Shown here: positions 1 through 64,000 of the stretch, piece by piece | Layout: each line of letters starts with the position of its first letter | Position numbering within the stretch: position 1 is the first letter of the stretch | From: Methylocapsa sp. S129 | GTDB lineage: Bacteria; Pseudomonadota; Alphaproteobacteria; Rhizobiales; Beijerinckiaceae | Assembly (NCBI RefSeq): GCF_009765995.1 | Contig: NZ_LMUI01000042.1 | Location: 406,592 to 470,591 of the forward strand | Direction of reading: 5' to 3' | Length of the DNA stretch: 64,000 bases | Notes under the pieces: model-generated | Told to the model about the DNA's origin: nothing | Seen by the model: the letters and a program-made list of their open reading frames with translations, nothing else | The model's database searches: none | Translations under genes and position numbers: made by a program

Positions 1-394
1 CGAGCGAGGAAACCTGGGCATAGCTATTCCATCCGCAGGCGAAGAAATCTCCGAGCGGCGCCTCCACCGACGGATGTTCCTGATCGTCCCAATACATGCG
101 CAGAATCAGGTCGCGCCAGCGCACGTTGGCCGGCGTCAGCCATATCTGCTGGATGGCGCCGGGGCCCTCGATGTCGGCGAGCAGGCGCGTTTCTCCCGCC
201 TCCATCCGGATCGACGGCGAGATTTTCCAACCTTGCCCGAGATCGCGGGCGTGGATGGCGCCAGTGCCCTCCGTGGCGCGCCCGCCGCCGCCTTTGGCGC
301 CGGAAAAATTTTCCGGGGAGATCGATCGGGTTTTGGCGTCCGACAGCCGGAACAAATTGCTGAGATTCACGCCTAATCCGGAGAAATACGACAT
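1..394 (-). CDS. GH172 / DUF2961 glycoside hydrolase, N-terminal part
   Basis: The gene runs off the left edge of the window; 131 codons from the ATG at 394 are visible. The N-terminus carries LSNLFRLSDAKTRSISPEN, a Gly-rich GAKGGGG segment and RATEGTGA, the opening typical of DUF2961 (glycoside hydrolase family 172). Further in, GPGAIQQIWLT and LRMYWDDQEHPSVEAPLGDF also match the family. Characterised GH172 enzymes act on arabinofuranosyl and fructofuranosyl linkages; the substrate here is not known. It lies 40 bases downstream of the sugar permease genes on the same strand, so it is probably the catabolic gene of that operon. No signal peptide is seen, which fits cytoplasmic cleavage of an imported oligosaccharide. 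Confidence 0.85.
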   Translation of the reverse strand, partial: MSYFSGLGVNLSNLFRLSDAKTRSISPENFSGAKGGGGRATEGTGAIHARDLGQGWKISPSIRMEAGETRLLADIEGPGAIQQIWLTPANVRWRDLILRMYWDDQEHPSVEAPLGDFFACGWNSYAQVSSL

Positions 395-433
395 GGGCGA
401 TCCTGAAGTGAGGGGTTGATCGGAAAGCGGCGC

Positions 434-1300
434 TTATTTGAGGCCGCTGGTCTTAATCGACTCCATGATTTGCCGCTGAAACACGACAAATAAAATGAGC
501 GTTGGCAGCGCCACGACCGTGGAGGCCGCCATGATGTAGTTCCACGATCCCGAATATTGTCCCTGGAAGCTGGCGATGGCGACTTGCACAACCCACAGGT
601 TTCGATCGCTGACGATGGTGAGCGGCCACAAAAATGCATTCCAATTGGCCAGGAAGAACAAGATGGCCAGGGCGGAGAGAATGGGGCGACTGAGCGGCAG
701 GATGACGCTCCAATAGATGCGCCAATAGCCGGCCCCATCCATGATCGCCGCTTCTTCGATCTCGCGCGGCACGCCCAGATAAAACTGCCGCAGCAGAAAG
801 ATGCCGAAAGCGTTGAAGATCGCGGGAATGATCAACCCCGCGTAAGAGTTCAGGAGGCCCAAAGCTTTCACCAGAACGAATAAGGGCACGATGATGACGG
901 GGAGCGACACCAGAAAGGTCGCGAACATCGTCAGGAAGATCGCTTCGCGGCCGGGAAAGCGCAGGCGGGCGAGCGCATAGCCCGCCATCGAGTGCAGCAG
1001 CAGCGCCAGTACGGTCACGGAGGAGGAAACGAAAAACGTGTTGAACAGGAAGCGGAGGAAGTCGAGCTGGGTGAATACGTAAATGAAATTATCGAGGGTC
1101 GGATGCGGCGGCAGAATCCCTGGTCCGAACACTTCGCTCTGCTGTTTGAACGCGGTCGAGAGCATCCAAAGCAGAGGGATGATGGTCATCAGGCCCAGGA
1201 TCAGGCTGCATAGCGACAGGATCGCGGGAACGGCCGCGAAAGTCCCTGATGTGGCCGGCCTTCCCAATCCTGGCGCGCGGGTCTCATTCAAAGCGGCCAC
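434..1300 (-). CDS. Carbohydrate ABC transporter permease (MalG/UgpE type)
   Basis: Inner-membrane permease of a sugar ABC importer, about 288 residues with six predicted membrane segments. The EAA loop that docks the ATPase reads EIEEAAIMDGAGYWRIYW and is followed by SVILPLSRP. I place the start at the GTG at 1300, which overlaps the end of the preceding permease by 17 bases; a longer frame to 1387 would run deep into that gene and reads as non-protein-like. It pairs with the permease at 1284-2237 and the binding protein at 2240-3601. The family assignment is firm, the sugar is unknown. Confidence 0.9.
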   Translation of the reverse strand: MAALNETRAPGLGRPATSGTFAAVPAILSLCSLILGLMTIIPLLWMLSTAFKQQSEVFGPGILPPHPTLDNFIYVFTQLDFLRFLFNTFFVSSSVTVLALLLHSMAGYALARLRFPGREAIFLTMFATFLVSLPVIIVPLFVLVKALGLLNSYAGLIIPAIFNAFGIFLLRQFYLGVPREIEEAAIMDGAGYWRIYWSVILPLSRPILSALAILFFLANWNAFLWPLTIVSDRNLWVVQVAIASFQGQYSGSWNYIMAASTVVALPTLILFVVFQRQIMESIKTSGLK

Positions 1301-2237
1301 CGCGCGTGATGCGAAACAGCAGGAATGTGAAAGCGAGCAGAATCGCGACCAGCGTCGTGGCCATGGCGGCCGCATAGCCGAACTCATTGTACTGAAACGC
1401 CTGCTGGTAGATGTAATAGATGGTGAGTTCGGTGGAATTGGCCGGCCCGCCCTTGGTCATCACGTAAATCAGGTCGAACGCCTGGCCGCCGGCGACCGCC
1501 GTCACCGTCGCCACCAGGAGCACAAAGAAGCTGGTGGTTCGAAGTAGCGGCAAAGTGATGTGGAAGAAGGCGCGGATCGGGTTGGCCCCATCGAGCCAGG
1601 CCGCTTCGTAATATTCCCTGGGAATGTCCTGCAGGCCGCCGAGGAAGATCAGCATATAGAAGCCCATCAGAAACCACAGGCTGACCACGACGACCGAGGC
1701 AAGCGCCAGATCGGGATCGCCAAGCCAGGAAAGGCCGCCGAGCCCGACCAGGGACATCAGCCGGTTCACCGGGCCGATCTTGTCGACGAGCAGCACCTGC
1801 CACACCAAGGCCACGACCACGAGGCTGACCATCTGGGGCAGGAAGAACAAGCTTCGAACCAGGCCCGATATCCGGGAGCGCCGCTGCGCCAGGAGCGCGA
1901 GCCCCAGACCTACGACATAGAGGCTGGGAACCAGCATCAGGACGTAGAAGAGCGTCACCCTGAGGCTTTGGAGGAACAAAGGGTCCAGAAACATCCGGCG
2001 GTAATTGGCGAGCCCGGCGAACCGATATCCGCCAAAACCATCGACTTCGTAGAAACCAAGGCCAAGGGCCAGCAGCATCGGAAGCGCCGCGAATATGGCG
2101 AGGCCGATCGCGTCAGGCGCAATGAATAAATATCCCGCGACGGCTTCGCGCCGACGCATCGACCATGGAGCGCCGCGGGCGGCGCGGCGCCCGGTCGCAG
2201 TTTCGTATTCAACACCCTCCGCGCCGCCAAAAGCCAT
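1284..2237 (-). CDS. Carbohydrate ABC transporter permease (MalF/UgpA type)
   Basis: A 317-residue inner-membrane permease, first of the two in this importer. It has about six membrane helices beginning near residue 33 (GYLFIAPDAIGLAIFAALP) and an EAA loop EYYEAAWLDGANPIRAFFHI followed by TLPLL near the C-terminus. The TKGGPANSTE segment after the fifth helix is typical of MalF/UgpA-type sugar permeases. Its ATG lies two bases after the binding-protein stop codon and its 3' end overlaps the next permease, so the three are almost certainly co-transcribed and translationally coupled. Confidence 0.92.
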   Translation of the reverse strand: MAFGGAEGVEYETATGRRAARGAPWSMRRREAVAGYLFIAPDAIGLAIFAALPMLLALGLGFYEVDGFGGYRFAGLANYRRMFLDPLFLQSLRVTLFYVLMLVPSLYVVGLGLALLAQRRSRISGLVRSLFFLPQMVSLVVVALVWQVLLVDKIGPVNRLMSLVGLGGLSWLGDPDLALASVVVVSLWFLMGFYMLIFLGGLQDIPREYYEAAWLDGANPIRAFFHITLPLLRTTSFFVLLVATVTAVAGGQAFDLIYVMTKGGPANSTELTIYYIYQQAFQYNEFGYAAAMATTLVAILLAFTFLLFRITRGGRFE

Positions 2238-2239
2238 GA

Positions 2240-3601
2240 TCAGAGAATCTTGGCGCCGGTATAGCCTGCCAGAAAAGCGTCGAGCTGCTGCGAGGCCGTC
2301 TCGGCTTGTTTGGCCGGTTCCGCGCCATTGAGCTGGCAGGCCTGAATGGCGTCGGAAACGATCTTGTAAACCTGCGGCGGAACGCGCGGTTCGGCGCGGG
2401 CGCCGGGATAGATTTGCTCGGTGAAGATCTTCATCTGCCCGGTTTCAAAGGCGGCCTTACCCGTATCGAACGCCGATTGACGCGGCGGCATATCGCTTTT
2501 GGCGACCGTGCACCAATCAACCATGCGTTTGAGGGAATCCGGGCTGGCGGACGCAAGGGCCCATGCGCAGAACTGCCCGGCCGCATCGGGGTTCTTGCCC
2601 TTCGCATTGGCCACCATCGCCCAGCCGCCGCCGACCGTGACGTATTTGCCGCCTGGCGGCGTCGGGAGCTTGAATATTCCGTAAGGCACGTCCTTGGCGC
2701 CGCTTTGCAGATTGCTGATGCCCCAGATTCCGCAATTCTGGATGGCGCAATAACCGGAGCCCAGGTTGGGCACGATGTCCCAAACGCCGCCGCCCAGAGG
2801 TTTGCGCGGCGCCGCGCCCGATTTCACCGCGTCTTGCCAGAATTTCAGGGCCTGAATCGTCGCCGGCGCATTGAACGCGCTCTTGCCGTCCGAACCCTGG
2901 ATCTCGCCGCCGCCCTGCCACAGGAACGGATACCAGGTGAAGTTCTGATAATAGCCCGGCATTGTTTCGAACAAGAGACCGAACCGGTCCGAGGTCGTCA
3001 GTTTCTTGCCAATTTCGAGGAGTTGCTCCCACGTCTTGGGCAGATCGTTTTCGTTTAATCCCGCCTTGTCGAAAAAGTCCTTGCGATAATAGAAGGCCAT
3101 CGGTTCGACCTCCATGGGGACGCCATAGATTTTATCGTCGACCTTGCGGCTCGCGATCACGCTTTGAGAGAAGTCGGACCGCGTATGCGCATCGATATAG
3201 GGCGTCAGATCCTGGAGCACGCCGCCATTGTAATAGCGCAGGAAATCGCCCGGGCTGATGAGGAAAATATCCGGCCCTTGCCCCGATGCGAAGGCGGTCG
3301 GCAGTTTGGTCCCGTTCATGTAATCGCCGCTCGGCACGTATTCGAGCTGGATTTTGGCGTCACGCGCGGCGTTCCACGCGGCGACGGCGTCTTCGAACCA
3401 TTGGGATTGAGCGGGAACCGGTCCGCCGGGCGCGTAGAACTGCCAGAAGCTCAGCGTCGTTGTCGCCGCTTTCGCCCGGATGATGGCGGGAAAGCCGGTG
3501 AGCGCGGCCGCGCCGCCCAGAATTGTTCCTCGCCTCAGAAGCTGTCGCCGCGTCAGTTCGCCTGTCGAAGCGGCGCGACCATTTTTCTGCGTTTCCATCA
3601 T
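2240..3601 (-). CDS. Extracellular sugar-binding protein, Tat-exported (UgpB/MalE type)
   Basis: A 453-residue family 1 solute-binding protein that should capture sugar in the periplasm and hand it to the two permeases downstream. The N-terminus holds a twin-arginine signal, TRRQLLRRG, then a hydrophobic stretch ending FPAIIRAKA, so it is probably exported folded. The mature part has the family layout, including FASGQGPDIFLISPGDF and YGVPMEVEPMAFYYRKD. A strong ribosome site (GGGAGGAGC) precedes two adjacent ATG codons at 3601 and 3598. No ATPase gene for this importer is visible; it may lie left of the window, or the importer may borrow a shared MsmX/UgpC-like subunit. Confidence 0.92.
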   Translation of the reverse strand: MMETQKNGRAASTGELTRRQLLRRGTILGGAAALTGFPAIIRAKAATTTLSFWQFYAPGGPVPAQSQWFEDAVAAWNAARDAKIQLEYVPSGDYMNGTKLPTAFASGQGPDIFLISPGDFLRYYNGGVLQDLTPYIDAHTRSDFSQSVIASRKVDDKIYGVPMEVEPMAFYYRKDFFDKAGLNENDLPKTWEQLLEIGKKLTTSDRFGLLFETMPGYYQNFTWYPFLWQGGGEIQGSDGKSAFNAPATIQALKFWQDAVKSGAAPRKPLGGGVWDIVPNLGSGYCAIQNCGIWGISNLQSGAKDVPYGIFKLPTPPGGKYVTVGGGWAMVANAKGKNPDAAGQFCAWALASASPDSLKRMVDWCTVAKSDMPPRQSAFDTGKAAFETGQMKIFTEQIYPGARAEPRVPPQVYKIVSDAIQACQLNGAEPAKQAETASQQLDAFLAGYTGAKIL

Positions 3602-3650
3602 GCTCCTCCCTGATCAAGGGCGCGGTCTTCGCCGCGCCCGATATTTGAAT

Positions 3651-3668
3651 ATCTGAAACGTTTCAGAT
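3651..3668. promoter_or_regulatory. Perfect 18-bp palindrome, predicted LacI-family operator
   Basis: ATCTGAAACGTTTCAGAT is a perfect palindrome centred on CG, the usual form of LacI/GalR-family operators. It lies between the divergent binding-protein operon (ATG at 3601) and the LacI-family gene (ATG at 3705), about 50 and 37 bases from the two starts, so one bound dimer could control both directions. The palindrome is seen directly; its binding protein is inferred from position and centre sequence. Confidence 0.8.
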
Positions 3669-3704
3669 AACCTACAGAGAGGCTTCTCTTTTGGCAATGG
3701 AATT

Positions 3705-4706
3705 ATGAAGACGCTTAAAGACGTGGCCTTGCGGGCCGGCGTATCGATCGCTTCCGTATCCACGGTGATCAACAATACGGCGGCGGTCAGCCCCGCCATG
3801 CGCAAAAAGGTCGAGCGCGCCGTCGCCGATCTCGGCTACATTCCCCACGCCTTGGCGCGCAACCTCAAGATGGGGCGCGTCAATGTCATCGGACTGATCC
3901 TGCCCGACATCGCCAACCCGCACTTTTCGGAACTGGCGAGCGCGATCGAAGTGGCTTGCGACAGCGCGGGCTTCAGCCTGATGCTTTGCAACACGAGCGA
4001 TAATGCCGAGAAAGAAGTGCGGCATTTGCGCATGATGCGGGCCCAGCGCGTCGCCGGCGTGATCTTTGTGCCCGGCGGCAGCCCAACGCACGACACCGAG
4101 GCGCTCGGCCGCCTTCTCGAAGGCCCGGCGGTCCTGCTCGACCGCGCCTTTGCGAGCCTCGCGCTCGATTGCGTTCTGCTCGACAATGTCGAGGCTGGCC
4201 GCCTCGCGGCGGATCATCTCGTTCAAAATGGCCACAGACGGATCGGCATTGTCGCAGGGCCTCCCCATCTCCAGATTTCACAGGATCGCGTCGCCGGATG
4301 CCGGGCGGCGATGCGCGCGCATGGATTGCCGTTCGAAGAGAGCTTGGTCGTTGACGGCGGCTTCCGCCCGGAACTCGCCTATCACGCAACGCGCGCCGTG
4401 CTGCGCCGACGAGCGCGCCCCACGGCGGTGATCGCCACCAGCAATCATACGACTGTCGGTGTTATGAAGGCGCTCGCGGAGCTGGGATTGCGCTGCCCCG
4501 CCGATGTCTCGGTCGCCGCCATCGACGATTTCACATGGGCCGAGGGATTTGCGCCGCGCCTGACGGCTGTCGCGCAACCGATCGAAGCCATGGGGCAGGA
4601 AGCGGTGCGCCGTCTTCTGGCCCGTAGCGATTCCAGAGCTTCTCCCCAATGCGTGGTCCTGCCTCCCCGGCTCATCATTCGCGACTCGACGCGCGTCCTG
4701 GAATAA
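3705..4706 (+). CDS. LacI-family transcriptional regulator
   Basis: A 333-residue repressor. Residues 1-58 form the LacI helix-turn-helix and hinge: TLKDVALRAGVSIASVSTVI, then the hinge helix HALARNLKMGR. The recognition helix carries VSTVIN in place of the common VSRVLN. Residues 60-330 form a type I periplasmic-binding-like effector domain (VNVIGLILPDIANPHFSEL; AIDDFTWAEGF; LTAVAQPIEAMGQEAVRRLL). It is divergent from the sugar importer and GH172 operon and the palindrome at 3651-3668 lies between, so it is most likely their local repressor, released by an imported sugar. Confidence 0.93.
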   Translation: MKTLKDVALRAGVSIASVSTVINNTAAVSPAMRKKVERAVADLGYIPHALARNLKMGRVNVIGLILPDIANPHFSELASAIEVACDSAGFSLMLCNTSDNAEKEVRHLRMMRAQRVAGVIFVPGGSPTHDTEALGRLLEGPAVLLDRAFASLALDCVLLDNVEAGRLAADHLVQNGHRRIGIVAGPPHLQISQDRVAGCRAAMRAHGLPFEESLVVDGGFRPELAYHATRAVLRRRARPTAVIATSNHTTVGVMKALAELGLRCPADVSVAAIDDFTWAEGFAPRLTAVAQPIEAMGQEAVRRLLARSDSRASPQCVVLPPRLIIRDSTRVLE

Positions 4707-4742
4707 GGCTCGCCGCCATCGCTCTTGTCCTGAGTGCGAACC

Positions 4743-4970
4743 TTATCCCCCCGATCCGGCCGGCTGGGCGAGTTCCTCGCAATTCCTGCGGCCGGAATTG
4801 AGGCAATTCTCCAGCTTGCGGCGGGCGTCGAGCGACATCACGACCCAGATAATCGCGATCGCCAGCGCCAGCAGGAAGGCGGCGGCGGCCAGATTGACGA
4901 ACACGCGGTGTTGCCGGTCTTCGGTTTCCTCGGAGGACGGCTCGGAGCCAGGGGACTCCTCTGGGCTCAC
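4743..4970 (-). CDS. Small single-pass membrane protein, coupled to dxs
   Basis: A 75-residue protein of unknown function. It has an acidic, Ser/Glu-rich N-terminus (residues 1-20), one membrane helix at about 26-46 ([19 protein letters not shown]), and a short tail with two cysteines. The GTG start at 4970 overlaps the TGA of dxs in a GTGA arrangement, so it is probably translated by ribosomes finishing dxs. The overlap and clean topology support a real gene. No function is assigned; the link to isoprenoid synthesis is positional only. Confidence 0.65.
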
Positions 4971-6886
4971 GCGATCCGGCTCTTGGCCGCTCCGGCCATG
5001 CCGCCCAGCGCTTCCAGCGCTTTGGCGACGATCGCTTTGGCGTCGAGGCCCGCCCGCGCATAAAGCCGGTCGGGCTTGTCGTGGTCGAGAAAGACGTCGG
5101 GCAAGGTCATGGTCCGGATCTTCAGGCCGCGGTCGAGCGCGCCGTTTTCCGCCAGCAGGCCAAGAACATGCGAGCCAAAGCCGCCGATCGAGCCTTCTTC
5201 GATGGTGATGAGCAATTCGTGGGTCCTGGCGAGGCGTAGCACGAGTTCGCGATCGAGCGGTTTGGCGAAGCGCGCATCGGCGACCGTCGTCGAAAGGCCG
5301 CGCGCGGCAAGATCCTCGGCCGCCTTCAGCGCTTCGGCCAGGCGCGTGCCGAGCGACAGGATCGCGATGCGCGACCCCTCGCGCATGACGCGGCCCTTGC
5401 CGATCTCCAGCGGGATTCCGCGCTCGGGCATTTCCACGCCGACGCCATCGCCGCGCGGATAGCGCATCGCGATCGGGCCTGAATCATGGGCGGCGCAGGT
5501 CGCCGTCATATGCACCAGTTCCGCCTCGTCGGCCGCCGCCATGACAACCATATTGGGCAGGCAGGCGAGATAGGCGACGTCGAAGGCCCCGGCATGGGTC
5601 GCGCCATCGGCGCCCACCAGGCCGGCCCGGTCGATGGCGAAGCGCACCGGCAGGTTCTGGATCGCGACGTCATGCACCACCTGGTCATAGCCGCGCTGCA
5701 GAAAGGTCGAATAGATCGCGCAGAACGGCTTGTAGCCCTCGCTCGCCAGCCCGGCGGCGAAAGTCACCGCATGCTGTTCGGCGATGCCGACATCGAAAGT
5801 GCGGTCGGGGTAGGCGGCCTCGAAATGGTCGAGCCCGGTGCCTCCGGGCATGGCGGCGGTGATGGCGACGATCTTGTCGTCGCGGGCCGCCTCGTCGATC
5901 AGCGCATTGGCGAACACGCGGGTATAGGCGGGCGCATTGGCTTTGGGCTTGGCCTGCGCGCCGGTGACCACATCGAAGGCGTTGACGCCGTGATATTTGT
6001 CGGGCGACGCTTCGGCGGGACCATAGCCCTTGCCCTTCTTGGTCACGACATGAACAAGCACAGGGCCGTTGGGCAGGTCGCGCACATTTTTCAGGACGGG
6101 CAGGAGATGGTCGAGATTGTGGCCATCGACCGGCCCGACATAGAAGAAGCCGAGCTCCTCGAACAAAGTGCCGCCGGTCCAGAAGCCGCGGCTGTATTCT
6201 TCGGTCAGGCGCGCCTTGTCATAGAAGAATTTGGGCAGGCGCTTGGCGAGCTGCTTGGCGGTCTCGCGGATCGAGCGATAGGTCTGGCTGGAAACGAGGC
6301 GCGCCAGATAGGCCGACATGGCGCCGGTCGGCGGCGCGATCGACATGTCATTGTCGTTGAGGATGACGATCAGGCGCGAATGCAGGGCGCCGGCATTGTT
6401 CATCGCCTCATAGGCCATGCCAGCCGACATGGCGCCATCGCCGATGACGGCGATGACGTGATTGTCGCCATGCGACAGATCGCGCGCCATCGCCATGCCA
6501 AGCGCCGCCGAGATCGAGGTCGAGGAATGGGCGGCGCCGAAAGGATCGTATTCGCTCTCGACCCGCCTGGTGAAGCCGGAAAGGCCGCCGCCCTGGCGCA
6601 AGGTGCGAATGCGGTCGCGGCGCCCGGTGAGAATTTTGTGCGGATAGGCCTGGTGCCCGACATCCCAAATGATGCGATCGCGCGGCGTATCGAAGACATA
6701 ATGCAGGGCGAGCGTCAGTTCGACGACGCCCAGTCCCGCGCCGAGATGGCCGCCCGTGACCGAAACGGCGTTGATCGTCTCGGTGCGCAACTGATCGGCG
6801 AGGGCGCGTAGATCGCTCTCGGGCATCGCGCGCAAATCTTCGGGCGTCTGGATTTTATCGAGAAGAGGCGTTTCGGAAACCGTCAC
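4967..6886 (-). CDS. dxs: 1-deoxy-D-xylulose-5-phosphate synthase
   Basis: Condenses pyruvate and glyceraldehyde 3-phosphate with thiamine diphosphate to form DXP, the first step of the MEP isoprenoid pathway and a precursor source for thiamine and pyridoxal. About 640 residues, normal for the family. Visible landmarks are [36 protein letters not shown], the TPP motif [18 protein letters not shown], and [15 protein letters not shown] of the transketolase-like domain. I prefer the GTG at 6886, preceded by AAGGGG, giving [12 protein letters not shown]; an in-frame ATG at 6907 would add seven residues. The stop overlaps the start of the small membrane gene at 4970. Confidence 0.97.
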
Positions 6887-6907
6887 CAATATCCCCTTGC
6901 CCCACAT

Positions 6908-7219
6908 TCCCGTTCCGCGCCGGAAGGTCCGGCCGCTGCAAATGAGGCGAGGGTTACACCAGAATGGCGCTCGGCGCCAATTGTTGGCCGAACGGGGGCG
7001 CGCTAGAGGCCGGATAGTGGCGCGGCGGCAAAGGGTTACGTCGAATCGTGGCGAAAGCGCGCATCCGCCGTTGGAGGCGCGCCTTGACGCTCAAGTCCGC
7101 TTTGGCCATTCTGACGGGGAAAGTCAGCCAGATAACAATTCGGCTCACATTCGGGGGGATTCGCGGCGCCGGCGCGCCAATAATCGTCCCCTTTTCCTCA
7201 AGCTTGGCCCGGAGCGGCA
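6908..7219. other. Intergenic region between dxs and the Liv-type importer
   Basis: About 310 bases between divergent genes, expected to hold promoters for dxs and for the binding protein at 7220. I see no convincing RNA, palindrome or riboswitch. Small open frames here have no family features. Confidence 0.4.
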
Positions 7220-8407
7220 ATGACCCATTTCATCAAAGGCCTCGCTGTCGCGGCGGCCGTTCTGAGCGGCGCTGGCGCCGCGAGCGCGGCCGATCTCAAT
7301 ATTGCGCTGATTTATGGGCGGACGGGACCGCTTGAGGCCTATGCGAAACAGACGGAAAACGGCCTGCGGCTCGGCTTGGAATATGCGACCAAAGGGTCGA
7401 TGGAAGTCGACGGGCGCAAGATCAACATCATTCTCAAGGACGATCAGAGCAAGCCGGATCTGGCCAAAACCGCGCTCGCCGAAGCTTATGAAGACGATCA
7501 CGCTGATATTGCGATCGGCACCTCTTCGTCGGCGGCGGCGATCGCCATGCTGCCGGTCGCCGACGAGCATAAGAAAATCCTGATCGTCGAGCCGGCCGTC
7601 GCCGACCAGATCACCGGCGACAAATGGAACCGCTACATCTTCCGCACGGGGCGCAATTCGTCGCAGGACGCGATTTCGAACGCGGTGGCGATCGGCAAGC
7701 CGGGCGTCTATGTCGCGACGCTCGGACAGGACTATGCCTTCGGGCGCGACGGCGTCGCCGCCTTCAAGGAAGCGCTCGTCAAAACGGGCGCGACCCTCGT
7801 GACGGAAGAATATGCGCCGGCCAACACGACCGACTTCACCGCCTCCGCCCAGCGCCTGTTCGACGCGCTCAAAGACAAGCCCGGCCGTAAGATCATCTGG
7901 GTGATCTGGGCGGGCGGCGTCAATCCGCTCGATAAGCTGCAGGACCTCGATCCCGGCCGCTACGGCATCGAAATCTCGACGGGGGGCAATATTCTTCCCG
8001 CGCTCGCCGCCTATAAGAGGTTCCCGGGTCTCGAAGGCGCGGCCTATTATTACTATGGCATCCCCAAAAATCCGATCAATGACTGGCTGGTCGCCGAGCA
8101 TCAGAAGCGCTTCAACGCGCCGCCTGATTTCTTCACCTGCGGCGGCTTTGCCGCGGCGATGGCGGTGGTCGCGGCGGTCGAGAAAGCCAAATCGACCGAT
8201 AGCGAAAAGCTGATTGCCGCGATGGAGGGCATGCAATTCGAGACGCCCAAGGGCGCGATGATTTTCCGCAAAGAAGATCATCAGGCGCTGCAATCGATGT
8301 ACGCGTTCAAGATCAAGGTCGATCCGGCGGTCGCCTGGGCGATTCCTGAGCTTGTGCGCGAATTGAAGATCGAAGACATGACGATCCCGATCCGCAACAA
8401 GCCATGA
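7220..8407 (+). CDS. ABC importer substrate-binding protein (LivJ-like, type I)
   Basis: A 395-residue periplasmic binding protein with a cleavable Sec signal (residues 1-23, ending GAGAASA). The mature start DLNIALIYGRTGPLEAYAKQ and the segments LKDDQSKPDLA and ATLGQDYAFGRDGVAAFKE are typical of Peripla_BP_6 proteins of branched-chain amino acid and amide importers. It leads a complete importer: two ATPases and two permeases follow. The ligand may be an amino acid, an amide or an aromatic acid; sequence alone does not decide. Confidence 0.9.
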   Translation: MTHFIKGLAVAAAVLSGAGAASAADLNIALIYGRTGPLEAYAKQTENGLRLGLEYATKGSMEVDGRKINIILKDDQSKPDLAKTALAEAYEDDHADIAIGTSSSAAAIAMLPVADEHKKILIVEPAVADQITGDKWNRYIFRTGRNSSQDAISNAVAIGKPGVYVATLGQDYAFGRDGVAAFKEALVKTGATLVTEEYAPANTTDFTASAQRLFDALKDKPGRKIIWVIWAGGVNPLDKLQDLDPGRYGIEISTGGNILPALAAYKRFPGLEGAAYYYYGIPKNPINDWLVAEHQKRFNAPPDFFTCGGFAAAMAVVAAVEKAKSTDSEKLIAAMEGMQFETPKGAMIFRKEDHQALQSMYAFKIKVDPAVAWAIPELVRELKIEDMTIPIRNKP

Positions 8408-8417
8408 GGCAGGGGCG

Positions 8418-8588
8418 TTTGCCCCTTCTCCCGCTGCGCGGGAGAAGGCGTCATGCGGAGCATGACGGATGAGGGCCGGTCGGCGTGATGGTCCCAATTC
8501 GGATGCGGTTCGGGGTCGCGCCCAGCTTAACCGCCCTCATCCGACCCGACTTCGTCGGGCCACCTTCTCCCGCGAAGCGGGAGAAGGG
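8418..8588. repeat. Pair of REP-like hairpins between livJ- and livG-like genes
   Basis: Two copies of a short palindrome with outer arms CCTTCTCCCGC and GCGGGAGAAGG lie at about 8422-8448 and 8563-8587, and ATGAGGG/CCCTCAT segments between them also pair. A third copy is at 18498-18526. Such REP-like hairpins between genes are common in alphaproteobacteria and may stabilise mRNA 3' ends or lower readthrough from the binding-protein gene into the transporter genes. Confidence 0.8.
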
Positions 8589-8621
8589 GCGCGCGCGCGC
8601 TTGCCGACAAAATAACGTCCT

Positions 8622-9389
8622 ATGACCCCCTCCCTTGAAACCAAAGACCTCACCATCCGGTTCGGCGGCCATGTCGCGGTCGACGCGGTGTCTTGCGCGT
8701 TTCGTCCGGGCGAGCTGACTGCGATCGTCGGTCCCAATGGCGCTGGCAAGACCACTTATTTCAACCTGATGTCGGGCCAGTTGCGCGCGACCTCCGGCAA
8801 CGTGTTTCTCAACGGCGCCGACATCACGGGCCAAAGCGCGCCGCAGCGGGCGCGCGCCGGGATCGGGCGCGCTTTTCAGCTCACCAATCTTTTCCCCAAT
8901 TTGAGCGTTCTCGAAAATGTCCGCCTCGCCGTGCAGGCGCGGGCCGGCGTGCATTATGAGATGACGCGTCCCTGGATGCTGCGCCGCGACCTGATCGAAC
9001 GGGCGAACGGCGTTCTCGACGAGGTCGCGCTGGCGCCCAAGCGCGATCAGGCCGCCGCCTCGCTTTCGCATGGCGACCAGCGCAAACTCGAAGTCGCGCT
9101 GATGATGGCGCTGGAGCCCGATATCTTCATGTTCGACGAGCCGACGGCGGGAATGAGCGTCGACGAGGTTCCCGTCGTGCTCGATCTCATCGCGCGGCTG
9201 AAAGCGGACACAACCAAGACGATCCTGCTCGTCGAGCATAAGATGGATGTCGTGCGTTCGCTCGCCGACCGCATCATCGTCCTGCATAACGGACAGCTTG
9301 TCGCCGACGGCGAGCCTGGCGCCGTCATCGCTTTGCCGATCGTGCAGGAGGCGTATCTGGGCGCCGCGCCAAGGGCGAGGACGTCATGA
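8622..9389 (+). CDS. ABC importer ATP-binding protein (LivG-like)
   Basis: A 255-residue cytoplasmic ATPase of a branched-chain-type importer. Walker A is GPNGAGKTTYFN near residue 40, the signature region is LSHGDQRKLEVALMMAL, and Walker B is IFMFDEPTAGMS. The C-terminal AYLGAA tail is typical of LivG. The signature has SHGD instead of SGGQ, a substitution usual for LivG. Its stop overlaps the LivF-like start by four bases. It should pair with LivF to drive the two permeases downstream. Confidence 0.93.
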   Translation: MTPSLETKDLTIRFGGHVAVDAVSCAFRPGELTAIVGPNGAGKTTYFNLMSGQLRATSGNVFLNGADITGQSAPQRARAGIGRAFQLTNLFPNLSVLENVRLAVQARAGVHYEMTRPWMLRRDLIERANGVLDEVALAPKRDQAAASLSHGDQRKLEVALMMALEPDIFMFDEPTAGMSVDEVPVVLDLIARLKADTTKTILLVEHKMDVVRSLADRIIVLHNGQLVADGEPGAVIALPIVQEAYLGAAPRARTS

Positions 9390-10108
9390 GCGCGGGCCTC
9401 ATCCTGCAGGGTGTCCACACGCATATCGGCCGCTATCATATTTTGCAGGGCGTCGACCTTGTCGCGCCCGAGGGCGAGACGACCATGCTGCTCGGGCGCA
9501 ATGGCGCGGGCAAGACGACGGCCCTGCGCACGATCATGGGTCTTTGGCGCGCCTCGCAAGGCGCGGTCATGCTGGACGGCGCGCCGATCGCCGCGCTCCA
9601 TGCCTCGGCGATCGCGCGCGCTGGCGTCGCTTATGTGCCCGAAACGATGGCAGTGTTTTCCGACCTCAGCGTGAAGGAAAACCTTGTGCTCGCCGCGCGC
9701 GACGGGCCGCTCGACGATGTCAGGATCGAATGGATTTTCGGCTTCTTCCCCGCCTTGAGAAAGTTCTGGCTGTCGCGCGCAGGAACCTTGTCGGGCGGCC
9801 AGAAGCAGATGCTGTCGATCGCGCGCGCCATTGTCGAGCCGCGCCGCCTGCTGCTGATCGACGAGCCGACCAAGGGCCTTGCGCCCGCGATCATCGGCGC
9901 CCTGATCGATTGCCTGAAGGAGATCAAGCGCACCGGCGTGACGATCCTGCTGGTCGAGCAGAATTTCCGCGTCGCGCAGGAAGTGGGCGATCACGTGCGC
10001 GTCATGGATGGCGGCCGCATCATTCATCAGGGCGCGATGGCGGCGCTCGCCGCCGACAGCGCGTTGCAAAGCCGGTTGCTCGGCCTCTCCTTGGATGCGC
10101 ATCAATGA
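9386..10108 (+). CDS. ABC importer ATP-binding protein (LivF-like)
   Basis: A 240-residue second ATPase of the importer. Walker A is GRNGAGKTTALR, the signature is LSGGQKQMLSIARA, and Walker B is LLLIDEPTKGLAP, the last typical of LivF. ATGA overlaps link it to the LivG-like gene before and the LivH-like gene after, so the block is one translationally coupled operon. Confidence 0.93.
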   Translation: MSAGLILQGVHTHIGRYHILQGVDLVAPEGETTMLLGRNGAGKTTALRTIMGLWRASQGAVMLDGAPIAALHASAIARAGVAYVPETMAVFSDLSVKENLVLAARDGPLDDVRIEWIFGFFPALRKFWLSRAGTLSGGQKQMLSIARAIVEPRRLLLIDEPTKGLAPAIIGALIDCLKEIKRTGVTILLVEQNFRVAQEVGDHVRVMDGGRIIHQGAMAALAADSALQSRLLGLSLDAHQ

Positions 10109-11115
10109 GCGTAATCGACGCAGGCGCGGCTCTGCCGCGGCAAAGGATCGACATTCTCCCAGCGCTGACGCCGCTGCTCGTCGCGCTCGTCGCCGCGCCG
10201 TTCATCGGCTCGGCCTCGACCTTCGTCACTTTGACGCTCGCCGGCCTTGCGATGGGCATGATGATCTTCACCATGGCTTCGGGTCTGACCCTGGTGTTCG
10301 GTCTGATGGACGTGCTCAATTTCGGCCATGGCGCCTTCATCTCGCTGGGCGCCTATGTCGCAACGCTCGTTCTGCTGCCGCTCGCCGGCTGGTCGCAAGC
10401 CGATTCGCTTGGGGCGAATCTCGCCGTGCTGCTGCTCGCCTTGCTCGCGGCGAGCCTCGTCTGCGGCGCGGTGGGATTCGTGTTCGAGCGCGTGCTCGTC
10501 AAGCCCGTCTATGGCCAGCATCTCAAGCAGATCATGGTGACGATCGGCGGCGCGATCGTCGCCGAGCAATTGCTCTATGCGCTGTTCGGCCCCGAATTCA
10601 TCCCGCTGCCGCTGCCCGCCTCCCTGCGCGGCTCGTTCATCCTCGGCAATGCGGCGATCGAGAAATATCGGATCGCGGCGACGATCGTCGGTCTTGCTGT
10701 TTTCGCCGGCCAGATGCTGATCCTCAACCGCACCAAGATCGGCCTGCTGATCCGCGCCGGCGTCGAAAACCGCGAAATGGTCGAGGCGCTCGGCTATCGC
10801 ATCGACCGGCTGTTCATCGGCGTGTTCATGGCGGGCTCGGCGCTGGCGGGGCTGGGCGGCGTGCTCTGGGCGCTCTATCGCGAGCAGGTGCATGCCTCGA
10901 TGGGCGCCGAATTGCTGGTGCTGACCTTCATCGTCATCATCATCGGCGGCCTCGGCTCGGTCGGCGGCTGCTTCATCGGTTCGATCCTCGTCGCGCTGAT
11001 CGCCAATTATGCAGGGTTTCTCGTGCCCAAACTGGCGCTGGTGTCGAACATCCTGTTGATGGTCGTCGTGCTGCTCTGGCGCCCGCGCGGCCTTTATCCC
11101 GTGAGCGGGCGATGA
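10105..11115 (+). CDS. Branched-chain-type ABC permease (LivH-like)
   Basis: A 336-residue inner-membrane permease. It has about eight hydrophobic helices and the conserved LivH stretches LTLVFGLMDVLNFGHGAFIS and YGQHLKQIMVTIGGAIVAEQ, ending WRPRGLYPVSGR. The start is the ATG at 10105, overlapping the LivF-like stop as ATGA; a longer in-frame extension to 9247 is only the shadow of the ATPase genes. It forms the translocation path with the LivM-like protein. Confidence 0.93.
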   Translation: MSVIDAGAALPRQRIDILPALTPLLVALVAAPFIGSASTFVTLTLAGLAMGMMIFTMASGLTLVFGLMDVLNFGHGAFISLGAYVATLVLLPLAGWSQADSLGANLAVLLLALLAASLVCGAVGFVFERVLVKPVYGQHLKQIMVTIGGAIVAEQLLYALFGPEFIPLPLPASLRGSFILGNAAIEKYRIAATIVGLAVFAGQMLILNRTKIGLLIRAGVENREMVEALGYRIDRLFIGVFMAGSALAGLGGVLWALYREQVHASMGAELLVLTFIVIIIGGLGSVGGCFIGSILVALIANYAGFLVPKLALVSNILLMVVVLLWRPRGLYPVSGR

Positions 11116-12170
11116 TGATCCTGTCGGGCGATGGCCCACGCTCCAAAGCGCTTTCCGCTTTGCTGATCGTCATCGTGCTCGTGTTGGCGCTGGCGCCGTT
11201 TCTGTTCCCCGGCGCCAAGCCAGCCAATGTCGCCGCCAATATCTGCATTTCCGTGCTGCTGGTCGCCTCCTACGATCTCTTGCTCGGCTATGCCGGCATC
11301 GTGTCCTTCGCCCATGTGATGTTCTTTGGCATCGGCGCCTATGGCGTTGCGATCGCGCTCTACGGCCTCGGCGCAAGCTGGGGTGCGCTGGCGCTCGGCG
11401 TTCTCGCGGCCATCCCCGTCTCGGTGGTTCTGGCGCTGGCGATCGGGCTTTTTTCGCTGCGCGTGCAGACGATTTTCTTTGCGATGATGACGCTGGCGGT
11501 CGCCTACGCCTTCAATGTGCTGGCCTCGCAGCTCTCCTGGCTGACGGGCGGCGAGGACGGGCGCTCGTTCCAGGTTCCCGAGATTTTGCGCCCCGGCTTC
11601 AAACTGTTCGAGGGCGATGTCTTTGGCGTCGCCATTTCGGGGCGCGTGCTGAGCTATTATCTCGTGTTCGTCGTCTGCGCCTTGCTGTTTCTTGTTCTGC
11701 TGCGCATTGTCAATTCGCCATTCGGCCGCGTGCTGCAGGCGATCCGCGAAAATCCGTTCCGCGCCGAGGCGCTCGGCTATCGCATCGTCTTCCACCGCAC
11801 GCTGGCGACCTGCCTTTCGGCGGCGGGCGCGACGGCGGCGGGCGCGCTCAGCGCGCTCTGGCTGCACTATACCGGCCCCGACACCGCCTTGAGCTTTTCG
11901 ATCCAGATCGACGTGCTTGTCATTGTGGTGATCGGCGGCATGGGCTCGATGTACGGCGCGATCGCGGGCGCGGCGGTCTTCGTGCTTGCGCAGAACTATT
12001 TGCAGGCCTTGATGGGCAAGCTTTCGTCCGCTGCGGCTGACGCCGGCCTGCCGCTGCTGCCGGGGCTGTTTCATCCGGATCGCTGGCTGCTGTGGCTGGG
12101 GCTGATGTTCATCCTCGCGGTTTATTTTGTGCCGACGGGGATTGTGGGGAGGTTGCGGGGGAGGGGCTAA
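11112..12170 (+). CDS. Branched-chain-type ABC permease (LivM-like)
   Basis: A 352-residue inner-membrane permease, partner of LivH. Characteristic segments are SYDLLLGYAGIVSFAHVMFF and IRENPFRAEALGYR, and IGGMGSMYGAIAGAAVF near the C-terminus. The start is the ATG at 11112, overlapping the LivH stop as ATGA. It is the last gene of the importer; the paired inverted repeats at 12172-12303 follow directly and may end the transcript. Confidence 0.93.
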   Translation: MMILSGDGPRSKALSALLIVIVLVLALAPFLFPGAKPANVAANICISVLLVASYDLLLGYAGIVSFAHVMFFGIGAYGVAIALYGLGASWGALALGVLAAIPVSVVLALAIGLFSLRVQTIFFAMMTLAVAYAFNVLASQLSWLTGGEDGRSFQVPEILRPGFKLFEGDVFGVAISGRVLSYYLVFVVCALLFLVLLRIVNSPFGRVLQAIRENPFRAEALGYRIVFHRTLATCLSAAGATAAGALSALWLHYTGPDTALSFSIQIDVLVIVVIGGMGSMYGAIAGAAVFVLAQNYLQALMGKLSSAAADAGLPLLPGLFHPDRWLLWLGLMFILAVYFVPTGIVGRLRGRG

Positions 12171-12171
12171 T

Positions 12172-12303
12172 TCTCCCTCCCCCCTTGTGGGGGAGGGCCG
12201 GGGAGGGGGGTCGCACAGGCCTATCAAGAAAAGGTGCTTGCGCCTCGCCGTGGCAGGTCAGCGCGACCCCCCTCCCTAACCCTCCCCCACAAGGGGGGAG
12301 GGA
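12172..12303. repeat. Long imperfect inverted repeat downstream of the importer
   Basis: A purine/pyrimidine-biased segment beginning TTCTCCCTCCCCCCTTGTGG reappears inverted at about 12262-12303 (CTCCCCCACAAGGGGGGAGG). Together they could fold into a hairpin of about 40 paired bases with a 50-base loop. This type of repeat is widespread between genes in Hyphomicrobiales. Its position right after the LivM-like stop fits a 3'-end element. The next 200 bases, to 12508, hold no feature I recognise. Confidence 0.75.
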
Positions 12304-12508
12304 ATGAGACCCTGTCAGCCCGGCGCGCGCGCGCATTGCCACCAAAACAGTCAGGACAAACGGCCTGAGCGTCATCAAGCGCCATCGCGCCGAAGGACTA
12401 TGATCGGCGATTGGGTTGGAGGTTGACCCCGCCGTGCAGCGGTTCCTGCAGAACCGGTGGGGAAAGGTTAGCTGGCGCGTACGAAATTATTAATTGGGTT
12501 CGCGGGGT

Positions 12509-12907
12509 TTATTGGCGAAACAATTGCGAAATAGCTACCATGCCGCCAACCCCAATCATTATCATTGGGAAAATCGACTTGTCCGATACGCCTTCCGGTA
12601 AAACGAAGCAAGCGTCAGAACGCGAGCAGCGAACCGGAAGCTTTGTACCGATGCGCGGACGATAATTAGCGTAGCCATGAAGTGTGATCTGTCGTTGAGG
12701 CAGATGATCCGTATTCTCGATTCTTACGTCCACGTCGTACGTTGGCCTTCTGCTTGTCCATCCAGCCAATCTCAATCTACTGCCGATAACGATGCCGAAT
12801 GTGGGATAGCTACGCGCCTCCCAGGAAATTCGCGCTCTTCGACCAACGAAAATGCCGTAGCCGACCAAACCTAACCCGAGCGCCAACAAAAGCAGTCTCA
12901 TAACCAC
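12509..12907 (-). CDS. DUF3592-like membrane protein
   Basis: A 132-residue protein with a hydrophobic helix at the N-terminus (residues 3-21) and another at the C-terminus (about 113-130), separated by a predicted soluble beta-rich segment (TYDVDVRIENTDHLPQRQIT). This layout, with a WEARSYPTFGIVIGSRL-like strand after the first helix, resembles DUF3592 proteins. Function is unknown. The gene stands alone between repeat-rich intergenic regions and its base composition is lower in GC than its neighbours, so it could be a recent arrival. Confidence 0.6.
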   Translation of the reverse strand: MVMRLLLLALGLGLVGYGIFVGRRARISWEARSYPTFGIVIGSRLRLAGWTSRRPTYDVDVRIENTDHLPQRQITLHGYANYRPRIGTKLPVRCSRSDACFVLPEGVSDKSIFPMIMIGVGGMVAISQLFRQ

Positions 12908-13108
12908 CCCGCATGTTGCACGCCATCAGGCGGGATAATGAGACACCGTAGGACCGTCAACAAGCGCTGTCGGCTACAGTGACTGTTGCGGTCACCTCGA
13001 ACTGTCGAAAGAATAGCCTTCAAATGGCGACATATGCTGATAGTGCATTCATTTGACATTGCGGGGATGCGATGCGCATTGCACGATTTCCTCAGCGTCC
13101 TTTGCCGT
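12908..13108. other. Non-coding stretch before structured repeat copy A
   Basis: About 200 bases with no protein-like frame and no recognised RNA. It is directly followed by the structured repeat at 13109-13380, so 12908-13474 has no gene. Confidence 0.4.
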
Positions 13109-13380
13109 GGCCACGCCGCCGAGACGCTGTCAAGCGGCTGCGCCGCTCCTTCACTTCGTTACGGCGCCTTCGGCGTGACTGCGTCTCGTCGGCGCGGCAA
13201 GTGGCCTACCAAGACCTTTTGCTGAGCGAAGCGGCCCCAGGGCCGCATTGCTCAGCAAAAGGTCTCGGCAGCCAAACGCCATCGGCGCGCGGAGGGGTCA
13301 AGCCCGGCGAATGCGAAGCATTCGCCTTGGGCGAAGAGCCCGCGTAGCGGTCGACTTGACGCCGAGCACGACGATGGCAT
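13109..13380 (+). repeat. Structured interspersed repeat, copy A
   Basis: About 270 bases shared with 15390-15637 (copy B) and, inverted, 61591-61864 (copy C). It opens GGCCACGCCGCCGAG, continues CAAGCGGCTGCGCCGCT, then ACTGCGTCTCGTC, and ends near GAGCACGACGATGGCAT. The centre is a perfect 16-bp stem, arms at 13211-13227 and 13250-13265, capped by an inner GCGGCCC/GGGCCGC stem. In the other copies the stem sequence differs but pairing is kept. Apparent open frames across it are not protein-like. Confidence 0.85.
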
Positions 13381-13474
13381 CCGCGGCCGCCGGCCGAGCC
13401 GTCGGCGCGAATCCATGTTCGAGGACCTGCCGAATCTTGGCGCCGGCCTGCCGGTTGCGCGATTCAAGCCGTCA

Positions 13475-14401
13475 TCAACGATCGGCGCGGAATGAGGCGT
13501 CCGACCGCTCGCTCTTGAAGGCGTTGACGACGAGTTCGACAAAGACACGCGTCTTGGCCGAAATGAGCGTACGCGACGGGTAGTAGAGCGATATGGCGCC
13601 GGCGTCCGCGTACCAGTCCGGAAGCAGCCGGATCAGACCGCCGCGCTCCAATTCGGGCGCCACATCGAACAGGGCGATCAACGACACGCCCAGGCCAAGA
13701 CGCGCGGCCTCGCGCATCGCGGCGGGGTCATTGACGACGATGGCCTCAGTGAGCGTTCCGGCGATCTCGATCCCATTCGCATTTCGCAGCATCCAGTGAC
13801 GAATTCGTCCGGTGCCCGGCGGGCGCATGACGATGCCGTGATAGGCGGCGAGTTCCGAGGGATCGGCCGGCGGCGTCCGGCCGGCCATATAAGTCGGCGA
13901 GGCCACGGCGACGACATGCACCGGGGCCAGGGTGCGCGATACGAGACCGGGGGCGAGATCGAAGGCGCCGCCGATGGCGGCGTCGTAGCCCTCGGCGATC
14001 AGGTCGACGGGCCGGTTCTCGAAGCGCCATTCCGGCTTGATGCGCGGGTATTTCGCCAGCAGGGGCGGCAGCAGCGGCAGGATATGCGTCAGTCCAAACG
14101 TCGGGCTCAGGCTGACTTTCAAGACGCCTGCCGGCTCGCTGCTGTGCGCCGCCGCCTCGGCAATGGCGGCCTGGAGCGCATCGAGGTTGCCGTCGATCGA
14201 GGCGAGGAACCGCTCGCCGGCTTCCGTGAGCGTCAGTTTGCGGGTCGATCGATGAAACAGCCTGACCCCGAGGTTGCGTTCCAGCATCGCCACGTTGCGG
14301 CTGACGGCGGCCGCGGTCAGTCCCAGCCTGCGTCCCGCTTCTGAAAAGCTGCCGCCTTCCGCAGTCCGCGCGAAGGATTCGAGGTTCGCCAGCGTTTCCA
14401 T
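13475..14401 (-). CDS. LysR-family transcriptional regulator
   Basis: A 308-residue regulator. The winged helix at residues 1-60 reads LANLESFARTAEGGSFSEAG then LTAAAVSRNVAMLE; residues 90-300 form the LysR effector domain (LKVSLSPTFGLTHILPLLPP; GLGVSLIALFDVAPELERGG). It is divergent from the RutE-like reductase gene at 14543 with 141 bases between, the standard LysR arrangement, so it probably controls that gene and itself. The effector is unknown. Confidence 0.93.
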   Translation of the reverse strand: METLANLESFARTAEGGSFSEAGRRLGLTAAAVSRNVAMLERNLGVRLFHRSTRKLTLTEAGERFLASIDGNLDALQAAIAEAAAHSSEPAGVLKVSLSPTFGLTHILPLLPPLLAKYPRIKPEWRFENRPVDLIAEGYDAAIGGAFDLAPGLVSRTLAPVHVVAVASPTYMAGRTPPADPSELAAYHGIVMRPPGTGRIRHWMLRNANGIEIAGTLTEAIVVNDPAAMREAARLGLGVSLIALFDVAPELERGGLIRLLPDWYADAGAISLYYPSRTLISAKTRVFVELVVNAFKSERSDASFRADR

Positions 14402-14542
14402 AGGGGCCTATCATTTTCAACGATCGCTTGAAATTAAAACAAAATAATACCCGCTAATCAAGCGGTAATCAGGCGCCTATGTCTGCTCCTGACCACATGA
14501 ATCCTATTCAGGGTTCGCCGCCAAACCGAACAAGGAAATGAC

Positions 14543-15139
14543 ATGCCAAACGCGCTTCCATCCGCCTCGCTCGATCAACTCTTTCGCGCCGCCCGAACGC
14601 ACAAGGACTGGAGCGACCGTCCTGTTGAGGAGGAACTCATAAGGGCGCTCTACGAGCTCCTGAAATGGGGGCCGACCTCGCTCAACTCCTGCCCGGGGCG
14701 TTTCATCTTTGTCCGCAGTCCGGCGGCCAAGCAAAAGCTCGCGGGCGCGGCGATGGAGGGCAACCGCGCGAAAATCTTCGCGGCGCCGGTGACCGTCATC
14801 ATCGGCCACGATCTCGATTTCGCGGACAAATTCCCGACGCTTTTGGGTCACCTGCCGCCCGAACGATTGAAGATGCTGGCCGCCATGAACCCGGTTCCAG
14901 AAGTCACGGCGATGCGCAACGGCGCCCTGCAAGGCGCTTATCTCATCCTGGCGGCGCGCGCCCTGGGCCTGGACTGCGGGCCTATGTCGGGCTTTGACAA
15001 TGACGCTGTCGATCAGGCCTTTTTCCCGGACGGCCGAATTCAATCGAACTTCATCTGCGGTCTTGGCTATGGGAGGCCGGAATCGCTGCAACCGCGCAAC
15101 GCGCGGCTGGCGTTTGAGGACGTGGCTTATTTCGCATGA
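14543..15139 (+). CDS. Nitroreductase-family protein (RutE / malonic semialdehyde reductase-like)
   Basis: A 198-residue FMN-dependent oxidoreductase of the nitroreductase fold. LDQLFRAARTHKDWSDRPV and ALYELLKWGPTSLNSCPGRF at the N-terminus, AAPVTVIIGHDLDFADKFP in the middle and FICGLGYG at the end match RutE (HadB/RutE family), which reduces malonic semialdehyde in pyrimidine breakdown. No other rut genes are nearby, so pyrimidine catabolism is not supported here; a general reductase of small aldehydes or nitro compounds is equally possible. Likely controlled by the divergent LysR gene. Confidence 0.85.
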   Translation: MPNALPSASLDQLFRAARTHKDWSDRPVEEELIRALYELLKWGPTSLNSCPGRFIFVRSPAAKQKLAGAAMEGNRAKIFAAPVTVIIGHDLDFADKFPTLLGHLPPERLKMLAAMNPVPEVTAMRNGALQGAYLILAARALGLDCGPMSGFDNDAVDQAFFPDGRIQSNFICGLGYGRPESLQPRNARLAFEDVAYFA

Positions 15140-15389
15140 CGGGCAGAAGAGCGCGGAACGCCCATGCCGCGTGCGCCAGAGGGCGCTCGCCTCGTGCTAC
15201 GGCTCGCAGGCCGTCGGGATACGCTTTATCCATTCGACTCCGCGCAGTTGTTTCCGGTCTTGCGTGTAGGAAACAGGTCGAAAGCGTCGCGAACGGCGCC
15301 TGATTGGTTGCGAAAGCGGGCTCAAAGCGGTTCAGTAACTCACATTTTGGCCTCTCCACGGCCGTCCGATTGAGGCGCCTCGGGGGGAG
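15140..15389. other. Non-coding stretch downstream of the RutE-like gene
   Basis: No gene or RNA recognised. It begins a 1.04-kb gene-free region (15140-16179) that also holds structured repeat copy B, an inverted pair of short repeats and a short interspersed repeat, listed separately. Confidence 0.4.
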
Positions 15390-15637
15390 GGCCACACCGC
15401 CGAGCCGCCGACAAGCGGCTGCGCCGCTCCTTCACTTCGTTACGGCCCCTTCGGGGTGACTGCGTCTCGTCGGCGCGGCAAGTGGCCTACCAAGACCCTT
15501 TGCTGAGCGAAGCGGCCCCAGGGCCGCATTGCTCAGCAAAGGGTCTTGGCAGCCAAACGCCATCGTCGAGCGGAGGGGTCAAGTCGCGCGAAGCGCCCGC
15601 GTAGCGGTCGACTTGACGCCGAGCACGACGATGGCAT
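15390..15637 (+). repeat. Structured interspersed repeat, copy B
   Basis: Nearly identical to copy A (13109-13380) but about 25 bases shorter in the right part. The central stem is 17 bp, arms 15492-15508 and 15531-15547. A single difference from copy A in the left arm (CTTT against TTTT) is matched by the complementary change in the right arm, so the stem stays perfect. Copies A and B flank the LysR/RutE pair in direct orientation. Confidence 0.85.
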
Positions 15638-15699
15638 GCGCGCCGCCTAAGGCGTGGGCGTGAATCCATGTCCACACCGTTACTGCAATACCCGTCCTC

Positions 15700-15800
15700 A
15701 TGGCCGGGCTTGTCCCGGCCATCCGCGCGGCGCCGTCGCGAAAACCTTTCGAGGTTGATTTCGGCATTACGGCTTGGATGGCCGGGACAAGCCCGGCCAT
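15700..15800. repeat. Inverted pair of a 24-bp repeat
   Basis: ATGGCCGGGCTTGTCCCGGC (continuing CATC) at about 15700-15723 reappears inverted at about 15777-15800. Each unit is itself partly palindromic, and the pair can form a long hairpin. Units of this sequence type are common between genes in Hyphomicrobiales. No coding function. Confidence 0.75.
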
Positions 15801-16068
15801 GACGGAGGGGGGTATCCCATGGTCATCATGAGAATCGCCGTCGCGCAACATTTATTTTCTGAAAAATGAAATCTACGCTAATCTCATAGGCTTGTTTTCC
15901 AAAAGGCAGATCGTCCCGCTTTGCACGTCCCCGTCCTGTCTGCCCAAGCAGGAACGCGATCGCCCGGCGGGCTCACAGGCCCGCCGGTTGCGCCAAAAAA
16001 CACGATGTGGAAGCCCGATGGGGGGCAAGTTCTTGATATGGCTTATTTCGCGGAAGCACGCGTCCTTC

Positions 16069-16135
16069 CGGGTGGGCGAGAATCAAGGACTTAGCGGGGA
16101 TTTTGACGGACCGTTTCGGGTCTTTCGGGGGCCGC
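16069..16135 (+). repeat. Short interspersed repeat, copy 1 (second at 57057-57125)
   Basis: A segment containing ATCAAGGACTTAGC, then a CCGTTTCGG-like stretch and CTATTCCGCGG, is also found at 57057-57125 in the same orientation with moderate divergence. Both lie just before the 3' end of a gene read on the other strand. It may be a shared 3'-flank remnant or a small mobile repeat; I do not recognise it. Confidence 0.5.
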
Positions 16136-16179
16136 GGCTATTCCGCGGCGCTTCCATCGGCGACCGCCGTGCGCCAGCG

Positions 16180-17436
16180 TCAGTGAACGCGCGAACCCTC
16201 CGCCCGTCGCTTCTGCAGAAACCGCCGCACGGCGGGGTCCGCCTCCAGCCCGATCGCCTGGTCGTAGGCCTCCTGCGCGGCGGCGATGTCGCCGAGCCGC
16301 GACAGGAGTTCGGCGCGCGCCGCCCAATAGGGCTGATAGTCGGCGAGGCGGGGATGGTCGCCGAGCGCGGGCAGCGCCGCGAGGCCTTCGGCCGCGCCGC
16401 GCGTTTCGGCGACAGCCACCGCGCGATTGATCGCCGCCACCGGCGAGCCGGTGATGGCGCAGAGCCCATCGTAGAGGCGTTCGATCGCCGCCCAGTCGGC
16501 GCCGCCGCCGCGCCGCCGCACGACATGGGCCGATTGGATCGCCGCCTCCAGTTGGTAGCGGTCGAACTTTTCCAGCGCGCTGGCGCGAAACAGCAGCGCC
16601 TCGGCTTCGTCGATCAGCCCTTCGTCCCACAGCGCGGTATCTTGGTCGGCGAGCGGCACGAATTCGCCCGATGCATCGCGCCGCGCGCCGCGCCGCGCCT
16701 GCGAATAGAGCATCAGCGCGAGCAGGCCGAGCGCCTCGGCCTCGTCGGGCAGAAGCTTGACGACCAGCCGGCCGAGCCAGATCGCCTCCTCGGCGAGATT
16801 GCGCAGGCGCACGTCGGCGCCCGCCGGATCGCTCCAGCCCTCGGTATAGGCGGCGTAGATCGCCTCCAGCACCGCCTCCAGGCGCTCGCGCATTTCGGCG
16901 CGTTCGGGGACGCGGAACGGAATGCCGGCGCCCCTGATCTTGTTCTTGGCGCGCGCCAGCCTTTGGCCCATCGCGGCGGGCGAGACGAGAAAAGCCGAGC
17001 CAATCGCCTCGGCGTCAAAGCCGAGGATCGTCTGCAGGATCAGCGGCGCCCTGATCCCGGCCTCGATCGCCGGATGGGCGCAGGCGAACATCAAGGCGAG
17101 ACGCTCGTCGGGAATTTGCGGCGTCTCCCAGGCCATGGCCTCAAGCTCCTCCGCCAAAAGCTGCAAATGGTCGGCGGCGGCATCGCCGACCTGTCTGCGC
17201 CTGGCGGCGTCGACCATCTTGCGCCGGGCGACCGCGACGAGCCACGCCTCGGGGCATTGGGGCGCGCCGTTGACGGGCCAATCGACCAAAGCGGAAGCGA
17301 AGGCCTCCGACAAAGCGTCTTCGGCGCCCGCCACATCGCGCGTTCGCGCCGCAAGAATGGCGACGAGCTTGCCATAGCTTCGGCGCGCCACCGCTTCCGC
17401 GGTCTCTGCCGCCCGTTGTTCGCTTTCTCGCGGCAT
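16180..17436 (-). CDS. RNA polymerase sigma factor, ECF42 group (DUF6596/TPR-like C-terminus)
   Basis: A 418-residue sigma factor, much longer than a plain ECF sigma. Region 2 is near residues 15-80 (SYGKLVAILAARTRDVAGAE; PEAWLVAVARRKMVDAARRR), region 4 near 120-170 (FDAEAIGSAFLVSPAAMGQR), then a C-terminal helical domain of about 230 residues (EAIYAAYTEGWSDP; ALLALMLY-like; AINRAVAVAE) typical of group ECF42. That domain replaces a separate anti-sigma factor in control. ECF42 genes are usually linked to DGPF/YCII proteins, exactly as here: two such genes lie directly upstream, the nearer 12 bases away. Confidence 0.93.
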   Translation of the reverse strand: MPRESEQRAAETAEAVARRSYGKLVAILAARTRDVAGAEDALSEAFASALVDWPVNGAPQCPEAWLVAVARRKMVDAARRRQVGDAAADHLQLLAEELEAMAWETPQIPDERLALMFACAHPAIEAGIRAPLILQTILGFDAEAIGSAFLVSPAAMGQRLARAKNKIRGAGIPFRVPERAEMRERLEAVLEAIYAAYTEGWSDPAGADVRLRNLAEEAIWLGRLVVKLLPDEAEALGLLALMLYSQARRGARRDASGEFVPLADQDTALWDEGLIDEAEALLFRASALEKFDRYQLEAAIQSAHVVRRRGGGADWAAIERLYDGLCAITGSPVAAINRAVAVAETRGAAEGLAALPALGDHPRLADYQPYWAARAELLSRLGDIAAAQEAYDQAIGLEADPAVRRFLQKRRAEGSRVH

Positions 17437-17448
17437 CGAAGGTTTCGA

Positions 17449-17796
17449 TCAATAGATCATGAGGGGGCGAACCTCGACCGCGCCATGCCGGGCGCCAGGG
17501 CAACGCGCCGCCCAGGCATGCGCGCTGTCGAGATCCGGCGCGTCGAGGAGGAAGTAACCGCCAAGCTGCTCCTTGCTTTCGGCATAGGGTCCATTGAGCG
17601 CCTTGGCTTTGCCCTCGGGGGCGCGCACGACGGTCGCCGTCGCCGTCGCCTGCAAGCCATGGCCGGCCAGAAACACGCCGGCCTTCTTCAACGCCTCGGC
17701 ATAAGCGCTATAGGCGGCGAAAGTCTCGGCCTTTTGCTCTTTTGTCGCGGCGGCCTGTGCGCCTTCGTTCCAATACACCAACAGCATATATTGCAT
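17449..17796 (-). CDS. DGPF / YCII-family protein 1, ECF42-linked
   Basis: A 115-residue protein of the YCII-related (DGPF) family: MQYMLLVYWNEG start, YAEALKKAGVFLAGHGLQ, the DGPF-position motif as NGPYAESKEQLGGYFLLD, and AARCPGARHGAVEVRPL. The family fold resembles dimeric ferredoxin-like enzymes; its biochemical role is not settled. Start chosen at 17796, behind AGGAG, not the ATG at 17817. It is paralogous to the next gene upstream and sits 12 bases before the ECF42 gene, so it is likely both target and operon partner of that sigma factor. Confidence 0.9.
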   Translation of the reverse strand: MQYMLLVYWNEGAQAAATKEQKAETFAAYSAYAEALKKAGVFLAGHGLQATATATVVRAPEGKAKALNGPYAESKEQLGGYFLLDAPDLDSAHAWAARCPGARHGAVEVRPLMIY

Positions 17797-17846
17797 GACG
17801 CTCTCCTCATCTTTCACGGCGGGGCGTCAGGCCCCGCTGTTTCAGT

Positions 17847-17873
17847 GACGTTCGCGCCGTCACGATTTCGACC
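17847..17873 (-). promoter_or_regulatory. Candidate ECF42-type promoter of DGPF gene 1
   Basis: Reading on the minus strand, GGTCGAAA (17866-17873) is followed after 11 bases by CGAACGTC (17847-17854), about 50 bases before the start at 17796. The upstream region of the second DGPF gene has a matching pair. ECF42 promoters are described with a TGTCGA-like -35 and a CGA/TC-like -10. Prediction only. Confidence 0.5.
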
Positions 17874-18006
17874 GGGCGCCCCAGGAATATTGAGCCGGCA
17901 TCGCAACAATGGGAAACCAGCGCCGGTCCGATCGACCAAGCGGAGGCGAAAGCGCGCGGCGCTTGCGTCGCCGCCTCGCCCGCGCGCTCGTCGCCCTCTC
18001 GCAGCG

Positions 18007-18369
18007 TTAAAAGTTAGACAACACCATCGGCCTGACGGGCCGGACCTCCATCGTGCCAAATTGCGCGCCGGGGCAGCGCGCCGCCCAGGACAAGGCGCTG
18101 TCGAGATCGGGCGCCTCGATCAGGTAATAGCCGCCAAGCTGCTCCTTGCTTTCGATATAGGGGCCGTTCAGCACCTTGGTCTTGCCGTCGGCGACGCGCA
18201 CGGTCGTCGCGGTCGAGGCGGCTTCCAGCGGATCGCCCGCCTTGAACACGCCGGCCTTTTTCATCGCCTCGGTATAGGCGCCATAGGCGGCGAACATCTG
18301 GCCCATCTGCTCTTTCGTCGCATGCGCCCGCGCGCTTTCGTCGCCATAGATCAACAGCATATATTGCAT
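18007..18369 (-). CDS. DGPF / YCII-family protein 2, ECF42-linked
   Basis: A 120-residue paralogue of the protein at 17449-17796: MQYMLLIYGDES, YTEAMKKAGVFKAGDPLE, NGPYIESKEQLGGYYLIE and AARCPGAQFGTMEVRPV. It has its own upstream region, recognisably homologous to that of the other DGPF gene, so the gene and its promoter were duplicated together. Start at 18369, behind GGAGTG. The role is unknown beyond association with ECF42. Confidence 0.9.
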   Translation of the reverse strand: MQYMLLIYGDESARAHATKEQMGQMFAAYGAYTEAMKKAGVFKAGDPLEAASTATTVRVADGKTKVLNGPYIESKEQLGGYYLIEAPDLDSALSWAARCPGAQFGTMEVRPVRPMVLSNF

Positions 18370-18414
18370 GATGCACACTCCGGTTGCGCAAGGCGTCAGG
18401 CCCCGCTGCTTCCA

Positions 18415-18442
18415 TGACGATCGAGCGGATGCGATTTTGACA
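18415..18442 (-). promoter_or_regulatory. Candidate ECF42-type promoter of DGPF gene 2
   Basis: On the minus strand, TGTCAAAA (18435-18442) is followed after 12 bases by CGATCGTC (18415-18422), 46 bases before the start at 18369. The block aligns with 17847-17873, and the flanking bases (a GGTTTCCCATT segment upstream, GCGGGGCCTGACGCC downstream) are conserved too. Inferred from the shared blocks and the nearby ECF42 gene. Confidence 0.5.
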
Positions 18443-18497
18443 GGGGGCCGAAAGAATATTTAACCGGGCGTGAGAAGAATGGGAAACCGGCGCGCTC

Positions 18498-18526
18498 CCC
18501 TTCTCCCGCCGGAGGCGGGAGAAGGG
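18498..18526. repeat. REP-like hairpin
   Basis: CCTTCTCCCGC and GCGGGAGAAGG arms around a short GGAG-type loop, the same unit as the pair at 8418-8588. It lies between the divergent DGPF and beta-oxidation genes. Confidence 0.75.
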
Positions 18527-18614
18527 GAGCGCGCGCAGCCTCGCTCGATTGCGTCGAAGCAACCGCCCCATTAATGATGCTGCCCGAGGAAACGAGTCTA
18601 AGCGGAGCGGAAAA

Positions 18615-20729
18615 ATGCCAGACGATGCTGTCGCGTCCGCGGTCCGGATCGAGAATCGCGGCGATGTCGCGCTGATCCTGATCGACAATCCGCCGGTCAA
18701 CGCGTCCTCGCAGGCGGTTCGCAAAGGTCTGGTCACGGCGATCGAGGCGGCTAATAAGGACGCGGCCGTCGCGGCGATCGTCATCGCTTGCGAGGGGCGT
18801 ACGTTCGTCGCGGGCGCCGACATCCGTGAATTCGGCAAGCCGCCGCTGCCGCCGGCGCTGCCCGATGTCCTGACGATCGTCGAAGCCTCGGGCAAACCTG
18901 TCGTCGCCGCGGTCCATGGCACCGCGCTCGGCGGCGGCTTCGAGCTGGCGCTCGCCTGTCACGCCCGCGTGCTCGACCCCGGCGCGATTGTCGGCCTGCC
19001 GGAAGTCAAGCTCGGCCTCATTCCCGGCGCCGGCGGCACGCAGCGCCTGCCGCGCCTGATCGGCGTCCGCGCCGCGATCGATCTCGCGGCGAGCGGCCGG
19101 CAGGTCAAGGCGGATGAAGCGCTGGCGCTCGGAATCGCCGATTCCCTCGCCGCCGGCGATCTGCGCGACAGCGCGATTGCTCTCGCCCGTTCGCTTGTCG
19201 GGCGCCCGATCCGCCGCCTGAGCGAGCTTGCGCCGTCGCCCTTCGATCGCGCCGAAATCGACGCCGCGCTGGCCGGAATCGCGCAGAAATCGCGCGGCCA
19301 GGCCTCGCCTTTGGTCGCCGCGCGGACCGTGCTGCTCGCCGCCGAACTGCCCTTCGCCGAGGGCATGGCGCGCGAGCGCGCGGCCTTCATCGAATGCCTG
19401 CAGAGCGACCAGTCGAAGGCGATGCGCTACGTCTTCATGGCGGAGCGGGAAGCGCCGCGCGCGCCGCAGCTTGAGGGCATCGCGCCGCGCAAGGTCGAAC
19501 GCGTCGGCATCATCGGCGCCGGCACGATGGGGGCGGGGATCGCGGTCGCCTTCACCGACGGGGGCTTTTCCGTCATTGTGGTCGAGACCAGCGAGGCGGC
19601 CGTCGAGGCCGGGCGCAAGCGCATTGCTGCGCCCTGGGACCGCCAGCTCAAATCGGGACGCCTCACCGCCAGTCAGCACGAGGCGCGCAGCGCCAGCGTC
19701 GCGGTGGGGAGCGATTTTGCAGCGCTTGCCGCTTGCGATCTCGTCGTCGAGGCGGCGTTCGAGGATATGGACGTCAAGAAGGACATTTTCGCGCGCCTCG
19801 GCGCCATCGCCAAGCCGGGCGCGGTCCTCGCCACCAATACATCCTATCTCGATGTTGGAATCATCGCGCAAGCGAGCGGCCGGCCAGGCGATGTGATCGG
19901 GCTGCATTTCTTTTCGCCCGCCAATGTCATGCGCCTCGTCGAAGTCGTCGAAGCGCCGGCCAGCGCCAAGGATGCGGTCGCCACCGGCGTCGCCGTCGCC
20001 AAGAAGCTTGGTAAGATCGCCGTTGTCTGCGGCGTTTGCGACGGCTTCATCGGCAATCGCATCCTCGCCCATTGGCGCCCGATCGTCGATATGATGGTCG
20101 AGGACGGCGCGGCGCCGCAAGGGGTGGATGGCGCGCTGGAGGAATTCGGTTTTGCGATGGGGCCCTATGCGGTCGGCGACCTTGCCGGCCTCGATATCGG
20201 CTGGGCGCGGCGCAAGCGCCTCGCGCCGACGCTGAACCCGAATGTGCGCTACGCCTCGACCATCGCCGACGAGCTTTGCGCGCTCGGCCGCTTCGGCCAG
20301 AAGACGGGGGCGGGCTGGTACAGCTATTCCGGCGGCAAGAAAGCGCTCGATCCCCTGGTGAGCGGGCTCATCGACAAGGTGCGCGCCCAAAAGCATCGCG
20401 AACAGCGTGTGTTTTCCAACGACACGATCCAGCGGCTGGTGCGCGCGGCGATCGTCAACGAAGGCGCGAAGGTCCTGAGCGATGGCATCGCGCGTCGCGC
20501 GCTCGACATCGACGTCGTGCTGATCAGCGGCTACGGTTATCCCGCCTGGCGCGGCGGCCCGATGTTCGAAGCCGATGCGCTTGGACTTGGGCGGATCCTC
20601 GCCGATATAGAGGAGGCGCATGCCTTCGCTGGCGCGGGCTATGAGCCTGCGCCGCTGATCGTCAGCCTCGCGCGCGCCGATCGCCGTTTCGCCGATCTCG
20701 CGCCGGGCGAGGCGGCGGGCGGACAGTAA
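18615..20729 (+). CDS. Fatty acid oxidation multifunctional protein: enoyl-CoA hydratase / 3-hydroxyacyl-CoA dehydrogenase
   Basis: A 704-residue bifunctional beta-oxidation enzyme that hydrates enoyl-CoA and oxidises the 3-hydroxyacyl-CoA with NAD. Residues 1-190 form the crotonase domain: GTALGGGFELALACH (oxyanion hole) and GLPEVKLGLIPGAGGTQRLP. At about 295 the dehydrogenase begins with VGIIGAGTMGAGIAVAF, then a C-terminal 3HCDH domain (CDGFIGNRIL; GYGYPAWRGGPM). Start at the ATG at 18615, behind AGCGGAGCGG, rather than an in-frame ATG at 18549. The thiolase gene 16 bases downstream completes the cycle. Short-chain or aromatic-derived acyl-CoAs are possible substrates. Confidence 0.93.
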   Translation: MPDDAVASAVRIENRGDVALILIDNPPVNASSQAVRKGLVTAIEAANKDAAVAAIVIACEGRTFVAGADIREFGKPPLPPALPDVLTIVEASGKPVVAAVHGTALGGGFELALACHARVLDPGAIVGLPEVKLGLIPGAGGTQRLPRLIGVRAAIDLAASGRQVKADEALALGIADSLAAGDLRDSAIALARSLVGRPIRRLSELAPSPFDRAEIDAALAGIAQKSRGQASPLVAARTVLLAAELPFAEGMARERAAFIECLQSDQSKAMRYVFMAEREAPRAPQLEGIAPRKVERVGIIGAGTMGAGIAVAFTDGGFSVIVVETSEAAVEAGRKRIAAPWDRQLKSGRLTASQHEARSASVAVGSDFAALAACDLVVEAAFEDMDVKKDIFARLGAIAKPGAVLATNTSYLDVGIIAQASGRPGDVIGLHFFSPANVMRLVEVVEAPASAKDAVATGVAVAKKLGKIAVVCGVCDGFIGNRILAHWRPIVDMMVEDGAAPQGVDGALEEFGFAMGPYAVGDLAGLDIGWARRKRLAPTLNPNVRYASTIADELCALGRFGQKTGAGWYSYSGGKKALDPLVSGLIDKVRAQKHREQRVFSNDTIQRLVRAAIVNEGAKVLSDGIARRALDIDVVLISGYGYPAWRGGPMFEADALGLGRILADIEEAHAFAGAGYEPAPLIVSLARADRRFADLAPGEAAGGQ

Positions 20730-20745
20730 TCATGGAGCTTGTGAC

Positions 20746-21948
20746 ATGACCGAAGCATTCCTCTGCGAAGGCGCACGCACGCCGGTCGGCCGTTATGGCG
20801 GCGCGCTGTCGTCCGTGCGGCCGGACGATCTGCTCGGGCACGCCATCAGGGCGGTCCTCGCCAAGGCGCCGGGCCTCGATCCCCATGCGATCGATGATGT
20901 GTTCGCCGGCTGCGCCAATCAGGCGGGCGAGGATAACCGGAACGTCGCGCGCATGGCGGGCCTACTCGCCGGCCTACCGACGAGCGTTCCGGGCGCGACG
21001 ATCAACCGCCTGTGCGGTTCGGGCCTCGATGCGATCGGCACCGCGGCGCGGGCGATCCGCGCCGGCGAGATCGATGTCGCCATCGCAGGGGGCGTCGAAT
21101 CCATGTCGCGCGCGCCTTTCGTGCAGGGCAAGGCGGCCGAGGCTTTTTCGCGCCATGTCGAAGTCTATGACACGACGATCGGCTGGCGCTTCGTCAATCC
21201 GCTGATGAAGGCGCAATATGGCGTCGATTCGATGCCCGAGACTGGCGAGAACGTCGCCGAGGAATTCCAGATTTCGCGCGCCGATCAGGACGCCTTCGCG
21301 CTGCGCAGCCAGGCGCGCGCCGCCGCCGCGCAAAAGAATGGCCGGCTGGCGCGCGAGATTGCGCCCGTCGAAATCAAGGACCGGAAGGGCAATGTCACGC
21401 TCGTCGAGCGCGACGAGCATCCGCGCGAGACCAGCCTCGACAAACTCGCCGCTCTGCCCACGCCCTTCCGCAAGGGCGGCACGGTGACGGCGGGCAACGC
21501 CTCAGGCGTCAACGACGGCGCCGCCGCCGTGATTGTCGCCTCGGGTGAGGCGGTCAAGCGCTTCGGGCTGAAGCCGCTGGCGCGCATCATCGGCCTGGCC
21601 ACGGCGGGCGTCGCGCCGCGCATCATGGGCTATGGCCCCCTGCCGGCGACGGTGAAGCTAATGGAGCGGCTGGGTCTCAAGATCGGCGATTTCGGCGTGA
21701 TCGAACTGAACGAAGCCTTCGCCTCGCAGGCCCTCGCCGTCTTGCGCGGGCTGCATCTGCCCGACGATGCGCCGCATGTGAACCCCAACGGCGGCGCCAT
21801 CGCCATCGGCCATCCCCTCGGCATGTCGGGCGCGCGCCTTGCGCTGACCGCTGCGATCGAAATGAACGATCGCGACGCGCGGCGTGCGCTGGCGACGATG
21901 TGCATCGGGGTCGGGCAGGGGATCGCGCTGGCGCTGGAGAAGGCGTGA
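20746..21948 (+). CDS. Thiolase, beta-ketoadipyl-CoA / acetyl-CoA acyltransferase type
   Basis: A 400-residue thiolase cleaving 3-oxoacyl-CoA with CoA. The nucleophile is Cys90 in NRLCGSG; the C-terminal motifs GGAIAIGHPLGMSGAR and CIGVGQG hold the catalytic His and second Cys. GCANQAGEDNRNVARMA near residue 55 is characteristic of the PcaF/PaaJ subgroup (3-oxoadipyl-CoA thiolase), so aromatic-ring catabolism is possible as well as general beta-oxidation. No pca or paa genes are nearby. Probably one operon with the hydratase/dehydrogenase. Confidence 0.92.
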   Translation: MTEAFLCEGARTPVGRYGGALSSVRPDDLLGHAIRAVLAKAPGLDPHAIDDVFAGCANQAGEDNRNVARMAGLLAGLPTSVPGATINRLCGSGLDAIGTAARAIRAGEIDVAIAGGVESMSRAPFVQGKAAEAFSRHVEVYDTTIGWRFVNPLMKAQYGVDSMPETGENVAEEFQISRADQDAFALRSQARAAAAQKNGRLAREIAPVEIKDRKGNVTLVERDEHPRETSLDKLAALPTPFRKGGTVTAGNASGVNDGAAAVIVASGEAVKRFGLKPLARIIGLATAGVAPRIMGYGPLPATVKLMERLGLKIGDFGVIELNEAFASQALAVLRGLHLPDDAPHVNPNGGAIAIGHPLGMSGARLALTAAIEMNDRDARRALATMCIGVGQGIALALEKA

Positions 21949-22086
21949 GGGGAGGGAGCAGGAGGCCAAAATGGACCTCCGGGGCTCGGCCCGCTCGGCT
22001 TCGGCAACGCGCTTCCTTGTTCCCTGGCCCGATTTGTGAGCCTATCGTTCGCCAGAAATGTCATTCTGACGACAGTGAGCCATCGT

Positions 22087-23178
22087 ATGAACGAAGAAAG
22101 CGGGAAAGCCGAGCAAGTCGAGACGCTTCTCGCCACGCCCGATCTGGCCGACGCCCTCGACAGCGAGGCGTTCAGGCGTTTTCTCGATCAAATTCCGATC
22201 GCCATCATTATCGCTGAAATGAAGGATCCCGAACGGATCGTCTACGCCAATCCGGAATTTGAGAAACTGTCCGGGCAGGCCGCGTCCGAAGTGACGGGAA
22301 AGCGGTGGAGCATTCTCAAGGGCCGTGGCGATGCGGAGAGCGAGACGCGCGACCTTGGCGCGGCCATCGTCGAGTCGACCGATTTCGTCGCGACATTCAA
22401 GATCGAACGCGGGGATCAGGAGTTTTCCATCGTCGACGCCTATTCCAATGTCATCGAGGATGATGACGGGAAGCCTTGCTATCGGCTCGCCGCGCTGGTG
22501 GATGTCGGCGCGCACGGGCAGGAGCGCGAAGAGCTTGAGCGTGCGGTTCGCGAAAAAGACACGCTGCTGATGGAGGTCCAGCACCGGGTCAAGAACAATC
22601 TGCAGATGATCACGGCGCTGATGCGAATCGAGGCCAGGAACGCGCGCGGGCGTATGGACACCGCGCCTTTCGAACGTCTGGCGGGGCGGATCGAATCGAT
22701 CCAGCACCTCTACGCTCTGTTGGCGGATCACGGGCCGAAAGATGAGATCGACCTTGGCGTCTATCTCAGCAAGATCGCTTCTTCGGTGTTGAGTTCGCAC
22801 GCGGTCGAGGGCATCCGGCTCGATCTGAAGCTCGATCCTTATCCGGTGTCGGTGAATGTCGCGATGCCGACGGGGCTGGTGGTCAATGAGCTTCTGACAA
22901 ACGCCTTGAAACATGCGTTCGCCGGCCGCGACAGCGGCGCGATCACGCTGAACAGCCTGTCCGATGGCAACGGTTGCCGCATTGTCATCGCCGACAATGG
23001 AATCGGCCTTCCCGAGGGAATCGTGTGGCCCGAGCGCGGCAAACTTAGCGCGTTGATCGTCCAATCCCTGCGCGAGAACGCGAAGGCGAGCGTCGAGACC
23101 GAATCGAGCCCCGGAAAGGGCACACGCACGACAATCGTCTTCTCGCGCGCGGCCGCGGCGCCGCAATCAGCGGACTGA
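22087..23178 (+). CDS. PAS-domain sensor histidine kinase, HisKA_2 family
   Basis: A soluble kinase of about 363 residues. Residues 25-150 hold a PAS domain (FLDQIPIAIIIAEMKDPERI; YANPEFEKLSG), suggesting small-ligand, flavin or light sensing. The phosphoacceptor region MEVQHRVKNNLQMITALM is of the HisKA_2 type, and the ATPase domain shows NELLTNALKHAF, DNGIGLP and GKGTRTTIVF. The in-frame ATG at 22036 is possible, but the ATG at 22087 begins the likely protein (MNEESGKAEQ). No response regulator is adjacent, so the partner is unknown; such kinases often feed the general stress response in alphaproteobacteria. Confidence 0.87.
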   Translation: MNEESGKAEQVETLLATPDLADALDSEAFRRFLDQIPIAIIIAEMKDPERIVYANPEFEKLSGQAASEVTGKRWSILKGRGDAESETRDLGAAIVESTDFVATFKIERGDQEFSIVDAYSNVIEDDDGKPCYRLAALVDVGAHGQEREELERAVREKDTLLMEVQHRVKNNLQMITALMRIEARNARGRMDTAPFERLAGRIESIQHLYALLADHGPKDEIDLGVYLSKIASSVLSSHAVEGIRLDLKLDPYPVSVNVAMPTGLVVNELLTNALKHAFAGRDSGAITLNSLSDGNGCRIVIADNGIGLPEGIVWPERGKLSALIVQSLRENAKASVETESSPGKGTRTTIVFSRAAAAPQSAD

Positions 23179-23270
23179 TCCCTTTTAGAGCGACGATCGC
23201 GCCGCGCGCGTCTGCGTGAAATTGCGGGCTCAGCCGAAGGACCGGCGCCCGGGCGAAGCTGAATCACGTC

Positions 23271-23297
23271 GATGGCGCGGACGGCGTCCGCGCCATC
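23271..23297. terminator. Strong hairpin between convergent genes
   Basis: GATGGCGCGGAC and GTCCGCGCCATC form a perfect 12-bp stem with a three-base loop, between the kinase gene (ends 23178) and the small gene on the other strand (ends 23333). There is no clear T-run, so factor-independent termination is uncertain. Confidence 0.55.
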
Positions 23298-23332
23298 GTC
23301 TGGCGTAGTGGAAAAGCCGCGCCGGCCTGCGG

Positions 23333-23494
23333 TTATTTTTTGGCCTTGGCGTGCTTTTCGGGATCGTTGCGCTGGTCATCGAGGATGCGCGCGGCCATCC
23401 GCTTGATGTCTTCCGGCGTCGCCTTTTCGGGATGCGTCATAAAAACAGCGGCTTTGTGGACAATGTCTTCCTGAGGCTTATGCTTCTCGCTCAT
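23333..23494 (-). CDS. Small conserved-type acidic/basic soluble protein
   Basis: A 53-residue, highly charged protein (MSEKHKPQEDIVHKAAVFMT; TPEDIKRMAARILDDQRNDP; ends with a Lys-rich tail). No membrane segment or cysteine. The ATG at 23494 has a near-perfect ribosome site, GGGAGG, seven bases upstream, supporting a real gene; a longer frame from 23674 is unlikely. Function unknown. Confidence 0.65.
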   Translation of the reverse strand: MSEKHKPQEDIVHKAAVFMTHPEKATPEDIKRMAARILDDQRNDPEKHAKAKK

Positions 23495-23621
23495 TTCAAC
23501 CTCCCGTCCCGTTTCTGATCTGTGAAACCTCCCGCAAATATCGGGCGCGCGCAAGAGCGCTTCGCCCGGATGGGGAAATTCCAGCGACAGTTCATTCCGC
23601 CGACGCGCGTAGCCTGCCGCT

Positions 23622-23876
23622 CTACCGGCCGTCCCGCTCTCTGACGCGCATCGCGAAAACCCGGGTGGGATCATCGCCCAACGGCAGCGCGGAAGCGTCG
23701 CGCAGGTCCTGGCGGGTCAGGCGGATATCGGCAAGCTCGCGGTCGCTCATGCCGGCGAGTTGGCCCATGGCCGCGCGCGCGGCCGCCACGCGAAACGGCC
23801 AGGAGGCGACCCGCTGCAAGGCCGCCCAGGCCGGCGGCGTCGGTGTCGTTTGAAAAACCTGTCTCGAATGGAACAT
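23622..23876 (-). CDS. DUF1127-domain small protein
   Basis: An 84-residue protein ending with the DUF1127 pattern: GQLAGMSDRELADIRLTRQD at about residues 38-57. DUF1127 proteins of alphaproteobacteria are short Arg-rich proteins; some act in phosphate, stress or RNA-turnover control. Divergent from the MocR regulator, whose operator region (23908-23990) lies between, so MocR could also affect this gene. Confidence 0.8.
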   Translation of the reverse strand: MFHSRQVFQTTPTPPAWAALQRVASWPFRVAAARAAMGQLAGMSDRELADIRLTRQDLRDASALPLGDDPTRVFAMRVRERDGR

Positions 23877-23907
23877 GGCGGCGACCTTGCCTGCATTATT
23901 TCCGACA

Positions 23908-23990
23908 GGATCGTCGAAAACCGCTAGCCATCCCAGAGACAGATGAGTACAGTTTCACCAAACTGTCCGTGATGAAAGCCAATACAGATG
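23908..23990 (+). promoter_or_regulatory. MocR autoregulatory region
   Basis: Contains the inverted repeat ACAGTTT-CACC-AAACTGT (23949-23966), and ATACAG at 23982 just before the ATG at 23988. AAACTGT and ATACAG are 22 bases apart, two helical turns. The same blocks at the same spacing recur at 31427-31509 before the EamA gene. MocR-family proteins bind such direct or inverted repeats near their own starts; that they do so here is inferred. Confidence 0.6.
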
Positions 23991-25403
23991 CTTGATCGCC
24001 AATCGCCCGAGAGCCGTGGTCCGACGCTCGCCGCCTCCGTCGTCGCCGCCATTCAGGGCCGCATCGACAGCCGGTCTCTTGCGCCCGGCGCCCGGCTGCC
24101 CTCGGTGCGCGGCTTTGCGGAAACGATGAAGGTTTCGAAATCGACGGTAGTCGAGGCCTATGACCGGCTCATCGCCGAGGGGGCCATTGTCGCGCGGCGC
24201 GGCTCGGGCTTTTACGTCGCCGGGCCGACGCGGCCGCTCTCGCTCGCCGCGCTTGGTCCGCAGCTCGAGCGCGCCATCGATCCGCTCTGGCTGATGCGCC
24301 AGTCCCTGCAATCGGGCCCCGATGTGTTGAAGCCGGGGTCGGGCTGGCTGCCTGATTCATGGATGCCCGATCTCAGTATCCAGCGCGGCCTGCGCACGCT
24401 GGCGCGCGGCCCGTCGGCCGCCCGCATCCAATATGACGCGCCGCTCGGCTTCGCCCCCTTGCGTCTGCATCATGCAAGGCGCCTCGCCGAGCGCGGGGTG
24501 ATGGCCGAGCCCGATCACATCCTGCTCACCGATTCGGCCTCGCAATCGCTCGACATGTTGTGCCGATTCCTGCTGGAGCCCGGCGACACCGTGCTGGTCG
24601 ACGACCCCTGCTATTTCAATTTCCTGGCGCTGCTGCGGGCCCATCGCGTGAAGGCTGTCGGCGTCCCTTTCACGCCCGAGGGACCTGATGTCGAGGCTTT
24701 CGCGCGCATTCTGGCCGCCCACAAGCCGCGCTTCTATCTGACCATTGCGGGGCTGCATAATCCGACCGGGGCGACGATATCGCCGGTCGTCGCCCATCGC
24801 GTGCTGAAGCTCGCCGAGAAGCATGACACGATCATTATCGAAGACGATATTTTCGCCGATTTCGAACCCGAGCCCGCGCCCCGTTTCGCCGGCTTCGACG
24901 GATTCGATCGGGTGATCCAGGTCGGCAGTCTTTCCAAAACCGTCTCGGCGGCGATCCGCTGCGGCTATATCGTGGCGAGGCCAGAATGGATCGAACAGCT
25001 TGTCGATCTCAAACTCGCCATCAGCCAGGGCAACGGTCATTTATCGGCGGCGCTGCTGCATCGCCTGCTGGCCGACGGCGGCCACCGGCGCCATCTCGTC
25101 GGGCTGCGCGCCAAGCTCTCGGGCGCGATGGGGCAGACGATCCGCCGCCTCGGCGTCCTTGGCCTCAAGCCATGGGTCGAGCCGCGCGGCGGCCTGTTCT
25201 TGTGGGCGCGGCTGCCCGACGGCCTCGACGCCGCCGACATCGCGCGCCATGGCCTGAAAAACGACGTGGTCTTCGCGCCGGGCAATGTGTTCAGCCTATC
25301 GCAAGGCGGGCGCGCGTTCCTGCGTTTCAATGTGGCGCTTTGCGCGCATCCGCGCATTTTCGAAGTGCTCGAAGAGGCGATGGCGGCGCGGCCGCCGGGC
25401 TGA
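23988..25403 (+). CDS. MocR/PdxR-family regulator (GntR HTH fused to aminotransferase-like domain)
   Basis: A 471-residue chimeric regulator. Residues 10-78 are a GntR-type winged helix (GARLPSVRGFAETMKVSKST; EAYDRLIAEGAIVARRGSGF). Residues 110-465 are a fold-type I PLP domain: DSASQSLDMLCRFLLEPGDT, DDIFADFEPEP, and the PLP-lysine motif GSLSKTVSAAIRCGY. Family members sense PLP or amino compounds and regulate neighbouring transport or metabolic genes. The operator-like block before it is duplicated at the EamA exporter gene 7.5 kb away, so that exporter is a plausible target. Confidence 0.92.
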   Translation: MLDRQSPESRGPTLAASVVAAIQGRIDSRSLAPGARLPSVRGFAETMKVSKSTVVEAYDRLIAEGAIVARRGSGFYVAGPTRPLSLAALGPQLERAIDPLWLMRQSLQSGPDVLKPGSGWLPDSWMPDLSIQRGLRTLARGPSAARIQYDAPLGFAPLRLHHARRLAERGVMAEPDHILLTDSASQSLDMLCRFLLEPGDTVLVDDPCYFNFLALLRAHRVKAVGVPFTPEGPDVEAFARILAAHKPRFYLTIAGLHNPTGATISPVVAHRVLKLAEKHDTIIIEDDIFADFEPEPAPRFAGFDGFDRVIQVGSLSKTVSAAIRCGYIVARPEWIEQLVDLKLAISQGNGHLSAALLHRLLADGGHRRHLVGLRAKLSGAMGQTIRRLGVLGLKPWVEPRGGLFLWARLPDGLDAADIARHGLKNDVVFAPGNVFSLSQGGRAFLRFNVALCAHPRIFEVLEEAMAARPPG

Positions 25404-25760
25404 TCAATACGGGCCGCGCGATGCGATATCGTCGATGATTCCGCTCAGTTGCGCGTTGCGCGCCGCATAGGCCTGGGTCAAGCAGGCGACGTCGCCGCCG
25501 CATGCTTCGCGCGTCTTCAGCCATTGCAATTGCGCATCGCCGATATCGCCGCGCTGGCCCATCGCGACCAGCGACATCGAAATGCCAAACAGCGTCGCCA
25601 TCCGCGCCTCCGCTTGGCCAAGCGCATAGTTTCGGCAGATGGCCTGTTGCGCGGGCGAAGCGGCTTTGGCGCAGTTGATCGGGGCATAATCGGCGCCGAG
25701 CGCCAGGGACGGCGAGCACAGGACGCAAGCCGCGATCGCGGCGGATAGCAGACGCGTCAT
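25404..25760 (-). CDS. Secreted LprI / DUF1311-like protein
   Basis: A 118-residue secreted protein with a signal peptide (residues 1-22, ending SLALGA) and four cysteines in the mature part: INCAKAASPAQQAICRNYAL, then REACGGDVACLTQAYAARNA. Two disulfides and the C-x2-5-A..Q..IC pattern match the lysozyme-inhibitor LprI N-terminal family (PF07007). A protective role against lysozyme is possible but unproven here. Start at 25760 (GGAGAG upstream). Its stop abuts the convergent MocR gene. Confidence 0.75.
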   Translation of the reverse strand: MTRLLSAAIAACVLCSPSLALGADYAPINCAKAASPAQQAICRNYALGQAEARMATLFGISMSLVAMGQRGDIGDAQLQWLKTREACGGDVACLTQAYAARNAQLSGIIDDIASRGPY

Positions 25761-25848
25761 TGAACTCTCCATGCGCCGCGCGAGCGGCTGGCTGACGAGC
25801 CTATGGCCGCACCCGCCGACGCGTCAACACAGCGGCCGCCGGCCCGAT

Positions 25849-27459
25849 TCACGCGGCGTGCGCGGCCTTGGCTTGCCGCTCCGCCAGCCGGGCCGCTTCC
25901 GCGCTATCGAGATAGCGGTCGGCGGCGTCCTTGGGCATTGGGGCGCCGAAGAAATAACCCTGGCCGAAATTGCAGCCCTGGTCGGAGAGCCAATCGAGGC
26001 TCGTCGCTGTTTCGATGCCCTCGGCGGTCGTCTGCAGGCTCAGGCTGGCGCCCAGTTGAATGATGGCGTCGACGAGCTTGGCGCGCTCGCTTCCTTGCTT
26101 GAGCGAGGTGACGTAGCTCCTGTCGATCTTGAGCTTGTTGAAGCGCAATTCCCTGAGGTGATAGAGGCTCGAATAGCCGGTGCCGAAATCGTCGAGAGCG
26201 ATCTTGACGCCGGAGTTTTGCAGCGACGTAAGGGTGGAGCGCGCGGCCTCCAGATCGTTGATGAGCGCCGTTTCGGTGATTTCGACTTCGAGCCGGCTGG
26301 GCGTGAAGCCGGTCTCGGCAAGGATGCCGAGGATTCGTTCGGGCAGCCACTGATCTTGCAATTGCTGCGGCGAAATATTGACGGCGAGCTGAAGATGAGG
26401 CGGCCAATTCCTTGCGTCGGAACAGGCCTGGCGCAGCAGGCCGTAAAAGAGATCGGCGATCATTCCGGTCTCCTCGGCAATGGGAATGAAATTGTCAGGC
26501 GCGATCAGCCCTTCGGTGGGATGGTTCCAGCGCGCCAGAACCTCGAAGCCAATCAGGTCTTGCGCCGGCAGCGAAACGATCGGCTGAAAGTAGGGCGCGA
26601 TTTCGCCGCGGGTGATCGCCAGCCGGAGATCGGCCTCCAGCCGTGCGCGCGCCTTCAGCGCGACATCCATTTCGGCCTGGAAGAAACGGAAGGCGCCGCG
26701 CCCTTCGCGCTTGCCTTGGTACATCGCGACATCGGCCGCGTGCAGAAGGGCCTCGGGCTCGACGTTTTCAGCGCCCGCCAGAGCGATGCCGATGGTGGCA
26801 CCCACTTCGAGCTGTCCCTCGTTCCAGGGAATCGGGTTGCGCACGGCGGCGATGATCTGCTGCGCCAAGCGGATCAGCGCATCGCGATCGCTCTCATAAG
26901 GCACGAGCGCGGCGAATTCATCGCCGCCGAGACGGGCGACCATGCTCTTTGGCGGCGTGAGCGAACGCAGCCGATCGGCGACGGCGCACAGCACCGCATT
27001 GCCGGCGGCATGGCCATGGACATCGTTGACCGGCTTGAACCGGTCGAGATCGATCAGCAGCACCGCGAATTGCTCGCCGGCCTGGCGCGACCGCAGCGAT
27101 TCGGCGAGGGTCTCGTGAAACAGGCGCCGGTTGGCGAGCCCCGTCAGCGCGTCATGACGGGCGATCGATTCAGCCTGCGCCTCCGCTGCGATGCGCGCGT
27201 GCATCGCCCTGCGCAGCAGGAATGATTTACGGATCGCGGCGGCGAAGACGCCCAGGCCCATGCAACCGCTCAGCATGACCAGGTTCATCAGATCGTGAGC
27301 GAGGGCAAAGCGGCTGATCGAGTCGAACACGCCCAGCCGCGCGCCGATGATCCACAGACAGGCGCCCATTGTCATGAGGCTCAACAGTTCGAAGAGCTCG
27401 CCCTGCTCCCAGGAGCCGCGTCTCAGACCGGTCCCGAAACGACCCATATCCATAAGCAA
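25849..27459 (-). CDS. Membrane-bound GGDEF/EAL protein (cyclic-di-GMP turnover)
   Basis: A 536-residue protein with two hydrophobic segments near residues 25-80, a GGDEF domain (about 100-265) and an EAL domain (about 275-525). The active-site motif GGDEF is intact (VARLGGDEFAAL), predicting diguanylate cyclase ability, but no RxxD inhibitory site is visible before it. The EAL motif reads EVL (FEVLARWNHP) and keeps the catalytic Glu; ITETAL, DDFGTGYSSL and TAEGIET are also present, so phosphodiesterase activity is plausible. Which activity dominates is unknown. It could tune motility or surface attachment. Confidence 0.92.
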   Translation of the reverse strand: MLMDMGRFGTGLRRGSWEQGELFELLSLMTMGACLWIIGARLGVFDSISRFALAHDLMNLVMLSGCMGLGVFAAAIRKSFLLRRAMHARIAAEAQAESIARHDALTGLANRRLFHETLAESLRSRQAGEQFAVLLIDLDRFKPVNDVHGHAAGNAVLCAVADRLRSLTPPKSMVARLGGDEFAALVPYESDRDALIRLAQQIIAAVRNPIPWNEGQLEVGATIGIALAGAENVEPEALLHAADVAMYQGKREGRGAFRFFQAEMDVALKARARLEADLRLAITRGEIAPYFQPIVSLPAQDLIGFEVLARWNHPTEGLIAPDNFIPIAEETGMIADLFYGLLRQACSDARNWPPHLQLAVNISPQQLQDQWLPERILGILAETGFTPSRLEVEITETALINDLEAARSTLTSLQNSGVKIALDDFGTGYSSLYHLRELRFNKLKIDRSYVTSLKQGSERAKLVDAIIQLGASLSLQTTAEGIETATSLDWLSDQGCNFGQGYFFGAPMPKDAADRYLDSAEAARLAERQAKAAHAA

Positions 27460-27666
27460 ACCCCACCAGCCGCCCGTTGATAACAGGGCCTATACGGGAG
27501 AACCGGTTAATGGGGAGGAATGAACACGATGCACATGCAATCTATGTGCGTTGTACGGTTAATTGAAACTAATGGGATTTGCGGGAATTCGACGCCGCGC
27601 GGATGGCTGCGGAGATGCGATGGCGGGTTCAAGCGCGCGCGATCGCACACGCCGCCGCGCCCGGCA

Positions 27667-29487
27667 TTAATTCGGATAGATTTTCAGACTGTTCGCCACG
27701 GAATCGGCGACGTGCTCCTTGGTGATGATTCCGACGACGTCGTCGCCGCGCGGGACGCCGCGTCCGCCGCGCACGACGATCGCCATGAACGCTTTCCTGC
27801 GCCACATCCGCCCGATGACGTCGAAGGCGATCGCGTCTTCGCCCGCGATCGTATAATCGCGGTTGGCGACATCGCCAAGAGAGACGCCGGTATGGGCGCC
27901 TTCGAGGCCGCGCCGCAGCCCCGTGTTGACGCGGATGACTCCAAACAGCCGGCCGCTTTTTGTCACCACGACATGGCGCAGCCGGCCTTCCGCTTCGTGC
28001 TCGCGCAAGAACGCGTCGAAGCTCTGCTCCGCCGGCAGAACGAGCACGTCGGAATCCATGACCTCGCGCGCATGGCGCACCAGGAACATATTGGCGTGCA
28101 GCGCCTTGGGAACAGCGCGCCCGCGGCGCGCCAGCTTGATCGTATAGATGTTCTCCCGCGACAGCAGTCGGCGCACGCCGACGCTCGTCGCCACCGCCAG
28201 AATCATCGGCATGACGATGTCGTAGTCGCGCGTCATCTCGAACGTCATCGTGATGGCGGTCATCACCGCGCCGGTGCCGCCCCCGACCATCGCGCCCATG
28301 CCCACCATCGCGAAGGCTGGAATGCTGAGCGGAAGAGGCACGCCCGCCGCCGCCAGCAGCGCCGCGAAACCGCCGCCGAGCGTCGCGCCCATGAACAGCG
28401 ACGGGGAAAAGATGCCGCCCGACGAGCCTGAGCCGAGGCTGGTCGATGTCGCCAGCGCCTTGCAGACAAACAGCAGCGCCAGCAGCCAGACCGTGGATGT
28501 ATGGCCGACCAGAATGCTCTCGATCGTCGCATAGCCGACGCCGTCGACATAATATTGCCCGAGCGTTCGATAGAGGACGTACATCAGGACGCCGACCAGC
28601 AGCATGCCCAGCATGTGGCGCGGATAGCGCCAGGGAATCTTGTCGAAAATATCCTCGGCCAGATGCAGGGTGCGAATGAAGGCCGCCGCGGCGACGCCTG
28701 TGAGCGCGCCCAAGACTGCATACAGGACCAGCAGCGCCACCGCGCTGGCGTCCGCGGTCAGCGGCGCCATCTGAGGGACCAGGAAGGCCGGCTGCTGCCC
28801 AAAGAACCAGCGTCCGACAAAGGTCGCCGCGCCTGTGGCGACCGCGACGGGCAAAAAAGTGCTGACGCTCACCTCCGGCAGCATCAATTCGATGGCGAAC
28901 ATCACGCCCCCGATCGGCGTGTTGAATGTCGCGGCAATGCCAGCGCCTGCGCCGGCCGCGACGAGCGCGATCCGCTGGCCGGGCGGCATCGCGACAATCT
29001 GGCCCAGGGTCGAACCCAGAGCCGAACCGATCTGAATGATGGGGCCTTCGCGCCCTACGGAAGAACCACTGCCGATCGCGAAAGCCGAAGCGAGCGATTT
29101 GACCAGAGCGACGACAGGCCGGATGATTCCCTCGCGATAGTAAATGGCGTCCATCACTTCGGGAACGCCGTGACCTTTGGCTTCGGGAGCGAAATTGCTC
29201 ACCAGGAACGTGACGATCACCGCGCCGATCACCGGGGCCAGGATGATGAAGGCGCCCCACGGGCTTGGCGCCGTGAAATCATTGGCGTCATAGGACAGCG
29301 CGAAACGCCCAGCGAAAAAAAGATTGTGGAGCAGGCCGATCAGGTCGCGAAACAGCACCGCGCCCAATCCGGTGACGATCCCAAGCGCCAGCGCCAGGAG
29401 CGTCAGATGGAGAAGGCTCAGGCTGCGACTCTCATCCTCGCTGATGGCGTCAGAATGCTCGCGATTGCCGGTGGTTTTCTCGTTCAT
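27667..29487 (-). CDS. ClC-family chloride channel/transporter with CBS domains
   Basis: A 606-residue ClC protein. The membrane part (residues 1-430) has the anion-path motifs GHGVPEV, GSGSSVGREGP (with the gating Glu) and GSGSSGGIFSPSLF. The region matching the proton Glu of the E. coli exchanger reads FAIELM: the first Glu of that pair is kept, but the proton-site Glu (E203) aligns to Leu, as in channel-type ClCs. Residues 460-600 hold two CBS domains (AREVMDSDVLVLPAEQSFDA; GIITKEHVADSV), usually nucleotide-sensing. Function as a channel rather than a 2:1 exchanger is inferred. Confidence 0.92.
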   Translation of the reverse strand: MNEKTTGNREHSDAISEDESRSLSLLHLTLLALALGIVTGLGAVLFRDLIGLLHNLFFAGRFALSYDANDFTAPSPWGAFIILAPVIGAVIVTFLVSNFAPEAKGHGVPEVMDAIYYREGIIRPVVALVKSLASAFAIGSGSSVGREGPIIQIGSALGSTLGQIVAMPPGQRIALVAAGAGAGIAATFNTPIGGVMFAIELMLPEVSVSTFLPVAVATGAATFVGRWFFGQQPAFLVPQMAPLTADASAVALLVLYAVLGALTGVAAAAFIRTLHLAEDIFDKIPWRYPRHMLGMLLVGVLMYVLYRTLGQYYVDGVGYATIESILVGHTSTVWLLALLFVCKALATSTSLGSGSSGGIFSPSLFMGATLGGGFAALLAAAGVPLPLSIPAFAMVGMGAMVGGGTGAVMTAITMTFEMTRDYDIVMPMILAVATSVGVRRLLSRENIYTIKLARRGRAVPKALHANMFLVRHAREVMDSDVLVLPAEQSFDAFLREHEAEGRLRHVVVTKSGRLFGVIRVNTGLRRGLEGAHTGVSLGDVANRDYTIAGEDAIAFDVIGRMWRRKAFMAIVVRGGRGVPRGDDVVGIITKEHVADSVANSLKIYPN

Positions 29488-29666
29488 AGCAACTTTCGGC
29501 TGGATCGCATTCGAGGGCCGGTTCGCTCGACAGCTCCGTTGGCTAGCGTGGCGCGATCGGACCGCATTACAAGTCGCCTCATTGCATGATTCCGACGAAC
29601 CGGGAAGGGGATCGACGGGAGACTTTTTCGGAGCGGCGGCAATAGCCGCTTGACGCCCTTAAGCAG

Positions 29667-29785
29667 CCGTCCCCCTCTGCCTGCGCCCCATAAACACCAG
29701 CCCCACCACCAGCGCCGCGAATACAATCGTCTCGGCAGCTACGCCAAGCCGTGGGAATTGCCGGCGAGGCAGCGGGCGGCGCGCT
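29667..29785 (-). pseudogene. EamA transporter relic with a large internal deletion
   Basis: Translation gives RRPLPRRQFPRLGVAA fused to ETIVFAALVVGLVFMGRRQR. In the intact EamA protein at 30411-31364 these two stretches are about 170 residues apart, so the relic is a sister copy that lost some 580 bases between them. DNA identity to both ends of the intact gene is high, implying a recent duplication. It has no start of its own and cannot make a transporter. Confidence 0.8.
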
Positions 29786-29985
29786 TCAGCATCATCGATT
29801 CCGAATGGGCCGAGATTAGCGATGCGCCACAGGAAAAGATGAAGCGCCGGATCGAACTGAAACAATTCGTCGCTGGCGAGGAAGTTTCTGAACTCTATGA
29901 CTGTCTCACAAGCGCCGACGCTGCGCTTTCACGTCGCGCTCTATCGCGAGGTTCGGCCCCGTTCGTTACGGACACCCCTCGGTGA
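29780..29985 (+). pseudogene. Possible C-terminal remnant of an acetyltransferase-like gene
   Basis: The plus-strand frame reads ARFSIIDSEWAEISDA then charged residues to a stop at 29985. SIIDSEW resembles the C-terminus of some RimJ-type GNAT acetyltransferases. No upstream part of such a gene remains, and the frame overlaps the EamA relic, so I regard it as debris at best. Weak assignment. Confidence 0.25.
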
Positions 29986-30313
29986 ACGCCACCATTTGGG
30001 TTCTCCCCGCCTCGATCGCCTCAAGCCGGTCGCTAGTCACTTGGCATTTAGCAGGGTCGTGAGTGATGATAAAGATCACTTTGTCCGCGGCGCGAATAAT
30101 GTCGCGCGCGTAAGCGCACCATCTTGGATGGCCTCTGCGACGGCCCTCCTCTTGGATGATTTCGTTGTCGGCACGTACCTTGGCATCCTCCGCTCTGAGC
30201 GCGCCGCATTGACCCGATGTCGATCCGGCATCCGCAATGCTGGGCGCCGCCATCGCCGCGGCGACAAGAATTATGATGGCGGACTTGCCAACAAACACGG
30301 GGCGTCGTTCCAA
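29966..30313 (-). CDS. Small secreted cysteine-containing protein, unknown function
   Basis: A 115-residue protein with a signal peptide (hydrophobic IIILVAAAMAAPSIADA, cleaved near residue 29). The mature part is hydrophilic with four cysteines (QCGALRAEDAKVRADNEIIQ; RWCAYARDIIRAADKVI; KCQVTS; C-terminal EGC), so two disulfides are possible. Amphipathic helices dominate. No family recognised. It stands alone between the EamA relic and the intact EamA gene. Confidence 0.55.
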   Translation of the reverse strand: MERRPVFVGKSAIIILVAAAMAAPSIADAGSTSGQCGALRAEDAKVRADNEIIQEEGRRRGHPRWCAYARDIIRAADKVIFIITHDPAKCQVTSDRLEAIEAGRTQMVAFTEGCP

Positions 30314-30410
30314 GCGGAGGAGGCAATCGACCTTCGTTAGCGCAGATTGTCATTCGCAGCGCATATTGGCAATCGAGGTTTTGTTTCGATCCGCCGGAGC
30401 GATTCCGTCC

Positions 30411-31364
30411 CTACCGCGCCGCCGTCACCCTCTGCCTGCGCCCCACAAACACCAGCCCCACCACCAGCGCCGCGAATACAACCGTCTCCGCGTCGATCCT
30501 CTCGCCCAGCAGCAGCGCCGACAGGCCGATGGTGATGAAGGGTTGCGCGAGTTGCGTCTGCGAGACGCGCGCGACGCCGCCGAGCGCCATGCCGGCGTTC
30601 CAGGCGAAAAAACCGAGATACATGCTCATCGCGCCGAGATAGGCGAGGCAGCCCCAGGCGAACAGCGGGACAAGCGCGGGCTCGGCTGGACGATAGAGGA
30701 AGGTCAGCGGCGCGGACAGCGGCAAGGCGAGGACGACGATCCAGGAAATGACGTCTCTTGCCGGAATTTCACGCGACAATTGGCCCGAGAGGGTATAGCC
30801 GAGCGCGGCCGAGGCGATGGCGAGCAGCAGCAGCCCGTCGCCCCATTGCAATGCGCCGCCCCCTTGCCGCAGCGCGAAGCCGCCGACGAGCAGGGCGCCG
30901 AGCACCGCGCAGACCCAGAACGACAGGGAAGGGCGCTCGCGCGCGATGAGCGCCGCGACGACAGCGGTGGCGAGCGGCAGGACGCCGACGATGACGCCGC
31001 CATGGGCGGCCGGCAAAGTGCGCATCGCAAAGCTGCTGAAGGCGGGAAAGCCGGCGGCAAGGCAAAGCGCGGCGACCGCAAGCCGCGGGAATTGCCGGCG
31101 AGGCAGTGGGCGACGCGCGGCAAGCAAAACGCCCGCTGCGATCAGGCCGGCGATCAGCGCGCGCGCCGCGGTGAGAAATTCCGGGCCGAGACTGGGCACG
31201 GCGAGGCGCGTCAATGGCAAGGTCGCGGCGAAAATCACGACGCCGAGGAAGCCCAGCAGCAGGCCGAGGCTTTCCTGTTCGCGCGTTTGCGAGGCGGCCT
31301 GACTTTGGCGCGGGGAGTCAATTTGTTGGGCGAAGGCGACCGCAGCCAAATCGGGAGCGCTCAT
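30411..31364 (-). CDS. EamA-family (DMT superfamily) transporter
   Basis: A 317-residue inner-membrane exporter with ten predicted helices in two EamA halves (about 40-165 and 185-310). Typical segments are LLGFLGVVIFAATLPLTRLA, SSFAMRTLPAAHGGVIVGVL and VSQTQLAQPFITIGLSALLL. These proteins export amino acids or other metabolites. A degraded copy lies at 29667-29785. The upstream region (31427-31509) duplicates the operator region of the MocR gene at 23988, and MocR genes are often divergent from EamA genes, suggesting that its own regulator was lost. Confidence 0.9.
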   Translation of the reverse strand: MSAPDLAAVAFAQQIDSPRQSQAASQTREQESLGLLLGFLGVVIFAATLPLTRLAVPSLGPEFLTAARALIAGLIAAGVLLAARRPLPRRQFPRLAVAALCLAAGFPAFSSFAMRTLPAAHGGVIVGVLPLATAVVAALIARERPSLSFWVCAVLGALLVGGFALRQGGGALQWGDGLLLLAIASAALGYTLSGQLSREIPARDVISWIVVLALPLSAPLTFLYRPAEPALVPLFAWGCLAYLGAMSMYLGFFAWNAGMALGGVARVSQTQLAQPFITIGLSALLLGERIDAETVVFAALVVGLVFVGRRQRVTAAR

Positions 31365-31426
31365 AGCGCGGAAAGCCGTTTCGCATGATCCATATTTGCA
31401 GCCTTGCCCATTGAATGTTTCAGGCA

Positions 31427-31509
31427 GGATCGTCGCAAGGCCTGGGATGTCCCAGAGACAGAAGGGCGCCGGGTCGCCAAACTGTCCACCGGGAGAAGCA
31501 ATACAGATG
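31427..31509 (+). promoter_or_regulatory. Duplicated MocR-type operator region next to the EamA gene
   Basis: GGATCGTCG (31427), TCCCAGAGACAGA (about 31450), CCAAACTGTCC (about 31477) and AATACAGATG (31500) match 23908-23990 in order. The distance from GGATCGTCG to ATG is 80 bases in both copies, and AAACTGT to ATACAG is 22 in both. Here the frame after the ATG does not resemble MocR and soon degenerates. This suggests an orphan operator left after loss of a divergent MocR gene, perhaps still bound in trans. Confidence 0.65.
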
Positions 31510-31588
31510 GCCGGCCAACTTGGCCAGCGCGTGCGCCTGTCGCGCGCTTGGACGAAAGCCGCGCGGCTCGCAAGAATGCTTACCAGCC

Positions 31589-33013
31589 TCAGGCCAGCGA
31601 AGGCTCTTCGATCAGAAGTCTCTTCCCGGCAAGTGCTTCTTTCCGCTTGAACGCCTCGATGTCGCGATATTGCGCAGCGGGATGGCTGGGCGGCAAATAC
31701 GGCCCCTCGCCGAACAGCTTTTCGCGCAATGTTCCCGGCCTATATTGCCGGGCATAGGCGCCGCGGCGCTGCAACTCGGGGACGAGGTGGTTGACGACAT
31801 CCTCGAATGTCTCGTGCGTCACCGCATAGGCGAGGTTGAAACCGTCGACGTCGGTCTCCTCGACCCATTCCTGCAGGATGTCGGCGACCGTCGCGGCCGA
31901 ACCGACGAAGACGGGGCCGAGGCCGCCAATCCCGCCCCAGCGCGCCAGTTCCTCAACGGTCCATGACCGGCCGCTATTGGCGAGCGTTTCGATCATCGAG
32001 GTGATCGCGTTCGACGGAACTTTCTGGATAAGGTCGGTCGGCGCGAATTGACCGAAGTCGACGCCGCTCCAGCCGGACATGAAGGTCAGCGAACCATCGT
32101 AAGACGCATAGCGCTGGTATTCCTCGAATTTGGCCTGCGCCTTGGCGTCGGTCTCGTCGACGATCACCGTCGCCAGATTATAGGTGAGAACCTTGCGCGG
32201 GTCGCGGCCCGCCGCAGCTGCGGCGGCGCGCACGGCGGCGACATAGTTCTTGAGGAAATATTTCGTCAACGACGCGGAGAATACGCATTCCGCGTTGCGG
32301 CCGGCGAAGCTCTTGCCGGCGCCCGACGATCCCGCCTGGTAAAGCAGCGGCGTGCGCTGCGGCGACGGCTCGCAGAGATGATAGCCGGGCACCTCGAAGA
32401 ACTTCCCCTTATGGCCGATCTCATGGACCTTTTCCGGATGCGCGAAGATCCGCGCCTTACGGTCGCGCACCACGGCGCCTTCCTCCCAGGACCCTTCGAA
32501 CAGCTTGTAGAGAACCTCCATATATTCCTCAGCGACCTCGTAGCGGTTATCGTGAACGCGAAGCGCGCCTTCGCCGATGTTTTTGGCGCCGCTCTGCAGA
32601 TAGGACGTTACGATATTCCAGCCGACGCGCCCCTTGGTCAGGTGGTCGGCGGTCGAAAGACGCCGCGCGAACGTATAGGGGTGTTCGAAGGTCGTCGAAG
32701 CGGTAATGCCAATGCCGAGATGTTTGGTCGCCATTGAAATCGGCACGGCGAGTTGCAGGGGATCGTTGACCGGGATCTGCGCGGCCTGCGCGATCGCGTG
32801 ATAATTGCTGGCCTTGTAGACGTCGTAATAGCCGATCACATCGGCAATGAAGATACCATCGAAGATGCCGCGTTCAAGCGTGACCGCGAGATCGGTCCAA
32901 TATTCGACGTCCTTATATTGCCAGGAGCGATCACGCGGATGCGCCCACAATCCGGGCGATTGATGCCCGACACAGTTCATCTCGAAAGCGTTGAAGCGAA
33001 TGGCTCTGGTCAT
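31589..33013 (-). CDS. NtaA/DmoA-family FMN-dependent monooxygenase (luciferase-like)
   Basis: A 474-residue flavin monooxygenase of the NtaA/SnaA/DszA/DmoA branch, which uses FMNH2 from a partner reductase to attack C-S or C-N bonds. Segments RAIRFNAFEMNCVGHQSPGL, ASTTFEHPYTFARRLSTADH and GRVGWNIVTSYLQSGAKNIG are typical. It is the last gene behind an SsuCAB-like importer, 25 bases after the ATPase gene, so the substrate is probably an imported organosulfur compound such as a sulfonate, sulfone or sulfide. Start at 33013; a frame to 33142 overlaps the ATPase gene. No flavin reductase is adjacent. Confidence 0.9.
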   Translation of the reverse strand: MTRAIRFNAFEMNCVGHQSPGLWAHPRDRSWQYKDVEYWTDLAVTLERGIFDGIFIADVIGYYDVYKASNYHAIAQAAQIPVNDPLQLAVPISMATKHLGIGITASTTFEHPYTFARRLSTADHLTKGRVGWNIVTSYLQSGAKNIGEGALRVHDNRYEVAEEYMEVLYKLFEGSWEEGAVVRDRKARIFAHPEKVHEIGHKGKFFEVPGYHLCEPSPQRTPLLYQAGSSGAGKSFAGRNAECVFSASLTKYFLKNYVAAVRAAAAAAGRDPRKVLTYNLATVIVDETDAKAQAKFEEYQRYASYDGSLTFMSGWSGVDFGQFAPTDLIQKVPSNAITSMIETLANSGRSWTVEELARWGGIGGLGPVFVGSAATVADILQEWVEETDVDGFNLAYAVTHETFEDVVNHLVPELQRRGAYARQYRPGTLREKLFGEGPYLPPSHPAAQYRDIEAFKRKEALAGKRLLIEEPSLA

Positions 33014-33038
33014 CGGGCGATCCCTTGTGGCGAAGTTT

Positions 33039-33899
33039 TCAGCGAACGGCGGCGGCCTTGGCGGGCGCCGCGCCGGAGACCTTGCCGCGTTCGAGAATTT
33101 CCGCTTTCTGAAATTCGTCGCGCAGCAGGCTCCATATCTCATGACGCAGCCGCGCGAATTCAGGCGCGGCGCGCAGGTCCTCCTGGCGCGTGCGCGATTC
33201 CAGCGGGATGTCGATCACCTGCTTGATGCGCCCGGGGCGCGAGGTCATGACGGCGACGCGTTGGCCGAGATAGACCGCTTCGTCGATGCCATGGGTGATG
33301 AAGACGATCGTCTTGCCCGATTCCTCCCAGATGCGCAGGAGTTCGCCTTGCAAAATCTCTCGCGTCTGCGCGTCGAGCGCCGCGAAGGGCTCGTCCATCA
33401 GCAGAACGTCGGGATCGTAGGCAAGGCTGCGGGCGATCGCCACACGCTGCTTCATGCCGCCGGACAGTTCGAAGGGATAGCGGTCGCCAAAGCCGGCGAG
33501 GCCGACCATGCCCAGAAAATGTTCGGCCTTTTCGGCGCGCTCGCGCCGCGCGACACCCTTCGCCTCCAGGCCGAATTCGATGTTCTTGAGCGCGGTTCGC
33601 CAGGGGAACAAAGCATATTGCTGAAAAACGAGACCGCGATCGAGCGCCGGGCCTGTTATCGGATGGCCGTCGATCAGAATTCGCCCGGAACTTGGCAAGG
33701 TCAGCCCGCCCAACAAGTCGAGCAGGGTCGACTTGCCGCAACCGCTGGGTCCGACAATCGACAGGAACTCGCCCGCTTTGACGTCGAGATTGATATTTTC
33801 GAGCGCGGTGAAAGCCTCCGCCTCCCGGGCGCGTCGTCCCGCCGCGCGTCGCACCGCGAAAGTCTTGCCGACGTTCTGGATTTGAATGGCGCTGCTCAT
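33039..33899 (-). CDS. ABC transporter ATPase, SsuB/TauB-like
   Basis: A 286-residue ATPase of the nitrate/sulfonate/taurine importer family. Walker A is GPSGCGKST (near residue 52), the Q-loop region is VFQQYALFPW, the signature LSGGMKQRVAIARSLAY, Walker B VLLMDEPFAALD, and the switch His is in FITHGIDEA. The C-terminal EDLRAAPEFARLRHEIWSLL tail is typical of SsuB/TauB. Operon with the permease, binding protein and monooxygenase. Confidence 0.92.
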   Translation of the reverse strand: MSSAIQIQNVGKTFAVRRAAGRRAREAEAFTALENINLDVKAGEFLSIVGPSGCGKSTLLDLLGGLTLPSSGRILIDGHPITGPALDRGLVFQQYALFPWRTALKNIEFGLEAKGVARRERAEKAEHFLGMVGLAGFGDRYPFELSGGMKQRVAIARSLAYDPDVLLMDEPFAALDAQTREILQGELLRIWEESGKTIVFITHGIDEAVYLGQRVAVMTSRPGRIKQVIDIPLESRTRQEDLRAAPEFARLRHEIWSLLRDEFQKAEILERGKVSGAAPAKAAAVR

Positions 33900-34034
33900 G
33901 ATGAATCCTGATGACGAAGTGGCTGCTTCGCTCCGCTCGCAAGGGCGATATAGTTCCCGGGAGCCAGGCGACCGCCGTGCCTGGCTCCCGGTTCGTCGCT
34001 GGCGTCGGGAGGGAAACGCCGCGTCGAAGCGCGT

Positions 34035-35096
34035 TCAATTGGCCGCCGCTGAATCCTTGGCGTGCGGATTGAATTCGTTGGTGTAGAGGTCGGCGGGCTT
34101 GAGCTTGCCGGTCGGCACGATGCCCGCTTTCTCGACGAGGTCGAGCCAGAACGCGAGATCCTGCGCGTTGTTCAACGCGTGCGGCGCCCAGCGCAACTTG
34201 CTGTAATCCTCCTTGCGGTCCTTGTTGTAGAGATCGGGCAGGAAGGCGGTGTCGAGGCGGCCGCGCTCAATGCCGAGCTTGATGACCTCGGCGGGATGCG
34301 TATTGGCCCACTCGGCGGCGTCCGAGATCGCGGAGACATAGGCCCTCACGAGGTCGGGATGCTCGGCGATGAACTTGTCGCTGGCCATCGTGCCGCCGCG
34401 GGTGATGAAGCGGCCCGCGATATCGGAGACGGAAAACAACTGGCGGAAGTCGCCCTTGCGGACCAGTTGGATGTTCAGCGGCGCGTAAGCGATGATGGCG
34501 TCGACGCCGCCTTGCTGAAGCACCTGCTCAAGCTGGGCCTGCGGCACCGGGACGATGCTGACGTCGTCCTTGGCGACGCCGCGCTTGGACAGCCAGTCGA
34601 GCGCGAACCAGACGCCCGAGAAGCTCGGATAGGTCGTGCCGATGCGCTTGCCCTTGAGATCCTGCGCGGTCTTGATCGGGCCCTTGTCGAGTACGACAAG
34701 GCCGTCGCCGGCGATGTCGGGATTGAACGGCAGCGTCGAGGACACGACCTCTTTCGCCTTCAGGCCCTTGTCCAGCGCATTGATGAAATAGGCGTAGTCG
34801 GAAAAGGGCGCGAAATCGAGCGCGCCGCTGTCGAGCGCCACCGTATATTGGTCCCAGGGAACGACTTCGAGTTCGTCCTTGACGCCATATTTCTTGAAGA
34901 AGCCCTGCGCGTCGGCGACTTCGACCAGTTCGAAGCCGGACGTCCATCCGTTGTTCAACGGCGGAAAGAAAATCTTGATGGTCTTGAGATCGTCGGCGCT
35001 CGCTGCGCCGGTCGCGAGGGCGACGCCGGCGGCCAGCAGAAGCATTCTGGCGATGCGCCTTGCGGACGTCGCTGAGAGTAATCGGGATAAAGCCAT
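34035..35096 (-). CDS. ABC importer substrate-binding protein, SsuA/TauA-like
   Basis: A 353-residue periplasmic protein with a signal peptide (residues 1-34, ending ATGAASA). The mature sequence KIFFPPLNNGWTSGFELVEV, DLKGKRIGTTYPSFSGVWFA and FITRGGTMASDKFIAEHPDL fits the SsuA/THI5-like NMT1 family. It should present a sulfonate or related anion to the permease at 35168. Start at 35096, not 35228, because the frame upstream lacks a signal and overlaps the permease end. Confidence 0.88.
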   Translation of the reverse strand: MALSRLLSATSARRIARMLLLAAGVALATGAASADDLKTIKIFFPPLNNGWTSGFELVEVADAQGFFKKYGVKDELEVVPWDQYTVALDSGALDFAPFSDYAYFINALDKGLKAKEVVSSTLPFNPDIAGDGLVVLDKGPIKTAQDLKGKRIGTTYPSFSGVWFALDWLSKRGVAKDDVSIVPVPQAQLEQVLQQGGVDAIIAYAPLNIQLVRKGDFRQLFSVSDIAGRFITRGGTMASDKFIAEHPDLVRAYVSAISDAAEWANTHPAEVIKLGIERGRLDTAFLPDLYNKDRKEDYSKLRWAPHALNNAQDLAFWLDLVEKAGIVPTGKLKPADLYTNEFNPHAKDSAAAN

Positions 35097-35167
35097 TTTG
35101 TTTTCCTTTGCGGTGGAGAAAGGCAAGCGTCGGCGAAGCGCGCAGCGCCTCGCCAGGTTCGAACGCG

Positions 35168-36031
35168 TCAGGGATTGATGTCCTGCTTCCAGGCGGTCAG
35201 CCGCCGCTCCAGCGCGACGAGTCCCCAATTGCTCGCGATGCCAAGAAGCGCGAGCACGATCACGCCGACATAAAGCAGGTGGATGCTCATCAGATATTGG
35301 GCGTTGACGATGAGATAGCCCAGGCCGCTGCTCGCGCCGACCATTTCGGAAACAACCAGCATCAGGAACGAATAGGTCGCCGCCAATCGCATGCCGGTGA
35401 TGACGGAGGGGGCGGCGGAGGGGGCCACAACCTTGATGAAAATGCGCCAGTCGGGCAGGCCGACGGAGCGGGCGTATTTGATCAAGGCGGGATCGGCTTG
35501 CCGCACGCCATTGACGGTCCCAAGCAGGATCGGCCAGACAACCACCCAGTAGATGATCGCGATATTAGTGGCGTAGCCGATGCCGAAGAACAGGATGAAG
35601 GCCGGAAACAGCGAAACCGGATTGGTCTGCCTGAGAAGCTGGAGCAGCGGGTTGAAATAGGCTTCCAGCGGCCGGTACCAGCCTAACAGAACGCCCAGCG
35701 GAATCGCAGTGACGATTCCAAGGCCGAAGCCGCCGGCCGCGCGTCCCACGCTGACCAGAACCTGCGGCAGCAACTTGCCGGCGAGCGCATATTCGACGCC
35801 CTTGACGATGATTTCGGAGAATGGCGGCAGAAAGGTGCGATTGATCAGGCCCAACCGCGGCGCGAGTTCCCAGAGCAACAGAAACGCCGCGATCGCCGCC
35901 GTATTGCGGACCAAAGGCTCGACGTTTCGCCAGAGGGCCTGAATGCGCGAGGGCGTCGCGCTTTGCTCGAAGCGGGAGCCCCCAAGGCGCTGCTCGGCGG
36001 TTGGCAACGTCTCGGCGGTTTGCAGCGTCAT
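35168..36031 (-). CDS. ABC importer permease, SsuC/TauC-like
   Basis: A 287-residue permease, first gene of the operon. About six helices; LLWELAPRLGLINRTFLPPF at the N-terminal side, IALLLLRQ-like segment LLRQTNPVSLFPAFILFFGI, and the EAA-type loop KYARSVGLPDWRIFIKVV followed by APSAAPSVITGMRLA. These are standard for the sulfonate/nitrate/taurine class. A 14-bp stem hairpin sits just before its start (36040-36080). Confidence 0.9.
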   Translation of the reverse strand: MTLQTAETLPTAEQRLGGSRFEQSATPSRIQALWRNVEPLVRNTAAIAAFLLLWELAPRLGLINRTFLPPFSEIIVKGVEYALAGKLLPQVLVSVGRAAGGFGLGIVTAIPLGVLLGWYRPLEAYFNPLLQLLRQTNPVSLFPAFILFFGIGYATNIAIIYWVVVWPILLGTVNGVRQADPALIKYARSVGLPDWRIFIKVVAPSAAPSVITGMRLAATYSFLMLVVSEMVGASSGLGYLIVNAQYLMSIHLLYVGVIVLALLGIASNWGLVALERRLTAWKQDINP

Positions 36032-36039
36032 GGCCCGGT

Positions 36040-36080
36040 CCCCACGGAAGCGATGCGAGGTCCGCGTCGCTTCCGTGGGG
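36040..36080 (-). promoter_or_regulatory. Leader hairpin upstream of the SsuC-like gene
   Basis: CCCCACGGAAGCGA (36040-36053) and TCGCTTCCGTGGGG (36067-36080) form a perfect 14-bp stem with a 13-base loop, ending nine bases before the start codon at 36031. An AT-rich promoter-like segment lies further upstream (36095-36135). In the leader RNA the stem would sit where a ribosome site is expected, so translational or attenuation control is possible. Confidence 0.55.
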
Positions 36081-36230
36081 GTAGGGTTAGATCGAAAATT
36101 ATTCTTTGTCTATAGAATTAATATAAATATAGGAGTCCATATTGCCGCAGGGTGTCGACGGCGGCGATTTCATCGTCGCTCCGCGCGCGCGGTATCGGCC
36201 GCGATCCACCGAAATTTCGATCCAAACGCC

Positions 36231-36743
36231 CTACCGCGAACTTCCCGGCGCATCGAGAAACCGCTGCATGAAAACGAGGTCGAGCCAGCGGTCGAATTTG
36301 TGTCCGACTTCCTTGAAATGCCCGACGCGCGCAAAGCCCAGCCGCTCGTGAAAGCGGATCGAGCCTTCATTGGCTGCGTCGACGGCGCCGATCATCACAT
36401 GTTTGCCGAGCGCCGCGCCAAGCGGAAACAACGCTTCGACGAGAAGGCGCCCGACGTTCTTGCCGCGCGCGTCGGCGCGAACGTGAACGCTATGTTCGAT
36501 GCTATAGCGATAACCATTCCAGGCGCCGCGAAACTCGCCGAAGGAAGAAAAGCCGAGCACGGCGCCGTCTTCATCGGCCACGAGAACGGGAAAGCCGCGC
36601 TGGCGGCGCTGTTCAAGCCATTCGGCGCGTTCGGCGAGCGAGCTTGGCTGCGTCGCATAGACCGCCGTCGATGTCGCGATCACCTCGTTATAGATCGCGA
36701 GGATCTCAGGCAGGTCATGCGCTTGCGCGTCGCGTATCAGCAT
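36231..36743 (-). CDS. GNAT N-acetyltransferase (phosphinothricin / methionine sulfoximine type)
   Basis: A 170-residue acetyltransferase. IRDAQAHDLPEILAIYNEVI at the start, LGFSSFGEFRGAWNGYRYSI in the middle, the acetyl-CoA site VRADARGKNVGRLLVEALFP, and FHERLGFARVGHFKEVGHKF match the PAT/MnaT group, which acetylates phosphinothricin, methionine sulfoximine or similar amino acid analogues. Single gene; the natural substrate is unknown. Confidence 0.9.
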   Translation of the reverse strand: MLIRDAQAHDLPEILAIYNEVIATSTAVYATQPSSLAERAEWLEQRRQRGFPVLVADEDGAVLGFSSFGEFRGAWNGYRYSIEHSVHVRADARGKNVGRLLVEALFPLGAALGKHVMIGAVDAANEGSIRFHERLGFARVGHFKEVGHKFDRWLDLVFMQRFLDAPGSSR

Positions 36744-36842
36744 GGGACTTCTCGCCTTTCCTGCCGTCTGGAGCGGGACGATTCATCGGCCAAGCGCTTG
36801 GTCGTCTGGCAGGCGCGAGCGTTTTTCATCCGCGTGAATTTG

Positions 36843-36959
36843 TCAACGATCGCCTAACGGGGGAACCGGAAGAAAGGCCTTCACCAATGCATCCACCGCC
36901 ACGCGCACTTTGGGCATGAGGTCGCGCGAACGCGGCCAGAAAACACGAATCGGTATTAG
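36843..36959 (-). pseudogene. C-terminal fragment of a LysR-type regulator
   Basis: A 38-codon frame ending in TGA at 36843 reads IPIRVFWPRSRDLMPKVRVA then DALVKAFLP, the typical end of a LysR effector domain (phase: PIH..PS.R.L.PKVRAFVDFL). Its first codons overlap the stop of the amidase gene in another frame, and no DNA-binding or effector part remains. It looks like the stub left after a deletion or recombination that put the amidase gene here. Confidence 0.7.
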
Positions 36960-37738
36960 ACGCGCGAGGGCAGCCCGTCGATCAGCGCACGCAAGGTGGC
37001 GATCGTTGAAGCATCCGCCAGGCCGTCGACGCGCTCGGGGCGAAAATGGCGCTGGAAGGCGGCGACGATTGTTTGCGTCTGCTTGTCATAAACGCCGGTG
37101 AGTTCGACGCCATAGCCATAGAGCGCCAGCAGAGCCTGCAGGGCGCGCACCGGCGGGCCCTCCTGGCCGCGCCCATAGGCCGCGCCGTCGATGATCGGCG
37201 CGGGCGGGGTCCAATGGCCGATTCCCGCGCGCCAGAGCGTCTCCCACGGGAATTTCTCGCCGGGATCGATTTTGCGCGTCGGGGCGATGTCGGAATGGGC
37301 GAGCACGCGTTCTGGCGCAATGTCATGGCGCGCGCCAATGTCGCGCAAAAGCGCGATGACGGCGTCGATCTGAACGGCGGGAAATGGCGGCGGATCGTCC
37401 GCGCCGGGCGATGGGCCGTGTCCAGGATTGACGATCTCGATGCCGATCGAGGCCGAATTGAGGTCGCTCTCGCCCTTCCAGAGGCTATGCCCGGCATGCC
37501 AGGCGCGCCGATCCTCGGCAACGAGCTGGGCGACCCGCCCGTCCTCCCAGACGAAATAATGAGACGAGAGTTCAGAGGCCGGATCGCACAGCCAGGCCAG
37601 CGCGGCGGCGCCGGTTGGCATGCCGGTATAATGCACGATCATGCAATCGGGGCGGCCAAATCCCCGCCGTTCGCCATGATTGGGCGAAGCGATGAATTCT
37701 CCCGCAACCGGGCTGTCGGGGACGCGCCCGCGATCCAT
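36956..37738 (-). CDS. N-acetylmuramoyl-L-alanine amidase, AmpD type, with peptidoglycan-binding domain
   Basis: A 260-residue zinc amidase that cuts the bond between muramic acid and L-Ala in cell-wall fragments. Residues 25-175 are the amidase_2 domain: the first zinc ligand in CMIVHYTGMP, WHAGHSLWKG, and the later ligands in VLAHSDIAPTRKIDPGEKFP. Residues 190-255 form a PG-binding_1 domain (VRALQALLALYGYGVELTGV; VVAAFQRHFRPERVDG). No signal peptide is clear, so it likely recycles muropeptides in the cytoplasm. A longer start at 37798 is possible. Confidence 0.9.
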   Translation of the reverse strand: MDRGRVPDSPVAGEFIASPNHGERRGFGRPDCMIVHYTGMPTGAAALAWLCDPASELSSHYFVWEDGRVAQLVAEDRRAWHAGHSLWKGESDLNSASIGIEIVNPGHGPSPGADDPPPFPAVQIDAVIALLRDIGARHDIAPERVLAHSDIAPTRKIDPGEKFPWETLWRAGIGHWTPPAPIIDGAAYGRGQEGPPVRALQALLALYGYGVELTGVYDKQTQTIVAAFQRHFRPERVDGLADASTIATLRALIDGLPSRV

Positions 37739-37804
37739 GCCTTGACCGTTCGATGCAGCGGGGAAGCGAGGGCGGCGCTCAGAAGCGGCCGCCCTCAAGA
37801 CTGG

Positions 37805-38158
37805 TCAGTAATAAGCGCGGCAGACGCGATTGCCGTTATAATCATAGTAGAATTCGGCGCAGCGCGGGCCGGGACCGGGTCCCGGACCGTATCCAGGTCC
37901 AGGCCCGTATCCAGGTCCAGGCCCATATCCAGGCCCGGGCGGCGTCGAGGCCGATCCGATCATCGCGCCCGTCGCCGCGCCAAGCGCGCCGCCAACCACC
38001 GCGCCGCCGGCATGGCCGGTGGCCAGGCCGCCGATCAGGGCGCCCGTCGCGCCGCCCAGAAGGGCGCCGCCGGCGGCATTCTGGCCCTGGGGCGTGTCGC
38101 AGCCCGCCAACGAAATCGCCGCGGCCAGGGCCGAGGAAAGAAGGATCGCTCTGTTCAT
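37805..38158 (-). CDS. Glycine-zipper lipoprotein with a Gly-Pro-Tyr repeat
   Basis: A 117-residue outer-membrane-type lipoprotein. The signal peptide ends in the lipobox LAGC (Cys20). Residues 30-70 form a glycine-zipper segment (AAGGALLGGATGALIGGLAT), then a GPGYGP-type tandem repeat encoded by an 18-bp direct repeat at about 37869-37940, and a C-terminal RCAEFYYDYNGNRVCRAYY. Small zipper lipoproteins of this form are common in Hyphomicrobiales; function unknown. Start at 38158, at the signal peptide. Confidence 0.8.
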   Translation of the reverse strand: MNRAILLSSALAAAISLAGCDTPQGQNAAGGALLGGATGALIGGLATGHAGGAVVGGALGAATGAMIGSASTPPGPGYGPGPGYGPGPGYGPGPGPGPRCAEFYYDYNGNRVCRAYY

Positions 38159-38523
38159 TTTTTCAAACTCCGAATCTATGGCGCGAAACTTGAGGTCTGT
38201 GGCGCGCAACGGGCTTGCGCACACGGATTGACGGGCGGGCCGCCGCGGCGAGGATTAACGTTTATCGCTTCATCAGCCAACGCCGCTTCTTTCCGAAAGT
38301 TCCTCCACACTAGCCCGCAGAAAGTGAATTGGGAGTGAATTTCCGGCTTAATTACGGCGAAGCGCCCGCCGGCGGTCGTCTGGCCAAGTTTTCCCCATAA
38401 GCGTCGGATGAGTTACGGGAATATGACAGCGCCTGGATCGCGCGCCGGCGCTATTCCGACATGAACCCGCTCGCAGGCGATGTCGCTCAATTAGGGCGCC
38501 CCGGCGGCCTCTCTCCGCCACCG
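38159..38523. other. Intergenic region before the lipoprotein gene
   Basis: 365 bases between the glycine-zipper gene and the 3' end of poxB, both on the minus strand. It should carry the lipoprotein promoter. I see no RNA, repeat or protein-like frame. Confidence 0.4.
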
Positions 38524-40248
38524 TCACAGCCTGAGATTGGTTCTAGCAAGCTCCACCACCTCGTCGCCGCGGCCGCTGATGATCGCTTTCAGCATGTAGA
38601 GGCTGAAGCCCTTGGCTTGTTCGAGCTTGATCTTCGGCGGCATGACCAGTTCCTGCTTCGCCGTGACGACGTCGACGAGCGCCGGGCCCGGATGAGCCAA
38701 TGCCTTGCGCAATGCGCCATCCAGATCGCCCGATTCCTCCACTCTAAACGCCTTCACGCCCATCGCCTCAGCCATGGCGGCGAAGTTTGGATTCTTCAAG
38801 TCCGTCCCGGTGTCGAGGAAGCCGCCGGCCTTCATTTCCATGGCGACGAAGCCAAGCGAGCCGTTGTTGAAGACAATCACCTTCACCGGCAGCTCGAGCT
38901 GGGAGAGGGTGATGAAGTCGCCCATCATCATCGTGAAGCCGCCATCGCCCGAGAGCGACACGACCTGCCGATCGGGCGCCGCCGCCTGCGCGCCGATGGC
39001 CTGCAGCATCGCATTCGCCATGGAGCCGTGGTTGAACGAGCCGAGCAGACGGCGCTTGCCGTTCATCGCGAGATAGCGGGCCGCCCATACGGTCGGCGTG
39101 CCGACATCGGCGGTGAAGATCGTGTCCGCCGCGGCGATTTCGCTTATCCGCCGCGCCAGATATTGGGGATGGATGGGCTCGCCCTTCGCCGACGGGACGG
39201 CGAGCTCGTCGAGCCCCTCGCGCGCCTTGGCGTAATGCTTGCGGGCGGCATCGAGGAAAGCGTGCTTCGGCCTGTCCTTCAGGCGCGGCAGCAGCGCCGC
39301 GATCGTCTCGGCCACATCGCCGACGATCGCCTGGGCGAGTTGCGTCCGTTTGCCCAGCGCCGAGGGATTGCGATCGACCTGAACGATCCTGGCGTCCTTG
39401 GGATAGAAGGCGCGGTAGGGGAAATCGGTCCCCAGCATCAAGAGCGTGTCGCAGTTCATCATGGCCTGATAGCCCGACGAAAAGCCGATCAATCCGGTCA
39501 TGCCGACATCATAGGGATTGTCCCATTCGACATGCTCCTTGCCGCGTAGCGCATGAACGACCGGCGCGCCGAGCTTTTCGGCCAGCGCCACCAAAGCGTC
39601 ATGGGCGCCGGCGCAGCCGCTGCCGGCCAGGATCGTGATGGCCTCCGATCCGTTGAGCAACGTCGAGAGCCGGCTGACCTCCGCGTCCGAAGGCAGGATG
39701 CGCGGCGGCTCCAGCGGCGCCCAACCTGTTTTCGCGCCCGCGGGCGCATCGGCCAGCGCCACGTCGCCGGGAATGACGAGCACGGCGACGCCGTTGCGAC
39801 CGATGGCGGTGTTGAGCGCTCTGTGCAGGATCTCCGGCATCTGGGCGGGATTGGACACCAGTTCGCAGAAATCGCTGCATTCGCGGAACAAGTCCTGCGG
39901 ATGGGTCTCCTGGAAATAGCCCAGCCCGACTTCGGAGGAGGGGATATGCGCCGCGATCGCCAGGACGGGCGCGTGGTTGCGCTGGCAGTCGTAGAGCCCG
40001 TTGATCAGGTGCAGGTTTCCCGGTCCGCAACTCCCTGCGCAGACGGCAAGCTTGCCGGTGATGGCGGCTTCCGCGCCGGCGGCGAAGGCGGCGGTCTCCT
40101 CATGGCGCACATGCATCCAGTCGATCCGGCCAAGACGCCGCAGGCTGTCGTTAAGGCCGTTCAGGCTGTCGCCCGTCACGCCCCAGATGCGTTCGACGCC
40201 GACTTGCGCGAGAGTTTCGGCCAGGAGATCGGCAACGGTTCGTGTCAT
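38524..40248 (-). CDS. poxB: Pyruvate dehydrogenase (quinone) / pyruvate oxidase, TPP-dependent
   Basis: A 574-residue thiamine diphosphate flavoenzyme, nearly the length of E. coli PoxB (572). It oxidatively decarboxylates pyruvate to acetate, passing electrons to membrane quinone. Landmarks: [18 protein letters not shown], the catalytic Glu region [32 protein letters not shown], and the TPP motif GDGGF with [10 protein letters not shown]. The C-terminal region has the alpha-helical segment [20 protein letters not shown] of the PoxB lipid-binding end. Start at 40248; the upstream in-frame extension is not family-like. Confidence 0.93.
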
Positions 40249-40601
40249 GGCGGTTGCTCCTTCGACTGGGAGGTGGAAACGCCGATGACTTTGTGCGCGC
40301 CATTCGGCCGGCTGAATCTCCGTTTGAAAATAGCGCGGGCCGGGCCCATGGTCCAACAGTCGATCCCATCGCCGTAAGCCGTGTGTCGGCTCGTCGGGCT
40401 TTGTCGACGATGGCTAAGATCGAAATTCGAATGATTGCGAATGCGGTTCAGGCAGCATTTGGCCGCCCTTACCCGCGGAGCCCCGCGAAATGCGCCAACT
40501 TCGGGAAATGCGACTTGGACCTGTGAAAGGCTCGCTGTTACATTGAGGGCCTGCCGATCGCAGATCCTCCTTGCGGGCGCCCTAGTTCGGATTCGACACC
40601 C
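40249..40601. other. Divergent intergenic region poxB / SARP regulator
   Basis: 353 bases holding promoters for both genes. I found no TTGACG triple here, so the regulator's own promoter seems not to carry the element found downstream. Confidence 0.4.
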
Positions 40602-42761
40602 ATGCATGCGCGTAATGAAGATGATCCGCTGCTTTCTCACACGGCGCCGTTTGAACTGCGCGTGTTGGGCCCATTCGAGCTTGTGCATCGCCAATCCGGC
40701 GAGTTGATCCCGGCGCCCGCCGCGAAAATGCAGGCGTTGATCGTCTATCTCGCGGCTGCGCCGCGGTTCACCGACACACGTCGGCGGCTCGCGGGTCTGC
40801 TGTGGGCGAGCAGCGGCGACAATCAAGCGCGGCAGAGCCTGCGTCAGTTGCTCAGCAATTTCCGACGCAGCGCCGATCCGCGCGCGTCGGCGATCGTCAC
40901 CTTCGACGAGACCAACGTGAGCCTTGCCTCTTCGCTGGTTGCGGTCGACCGGGCTGCCTTGATGGAGGCGCCAGCCGACGCCGACGTGTCCGAACTCATG
41001 CGGACCGCCGACCTCTATCGTAACGATTTTGCGCAGGGGCTGGAGATCGGCGAGCCCGATTTCGACGCGTGGCTCTCCGCCGAGCGGATGCGGAGCCGCG
41101 AAGCCGCGATTGCGCTGTTCGATCGCCTGATCCGCGCGCTCATCAGTCTTGGGCGCCATGACGAGGCCCTGAGGCGCGCCAACCGGCTCGCCGAGATCGA
41201 CCCTTTGCGCGAGGAGACCCATCGGCTGGCGATCTCCCAGGAAGCGATCGTGTCGGGGCGCGCCTCCGCGATGCAACGCTACGAAGCTTTTCGCGTGCTG
41301 CTCAGGGACGAATTGAGCGTACGGCCCGAGCCCGCCACCCTTCGCCTGTTGGAAGAGCTGCGCCAGCAGCAGGCTACACACGTCGGGCCCGTAGCGGCGA
41401 CCGCTCAGGCGACAGCCGCGGAAGGCGCCGAGACGGCCGCGCCCGCGACAATTCCTGCCCGCGCCTCGGCGCGGAGTTGGCGGCGGCCGGGCCTCGCCGT
41501 GGGCTTCGCGCTCGTCCTGCTGTTCGGCGGACTGATAACAACCCGGGCCTGGCGCCCGTTCGCGGCGTGGCTTGGTTATGTCGACACTGAGGCCGAACGC
41601 GCCTCCGTCGTCGTGCTGCCGTTCGAGATTGGCCCCGGTCTTGACGATCTGCGCGCGCGGGCGGGGGCCTATGAGGCTGAGACCAGGCTCGCCTTCGCCG
41701 ACAATCGCCACCTGTCGCTCGTCGAACGACCCGACGGCCTGACGTCGCGCGATCCGATCGGCCTCGGCCGCGCGCTGCACGTTCGCTACGTCGTCGCGAC
41801 CAGCATGACGAAAACGGCCGATGGCGCGAGGTTCGACGTTAGCCTGTCCGATGCGGCGACCGGGGGGCAAATTTTCACCGCGCCGGCGCCGATGACGGAC
41901 GATAAGACCAAATTCGTGCACCAACTCTATCAGTTCGTCTATCCGGAAATCGCGATCCATCAGGCGGAGGCGCTGGCGGCGCATAAACCGAATTCGAATC
42001 CAGCGCTGCTCTGGCGGGCCCAAGCGGTGGAAGCCAGAACCGGCATCAACCTCGCCAATCTCGCCGCCTTCGAAACCGTGCTCGCGAACCGCCCGAGTCC
42101 ATGGGAGCAAAACGAGGCCCTTCTCGGGCTGGCCGACGCCCTCTTTCTGAGAGCGGGCGTCGATCGGAGCAAGGACGTGGATAGAACGGAGGACATCCGG
42201 CGCGGCTCGGCGACTTTGGAGCAGGCGAAGGCGCTATCGGCCGATCCTGCCGAAGTCGCCTTCCTCGAAGGCATGCGCGACAAGCTGCAATCCAAATATC
42301 CGGAGGCCGGCGCGCATTTCGCGCGTGCGGTGGAGCTCAGCCCCCGCAATCGGACGGCGGCCGCCCAGGCCGCCCATGTGAAAATGTTTGGCGGCCTCTT
42401 CGACGAGGCCTATCGCGACATGGAGTTGATCAAGGATGTCGACGACGTGACGGCGTTTATCGCAGGAGAGACGGCGCTGATGGCGGATCATCCAGACAGC
42501 GCCGTGGTCCATTTCGACGCTGCGGTTTCACACAATCCGGAGATTGCGCGCAACCATGCCTGGCGCGCGGTGGCCCTCTGGCGGAAGGGTCGAAAGGGGG
42601 AGGCGCAGGACGAAGCCCGGAAATCGCAAAACCCGCCGGTCCCCTACCAGTCCGTCTGGATGCAGCATCGCGCGCCTTTGGCCGACAAACGCTACCAGGA
42701 CCAACGCGACGCCTGCTACGAGGATTTCCTGCATGCGTACAATTACGCGCCAACGAACTGA
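40602..42761 (+). CDS. Membrane-anchored SARP/BTAD transcriptional regulator with TolB-like and TPR regions
   Basis: A 719-residue regulator. Residues 17-115 form an OmpR-like winged helix of the SARP type (FELRVLGPFELVH; RRRLAGLLWASSGDNQARQS; LRQLLSNFRR). Residues 116-256 are the BTAD helical domain (GEPDFDAWLSAERMRSREAA; DELSVRPEPATLRLLEELRQ). A membrane helix follows at 297-315, then a TolB-like domain (ASVVVLPFEIGPGLDDLRAR; GRALHVRYVVATSMT) and TPR-like repeats. SARP proteins bind direct repeats at 11-bp spacing. Four such repeat elements lie downstream, the first starting inside this gene's last codons, so it is the obvious candidate activator. Confidence 0.88.
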   Translation: MHARNEDDPLLSHTAPFELRVLGPFELVHRQSGELIPAPAAKMQALIVYLAAAPRFTDTRRRLAGLLWASSGDNQARQSLRQLLSNFRRSADPRASAIVTFDETNVSLASSLVAVDRAALMEAPADADVSELMRTADLYRNDFAQGLEIGEPDFDAWLSAERMRSREAAIALFDRLIRALISLGRHDEALRRANRLAEIDPLREETHRLAISQEAIVSGRASAMQRYEAFRVLLRDELSVRPEPATLRLLEELRQQQATHVGPVAATAQATAAEGAETAAPATIPARASARSWRRPGLAVGFALVLLFGGLITTRAWRPFAAWLGYVDTEAERASVVVLPFEIGPGLDDLRARAGAYEAETRLAFADNRHLSLVERPDGLTSRDPIGLGRALHVRYVVATSMTKTADGARFDVSLSDAATGGQIFTAPAPMTDDKTKFVHQLYQFVYPEIAIHQAEALAAHKPNSNPALLWRAQAVEARTGINLANLAAFETVLANRPSPWEQNEALLGLADALFLRAGVDRSKDVDRTEDIRRGSATLEQAKALSADPAEVAFLEGMRDKLQSKYPEAGAHFARAVELSPRNRTAAAQAAHVKMFGGLFDEAYRDMELIKDVDDVTAFIAGETALMADHPDSAVVHFDAAVSHNPEIARNHAWRAVALWRKGRKGEAQDEARKSQNPPVPYQSVWMQHRAPLADKRYQDQRDACYEDFLHAYNYAPTN

Positions 42762-42838
42762 AATTCATCGGTAATTTTCATTCCCCCAGCTTTGACGCTG
42801 TTTTGACGGCGGCTTGACGGGCGCTGTGATCCATTCCG
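42751..42838 (+). promoter_or_regulatory. TTGACG triple-repeat promoter element, copy 1
   Basis: TTGACG at 42792, 42803 and 42814, exactly 11 bases apart, preceded by a conserved 40-base block beginning CAACGAACTGAAATTC and followed by GTGATCCAT. The block starts within the last codons of the SARP gene. It heads the secreted-protein gene at 42973. Conserved with 44490, 45505 and 46866. Confidence 0.85.
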
Positions 42839-42972
42839 CATGCATTGATCATGGGAATTGGGGGGGAAGGATGTCTTCAGGAGCGCATTGCAAAAGTCGG
42901 AGCCTCATTGCGTGGCTTGGTCGAACGATCGACGTGTTGAGCTTGTCCAAACAGCCATTTTCGCGGTCAGGA

Positions 42973-43518
42973 ATGAAGGGGACGATCCTGGCCGGACTAC
43001 TGGTCATCGGCGCGGTGGGCGCGGCCCATGCCCAGGAAGACGAATATGAAGCGGGCAAGCAGGCGTTCCATAATTATGAAGCGCGGCCCGACACCACCGA
43101 CGGTTACTCTGGATATAACCAGGCGCAGCGTGAGGAAGAGGCGCAGCGCAAAGCTATCGATGACGCCATGCACCCGCATGTGACGCCCGCGCCGTCCTAT
43201 AGTTATCAGGCGCCGGCGCAGCAGCAGCCGACGTCCGGCGTTTCAGGGAGCGTCGCGGAGCCGGGCGGTTCGAACTTGGCGCCGACTGTCGGTTTCGCGG
43301 AGCCATCGGTTGCGCAGCCGAACCCGGTCCAGTCTAAACCCGCGGACGTTCGGACGCCTCTTCCAGGGTATTCCAAGCCCCGTATGACGCTGAACAAACC
43401 CCACTATCGCCAGTGTCCGCCATCGGGATGCGGACCCAATGTCCCTGCGATCGTGCGTGCGATTGTGTTCAACGGCCTGTTCGACCTGATGACGCACCGA
43501 GCTCGCCGCCACTGGTGA
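42973..43518 (+). CDS. Secreted proline/glutamine-rich protein, unknown function
   Basis: A 181-residue secreted protein: signal peptide GTILAGLLVIGAVGAAHA, an acidic and Tyr-containing region (EAGKQAFHNYEARPDTTDGY), a Pro/Gln-rich middle (SYSYQAPAQQQPTSGV), and a C-terminal KPHYRQCPPSGCGPNVPAIV segment with two cysteines. An alternative ATG at 42871, after a G-rich AAGG stretch, would add 34 residues before the signal; I prefer the signal start. No family recognised. It is the first gene after TTGACG element copy 1. Confidence 0.65.
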   Translation: MKGTILAGLLVIGAVGAAHAQEDEYEAGKQAFHNYEARPDTTDGYSGYNQAQREEEAQRKAIDDAMHPHVTPAPSYSYQAPAQQQPTSGVSGSVAEPGGSNLAPTVGFAEPSVAQPNPVQSKPADVRTPLPGYSKPRMTLNKPHYRQCPPSGCGPNVPAIVRAIVFNGLFDLMTHRARRHW

Positions 43519-43663
43519 GGACGGCGCGCCGGTTGCTTGTCCCGACGGACTCCCATGACGGCCCGTCGCCTCATCGCCGGAGGACAAAGGCCGGGCGGGC
43601 GCGGGAATGTGGGTTCAAGAGTCAAGCGATTGAGACATTGTCCGACCCAGGAGCATCGCCCAG

Positions 43664-44362
43664 ATGACAGAATTCGCACTCGGAACAGGCGTTGAGGCTT
43701 CTTCGGCGGGCAGACAGCAATCGTCTGGCGCCGCTGCCGACGCGAGATGGCCCACGCAGCAAGCCGAAAGGGAAACGTGGCGACAGTTGATGGAGCGACA
43801 AACCCGGCCAGTCTGGGGGATGATCAAGTCCAACTTCCGTTGGAGCGTGTTCCTTTCACTGGCGTTCGCTCTTTTCCTAGTTTTTGGCTTCAATGACATC
43901 AATCACAATGGCGTCGAACTTACGCATGTGCTTTATACGTTCTTTGTATTTCTTGTAATATTACATAATTTATCATCAATAAAGCAGAAGACTTCTTCGA
44001 TTCAATATCTTGACGAAGAAGCGCGAATTGAAAAGTCTCCATACCAAGTCGGTAAGGTTTTTACCACGCAGGAAATCATCAAGGCGCTGAAGACTGAAGA
44101 CACGAACAATATTTCCAATCTTTCGATTGGAGCGTCGGCTTGCGCCGGCATCGCATTGTTCAGCTTCTTTTGCGTGCTCGAAGGAATCAAAGACATATGG
44201 CAGGTCGGGGCCCAGCAATTATCGGGCTGGGATTGGTTGCATATTATTATGAGAAGCATTTTCAGCGTGCCGGTGCTGGTCTTGACGACTTACACCGCCT
44301 TCAAGCAGGCCAAGGAACTTAGAAATCTTGCCCGGTCGTTGAGAGTTTTCACATCCGAATAA
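43664..44362 (+). CDS. Four-helix integral membrane protein, unknown function
   Basis: A 232-residue protein with membrane segments at about 60-76, 86-103, 155-173 and 194-213 and a cytoplasmic-looking loop (residues 104-150, QKTSSIQYLDEEARIEKSPY). The central part (43900-44130) is clearly richer in AT than its neighbours, suggesting foreign origin. ATG at 43664. A degraded copy of its first 30 bases and upstream 30 bases lies at 45781-45842. No family recognised. Confidence 0.7.
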   Translation: MTEFALGTGVEASSAGRQQSSGAAADARWPTQQAERETWRQLMERQTRPVWGMIKSNFRWSVFLSLAFALFLVFGFNDINHNGVELTHVLYTFFVFLVILHNLSSIKQKTSSIQYLDEEARIEKSPYQVGKVFTTQEIIKALKTEDTNNISNLSIGASACAGIALFSFFCVLEGIKDIWQVGAQQLSGWDWLHIIMRSIFSVPVLVLTTYTAFKQAKELRNLARSLRVFTSE

Positions 44363-44489
44363 TTTGGGGTTTCGGAGACGATCCTCTGTTCTTCACCCTC
44401 GTACGGAGGGTCACGAATGGCGCGCGCTTCCTCTCCCTTTACCCCAGCAGCCCATCACGACCCGGATGACCGATTCGCCAGCGCGGCCA

Positions 44490-44577
44490 AACGAACCGAA
44501 ATTCGTCGATATTTTCATCCCCTCGCGGCGTTGACGCTGTTTTGACGGCGGCTTGACGGGCCGGGTGCTTTATCGAC
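44490..44577 (+). promoter_or_regulatory. TTGACG triple-repeat promoter element, copy 2
   Basis: TTGACG at 44531, 44542 and 44553 (11-bp period), with the upstream block ACGAACCGAAATTCGTCGAT and TATTTTCAT, followed by GTGCTTTAT. It lies 176 bases before the paralogue-family gene at 44754. Confidence 0.85.
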
Positions 44578-44753
44578 CTCGGCGTTCGCCGCCAAAATCA
44601 CTCACGGAGACGGAGACGAAGAGATGCGCAAGGAGCAATGCGCCAGCGGCGACGCAAAAGCATGCCAGGAGGCGAAGCCGTGAAGGCGACGCGAACAGGC
44701 GCGTTCTCGATCTCACGAAACCCGAAGCTTTGGTCGATCGAGAGGACCGAGCC

Positions 44754-45260
44754 GTGATCGACGTGATTTATACGCCCGAGGAAATGGCCTTGCTCGTCGA
44801 GGCGGCGGAGCATTTTCATCGCTACGGGCGCGACTATTTCGGCAGCTACTTTTTCGGCGTGGACACGGCGGCGCTGGTCGTCATGTGCGGACATTTTCTC
44901 GACGCCTACCGCGCCGTCGACGAGCGGCGGCCCGAGGCCGCGCCGGTTTGCATCAGCCGGATCGAGAGCGGATTTCATCTGGTAGCCGACGACGGCCTCA
45001 GCGATCTCACGGATTCCGGCCTGCGGGAGCTCGCTCACAGCGCCGAAGCCGAAGGCGACCTCAAGCGCCACGCCATGCTCACCGCCATGATTGCTAAATC
45101 ATGGCCGGTTGAGATCTTGCGCGAGTCCGCTGAGCGCGGCTGCTCCGACGAGCCGACCGATGAGGAACGCGCCGAGACGCAAAGAGCGTTCGCCGAGCTT
45201 GCCCGCCTTGACATAGGACAATTGCAAGAACAGGTCCGGCGCTTGAAAAAGGACGGGTGA
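44754..45260 (+). CDS. Paralogue-family soluble protein 1, unknown function
   Basis: A 168-residue protein. Residues 1-54 (VIDVIYTPEEMALLVEAAEH; YFFGVDTAALVVMCGHFLDA) align with MIDAHYSQEEMDILLETAIE and the GADKKTFTSMANRFIDAY stretch of the protein at 46072-46785, and with the broken copy at 45293-45505. The rest is helical with a coiled-coil-like C-terminus (IGQLQEQVRRLKK). The GTG at 44754 has AGAGGA seven bases before it and matches the paralogue start; the open frame back to 44553 begins inside the promoter element. No known family. Confidence 0.6.
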   Translation: MIDVIYTPEEMALLVEAAEHFHRYGRDYFGSYFFGVDTAALVVMCGHFLDAYRAVDERRPEAAPVCISRIESGFHLVADDGLSDLTDSGLRELAHSAEAEGDLKRHAMLTAMIAKSWPVEILRESAERGCSDEPTDEERAETQRAFAELARLDIGQLQEQVRRLKKDG

Positions 45261-45292
45261 CGGTCGCGTCCGCAGCTTTGACGCGTCAGGAG

Positions 45293-45505
45293 AGCCCCAT
45301 AGCCGACGCGCCTTACGGCTGCATGATCGACGCCGATCATAGTCAGGAAGAAATGGATGTCTTCCCGCGGGAGCGATCAAATATCGCGACAATTTCGATC
45401 GCCGCCCCGACAGCCGCGTGGAAGACGCCGACGAGAAAGCCTTCATCGACCTGGCGAGCCGATTCATCGACGCCTACCCAAGGCTTCCAAGCCGCGACCA
45501 TGCGT
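45293..45505 (+). pseudogene. Broken paralogue-family gene (frameshift, truncated)
   Basis: Begins IADAPYGCMIDADHSQEEMD, matching MAEAPQGRMIDAHYSQEEMD of the gene at 46072, but with ATA where the ATG should be. After DVF the frame shifts, and homology continues as KYRDNFDRRPDSRVEDADEK then FIDLASRFIDAY. It stops where TTGACG element copy 3 begins. The 3' third of the gene is absent. Confidence 0.75.
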
Positions 45506-45592
45506 CAACGAACGGAAACGTGTCGATATTCTCACTCCCCCGCGGCATTGACGCTGTTTTGACGGCGGCTTGACGGCAACGGTGCTTCATCC
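45505..45592 (+). promoter_or_regulatory. TTGACG triple-repeat promoter element, copy 3
   Basis: TTGACG at 45548, 45559 and 45570, 11-bp period, with the CAACGAACGGAAACGTGTCG block upstream and GTGCTTCAT downstream. It follows the broken paralogue gene. No intact gene starts within 450 bases, so it may be idle or may drive the gene at 46072. Confidence 0.8.
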
Positions 45593-46071
45593 TCGCTGCG
45601 TTCATCATGGAGCGCGGGATAAGCTGAATGCACGGTCGCCGCCATGCCGAATCGCCAGGACGCCGGAGCCCTTCGGGGCTCGCCTTGCATCGTCGGCCGC
45701 GATCGCATCACGAAGCGGACGTGAGGACGACATCCGTAATTCGAGGGCGGGACCATCGGTTTGGGAGCCGGCGGTCGGCGCATTGTCTGGTTCAGGGGCG
45801 CGTTGCAGCGGACGGAATTCGCGCTCGGAGCCGGCGTTGCGCCTTCGCCCCTATCGCCAGAGCCGAAGGCGCCGCGCCGCGCGCGCCGCTGATCAGCGGC
45901 GTCACAGGCAAATCCTGGCCCGACGACGGGAAGCGGGAGTTTGCCGGGATCGCCGCCCGGAAAGACCCGGAAGCGGGCGCGTGGCGGTCATGCCCGGCCT
46001 TGTAACCCGCCAGTTCATTGGGTTGCGGTCTGATTGTTGAATTGTGTTCGTCCACATCGAGAGCCGCCAGA
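45593..46071. pseudogene. Decayed cassette with a remnant of the 43664 gene start
   Basis: About 480 bases with no convincing gene. Bases 45781-45842 (CATTGTCTGG; GGACGGAATTCGCGCTCGGA) align with 43636-43695, the start and upstream edge of the four-helix membrane protein gene, but the start codon is lost. The rest is probably the eroded remainder of a duplicated cassette. Frames of 120-150 codons exist but have no family features. Confidence 0.5.
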
Positions 46072-46785
46072 ATGAACGACAACCACGACCTGATCGACGA
46101 CGAGCGCGACATGCTGGCATGGTGGGGCGGCTTGAGCGATCGCGACCGCGAGTTTTCTATCGGCATCGGCCTCACGACTCCCCGGCTCGCATGGGCGTTT
46201 CACAAATTCTATCGGGCCAGCGAACAAGGTTTGCCGACCGAGGCCGCGCTCAAACGAGCCTATCTCGAGCTCCTAAAGGCCGAGGGCGACGGGGCGTCGA
46301 AGGACCTTGCGAGGCCGCTAGAGTTTGGCCGTTCGAGGGCGCCTGAAGAGGGCTCCATGGCCGAGGCGCCCCAAGGCCGCATGATTGACGCCCACTACAG
46401 CCAGGAAGAAATGGATATCTTGCTGGAGACCGCGATCGAATATCGCGACAATTTTGATCGCTATTCCCGCACTCACATGAAGGGCGCGGACAAGAAAACC
46501 TTCACCTCGATGGCGAATCGATTCATCGATGCCTACGCCATGGCTTCCAGGCCGCGCCCCGATCGTCCAACTCAGAAAAAGGGGTGGATACGCGTCCAGA
46601 AGATTGGCGATCGCTATCGCGTTCAGGCTGAGGAAGATTTTGCACAACTCACCGCGATGGCGATGGAGTCTGCGTTGCCCGAACATCCGGCGCGCAAAAA
46701 ACTGCTGGGCGAATCATCGCTTAATTCTGGCCCCGCTAACCACCATCTGCGCGGTCAGCCGCCGCCGGTTCAGGGTCGACATTGA
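46072..46785 (+). CDS. Paralogue-family soluble protein 2 with an extra N-terminal region
   Basis: A 237-residue protein. Residues 1-95 (DLIDDERDMLAWWGGLSDRD; AFHKFYRASEQGLPTEAALK) have no counterpart in the gene at 44754; residues 96 onward (MAEAPQGRMIDAHYSQEEMD; YRDNFDRYSRTHMKGADKKT) are the paralogue domain, followed by WIRVQKIGDRYRVQAEEDFA and a tail. An internal ATG at 46357 behind GAGGG matches the paralogue starts, so a shorter protein from there is possible. No known family. It may be read from TTGACG copy 3. Confidence 0.65.
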   Translation: MNDNHDLIDDERDMLAWWGGLSDRDREFSIGIGLTTPRLAWAFHKFYRASEQGLPTEAALKRAYLELLKAEGDGASKDLARPLEFGRSRAPEEGSMAEAPQGRMIDAHYSQEEMDILLETAIEYRDNFDRYSRTHMKGADKKTFTSMANRFIDAYAMASRPRPDRPTQKKGWIRVQKIGDRYRVQAEEDFAQLTAMAMESALPEHPARKKLLGESSLNSGPANHHLRGQPPPVQGRH

Positions 46786-46865
46786 ACGAACTTTGTCAGA
46801 CCGACGCGACAAGGATGCGCACAGCGGCTGACGCGAGGCTTTCAGGCAAGCGCTGGCGTATCCGA

Positions 46866-46952
46866 TGCGAACTTAAATCCATCGATATTTTCATTTCCTC
46901 GCAGCGTTGACGCCATTTTGACGGCGGCTTGACGAAGGTTGTGATTCATCTC
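46866..46952 (+). promoter_or_regulatory. TTGACG triple-repeat promoter element, copy 4
   Basis: TTGACG at 46907, 46918 and 46929, 11-bp period, with GCGAACTTAAATCCATCGAT and TATTTTCAT upstream and GTGATTCAT downstream. It lies about 100 bases before the LuxR-type regulator gene at 47032. Confidence 0.85.
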
Positions 46953-47031
46953 TGCGCACAACGCCCGGTTCTCCGACGCAATCGCTGAAGCGCCTGATGA
47001 TGACCCATGAAGAACGATATGGCGCGGCGGC

Positions 47032-47904
47032 ATGACGTTGCGCGAAAACGAATTGATCGACCTATTGTACGAGAGCGTGATCGACGCCGGGCGCTGGCGT
47101 CACGCCCTTGACGAATTTCGAAAATACTTTGGATCCTTCGCGGCGTTTCCTGAGCTTGCGGAAGCCGTCGAAGGGCGCGTGGACGCGGCTTGCGCCAGCT
47201 TCGATCGCCCGGAATCTGAAGCGAACGCCATGGGTGCGGAAACGCTGGCGCAGCACGTCGTACGCGCCTCGCGATTGAGAGAGTCCTTTGAACGTTTGCA
47301 GGCCGAAGCTCTCGGCCTTGCTGCCGTGGCCGACCGATTGAGCGCAGGTGTGATCGTCTTGGACGGTCAAGGTCAATCGCTTTACATCAACGACGCCGCG
47401 CGCAAATTTATAGCGCGCAAAGACGGCTTGACCCTCGACCGCGGCGGCCGTCTGCGCGCCGTCAAACGCGCCGCCGATCGCGCGCTCGCCCTCTTGCAGG
47501 ATAAGGCGCTCGAAGAGGGGCCGGGCGGCCTGGCGCAAGTCCCGCGCGAGGGCGACATGCGGCCCTATGCGATTATGGTCGCGCCCCTGCCGGCAAGTTC
47601 AGGCGGCTTGGGGGCGAGTGGGGAAAGTCGCGCCGGAATCCTGATGCTGATTCACGATCCGGATTCCGCGGAGAAGCTATCCGCTCGCGTTCTCGCCGAA
47701 ATCTTCGGACTAACGCCGAAAACAGCGGAACTCGTGGCGGCTCTGGCGGTCGGCGAAGAGTTGAAGGATTACGCCGACCGCGCCGGGCTCTCGCTTCATA
47801 CGGTCCGTTTTCATCTCAAGTCGACGTTCCTGCGGATGGGCGTCCGCAGTCAGGCGCAATTGGTGCGACTCGCCGTCCGCGCGGCGGCGGACCTTCATTT
47901 TTAG
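47032..47904 (+). CDS. LuxR-type helix-turn-helix regulator with PAS-like region
   Basis: A 290-residue regulator. Residues 100-200 resemble a PAS domain (LSAGVIVLDGQGQSLYINDA). The C-terminal 65 residues form a LuxR/GerE helix-turn-helix: FGLTPKTAELVAALAVGEEL, then DYADRAGLSLHTVRFHLKST and FLRMGVRSQAQLVRL. No receiver domain, so it is not a standard response regulator; a ligand or redox signal is more likely. TTGACG copy 4 precedes it, placing it under the putative SARP regulon as a second-tier regulator. A terminator hairpin follows at 48045. Confidence 0.83.
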   Translation: MTLRENELIDLLYESVIDAGRWRHALDEFRKYFGSFAAFPELAEAVEGRVDAACASFDRPESEANAMGAETLAQHVVRASRLRESFERLQAEALGLAAVADRLSAGVIVLDGQGQSLYINDAARKFIARKDGLTLDRGGRLRAVKRAADRALALLQDKALEEGPGGLAQVPREGDMRPYAIMVAPLPASSGGLGASGESRAGILMLIHDPDSAEKLSARVLAEIFGLTPKTAELVAALAVGEELKDYADRAGLSLHTVRFHLKSTFLRMGVRSQAQLVRLAVRAAADLHF

Positions 47905-47970
47905 CCTGCACTCCGTGTTCCCATACGCGCCCATACCTCAAATCGCGCGCTCGTCGCCTGCTGCCTGCGC

Positions 47971-48044
47971 GTGATCGCAATCATGCGCGCTCTTCGAGGA
48001 GCCTTGAGAAAAGCCTGCGTGATCTCTTTGTGATCGCAATCATG
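47971..48044 (+). repeat. Direct repeat of 15 bp
   Basis: GTGATCGCAATCATG occurs at 47971-47985 and 48030-48044, 59 bases apart, between the LuxR stop and the terminator. No function recognised. Confidence 0.6.
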
Positions 48045-48072
48045 AAAAGGCCGCTCGCGGGCGGCCTTTTCC
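48045..48072. terminator. Intrinsic terminator, likely bidirectional
   Basis: AAAAGGCCGC, a short loop, then GCGGCCTTTT: an 8-10-bp GC-rich stem flanked by A-run and T-run, between the LuxR gene (ends 47904) and the convergent outer-membrane gene (ends 48106). Classic two-way terminator. Confidence 0.85.
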
Positions 48073-48105
48073 TTCGTGGAATGAGCTTCTCTGGGACTGA
48101 GGATG

Positions 48106-48834
48106 TCAGAATTTATATTCGACGCCCGCCCGCACGGTGTTCTCGCTCAACTTGATCCTGTCGGTGTCGAAAAGAGAGCCTGTCGGCGGGGTAATGTTGA
48201 AGCTGTAGGTCCGCGCGCCGAAGCCATCATAGATATATTCGACCCTGGCGATCCAATTTTGGGTGAAGGCGTATTCGACGCCGCCGCCGATATTGTAGCC
48301 GACCAGATCCTGCGCGATCGACTCATTGAATCCATTGAAGGGATTGGTGAACTTGGCTTGCAAATTGCCCACGGAGAGGCCCGCGGCGGCGTAGATCAGA
48401 ATATTGTCGAGCGCGTAGCCGGCGCGCGCGCGAAGGCGGCCGATATACGATCCGTCGACCTGATAGTCGCGTGTTGCGAGCGCAGGGTTGAGAAAAGAGC
48501 CGGACCCGTGGCGGCCATCATAGCCGAACTCGACTTCGGCGCCGACGACGAAAGCGCTAAACTGCACATTGTAGCCGTTCAGGATGCCTCCGGTGAAACT
48601 GGTCGACGACAGATTGCCGATGCCGTTGAAGTTCGGGAAGCTGAGATCGGAAAAAGATGTTGTTCCGAACGAGCCGCCCGCATAACCGCCGACGTAGAAG
48701 CCGGACCAATTGTAAGGGCCGCTCGCGGGAAACACGGGAGCGGGCTTACTTGTCGGGAGGTCGGCGGCAAAAGCGCTGGCGGAGAAGGTGAGCGCAGCGG
48801 AAACGGCGAGTGCTTTGCCGGTAAATTTGATCAT
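48106..48834 (-). CDS. Outer-membrane beta-barrel protein (Omp25/Omp31-like)
   Basis: A 242-residue outer-membrane protein with a signal peptide (TGKALAVSAALTFSASAFA). The mature start NWSGFYVGGYAGGSFG is the Omp25/Omp31/hemin-binding barrel signature common in Hyphomicrobiales. Alternating strands follow (VGAEVEFGYDG; GRLRARAGYALDNILIYAAA; GGGVEYAFTQNWIARVEYIY) and it ends in Phe (VRAGVEYKF), the barrel-assembly signal. Start at 48834, at the signal peptide. Likely structural or adhesive. Confidence 0.93.
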   Translation of the reverse strand: MIKFTGKALAVSAALTFSASAFAADLPTSKPAPVFPASGPYNWSGFYVGGYAGGSFGTTSFSDLSFPNFNGIGNLSSTSFTGGILNGYNVQFSAFVVGAEVEFGYDGRHGSGSFLNPALATRDYQVDGSYIGRLRARAGYALDNILIYAAAGLSVGNLQAKFTNPFNGFNESIAQDLVGYNIGGGVEYAFTQNWIARVEYIYDGFGARTYSFNITPPTGSLFDTDRIKLSENTVRAGVEYKF

Positions 48835-49041
48835 ATCGTCTACCCCAGTCCATTCTGTTGATCGTTGCCGCAATGCGGTTGGCGTATTGCTAGCTCAACG
48901 GAAGGGGCCCGCGCGCCACTCAAATAGGGTAATTGCCGAACGTCTTTTCGATTTCGTCAGTGAAATCTTGCGGCGGGAAGTCCACGGCAGCCGCTGAGGC
49001 GACGACCGCATAGCCCGCATTCCTAGCGACGATCGCGCTTC

Positions 49042-49860
49042 TCAAGGCCGGGTCGCTTTCAACGAGCCGTCCGCGTCCGCGTCGTCCACGTGAAGCGCGA
49101 AGCCGGCGGCGCCCGGATCGCCCAGGGCGGGGCGGAGATTCATGCTCGGAATCAGATAGTCGCCGCCATTCTGCCGCCGATAGGGGATGGGCTGCGTGGT
49201 CGCGAGCGTCCGCATCCTCTCGCGCAGGCGCTCGGCGACGGGCTCAAAGCCGGCCTCATCGAAACGGTCGACTCTGTAGACCACGAACGGCGGAAGCACG
49301 TCGTAGCCTGGATAATAGAGGATGCCATGATGGATCGGGAACAGCAGGTCGTCGATCGGTCCGTTGACCCCGCGAGGCGCGTAATGTTCCTCCCAGCCGC
49401 CGGCGGTCACGATCAACATGGCGCGCTTGCCCGCTAGCGTTCCCTCACCGTAGCGGTCCCCCCATCGCTGATCGCTATGCTCGCCGACGCCATAGGCAAA
49501 GCCGTAGGCGAACACTCGATCGACCCAGCCCTTGAGGATGGCCGGCATGGCGAACCACCAAAGGGGGAATTGCAGGATCAGGGCGTCGGCCCATAGGAGC
49601 TTCTCGATCTCAGCTTTGACATCGTCGGTCAGCGCGTTGGCGTCGAAGGCCTTTTTGGAGGCCGCGACCGGTATGAAGCGCGCGTCCGGCGTCAACGAGG
49701 GAAAGTCGGCGCGATCGACCTCGGATTTCCAGCGCTCGGCGTAGAGGTCCGACACGCGCACCTCATGGCCTTGAGCCTCAAGCGCGGCGATGGCGACGTC
49801 GCGGAGCGCGCCGTTGAGCGAGCGCGGTTCGGGATGAGCGAAGACAAGCAGGACTTTCAT
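49042..49860 (-). CDS. NAD(P)H dehydrogenase (quinone), flavodoxin_2 family
   Basis: A 272-residue FAD/FMN quinone reductase resembling NQO1. VLLVFAHPEPRSLNGALRDV at the N-terminus binds the cofactor; LLWADALILQFPLWWFAMPA and KGWVDRVFAYGFAYG form the active-site region; AMLIVTAGGWEEHYAPRG follows. It reduces quinones or electrophiles by two electrons. It is divergent from the LysR gene at 49957, which probably controls it. Confidence 0.9.
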   Translation of the reverse strand: MKVLLVFAHPEPRSLNGALRDVAIAALEAQGHEVRVSDLYAERWKSEVDRADFPSLTPDARFIPVAASKKAFDANALTDDVKAEIEKLLWADALILQFPLWWFAMPAILKGWVDRVFAYGFAYGVGEHSDQRWGDRYGEGTLAGKRAMLIVTAGGWEEHYAPRGVNGPIDDLLFPIHHGILYYPGYDVLPPFVVYRVDRFDEAGFEPVAERLRERMRTLATTQPIPYRRQNGGDYLIPSMNLRPALGDPGAAGFALHVDDADADGSLKATRP

Positions 49861-49931
49861 GGGTCAGCGATCCAATGAGGGGACAGGAGACCCTTGAGGT
49901 AGCCTGCGCCGGCACGATCCGCTATATCTCG

Positions 49932-49948
49932 ATAATTCATAAGATTAT
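49932..49948. promoter_or_regulatory. LysR-type binding site (T-N11-A form)
   Basis: ATAAT, seven bases, ATTAT: a dyad in the 96-base region between the divergent quinone reductase and LysR genes, ending nine bases before the LysR start. Fits the T-N11-A rule of LysR sites. Prediction from position and symmetry. Confidence 0.5.
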
Positions 49949-49956
49949 GCCAAATA

Positions 49957-50889
49957 ATGGATAAGTCAGACATCACGCTCGAGCGCATGCGCACCTTCGT
50001 CCGCGTCGCCGAGCGCGGCAATCTATCGGCGGTCGCGCGCGAACTCGGTATCGGACAGTCGACGGTCACGCGGCATTTGCGGGAGCTTGAGGAGGCCGTC
50101 GGCGCGCCTTTGCTCAGCCGGACCACCCGGCGCGTCACGGTGACCGACGAAGGCGGCCGCTATTACGCCGACAGCGTCCAGATCCTGCGCCTCGTCGAGC
50201 AGGCCAGCGATGAAGCGCGGGGCGCGCGCGGCGCGCCGGCTGGCGCGATCCGGATATCCTGCACGGCGGCTTTCGGAATCTTGCATGTAAGCCGGCTGAT
50301 CTTCGCCTTTCAGGATCTTTATCCCGACATCGGCATTGACCTCAGCCTCACCGACGAGCGCGTCGATCTTGTGCGGGAGGGCGTCGATATCGCACTTCGC
50401 TTAGGTCCGCTTACCGACAGTTCGATGAAGCTGCGCGCCCTCGGCCAGTCCCGGCGTCTGCTCGTGGCGGCGCCGGCTTATCTCGCCGCGCGCGGGCGGC
50501 CGGCGGCGCCGCGGGATCTCTCGGCCCATGAGGGCATTCGGATGTCGAATGTGGCGGGCAGCGACACGCTCACTTTGCAGGGCCCAGGGGGCGAGCGCCA
50601 TACGGCGCCCTTCGCGGGGCGATTTCGGATCGACCATGGGCTTGCCGCGCGCGAGGCCCTTGTCGCGGGGCGCGGCATCGCCCCCGCCCATCGATGGCTG
50701 GTCGACGATCTCCTGACCGCGGGCCGGCTCGAGACGATCCTGCCGGACTATCGCCTGCCTTCCGCGCCGCTGAACATGCTGATTGTCCCCGAGCGCGCGG
50801 GCGTCGCCCGGGTCCGGCTGCTGGTCGAGTTTCTCGCCGAGCAAATTGGCGCCATCCCCGGGATCGAGAAGCCGCGGCCGGAGCGTTAG
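49957..50889 (+). CDS. LysR-family transcriptional regulator
   Basis: A 310-residue regulator with the winged helix at residues 6-65 (ERMRTFVRVAERGNLSAVAR; GIGQSTVTRHLRELEEAVGA) and the effector domain at 90-300 (GAIRISCTAAFGILHVSRLI; DIALRLGPLTDSSMKLRALG). It belongs to the AaeR/DsdC-like branch, whose divergent targets are often reductases. Divergent from the quinone reductase gene at 49042-49860, its likely target. Confidence 0.92.
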   Translation: MDKSDITLERMRTFVRVAERGNLSAVARELGIGQSTVTRHLRELEEAVGAPLLSRTTRRVTVTDEGGRYYADSVQILRLVEQASDEARGARGAPAGAIRISCTAAFGILHVSRLIFAFQDLYPDIGIDLSLTDERVDLVREGVDIALRLGPLTDSSMKLRALGQSRRLLVAAPAYLAARGRPAAPRDLSAHEGIRMSNVAGSDTLTLQGPGGERHTAPFAGRFRIDHGLAAREALVAGRGIAPAHRWLVDDLLTAGRLETILPDYRLPSAPLNMLIVPERAGVARVRLLVEFLAEQIGAIPGIEKPRPER

Positions 50890-51281
50890 TCGGCGAGGCT
50901 CAACGCCATGCCGCGCGCATGATGTCGCCGCAACCGCCAGCCGCCCAACGAACATGACGCGCTTTCGGGTTGCTTGCCCGCAAGGAATTACCCCAATCGC
51001 CGCCGCCGAACTTGTCTCGCTGACGGCGCAGGCGCGATCAAAGGCGTCAAATTCTCTTGTTCAAATTTGATCAAGCGTTGCTCAATTGGTTGCTTCCGAG
51101 TCCAAGCCCGGCGTGTGTAATTTAGCGGTTCATTCTTGCGGCGTCGGGGGGCGGTCGCATGGCGTGGCTTATTGCGCTCAGTCTGAATTCCAAAGTCTCG
51201 AAGCCTTTAGACCGCTTTGTCGCGTACACGGCGTTGCGTACAGGGCCGTCCGGAGGGGGCGCGGTCGCGCGCTTACTGCTC
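50890..51281. other. Region upstream of the three-gene envelope operon
   Basis: About 390 bases without a recognised gene, other than a possible 41-codon N-terminal extension of the next frame (from 51159). It contains the palindrome at 51056-51075 and should hold the operon promoter. Confidence 0.4.
51056..51075. promoter_or_regulatory. Near-perfect 20-bp palindrome upstream of the envelope operon
   Basis: CTTGTTCAAATTTGATCAAG is palindromic except for one mismatched pair (positions 5 and 16), centred on AATT. It lies about 200 bases before the start chosen at 51282. It may be an operator for an unknown regulator. Confidence 0.45.
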
Positions 51282-52496
51282 ATGATCTTTGTGCGAACGT
51301 GCATCGTCGGCTCCAGCGCGTTGCTGGGCGCCTGCTCCTATCTGCCGCCCGATGTTGTCCCCGTCCACGCCTCGACCTGGCCGGACAAGATCAAGGGACT
51401 GGTCGACCTGCTTCCCAACGGCGGCGGCGGCGATCAGGGCGCCATGAGAATTCTGTTCGTCCACGGCATGGGCGTCTACAACGCTTGCTATGTCGATCCG
51501 CTGCTGGTGCATCTGACCAAGGCGCTGGGCGTGCAACAGGATCGCCCGACAAGCGTCGACACGACGGATCCTTGTCTTCAGGAAGCCGCCTTCCACTTCG
51601 CGCTGCCGACGCCTATTCCGGTCCCCGCCGACAATGCTCAACATCAGGCGCGGCTCTACCATTACAAGTTTTCAGGCGCAGAGCGGCATGTCGACTTCTG
51701 GTTCCTGGTCTGGTCGCCGCTGACCGACGTGCCAAAACAGACGTTGCTTGAGCCGGACCTCCCGGTCCATCACGCCCTGCTGACCGACTGGGTGAAGACG
51801 TTTGAGCAGGACAATTTGGCCGATGTCGTGCTTTACGGCGGCAAGTACCGGCAGGTTTTGCGGTCAGCCGTCGAGCGTGCGATCTGCTACTTCATCGGTG
51901 GCGCGCCGGAGCAGGACGCGACGGTCTGCGACGGCGGTCAAGCCAACATTCCTACGGCCATCATCACGCACAGTCTCGGCGCCTATATGGTGATGGACGC
52001 GCTGGCCGATATTTATCGTCCTGCGTCGCACCGCAAACCGCCGGAGAGCTTTGACGCGTCGACGAAGGCTGCTTGCTATCTCGATCAAATCTTCATGCTG
52101 GCCAATCAGCTCAAGATGCTCGACCTCACGACCCGGACGTCCGAAATAGAAACGCCGCGGATCGTGCAAAGATTTCACGAAGTAATGAACAGTCCGCGCG
52201 TTCAGACGTGCCGGTCAGCGCGCGGGCTGCGCTCCCGCCAGATCATCGCGATCAGCGATCCCAATGATATTCTGTCCTGGGAGGTCACAAGCAAAGAGTT
52301 CGACCGTCCCAACGAGAACGTCGCGAACGTCTATCTCGGCGTAACCGGCGAATATTTCGGGCTTTACCGCCTTCCCGTCCTGGAAGTGGCCGCGTCGCCC
52401 TCCGGCGCGCATCTGAATTATCTCCAAAGCGACGACACCATGGACATCATCGCCTGCGGCATGACGGGTTCGTCGATCAATCGCTGCGCGCCATAG
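51282..52496 (+). CDS. Lipoprotein with alpha/beta-hydrolase features, first gene of envelope operon
   Basis: A 404-residue lipoprotein: signal peptide with lipobox LLGAC, processed at Cys18. The body has RILFVHGMGVYNACYVDPLL, an oxyanion-like HGxG region, and TAIITHSLGAYMVMDALADI, in which HSLG resembles the nucleophile elbow of esterases with Thr replacing the first Gly of GxSxG. The remainder has no family I recognise. It is 23 bases upstream of the next lipoprotein gene. An enzymatic role on lipids or esters at the outer membrane is inferred. Confidence 0.7.
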   Translation: MIFVRTCIVGSSALLGACSYLPPDVVPVHASTWPDKIKGLVDLLPNGGGGDQGAMRILFVHGMGVYNACYVDPLLVHLTKALGVQQDRPTSVDTTDPCLQEAAFHFALPTPIPVPADNAQHQARLYHYKFSGAERHVDFWFLVWSPLTDVPKQTLLEPDLPVHHALLTDWVKTFEQDNLADVVLYGGKYRQVLRSAVERAICYFIGGAPEQDATVCDGGQANIPTAIITHSLGAYMVMDALADIYRPASHRKPPESFDASTKAACYLDQIFMLANQLKMLDLTTRTSEIETPRIVQRFHEVMNSPRVQTCRSARGLRSRQIIAISDPNDILSWEVTSKEFDRPNENVANVYLGVTGEYFGLYRLPVLEVAASPSGAHLNYLQSDDTMDIIACGMTGSSINRCAP

Positions 52497-52519
52497 CGCA
52501 TGGGAAAGGGCGGGGCGTT

Positions 52520-54133
52520 GTGAGAAACCTTATGTTGATTCGTACTATCGCGTGCGCGGCCGTCGCCGCGTTTCTTCTTGAGAGTTGTGTTCGCGTCCCG
52601 TCGTTCGATTCGCCGATCGACGCTCCGGTGACCGGCGATCCAAAGGTGCTGGTGCTTGACGTGGTGAAGCGCGTCAAATGCGAACTCTACTGGGCGATGA
52701 AAGATCACCTGCCGCTGGTTGTAAGTTCGCCGGCGCCGGCCAAGGGCGGCGCGGACAAATCAAAACTTCCGACGTTCGACAAAAAGGATCCGCGCTTTTG
52801 GCTTTCGCAATGGGACGCCACGGTGCGGCTGGAATTGGTGCTTAACGAGCAGGGAAGCGTAGCGCCCGGCGTCACCTTCACCGATCTGTTGAAGAACGCG
52901 TATAACGCGGCGGCGGGAGCCAGTTCCGTGCCCATCGGCAAGGTTCCAGCAACCTATTCTCCAGGCGCCTCCGCCATTACCCAGAGCTTTAGTCTCGGCA
53001 TCGGCGGGGGCGTGACGACGCAGGCGGTGCGAACCGACGATATTCAATTCTCCATGTCGATGGCCGAGCTTGTCGACGAATTCGATATCAGGCGGGAACA
53101 GACCGAAGCGGAGTACAAATTCTGCACGCATCGGGGCAAGGAATTGGGAGACGGCGCGTTTCTGGAGGGCGGTCTTGGCCTTGAAGACTGGACCGAATCG
53201 GCCCTCGGCCCGACACTTTGCCGAGGCCCAACCGGCGAACAAGCCCCGCTGCAAACATGCGAAGCAGGCCAAGGATTTCGCTATCTGCGCCCGGGGGTGC
53301 ATCCGCCGGCATCGTCAACCGGCCCGACGAAGCCGATTCCCGTGAACCCGGTGAATATTGGGGCGCAGGCGGCGGCCGGCGGTTCGGACTGTAAAGACCT
53401 CGCCTGCATCAAGACCTCTCTCACAGGATTGGAAGGGAAAATCGATCCGAAACAACAGCGAGCGACTGATCTCGACAAATTGAAATCGAATTTGAAGAAG
53501 ATCATCGCGCCGATCTATAAAAATGCAAAGAACGATCCAAAACTCTGCCCAACGTTACCGGCGGAGGATGAAACGGCGTACAATAACGCGGTGAATTTGG
53601 CCGATCAAAAACTCACCGAAGCGCGCGGGCTTATTTTGTCGATACGCGACGCAATCAAGAACATTGCTGACGGAGGCGTTTGTCCCGATGGAGCGCACTC
53701 TTCCTATTGCGGCGTCGCAAACGGTCGAATTGACGAAGTCAATGTCGCGATCTCGACGCTGGAGAAGCAAGAAGGCATCGCCGCTGATACGGGTAGAAAA
53801 ATCTACGATGTGACCAAAGTCTGCCCGGGTCTGTTGACGGTCGGCGAAGACAAAAAGCCGGTGAAGGCCGAAGAAGATCCTCCGCTTGATAGCATCACGC
53901 ACACTGTTCAATTTGTCGTCGCGACAAGCATCAACGCGACGCCGAGTTGGAACCTGGCGCGGTTCAAGTCCGCGACTTCGCCGGCCCTGTTGAACCTGGC
54001 GCACAATAATACCCAAACCTTGTCGATCGTGCTCGGGCCTTCATCGGCGGCAAAAGCGCCCGATGGAAATCAGCAGGCGATCAACGCTGCAGCCCTGAAC
54101 GCCACGTTGCGGGAGCTGTTGCCGCCGCCGTAA
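52520..54133 (+). CDS. Large lipoprotein of unknown function, second gene of envelope operon
   Basis: A 537-residue lipoprotein with a signal peptide and lipobox LLESC (Cys23). An N-terminal domain begins PKVLVLDVVKRVKCELYWAM; a long variable middle (residues 180-450, several cysteines, helical segment TDLDKLKSNLKKIIAPIYKN) follows; and the C-terminal segment ITHTVQFVVATSINATPSW then FKSATSPALLNLAHNNTQTL looks like a beta-rich end domain. No enzyme motif is seen. Spacing of 38 bases to the next gene supports an operon. Confidence 0.7.
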   Translation: MRNLMLIRTIACAAVAAFLLESCVRVPSFDSPIDAPVTGDPKVLVLDVVKRVKCELYWAMKDHLPLVVSSPAPAKGGADKSKLPTFDKKDPRFWLSQWDATVRLELVLNEQGSVAPGVTFTDLLKNAYNAAAGASSVPIGKVPATYSPGASAITQSFSLGIGGGVTTQAVRTDDIQFSMSMAELVDEFDIRREQTEAEYKFCTHRGKELGDGAFLEGGLGLEDWTESALGPTLCRGPTGEQAPLQTCEAGQGFRYLRPGVHPPASSTGPTKPIPVNPVNIGAQAAAGGSDCKDLACIKTSLTGLEGKIDPKQQRATDLDKLKSNLKKIIAPIYKNAKNDPKLCPTLPAEDETAYNNAVNLADQKLTEARGLILSIRDAIKNIADGGVCPDGAHSSYCGVANGRIDEVNVAISTLEKQEGIAADTGRKIYDVTKVCPGLLTVGEDKKPVKAEEDPPLDSITHTVQFVVATSINATPSWNLARFKSATSPALLNLAHNNTQTLSIVLGPSSAAKAPDGNQQAINAAALNATLRELLPPP

Positions 54134-54171
54134 CCGATTGCCGCGAACTTCGGCCGCCGAACGGGCGTTCG

Positions 54172-56661
54172 ATGATCGATCCCATTAAATTCGGGGTTGC
54201 CATGCGCTTTGCCCATTTGTTCCGTCCGCGCGCCGCCCGGAAGCGGCTCCTTCTTATCGGAGCCTTCATTCTGCTTGGGTTGGCCGCGCAGCTTCATCAC
54301 GCCGGCGCGGCGTCCATTGGATTGATCATTCCCAGCGGCGCGTCGGCTTACTATCAGATGATGAGGAGTGCGGTCGAAAAGGCCGCCGCAAGAGCAAATA
54401 AGAAAGTTATCACCGAATCTTACGACAACAATCTGGATCACGCGGTCGCATTGATCGACGATCTTCGCGGGATAGGCGTCGACGGCATCTTGTTTGTGGC
54501 GGATCGCAGCGACACGAGCGCCCTCAACAATGCGGTGCATGTTCTCAAGGATGCCGGAATACCCATTGTCACTATTGGGTCTGTCATTCCGAACGCGACA
54601 GGCGCCGTCTTATCCGGTCCGCCGGACGCGACAAGTGGGCCGGCGACCGCGACAACGGACGCCGATGGCGCGTTGCAGGCCACAGGGGCATTTTCACTGG
54701 TGAGCGACATGATCGCCGCGGGAGCGTCGAACTATCTTTGCAAGAATGGAAAGAAGCCTCCATGCCCGCCGCAATTCGCGGCGGCGCCCGCCCCTCAAGC
54801 GCCAAATAGCGGATTCGCAGGAGGCGCCCCTCCATCTGGCGCCGTCCCCATTCCCCATTCAGGCGCCATCGCCAATCAGGGACCAGGCTGGGCTCCCGGC
54901 AGTCCAGGGCTAAAAACAATCTCGCCGCCCGCAGCCGATGGGATTTTCGATAAGGCGCGCCCGTCTGCGGCGCCGGCGGCGGATTCCAGCGGTGATTTGG
55001 CGCGCATGACTCTGATGCAGGAAGTGGGGTCGTTCGCAAAATCGCTCCGCGTCATCGGAGAGAGGGAGGCCATTGCGAGGAGCCCGTATGCATTTGATCC
55101 GTTTCAGCCTGGCCATGCGCCGCCCGAAATGCCGGGGCAGGGACCAGGCGGATCGACGTTCGGCCTTAACCCATCCGCACCGGCTCTCATCCAAACCCAT
55201 GGCCGCCAGCCGTTAGGGAATGGCGCCCCCGCTCCAACAGCGACGAACTTTAAGGCAGCTTCGCTATACTTCAAGCAATTCCAGAACCAAATAAAAATAA
55301 CCCCAGACTACCAAATGACCGGCCTGTTAGAATCGCCGGATGTCGCGGCAAACTTCAAGGCGATGGATCAGCGCACGGAAGAGGTCTTCAACGGCGATCC
55401 GACGACAGGCATACCGGGTTTGCAGGGCAACCCAGGGAGCCCTGTGCTGACGACATCTCCAAGCCCGGGCGCCGTCCGTCCGGAATGGCTTGAAAGATAC
55501 ATACAGCTTCTCATCAGGGACCATATTTCGGTTGATTATCCGTCCGTCGCAGCCCTATTTTATACGGACGCCTTTGAGGGATGGGAGGCTGCGGGTTGTA
55601 CCGCCACTTTGGTGGCGCCGAACGCCTTGCTCACCGCGCGCCATTGCATCGAGAAATGCAATATTGCGATAAGCGAGAAGCCGCCGTGCCCTCACAGGGA
55701 ACTTGTCGGCGCTTTCTTTCAACATTATGGCTTCGTCAAGATAGAGAAGCTGGGCGGCGCCGACCATGTCGTGCTTCACGACAACAGTGGGCCTCCTGTC
55801 GGTCCTCCTGTCGGAGATCTCGCTCTAGTGTTTCTGGAGTCCAGGATTTCCGGAATTTTGCCCGCCTCGCTCAATTTGAGCGGCGCGGCTGGAAATTATT
55901 CCGAGCTGACGTCGGTCGGGTTCGGCGTGCATAGCAACGCCCTCGTCATTGACGCCAGCGGGCAGCCCCAAGCGCCTGCCCGCATCTGGGATCCTGGCAT
56001 CGAGGCTGCTGGCATAAAAACTTACACGAAGATTGTGCGCGCTGAATGCTCCGGCGACCGGAAGAAGCAGGCCCTGATATGCGGCCATTTCGGATCCGCG
56101 GCAGGAACCGGAAGCATTTGTGACGGCGATTCCGGCGGCCCCTTATTCGCCAGGATAGGCGGAGCGTGGGCGATCGTAGGCGTCGCTTCGACAATGAGTG
56201 ATTGTACGCAGGGCGACACCTCCATTTTTGTGGACGTGTCCGGGTTTGCAAAAGATTGGATATTGCCCCAGCTTCAATTGCATCCCACGCCAACGAACCC
56301 GGATAGTCCGGCCGCCATCAAAGCCGGCCGCGTCTTGAGCCCCGTTCTCAACGACGACACAAGGTATCTCCTCCTTTTTCGCGATGAGCCTCTCGATCAA
56401 GTGGGCGCCTGGAGCCATCCGGTCAAAGTTCCAGCCGACGCCTCGTGGGTTCGGGTCGGAGTCGATACGATTCCGATGTCCGGAAAGGGCATCAAGCTGG
56501 TCGTCGATTTCGGCGGGGCCGCCGCGCCATGCGTTCAAGCCAAAACCGCTACAGGCCTTATCTGCGATATCCCCATCGCGCAGCCCCCGAACGCTGATTG
56601 GACGGTCACCGTTTTCGGCGAACCCAATCAACAAATCCAGGTCGTCGCCACCAGTTTCTGA
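54172..56661 (+). CDS. Fusion of a truncated periplasmic sugar-binding domain with a trypsin-like serine protease
   Basis: An 829-residue exported protein. A signal or anchor helix (about 26-44) is followed at 48-140 by one lobe of a type I periplasmic binding domain (ASIGLIIPSGASAYYQMMRS; IGVDGILFVADRSDTSAL; DAGIPIVTIGSVI). A Pro/Gly-rich linker runs to about 455. Then a trypsin-family (S1) domain carries the triad: His491 in LTARHC, Asp549 in GDLALV and Ser654 in CDGDSGGPLF. A C-terminal beta-sandwich-like domain ends the protein. Numbering assumes the ATG at 54172; one at 54202 is also possible. I know no described protein with this architecture. Confidence 0.8.
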   Translation: MIDPIKFGVAMRFAHLFRPRAARKRLLLIGAFILLGLAAQLHHAGAASIGLIIPSGASAYYQMMRSAVEKAAARANKKVITESYDNNLDHAVALIDDLRGIGVDGILFVADRSDTSALNNAVHVLKDAGIPIVTIGSVIPNATGAVLSGPPDATSGPATATTDADGALQATGAFSLVSDMIAAGASNYLCKNGKKPPCPPQFAAAPAPQAPNSGFAGGAPPSGAVPIPHSGAIANQGPGWAPGSPGLKTISPPAADGIFDKARPSAAPAADSSGDLARMTLMQEVGSFAKSLRVIGEREAIARSPYAFDPFQPGHAPPEMPGQGPGGSTFGLNPSAPALIQTHGRQPLGNGAPAPTATNFKAASLYFKQFQNQIKITPDYQMTGLLESPDVAANFKAMDQRTEEVFNGDPTTGIPGLQGNPGSPVLTTSPSPGAVRPEWLERYIQLLIRDHISVDYPSVAALFYTDAFEGWEAAGCTATLVAPNALLTARHCIEKCNIAISEKPPCPHRELVGAFFQHYGFVKIEKLGGADHVVLHDNSGPPVGPPVGDLALVFLESRISGILPASLNLSGAAGNYSELTSVGFGVHSNALVIDASGQPQAPARIWDPGIEAAGIKTYTKIVRAECSGDRKKQALICGHFGSAAGTGSICDGDSGGPLFARIGGAWAIVGVASTMSDCTQGDTSIFVDVSGFAKDWILPQLQLHPTPTNPDSPAAIKAGRVLSPVLNDDTRYLLLFRDEPLDQVGAWSHPVKVPADASWVRVGVDTIPMSGKGIKLVVDFGGAAAPCVQAKTATGLICDIPIAQPPNADWTVTVFGEPNQQIQVVATSF

Positions 56662-57056
56662 TCTTTTCTTTGCAGATGCGGATCGGCATTTTGCAGTCAC
56701 GGCGACGGCGCATTCATCGCCCCTCTCGCCGAGTGGGGCTACCTCTCCGGCGACGAGCAGTTCGTGAACGCCCTCGACGGCTTCCCCGGCCAGCGGCTCC
56801 GCCACAGCGAGGCTCGATAGAACATCAATCTGGCAGTTTCTGTTTTTTCGTGGTATTGTGAACGTACTTTCGATCCAAGGGAATCTATGCGGGAAGGTCG
56901 CCCGACGATCCCTAGGCGTCTGCGCGGGCAGGCGCGAAAGGACCGCCGGCGCTTCTGATTTCGTGAATCAGCCTGTCGAAACGGGGCAAAAAATAGCGGT
57001 CGGAAGGACAATGCTACCTAACCCTTTGATACCGCGAGAAATGCGGAAGGAAATGG
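56662..57056. other. Intergenic region with a possible gene remnant
   Basis: Bases 56701-56820 in the plus frame read GDGAFIAPLAEWGYLSGDEQ then FVNALDGFPGQRLRHSEAR and a stop, which is protein-like, but no start or upstream portion exists. I cannot assign a family. The rest of the stretch to 57234, apart from the short repeat at 57057-57125, shows nothing. Confidence 0.35.
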
Positions 57057-57125
57057 GCTTCCGAGGAGGCGGATATCAAGGACTTAGCCCGGTTTTCGTC
57101 GGGCCGTTTCGCATCCTTTGCTATT
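57057..57125 (+). repeat. Short interspersed repeat, copy 2 (first at 16069-16135)
   Basis: Shares CTTCCG, ATCAAGGACTTAGC, CCGTTTCG and CTATTCCGCGG blocks in order with 16069-16135. It lies before the 3' end of metF on the other strand. Confidence 0.5.
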
Positions 57126-57234
57126 CCGCGGCCATCCGCTGCCGCCTTTTTCGGACGCCCGCTCTTTGAATGAACGTCCTCAAATCGAGCTGAGGGGCCG
57201 CGCGGGTGGAACGATGGAAATTGCCCGCTGCGCG

Positions 57235-58194
57235 CTATTGCGCCGCCTGAGCGGTCGCCGCGCGCCCCTGGCCATTGCCAGGCGCGCGCGCCTGGGAGGC
57301 CGGCGAAAAGTCGCGCGCCCGCAGGCCGATCAGATGGCAGATCGCGAAGACGAGATCGGCGCGGTTCATGGTGATGAAATGCAGGTCCTCGATGCCGCGG
57401 TCGATGAGGTCGACGACCTGTTCGGCGCAGACGGCGGCCGCCACAAGACGGCGCGTGACGGGATCGTCGTCGAGCCCTTCGAAACGTTCGGCGAGCCAGG
57501 CCGGCACGCTGGCGCCGGTGCGCTTGGCGAAGCCGGCAGTCTGCTTGAAATTCTGCATCGGCACGATGCCCGGCACGATCGGGATAGTGAGCCCGGCCGC
57601 CGCCGCGACGTCGAGAAAGCGCAAGTAGACGCTGTTGTCGAAAAAGAACTGGGTGATCGCACGATCGGCGCCGGCGTCGACCTTGCGTTTCAGGAGGTCG
57701 ATGTCGTGCAGGAGGTTCGGGCTCTGCGGATGTTTTTCGGGATAGGCGGCGACCGAGACTTCGAAATCGCCAATCGCCTTGATGCCGGCGACCAGTTCGG
57801 CGGTCGTGCGATAGCCATCGGGGCTTGGCTGGTAGGGCGCGTCAGGACCGCCCGGCGGATCGCCGCGAAGCGCCACGATATGGCGCACGCCCGCGCTGTA
57901 ATAGCCGCGCACGATCTCGTCGATCTCGGCGCGCGAGGCGCCGACGCAGGTGAGATGCGCGGCCGGCTTCAGCGTCGTTTCTTCGACGATGCGCGCCACC
58001 GTCGCATGCGTGCGCTCGCGCGTCGTGCCGCCGGCGCCGTAGGTGATCGAGACGAAATTGGGCGCCAATGGCTCAAGGCGCGCGATCGCCTCCCAAAGAG
58101 TTTTCTCCATCTCTTCGGTCTTGGGCGGAAAAAACTCAAACGAGACGCGGACCGGCGCGCCCGAGCGGCTGAGACGAATGGGACTGGCGGCCAT
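57235..58194 (-). CDS. metF: Methylenetetrahydrofolate reductase
   Basis: A 319-residue FAD enzyme that reduces 5,10-methylene-THF to 5-methyl-THF for methionine synthesis. VSFEFFPPKTEEMEKTLWEA, SITYGAGGTTRERTHATV, ALRGDPPGG and ITQFFFDNSVYLRFLD are all family landmarks, including the folate-binding and FAD-binding regions of a bacterial MetF. The C-terminal 25 residues are Ala/Arg-rich and variable. It directly follows the ArsR-methyltransferase gene (0-base spacing), a pairing typical of a methionine-cycle regulon. Confidence 0.97.
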   Translation of the reverse strand: MAASPIRLSRSGAPVRVSFEFFPPKTEEMEKTLWEAIARLEPLAPNFVSITYGAGGTTRERTHATVARIVEETTLKPAAHLTCVGASRAEIDEIVRGYYSAGVRHIVALRGDPPGGPDAPYQPSPDGYRTTAELVAGIKAIGDFEVSVAAYPEKHPQSPNLLHDIDLLKRKVDAGADRAITQFFFDNSVYLRFLDVAAAAGLTIPIVPGIVPMQNFKQTAGFAKRTGASVPAWLAERFEGLDDDPVTRRLVAAAVCAEQVVDLIDRGIEDLHFITMNRADLVFAICHLIGLRARDFSPASQARAPGNGQGRAATAQAAQ

Positions 58195-59235
58195 TCAAGC
58201 AATCTCCACGGTGTAGCGCGCCGGCGTGGCGGGCGGCGAATCGGCGGTCTGGAAACGCATGTCCCGCGCCAGCCAGATCGCGACCGTCAGGTTCGCCGAT
58301 TCGCCGGGGGTCGGGATGATTTCGTGGGTCTGCACGGCGGCGAGGCCGGCGTCGCTGAGGTAGCTCTCGATCTCGACTTGGCTAAAGCCGAGATGGCGGT
58401 GGGCGTAATCCTGCCGCAGGACTTCTTCGTCATGCGCCTTGAAATCGACGAGGATCAGACGTCCGCCCGGCCTCAGCGCGCGCGCCGCTTCGCTGATCGC
58501 GCGCGCGGGATCGTCGAGAAAATGCAGGACCTGGTGAATGATCACCAGGTCGTAGGAATCGCGCTCGATGGGCGGCGCGTAAATGTCGCCCTGGCGCAAT
58601 TGCGCATTATGCAGGCCGCTCTGGTCGATGCGCGAGCGGGCCAGCGCCAGCATCGGCGTGCTCTGGTCGACGCCGACCGCGCGCTCGGCCAAGGGGGCGA
58701 TCAGTTCGAGCATGCGCCCCGTACCGGTGCCCAGATCCAGCACGGCGCGGATCGGCTTATCGCCGATCATCGTCATGATCGCGGCCTCGACCCGTTCCTC
58801 GGGCGCGTGCAACGCGCGAATATTGTCCCAATCGGTGGCGCGCTGCGCGAAATAGGCGGCGGCCTGGCGGCGCCGGGCCTCACGCGTCATGTCGAGCCGC
58901 GCGCGATCGGCGACCAGCAGGGGATCATTGGGATCGAGGCGCGCAATCAGGTCGCGCGCCAAAGCGCCGCCCGCGTCGGCAAGCCGGAAAAAAGCCCAGG
59001 CGCCTTCGCGCTGGCGCTCGGCGAGCCCCGCCTCGACCAGCAGTTTGAGGTGACGCGAGACGCGCGGTTGCGATTGGCCCAGAATGGCGACGAGTTCGCT
59101 GACGGTGAGTTCCGCCTCGCAAAGCAGATTGAGCAGACGCAGCCGGGTGATCTCGCCCGCCGCCTCAAGGCCGGCCAACAGGCCCTCGACGCCCAAGGGC
59201 GCCGGTGGATGAAATGCGGGGGGTCTACTAGACAT
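58195..59235 (-). CDS. ArsR-family regulator fused to a SAM-dependent methyltransferase domain
   Basis: A 346-residue protein: ArsR winged helix at about 15-90 (GEITRLRLLNLLCEAELTVS; ILGQSQPRVSRHLKLLVEAG) and a class I methyltransferase domain at about 130-300 (AVLDLGTGTGRMLELIAPLA; VGVDQSTPMLALARS; DLVIIHQVLHFLDDP). Proteins of this architecture next to metF are thought to sense SAM or SAH and regulate the methionine cycle. Start at 59235 or, possibly, 59256; the palindrome at 59234-59249 covers the start region, so autoregulation is likely. Confidence 0.88.
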   Translation of the reverse strand: MSSRPPAFHPPAPLGVEGLLAGLEAAGEITRLRLLNLLCEAELTVSELVAILGQSQPRVSRHLKLLVEAGLAERQREGAWAFFRLADAGGALARDLIARLDPNDPLLVADRARLDMTREARRRQAAAYFAQRATDWDNIRALHAPEERVEAAIMTMIGDKPIRAVLDLGTGTGRMLELIAPLAERAVGVDQSTPMLALARSRIDQSGLHNAQLRQGDIYAPPIERDSYDLVIIHQVLHFLDDPARAISEAARALRPGGRLILVDFKAHDEEVLRQDYAHRHLGFSQVEIESYLSDAGLAAVQTHEIIPTPGESANLTVAIWLARDMRFQTADSPPATPARYTVEIA

Positions 59236-59249
59236 AAATATATCTTTAT
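59234..59249. promoter_or_regulatory. Palindromic operator over the ArsR-methyltransferase start
   Basis: ATAAATATATCTTTAT is symmetric at 14 of 16 positions. It overlaps the start codon at 59233-59235 and is strikingly AT-rich in a GC-rich genome. Likely site for the ArsR-methyltransferase protein itself, controlling the operon with metF. Confidence 0.65.
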
Positions 59250-59472
59250 ATCTCATCGGGCCTGTCAGCAAGCCACAAAATTGCGTCGTCCAGTGTCGGA
59301 TTCGGGCCGGGAAGCGGGCGATGAGCGCAGCGACGCATTGGCGCGCGATGCCGGGGTCGGACTTGTCTGCAACCGCAGCCTGGCTCTATAACGCGTGTGT
59401 AGGTCGCCTCCGCGGAGCGTTGGGTTCCAGGCGAGCGCCTGAGATTTGTTCAAACCGGAAAGATTTTTAACC

Positions 59473-59712
59473 ATGAAGATCATCAGCCTTGCCACCGCCG
59501 CGGCCATGACCGCTTTCTTGATGGGCGGCGTCGCCCTCGCCCAGACAGCCGCGCCGGCTCCCGCAGCGCCGGCCGCCGCGGCCCCGGCCAAGGCCGCCCC
59601 CGCGCCGCTGAGCGCCGCGTCGGTCGAATGTTCGAAGGAAGCGGACGCCAAGGGCCTGCACGGCACGGCGCGCAAGAAATTCCGCTCGGAATGCAAGAAG
59701 AAAGCCAAATAA
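59473..59712 (+). CDS. PsiF-family small secreted protein
   Basis: A 79-residue protein: signal peptide (MKIISLATAAAMTAFLMGG to ALAQ), an Ala/Pro-rich linker, and one PsiF repeat, CSKEADAKGLHGTARKKF then RSECKKK. PsiF was named from phosphate-starvation induction in E. coli; the role is unknown. Start at 59473, at the signal peptide. A single repeat rather than the two of E. coli PsiF. Confidence 0.8.
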   Translation: MKIISLATAAAMTAFLMGGVALAQTAAPAPAAPAAAAPAKAAPAPLSAASVECSKEADAKGLHGTARKKFRSECKKKAK

Positions 59713-59817
59713 TCGGCTTTCGCCGCCGCGTTTTACCGGCGGCCTGATGTTTCCGACGGAGATGGCCGGGCCCACCCCCGGCCATTTTCTTATCATAGCC
59801 AGACCTGAGGCGCGGCG

Positions 59818-60774
59818 TTGCCCAATCCTGCGACAAATCCCGCGCATGACGAGATCCTCGAAACCTTCGTCTGTTTGCGCGACTTTTTCCGCTATGCGGT
59901 CAGCCGGTTCAACGAGGCCCAGCTTGCCTTCGGCCATGGAACGACCAATGCTGTCGACGAAGCGGCTTTCCTGCTGCTCGAGGCGCTGCATCTGCCCATC
60001 GACACGCTCGATCCTTTCCTCGACGCGAGGCTCACGCGTAGCGAGCGCGCGCGCCTCATGTCCCTGATCGAAGCGCGCGTCGCCACCCGCAAACCCGCCG
60101 CCTATCTCGTCAACCGCGCCTATATCCAGGGCGAGCCCTTTTATGTCGACGAGCGCGTCATCGTGCCGCGCAGCTTCATCGGCGAATTGCTGTTCGGCGG
60201 CCTCGTCGGCGAAGGCGCGCTGATCGAAAACCCCGGCGAAATCGCAACGCTCCTCGACCTCTGCACGGGCGGCGGCTCGCTGGCGATCCTGGCGGCGCGG
60301 GTTTTCCCCCATGCCCGGATCGACGCCGTCGATCTGTCGCCGGACGCGCTGGCGGTCGCCCGCCGCAATGTCGAGGACCATGGCCTTGGCGCACGCATAG
60401 CGCTGCATGAGGGCGATCTCTTCGCGCCGCTGGGCGCGCGGCGCTACGACCTGATCCTGACCAATCCGCCCTATGTCGAGACCGCGGCGGTCGACGCCTT
60501 CCCGCCGGAATTCGCCGCCGAGCCGCGCCTCGCCCATGAGGGCGGCGGCGACGGCCTGGCGATCGTGCGCCGCATCCTGCGCGAAGCGCCGGGGCATTTG
60601 ACTGGGGATGGCGTCCTCATCTGCGAAATCGGCGCGGGACGCGCACGGCTCGAGGCGGAATTCCCCGCCCTGCCGCTGATCTGGCTCGATACGGCCGAGA
60701 GCGAGGGCGAGGTGTTTTTTGTGCACGCCGCCGATCTTGTGGCGCCGGCGCGCAAGCGCCCGCGCCGGTCGTAG
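59818..60774 (+). CDS. prmB: 50S ribosomal protein L3 N5-glutamine methyltransferase
   Basis: A 318-residue HemK-family methyltransferase, modifying Gln150 of ribosomal protein L3. The TTG at 59818 begins the frame. AYIQGEPFYVDERVIVPRSF precedes the SAM-binding LLDLCTGGGSLAILAARVFP and the catalytic NPPY in LILTNPPYVETAAVDAFP. The N-terminal helical part (DFFRYAVSRFNEAQLAFGHG) and PRSFIGELL rather than HemK's PRPETE-type site favour PrmB over PrmC. Monocistronic. Confidence 0.9.
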   Translation: MPNPATNPAHDEILETFVCLRDFFRYAVSRFNEAQLAFGHGTTNAVDEAAFLLLEALHLPIDTLDPFLDARLTRSERARLMSLIEARVATRKPAAYLVNRAYIQGEPFYVDERVIVPRSFIGELLFGGLVGEGALIENPGEIATLLDLCTGGGSLAILAARVFPHARIDAVDLSPDALAVARRNVEDHGLGARIALHEGDLFAPLGARRYDLILTNPPYVETAAVDAFPPEFAAEPRLAHEGGGDGLAIVRRILREAPGHLTGDGVLICEIGAGRARLEAEFPALPLIWLDTAESEGEVFFVHAADLVAPARKRPRRS

Positions 60775-60866
60775 GGCAGGGCGCTGGCTCCTTCGAGCCA
60801 TCGGCCCGTAAGGCGCTTGACGGAACCAGGCGGACGCTGTGTCCTGGAGGCGATAGGCGAGGTCAC

Positions 60867-61547
60867 ATGAACAGGAAACAAAGGAAAGCTTGCACTTATC
60901 GGGCGCCGCTGCTGGCTTTCGCCGGCCTCGCGGCCTTCGCCGGGCTCTGCCAGGCGCCGGCGTTCGGCCAGAACCAGGCGTCTAAATCGTTGCCGCCGGG
61001 CGTCGCCGCTTGCGCCTTCGACGCCCTGACGCATGATCCCGATCCCGCTGGCCTCAACATTCGCGAGGCTCCGAGCGCCGGGGCGCGCATTCTCGGACGT
61101 CTGCCCCCGGTGGAAAGCACCGAGCCGGCGATGGGAACCATCCTGCCGCGGTTCCGCGTGATCGGAACGCAGGACGGCTGGTTCCTGATCGAAGGCGCCT
61201 ATTACGACACCGACTATCACCTGCCCAAAAATACGCCAAAGCTCTATGCCGGGCGCGGCTGGGTTTCGGGAAAGCTGATCGCCACCGGCCTGCGCACGCC
61301 GACGCTGAAGGCGGCGCCGGACCCGGACGCCGCGGACGTCGTCGTGCTTTCGGGCGAAGCCTTCGGCCCCTCGGAAGTCAGCGTGCGCGCCATTCTCGGC
61401 TGCTCCGGCTCCTGGTTCCGCGTCGAGGTCCCCCTCAACGCCAATGGCGATCGCCTGAACCCCACGCTCCCCTCGGACGGCCCCAAAGATTCCGTGCGCG
61501 GCTGGACGACAGGCTCCTGCGCGTTGCAATTGACGACGTGTAGCTGA
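60867..61547 (+). CDS. Secreted protein with SH3-like (SH3b) domain
   Basis: A 226-residue secreted protein, signal peptide at about 14-35 (LLAFAGLAAFAGLCQAPAFG). The mature N-terminus holds a bacterial SH3-type segment, PAGLNIREAPSAGARILGRL then GTQDGWFLIEGAYYD, and a similar second half (LKAAPDPDAADVVVLSGEAF; GCSGSWFRVEV). Such domains bind peptidoglycan or other wall material. Cysteines near both ends may form a disulfide. No operon partner. Confidence 0.75.
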   Translation: MNRKQRKACTYRAPLLAFAGLAAFAGLCQAPAFGQNQASKSLPPGVAACAFDALTHDPDPAGLNIREAPSAGARILGRLPPVESTEPAMGTILPRFRVIGTQDGWFLIEGAYYDTDYHLPKNTPKLYAGRGWVSGKLIATGLRTPTLKAAPDPDAADVVVLSGEAFGPSEVSVRAILGCSGSWFRVEVPLNANGDRLNPTLPSDGPKDSVRGWTTGSCALQLTTCS

Positions 61548-61970
61548 GGGGGGGTCGACAGGCGAAAACCAAGACCTCCCAACCGTTGCGATGCCATCGC
61601 CGTGCTCGGCGTCAAGGTCAAGCCGCTACGCGGTCGCTTCGCAGATCGACGATGCTTCGCATCGCGACGGCTTGACGCCTCCGCGCGGCGCTGGCTGTTG
61701 GCCTCCCATGCGCTTTTGGTGAGCGGCGCGGCCTCAAGGCCGCGTCGCTCACCAAAAGCGCATGGATGCAAAACGCCACGCTGACGAGACGCAGTCATCC
61801 CGAAGGGATCGTAGCGCAGCGAAGAAGCGGCGCAGCCGCTTGACGGCGACTCGGCGGCGTGGCCCCTGCATGAGATATGGCCTCGTTCTCCGGAAGCGGC
61901 GGAAATAGGATACTTCACTGATTCGTTCGGGTGGCTGATTGGCGTCGCTCATCGAAGGCGAGGGTTGCGA
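61548..61970. other. Gene-free region between the SH3 gene and the methyltransferase
   Basis: 423 bases without a gene. Most is structured repeat copy C (61591-61864); the last 100 bases should carry the promoter of the methyltransferase gene. Confidence 0.5.
61591..61864 (-). repeat. Structured interspersed repeat, copy C (inverted)
   Basis: Inverted relative to copies A and B. Read on the minus strand it opens GGCCACGCCGCCGAG and ends GAGCACGGCGATGGCAT. The central 19-bp stem (arms 61706-61724 and 61747-61765) has a largely different sequence, CCATGCGCTTTTGGTGAGC, yet pairs perfectly; the inner GCGGCCT/AGGCCGC stem is kept. Confidence 0.8.
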
Positions 61971-63602
61971 ATGCCGGTTCTGGATTGGATTGGGAAGAAG
62001 GCGGTGGTGAATCATCATCGCGAGGTTCCCTATCGACTCATTCATTGCGACAAGGACAAGAGCGTCGGCGATCCGGACGCGGGCAATCTGCTGGTTCAGG
62101 GCGACAATCTTGAGGCGCTGAAGGCGCTGCTTCCCTATTACGCGGGTAAGGTGAAGTGCATCTATATCGACCCGCCGTACAACACCGGCAATGAGGGCTG
62201 GGTCTACAACGACAACGTCAATTCGCCGGAAATCAAGGCGTGGCTGGGCTCAGTTGTGGGCAAGGAGGCGGAGGATCTGTCGCGGCACGACAAATGGCTT
62301 TGCATGATGTATCCGCGATTGCGCTTATTGAAGGAGTTTCTGCGAGACGATGGGATCCTGGCGATAAGTTGTGACGATAACGAGGCACACCGACTCCGTT
62401 CGGTCATTGACGACATATTTGGTTCGAAAAACTTCGTGAGCACGATCATTTGGCAGAAGCGCTATTCGCCCGCAGGAGACGCGACATGGTTTTCCGAAGA
62501 GCACGATTTTATCCTGTTTATTGCCAAGGACAGGAGGAATTGGTCACCGAAAGGGTTGAAGCGAACAGCTAAGCAAAATTCGCTTTATAAAAATCCTGAC
62601 AACGATCCGCGCGGCCCTTGGCAGTCAGACAATTATACAGCCAATAAGAACAGCGACGAACGACCGAAGAGTTTCTATCCGCTCATTCAGCCGAATACCG
62701 GGGAAGAGATTTGGCCTTCAAGAACCGCAGTGTGGCGTTACTCTCCAGAAGAGCACAGGCGTCACGTCGCGGAGGGTTTAATTTGGTGGGGCAAGACTGG
62801 AAGGAACACGACGCCTCGTTTCAAACGATTTCTGGATAAAGTGGGCGATGTTCGCCCGAGCACGATTTGGCTGCATTCTGATGTCGGTCACAACCAGGAC
62901 GCCAAGAGAGAATTAATCGATATATTTGGGCGCGAGGACAATCTGTTCCCCACGCCGAAGCCAATTTCATTGATCGCTCGCATTGTGCAGCTCTGCACCG
63001 AACCAGGCGATATTGTTCTCGATTCATTCGCGGGTTCGGGGACAACGGGGGTAGCAGTCGCTCGCGAGGGAGACGGGCGGAGATTCATATTGATCGAAAT
63101 GGAATCGACCATTTGTCAATCGGTCACTGCGACGCGGTTACAGAGGGTCATCGAAGGCTATGATCGAGAGAAGACCGACGGAACAAAGGATCGTGTTAAA
63201 GGCATCAGCTCCGGCTTCCGTTTCTGCACCCTCGGCGATCCTCTCTTCGACGCCGACGGCAATGTGAGCCCCGCCGTCACCTACGCCGACCTCGCCGCGC
63301 ACGTCTTCTTTTGCGAAACGGGCTCGCCGATTCCGCGCCGCGCCGACGGATCGTCGCCGCTCATCGGCGTCTTCCAAGGCCGCGCGATCTTCCTGCTGCA
63401 TTCCGCCGAAGCAATCGGCGTCGCGAGCGCAAACGCGGGCAATGTCCTGACCGTGTCCATGTTGGCAAGCCTCCCCTCGCCCGAGCCGGGCTTTGGCGGT
63501 GTGCGCATCGTCTATGGCGAAGGTTGCACGGTTCCGGACGAGCGGCTCGCACGCCATGGGGTCACGTTCAAGCAAATTCCCTATCAAATCGAGGGGCTGT
63601 GA
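61971..63602 (+). CDS. Type III-like DNA methyltransferase (Mod)
   Basis: A 543-residue N6-adenine or N4-cytosine methyltransferase of the beta group: motif IV, DPPYNTGNEGWVY, at residue 67 comes before motif I, FAGSGTTGVAVAREGDGR, at about 352. QGDNLEALKALLPYYAGKVK precedes motif IV, as in type III Mod proteins. The central 250 residues (62450-62950), the target-recognition region, are distinctly AT-richer than the flanks, typical of exchangeable specificity. Start at 61971, behind GAGGG. A RhuM-family gene follows within three bases; a Res or other partner may lie beyond the edge. Confidence 0.9.
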   Translation: MPVLDWIGKKAVVNHHREVPYRLIHCDKDKSVGDPDAGNLLVQGDNLEALKALLPYYAGKVKCIYIDPPYNTGNEGWVYNDNVNSPEIKAWLGSVVGKEAEDLSRHDKWLCMMYPRLRLLKEFLRDDGILAISCDDNEAHRLRSVIDDIFGSKNFVSTIIWQKRYSPAGDATWFSEEHDFILFIAKDRRNWSPKGLKRTAKQNSLYKNPDNDPRGPWQSDNYTANKNSDERPKSFYPLIQPNTGEEIWPSRTAVWRYSPEEHRRHVAEGLIWWGKTGRNTTPRFKRFLDKVGDVRPSTIWLHSDVGHNQDAKRELIDIFGREDNLFPTPKPISLIARIVQLCTEPGDIVLDSFAGSGTTGVAVAREGDGRRFILIEMESTICQSVTATRLQRVIEGYDREKTDGTKDRVKGISSGFRFCTLGDPLFDADGNVSPAVTYADLAAHVFFCETGSPIPRRADGSSPLIGVFQGRAIFLLHSAEAIGVASANAGNVLTVSMLASLPSPEPGFGGVRIVYGEGCTVPDERLARHGVTFKQIPYQIEGL

Positions 63603-63604
63603 GC

Positions 63605-64000
63605 ATGGCGGACAGGCCGCCGCCGCGTGAAGGCGAAATCCTTCTGTATACCGGGTCGGCCGGCGCTATCCGGGTCGAAGTCCTGTTTGAAGAGGAAAGC
63701 TTTTGGCTTACGCAAAAGCGGATGGCCGAGCTTTTCGAGGTGGACGTCCGCACGGTCAACGAACATTTGAAAAACATTTTCAGGACCGGCGAACTCGCCG
63801 AAGATTCAGTTATCCGGAAATTCCGGATGACTGCCGCCGACGGCAAGAGCTATCTCACGAGCTTCTACAATCTCGACGTCATTATCGCGGTCGGCTACCG
63901 CGTCAACAGCAGACAGGCGACGCAATTTCGAATCTGGGCGACCTCGGTTCTGCGCGAATTCATCATCAAGGGCTTCGCGCTCGATGACCAGCGCCTGAAG
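63605..64000 (+). CDS. RhuM-family (virulence RhuM / Fic-associated) protein, N-terminal part
   Basis: The 132 codons visible to the edge include LFEEESFWLTQKRMAELFEV, TVNEHLKNIFRTGELAEDSV, FRMTAADGKSYLTSFYNLDV and YRVNSRQATQFRIWATSVLR. This is the RhuM domain (PF13310), with an N-terminal winged-helix-like part. RhuM genes are often inserted in restriction-modification or toxin-antitoxin islands. The start codon is two bases after the methyltransferase stop, so the two are co-translated. The rest of the gene is outside the window. Confidence 0.88.
   Translation, partial: MADRPPPREGEILLYTGSAGAIRVEVLFEEESFWLTQKRMAELFEVDVRTVNEHLKNIFRTGELAEDSVIRKFRMTAADGKSYLTSFYNLDVIIAVGYRVNSRQATQFRIWATSVLREFIIKGFALDDQRLK

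Follow-up and report, generated by a model that had tools for sequence, protein, structure and literature searches.

The window, a stretch of 64,000 nucleotides from Methylocapsa sp. S129 (Alphaproteobacteria, Beijerinckiaceae), carries a gene for a SARP-type regulator and, within 4.2 kb behind it, four arrays of three TTGACG hexamers (table 1). The perfect (TTGACG-N5)x3 arrays that the initial annotation had placed at 42792, 44531, 45548 and 46907 were found exactly there. No other gene of the genome matches BTAD strongly.

Table 1. Features of the SARP locus, in window positions (residue numbers for protein domains).
Feature	Position	Strand	Description
SARP-type regulator, 719 aa	40602..42761	+	winged helix + BTAD (about 1-260), linker, probable TM helix (about 296-316), alpha/beta domain (about 334-426), TPR solenoid (about 435-713)
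Element 1	42758..42835	+	AT-rich block; TTGACG 42792/42803/42814; GTGA; -10-like TCCATT 42830-42835
215-aa protein	42871..43518	+	predicted target of element 1; hydrophobic N-terminal segment, secreted-looking
232-aa protein	43664..44362	+	hydrophobic segments, probably membrane; possibly co-transcribed with the 42871 gene
Element 2	44497..44574	+	TTGACG 44531/44542/44553; GTGC; -10-like TTTATC 44569-44574
168-aa orphan protein	44754..45260	+	uncertain start codon; predicted to be the target of element 2
Element 3	45514..45591	+	TTGACG 45548/45559/45570; GTGC; -10-like TTCATC 45586-45591; decayed DNA behind
237-aa orphan protein	46072..46785	+	possible target of element 3, about 480 bp away
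Element 4	46873..46950	+	TTGACG 46907/46918/46929; GTGA; -10-like TTCATC 46945-46950
LuxR-type regulator, 290 aa	47032..47904	+	predicted target of element 4; GerE, weak PAS

The regulator, its neighbours and the elements

The regulator was assigned by profile and by fold. BTAD (PF03704) was matched at residues 111-254 (E 7.6e-18) together with TPR, and the profile search also returned AfsR (1.2e-20) and EmbR (2.6e-16). Pfam Trans_reg_C was not matched at E<=1; the N-terminal OmpR-type winged helix is that of AfsR/EmbR, both by profile and by fold. Folding was run on a 14-row alignment. The structure model of residues 1-268 reached a pLDDT of 90.7, and its six PDB matches at E<=0.001 were all AfsR and EmbR. 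The full-length model has a pLDDT of 78.3, and the alpha/beta domain is one that we take to be TolB-like. The top-scoring hydrophobic windows of the protein lie at 296-316, and the modelled helix at 298-315 sits in a low-confidence stretch; on this model the SARP is probably anchored in the membrane by a single span. Autoregulation was considered and rejected, as no heptamer triple at period 11 comes closer than 6 mismatches in the approximately 700 bp upstream of the gene.

Among the neighbouring products, the 215-aa protein had no match in either Pfam or NCBIfam, and the 232-aa protein none in Pfam at E<=0.01. The 168-aa and 237-aa proteins are paralogues, matching at 25% along residues 98-194 of the larger one; of the 21 genomes searched, only its own contained the 237-aa protein. 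The LuxR-type regulator exceeds the GerE cut-off (29.2 bits for 23.5), and its PAS_4 score of 18.4 bits is below the cut-off of 23.1. Genes near the elements are duplicated and partly decayed; since copy 3 precedes decayed DNA, an evident intact target is not present for every copy.

The first repeat of element 1 begins 30 bp after the SARP stop codon. Pairwise alignments of copies 1-4 span 53-111 bp with 77-89% identity, so that these copies are related by duplication. The conserved upstream block of the initial annotation is common to these four and to a fifth copy elsewhere in the genome (see below), but it is weaker in copy 3; likewise, the trailing motif described as GTG.TTCAT is present but not strict, copies 1-4 reading GTGATCCAT, GTGCTTTAT, GTGCTTCAT and GTGATTCAT, and the fifth GTGATGCAT. 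In all five copies, a -10-like hexamer stands 10 bp past the third TTGACG (8-9 bp when counted with a repeat unit of 7-8 bp). SARP sites are characterised by direct repeats spaced at 11 or 22 bp close to target promoters, with approximately 8 bp between the 3' repeat and the -10.

Rarity of the triples and their pairing with SARP genes

When periods 9-13 were tested, identical hexamer triples occurred in the window at period 11 alone and at these four places alone. With up to 3 mismatches, six triple matches were observed, versus an average of 0.05 per window in shuffles, and none of the 100 shuffles reached six. The whole-genome search proposed in the initial annotation retrieved five perfect triples in 6.87 Mb, versus approximately 0.0001 expected from composition: the window's four and one on another contig (G000:C59:33365-33392, minus strand), before a small secreted-looking protein. 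Two further places (L006 and L007) match the triple with 2 mismatches; they were dismissed as candidates for extra copies, the GTG and the -10-like motif being absent at the right spacing.

Rather than occurring at many unrelated sites, the perfect triple was detected in only 3 of 397 genomes of the order and 2 of 265 genomes of the Bradyrhizobium genus; in two other order genomes, G034 and G623, it occurs while the nearest approximately 10 kb contain no SARP. A sequence model of 85 positions, for which the five elements of the genome and two from Bradyrhizobium were used, scored these at 70-78 and 54-55 bits, respectively, versus at most 20.3 bits elsewhere (14 genomes), only the gap between scores being informative as the seven elements are also the training set. 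A search in distant mode for plasmid relatives of 40602-47904 gave zero matches among 72,556 plasmid records.

The check in related genomes proposed by the initial annotation showed that the triple also adjoins SARP orthologues elsewhere. Bradyrhizobium algeriense encodes a full-length orthologue (45% identity) with an identical recognition-helix stretch, and 29 bp past its stop codon lies a perfect triple, the only one of that genome at <=1 mismatch, before a PEP-CTERM-like secreted protein. A close SARP orthologue is encoded by the same two Bradyrhizobium-genus genomes that carry a perfect triple, and by no others of the 265; the two are close relatives and hence not independent. Between the window and this lineage, all 18 hexamer bases are conserved, versus 3 of 10 spacer bases (P 1e-4). 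The B. algeriense element retains the GTG, and its next hexamer, TGGCCT, is a poor -10. In G580, a 28% full-length relative, the triple was not found.

Triples of the same kind and period, worded independently, adjoin other SARPs. Among 68 SARP homologue loci, we counted 22 TnAYGC triples at period 11, versus 0-3 at each of seven other periods and 1.0 in Markov simulations of these loci. Both the count and the simulations omit L090, L118 and L125, which are copies of L060, L062 (Bosea lathyri, as is L118) and L033; L072 is without an assigned SARP start. The Bradyrhizobium site, TTGACGG, mismatches TnAYGC and is therefore outside the 22, as are the weaker sites of L066 and L068; L083 and L085, with a stop in the match, were kept in the DNA counts and entered no protein alignment. 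Fifteen of the 22 sites are found upstream of the DNA-binding domain at distances of 104-274 bp, every one of them directed away from the SARP. Such triples were also seen beside other SARPs in a separate count of 66 upstream regions, each at most 380 bp long, in which L062 and L138 were set aside as automatic duplicates and L033, L072, L090, L093 and L117 were not included.

At the threshold used, 54 of the 68 loci are without an upstream site. These include the three Acidobacteria loci (L079, L080 and L082) and the Methylocystis homologue (L033, 39% identical), which has one match 3 kb downstream. A consistent -10 was looked for at the homologue sites and none was established. In L065 and L068, SLRH replaces SLRQ in the recognition helix and TTCATG replaces TTnACG; as these loci form one related pair, protein-DNA covariation is not claimed.

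A candidate operator of the adjoining SARP

We read the triples as predicted operators of the SARP at 40602-42761, and give this reading, with activation and the membrane-sensor picture included, a probability of about 0.85. Its basis is the geometry of the sites, their rarity, the conservation of the hexamers, the pairing of regulator and site and the SARP fold; SARP binding, activation, topology and sensing are the parts that we infer from these. Because the pairing of gene and tag recurs beside related regulators in other bacteria, the triple is very probably the docking site of the adjoining SARP, as judged from sequence. The initial proposal thus finds partial support, from rarity and from orthologue pairing; its regulon would include the four sites behind the SARP, but the set of sites is not purely local, given the fifth copy on another contig, and the decayed DNA behind copy 3 is a second departure from the initial picture.

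Side-by-side SARP protomers would each read one TTGACG on a single DNA face and, by analogy with AfsR, would replace the -35 element and hold sigma region 4. This would let RNA polymerase work from an extended -10 that is poor (TGn + TTCATC-like) and stands 10 bp past the third repeat. The targets would be the small secreted protein and the membrane protein encoded after it, one or both of the orphan proteins, the LuxR-type regulator and the secreted-looking protein on the other contig. With probably one membrane span, the SARP may be a one-component sensor, its TolB-like/TPR part lying in the periplasm and gating the SARP domain in the cytoplasm.

The triples might instead belong to another OmpR/PhoB-type response regulator, which would also read 11-bp direct repeats, the proximity of the SARP being coincidental. 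Indeed, OmpR-type regulators have fold and repeat spacing in common, and PhoP also recognises the site of AfsR, according to the part of PMC10972967 available. However, a group-wide response regulator predicts sites in relatives, whereas none of 10 congeners has the triple at <=1 mismatch and 263 of the 265 Bradyrhizobium-genus genomes are without a perfect one. All of these genomes presumably have PhoB, and the recurrent pairing of the triple with SARP genes also argues against such an owner, which we consider improbable. Another route would be that the SARP binds the triples yet represses, TTGACG being a -35 blocked by the protein. TTGACG does resemble the -35 consensus, and the sign of regulation is a deduction; the third repeat, however, is separated from the conserved -10-like motif by 10 bp instead of about 17 bp, and cannot be its -35. 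The putative spacing from triple to -10 is, on the contrary, close to the published promoter geometry of SARPs acting as activators (PMC10936776, in the part available), so that repression appears just as improbable.

The elements could also be remnants of a small duplicated or mobile repeat with no regulatory role, as the 77-89% identity of elements 1-4 and the duplicated, partly decayed genes nearby might suggest. Yet only five copies exist in 6.87 Mb, Bradyrhizobium keeps the hexamers and not the spacers, and other SARPs are accompanied by triples of like kind and period whose wording is independent; we regard this origin as very improbable indeed.

The predicted SARP operators and known systems

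ToxR/CadC-type membrane one-component regulators possess a cytoplasmic winged helix, one TM segment and a large, presumably periplasmic C-terminal part. The window SARP has such a winged helix and would resemble them also in its one probable TM segment and its large, presumably periplasmic C-terminal part; in contrast, it has a BTAD, which to our knowledge these regulators lack, and its C-terminal part is alpha/beta plus TPR. In the available parts of the published accounts, the operator of PimR, a SARP-LAL of Streptomyces natalensis, at pimM comprises three heptamers with 4-bp spacers, hence three units at the same 11-bp period (PMC5930380), and PimR activates the gene of a PAS-LuxR regulator, a kind of product that may also be encoded behind element 4 (LuxR with weak PAS). 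The two differ in that the PimR consensus is CGGCAAG instead of TTGACG, and in that PimR is large, has a guanylate-cyclase/LAL-like half and belongs to a Streptomyces polyene antibiotic cluster (PMC5930380), whereas the window SARP is smaller, probably membrane-spanning and alphaproteobacterial. AfsR of Streptomyces coelicolor, the nearest solved fold, likewise uses direct repeats that are spaced by one helical turn and precede the -10 (PMC10936776), and its repeat, CGTT(T/C)ATCGNN (PMC10972967), has the TTnAY core in common with the sites here. However, the afsS promoter has two repeats versus three here, with a hexamer that is here TTGACG, and AfsR has a nucleotide-binding and TPR part, a membrane anchor not being described in the available part of PMC10936776.

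A wider reading, to which we give even odds, joins a common operator code of SARPs with an envelope-responsive switch in the branch of the window. The code would be common to alphaproteobacterial SARPs and extend to at least one Methylomirabilota bin; its units, TTnAYGC, would number three or in some cases four, follow each other at one-turn spacing, adjoin the SARP gene and face away from it. The output would be whichever gene adjoins, recurrently a surface or secreted protein (autotransporters, PEP-CTERM-like) or a LuxR regulator; in the window branch, the activator would operate from the inner membrane, with its TolB/TPR sensor in the periplasm.

SARP operators have been described for Streptomyces (PMC10936776 and PMC5930380, in the parts available), and our partial literature search found no report on SARP operators in Proteobacteria. 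What is new here is the prediction, from sequence, of SARP operators outside Streptomyces, facing neighbouring genes. An operator readable beside its regulator would make the targets of uncharacterised Gram-negative SARPs predictable from sequence, and the elements offer short, testable promoter-regulator pairs. The membrane anchor, if true, would couple the SARP fold to a periplasmic part, and the question of what is sensed would become testable with reporters.

Exact triples in the window and the host genome

The four (TTGACG-N5)x3 arrays described in the initial annotation are exact and correctly placed (see table). A scan of the window for triples of identical hexamers returned exactly these four places at period 11, and none at periods 9, 10, 12 and 13. 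In the whole host genome (6.87 Mb, 62 contigs), where base composition predicts approximately 0.0001 perfect triples, a fifth copy was found on another contig, C59, where the open frame behind it (133 aa) has a signal-like segment; the set of sites is therefore not purely local. A −10-like hexamer stands 10 bp behind the third hexamer of every one of the five copies, the intervening bases closing with GTGA or GTGC; upstream of the triples lies an AT-rich block. A sequence model of the element gave 54–78 bits to seven sites (five in the host and one apiece in two Bradyrhizobium genomes) and at most 20.3 bits to all else in 14 genomes; as these seven sites are the training set, only the score gap is informative.

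Self-comparison of the window also yielded two decayed duplicates and an inverted repeat, the latter located between the convergent LuxR and outer-membrane barrel genes and likely a terminator. The island has grown by duplication and is in part decayed.

Features discussed (window coordinates unless a locus, contig or genome is named)
Feature	Position	Details
Element 1	42792	−10-like hexamer TCCATT
Element 2	44531	−10-like hexamer TTTATC
Element 3	45548	−10-like hexamer TTCATC
Element 4	46907	−10-like hexamer TTCATC
Fifth copy, C59		−10-like hexamer TGCATC
Decayed duplicate	45290-45496	77% identical to 46348-46556, inside gene 46072
Decayed duplicate	45811-45846	83% identical to start of gene 43664
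Inverted repeat	48044-48071	28 bases, 93%; T-rich stretch after
Outer-membrane barrel gene	48106-48873	
TnAYGC x3, L073	directly behind SARP	two overlapping matches, pointing away as in window
TnAYGC x3, L065	approx. 330 bp behind SARP	pointing away as in window
TnAYGC x3, L033	approx. 3 kb behind SARP	pointing away as in window
TnAYGC x3, L063 and L070	1-5 kb upstream	one and two matches, respectively
Unit array, L120	986-1024	four or more 11-bp TCACGC units in a row, ahead of a SARP homologue, Methylomirabilota bin
Large SARP homologue, L061	6672-9644	beside autotransporter gene, triple between or adjoining
Large SARP homologue, L062	10811-15496	beside autotransporter gene, triple between or adjoining
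TTGACGNNNGG tandem units, G034	L037 6780-6807 (G034:C6:54779-54806)	no SARP nearby
TTGACGNNNGG tandem units, G034	L031 (G034:C9:208505)	

The regulator and its pairing with the triple

Between the end of the window SARP gene and the first repeat of element 1 lie 30 bp, and the gene product carries a BTAD domain (7.6e-18) and TPRs. A profile built from residues 1–268 and 13 homologous stretches retrieved AfsR (1.2e-20) and EmbR (2.6e-16) among solved chains, and the AlphaFold model of these residues (pLDDT 90.7) had six PDB matches at E≤0.001, all of them AfsR and EmbR chains. Its fold and domain content place the regulator in the SARP family. When the host genome was searched for BTAD, three matches lay above cut-off, namely the window SARP (9.6e-19, positions 8–146 of 146) plus a pair of short matches (7.0e-6 and 6.9e-4, approx. 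61–67 positions covered). The full-length model (pLDDT 78.3) displays a low-confidence linker and a helix at 298–315 coinciding with the top hydrophobic windows; the protein probably spans the membrane. After the linker come an alpha/beta domain, which has no name in Pfam or NCBIfam and which we take to be ‘TolB-like’, and an alpha solenoid, an architecture from which a sensing role of the C-terminal part may be proposed.

A single genome-contig scan identified 49 relatives, the best (45% identity, whole length) being that of Bradyrhizobium algeriense RST91, with the same recognition-helix stretch, QARQSLRQLLSNFRR. In this 8.9 Mb genome, the sole triple at ≤1 mismatch is a perfect one starting 29 bp past the SARP stop codon; the pairing is also present in another genome of the genus, G507, with the same spacing. 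A search of 265 genomes of this genus at 1e-40 detected the SARP in three (B. algeriense itself, G507 at 94% and G580 at 28%) and a perfect triple was found in the first two, one each (hypergeometric value 2.9e-5 for two close orthologues versus the other 263 genomes, although the two are closely related and hence not independent). The element of B. algeriense agrees with element 1 at 18/18 hexamer bases and 3/10 spacer bases; behind the B. algeriense triple, GTG stands at the same spacing, but the next hexamer, TGGCCT, makes a poor −10. The gene that follows the B. algeriense triple encodes a protein that looks secreted and has a PEP-CTERM-like tail (32.2 bits, slightly under the NCBIfam cut-off of 35), behind which lies a GDSL protein with PEP-CTERM above the Pfam cut-off.

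Perfect triples were found in three of 397 genomes of the order: the host (five copies), G034 and G623 (one each). Searches by tblastn with two SARPs over approximately 10 kb on each side found no SARP at the latter two, the sole match near the G034 triple being at 0.009 (residues 618–683); BTAD proteins are present elsewhere in both genomes. These two triples count against the triple being exclusive to SARP loci. A 1-mismatch triple also occurs in G033, among 41 relatives. The 10 congeners all lack both a triple at ≤1 mismatch and a SARP match at 1e-12, so that the locus looks accessory within its genus; weaker matches (best 1.5e-10) cover mostly the C-terminal half, and in G006 the N-terminal part.

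Triples at other SARP homologues

When the surroundings of the SARP gene in family-level homologues were searched for repeated heptamers with no preset motif, period-11 triples emerged. At ≤2 mismatches, they occur, with closely related cores, in 10 of 66 upstream regions (up to 380 bp each, from family-level homologues and those of the genome-contig scan), versus 0, 3, 1, 1, 2, 0, 0 and 0 regions at periods 8, 9, 10, 12, 13, 14, 15 and 16. Across 68 loci, TnAYGC x3 at ≤1 mismatch gave 22 matches at period 11, versus 0, 1, 0, 1, 0, 2 and 3 at periods 8, 9, 10, 12, 13, 14 and 15, and a mean of 1.0 (maximum 3) in 20 Markov simulations. Because the motif was partly derived from the same loci, weight falls on the period controls and on the uniform orientation: the 15 matches (14 loci) lying 104–274 bp upstream of the DNA-binding domain start are all oriented away from the SARP and face the upstream neighbour. 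The remaining 54 loci, including the three highest-identity Acidobacteria loci (L079, L080, L082), have no upstream match at ≤1 mismatch. According to record title or family tag, loci with upstream matches are alphaproteobacterial, except L120 (Methylomirabilota). Besides the L120 array, several homologue sites seem to include a weak fourth unit.

Predicted targets and likeness to known operators

All targets, in the window as at homologues, are predicted from position only. In the window, the sites face one protein that looks secreted, one membrane protein, orphan paralogues and a LuxR protein. Homologue sites face autotransporters (L061; L062, same sequence as Bosea lathyri L118; L065), a LuxR protein with borderline PAS (L089), a cupin protein (L073), or SnoaL-like (below cut-off), MerC, DsrE and DUF1127 proteins; several have no clear target. 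The SARPs of L061 and L065 carry AAA and TPR domains, that of L061 also a cyclase domain. The link to surface proteins recurs with a SARP architecture unlike that of the window.

According to PMC10936776, the direct repeats of SARP promoters are spaced by one or two turns, 8 bp separate the 3′ repeat from the −10, and sigma region 4 sits on the SARP instead of a −35. The hexamer-to-−10 distance here is 10 bp, or 8–9 bp if the repeat unit is 7–8 bp long. PimR (PMC5930380) has a site of three heptamers separated by 4 bp each and is the activator of a PAS-LuxR gene; the AfsR repeat, quoted in PMC10972967 as CGTT(T/C)ATCGNN, has TTnAY in common with the sites here. From the match to these promoters, we infer that the SARP binds the triples and activates from them, as the initial annotation had proposed; the triples would work like Streptomyces SARP operators, with putative occupancy and activation. 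A literature search of partial coverage found nothing on proteobacterial SARP operators. What is new is the host group, a regulator that probably spans the membrane, and a neighbour-facing putative operator code across alphaproteobacterial SARPs.
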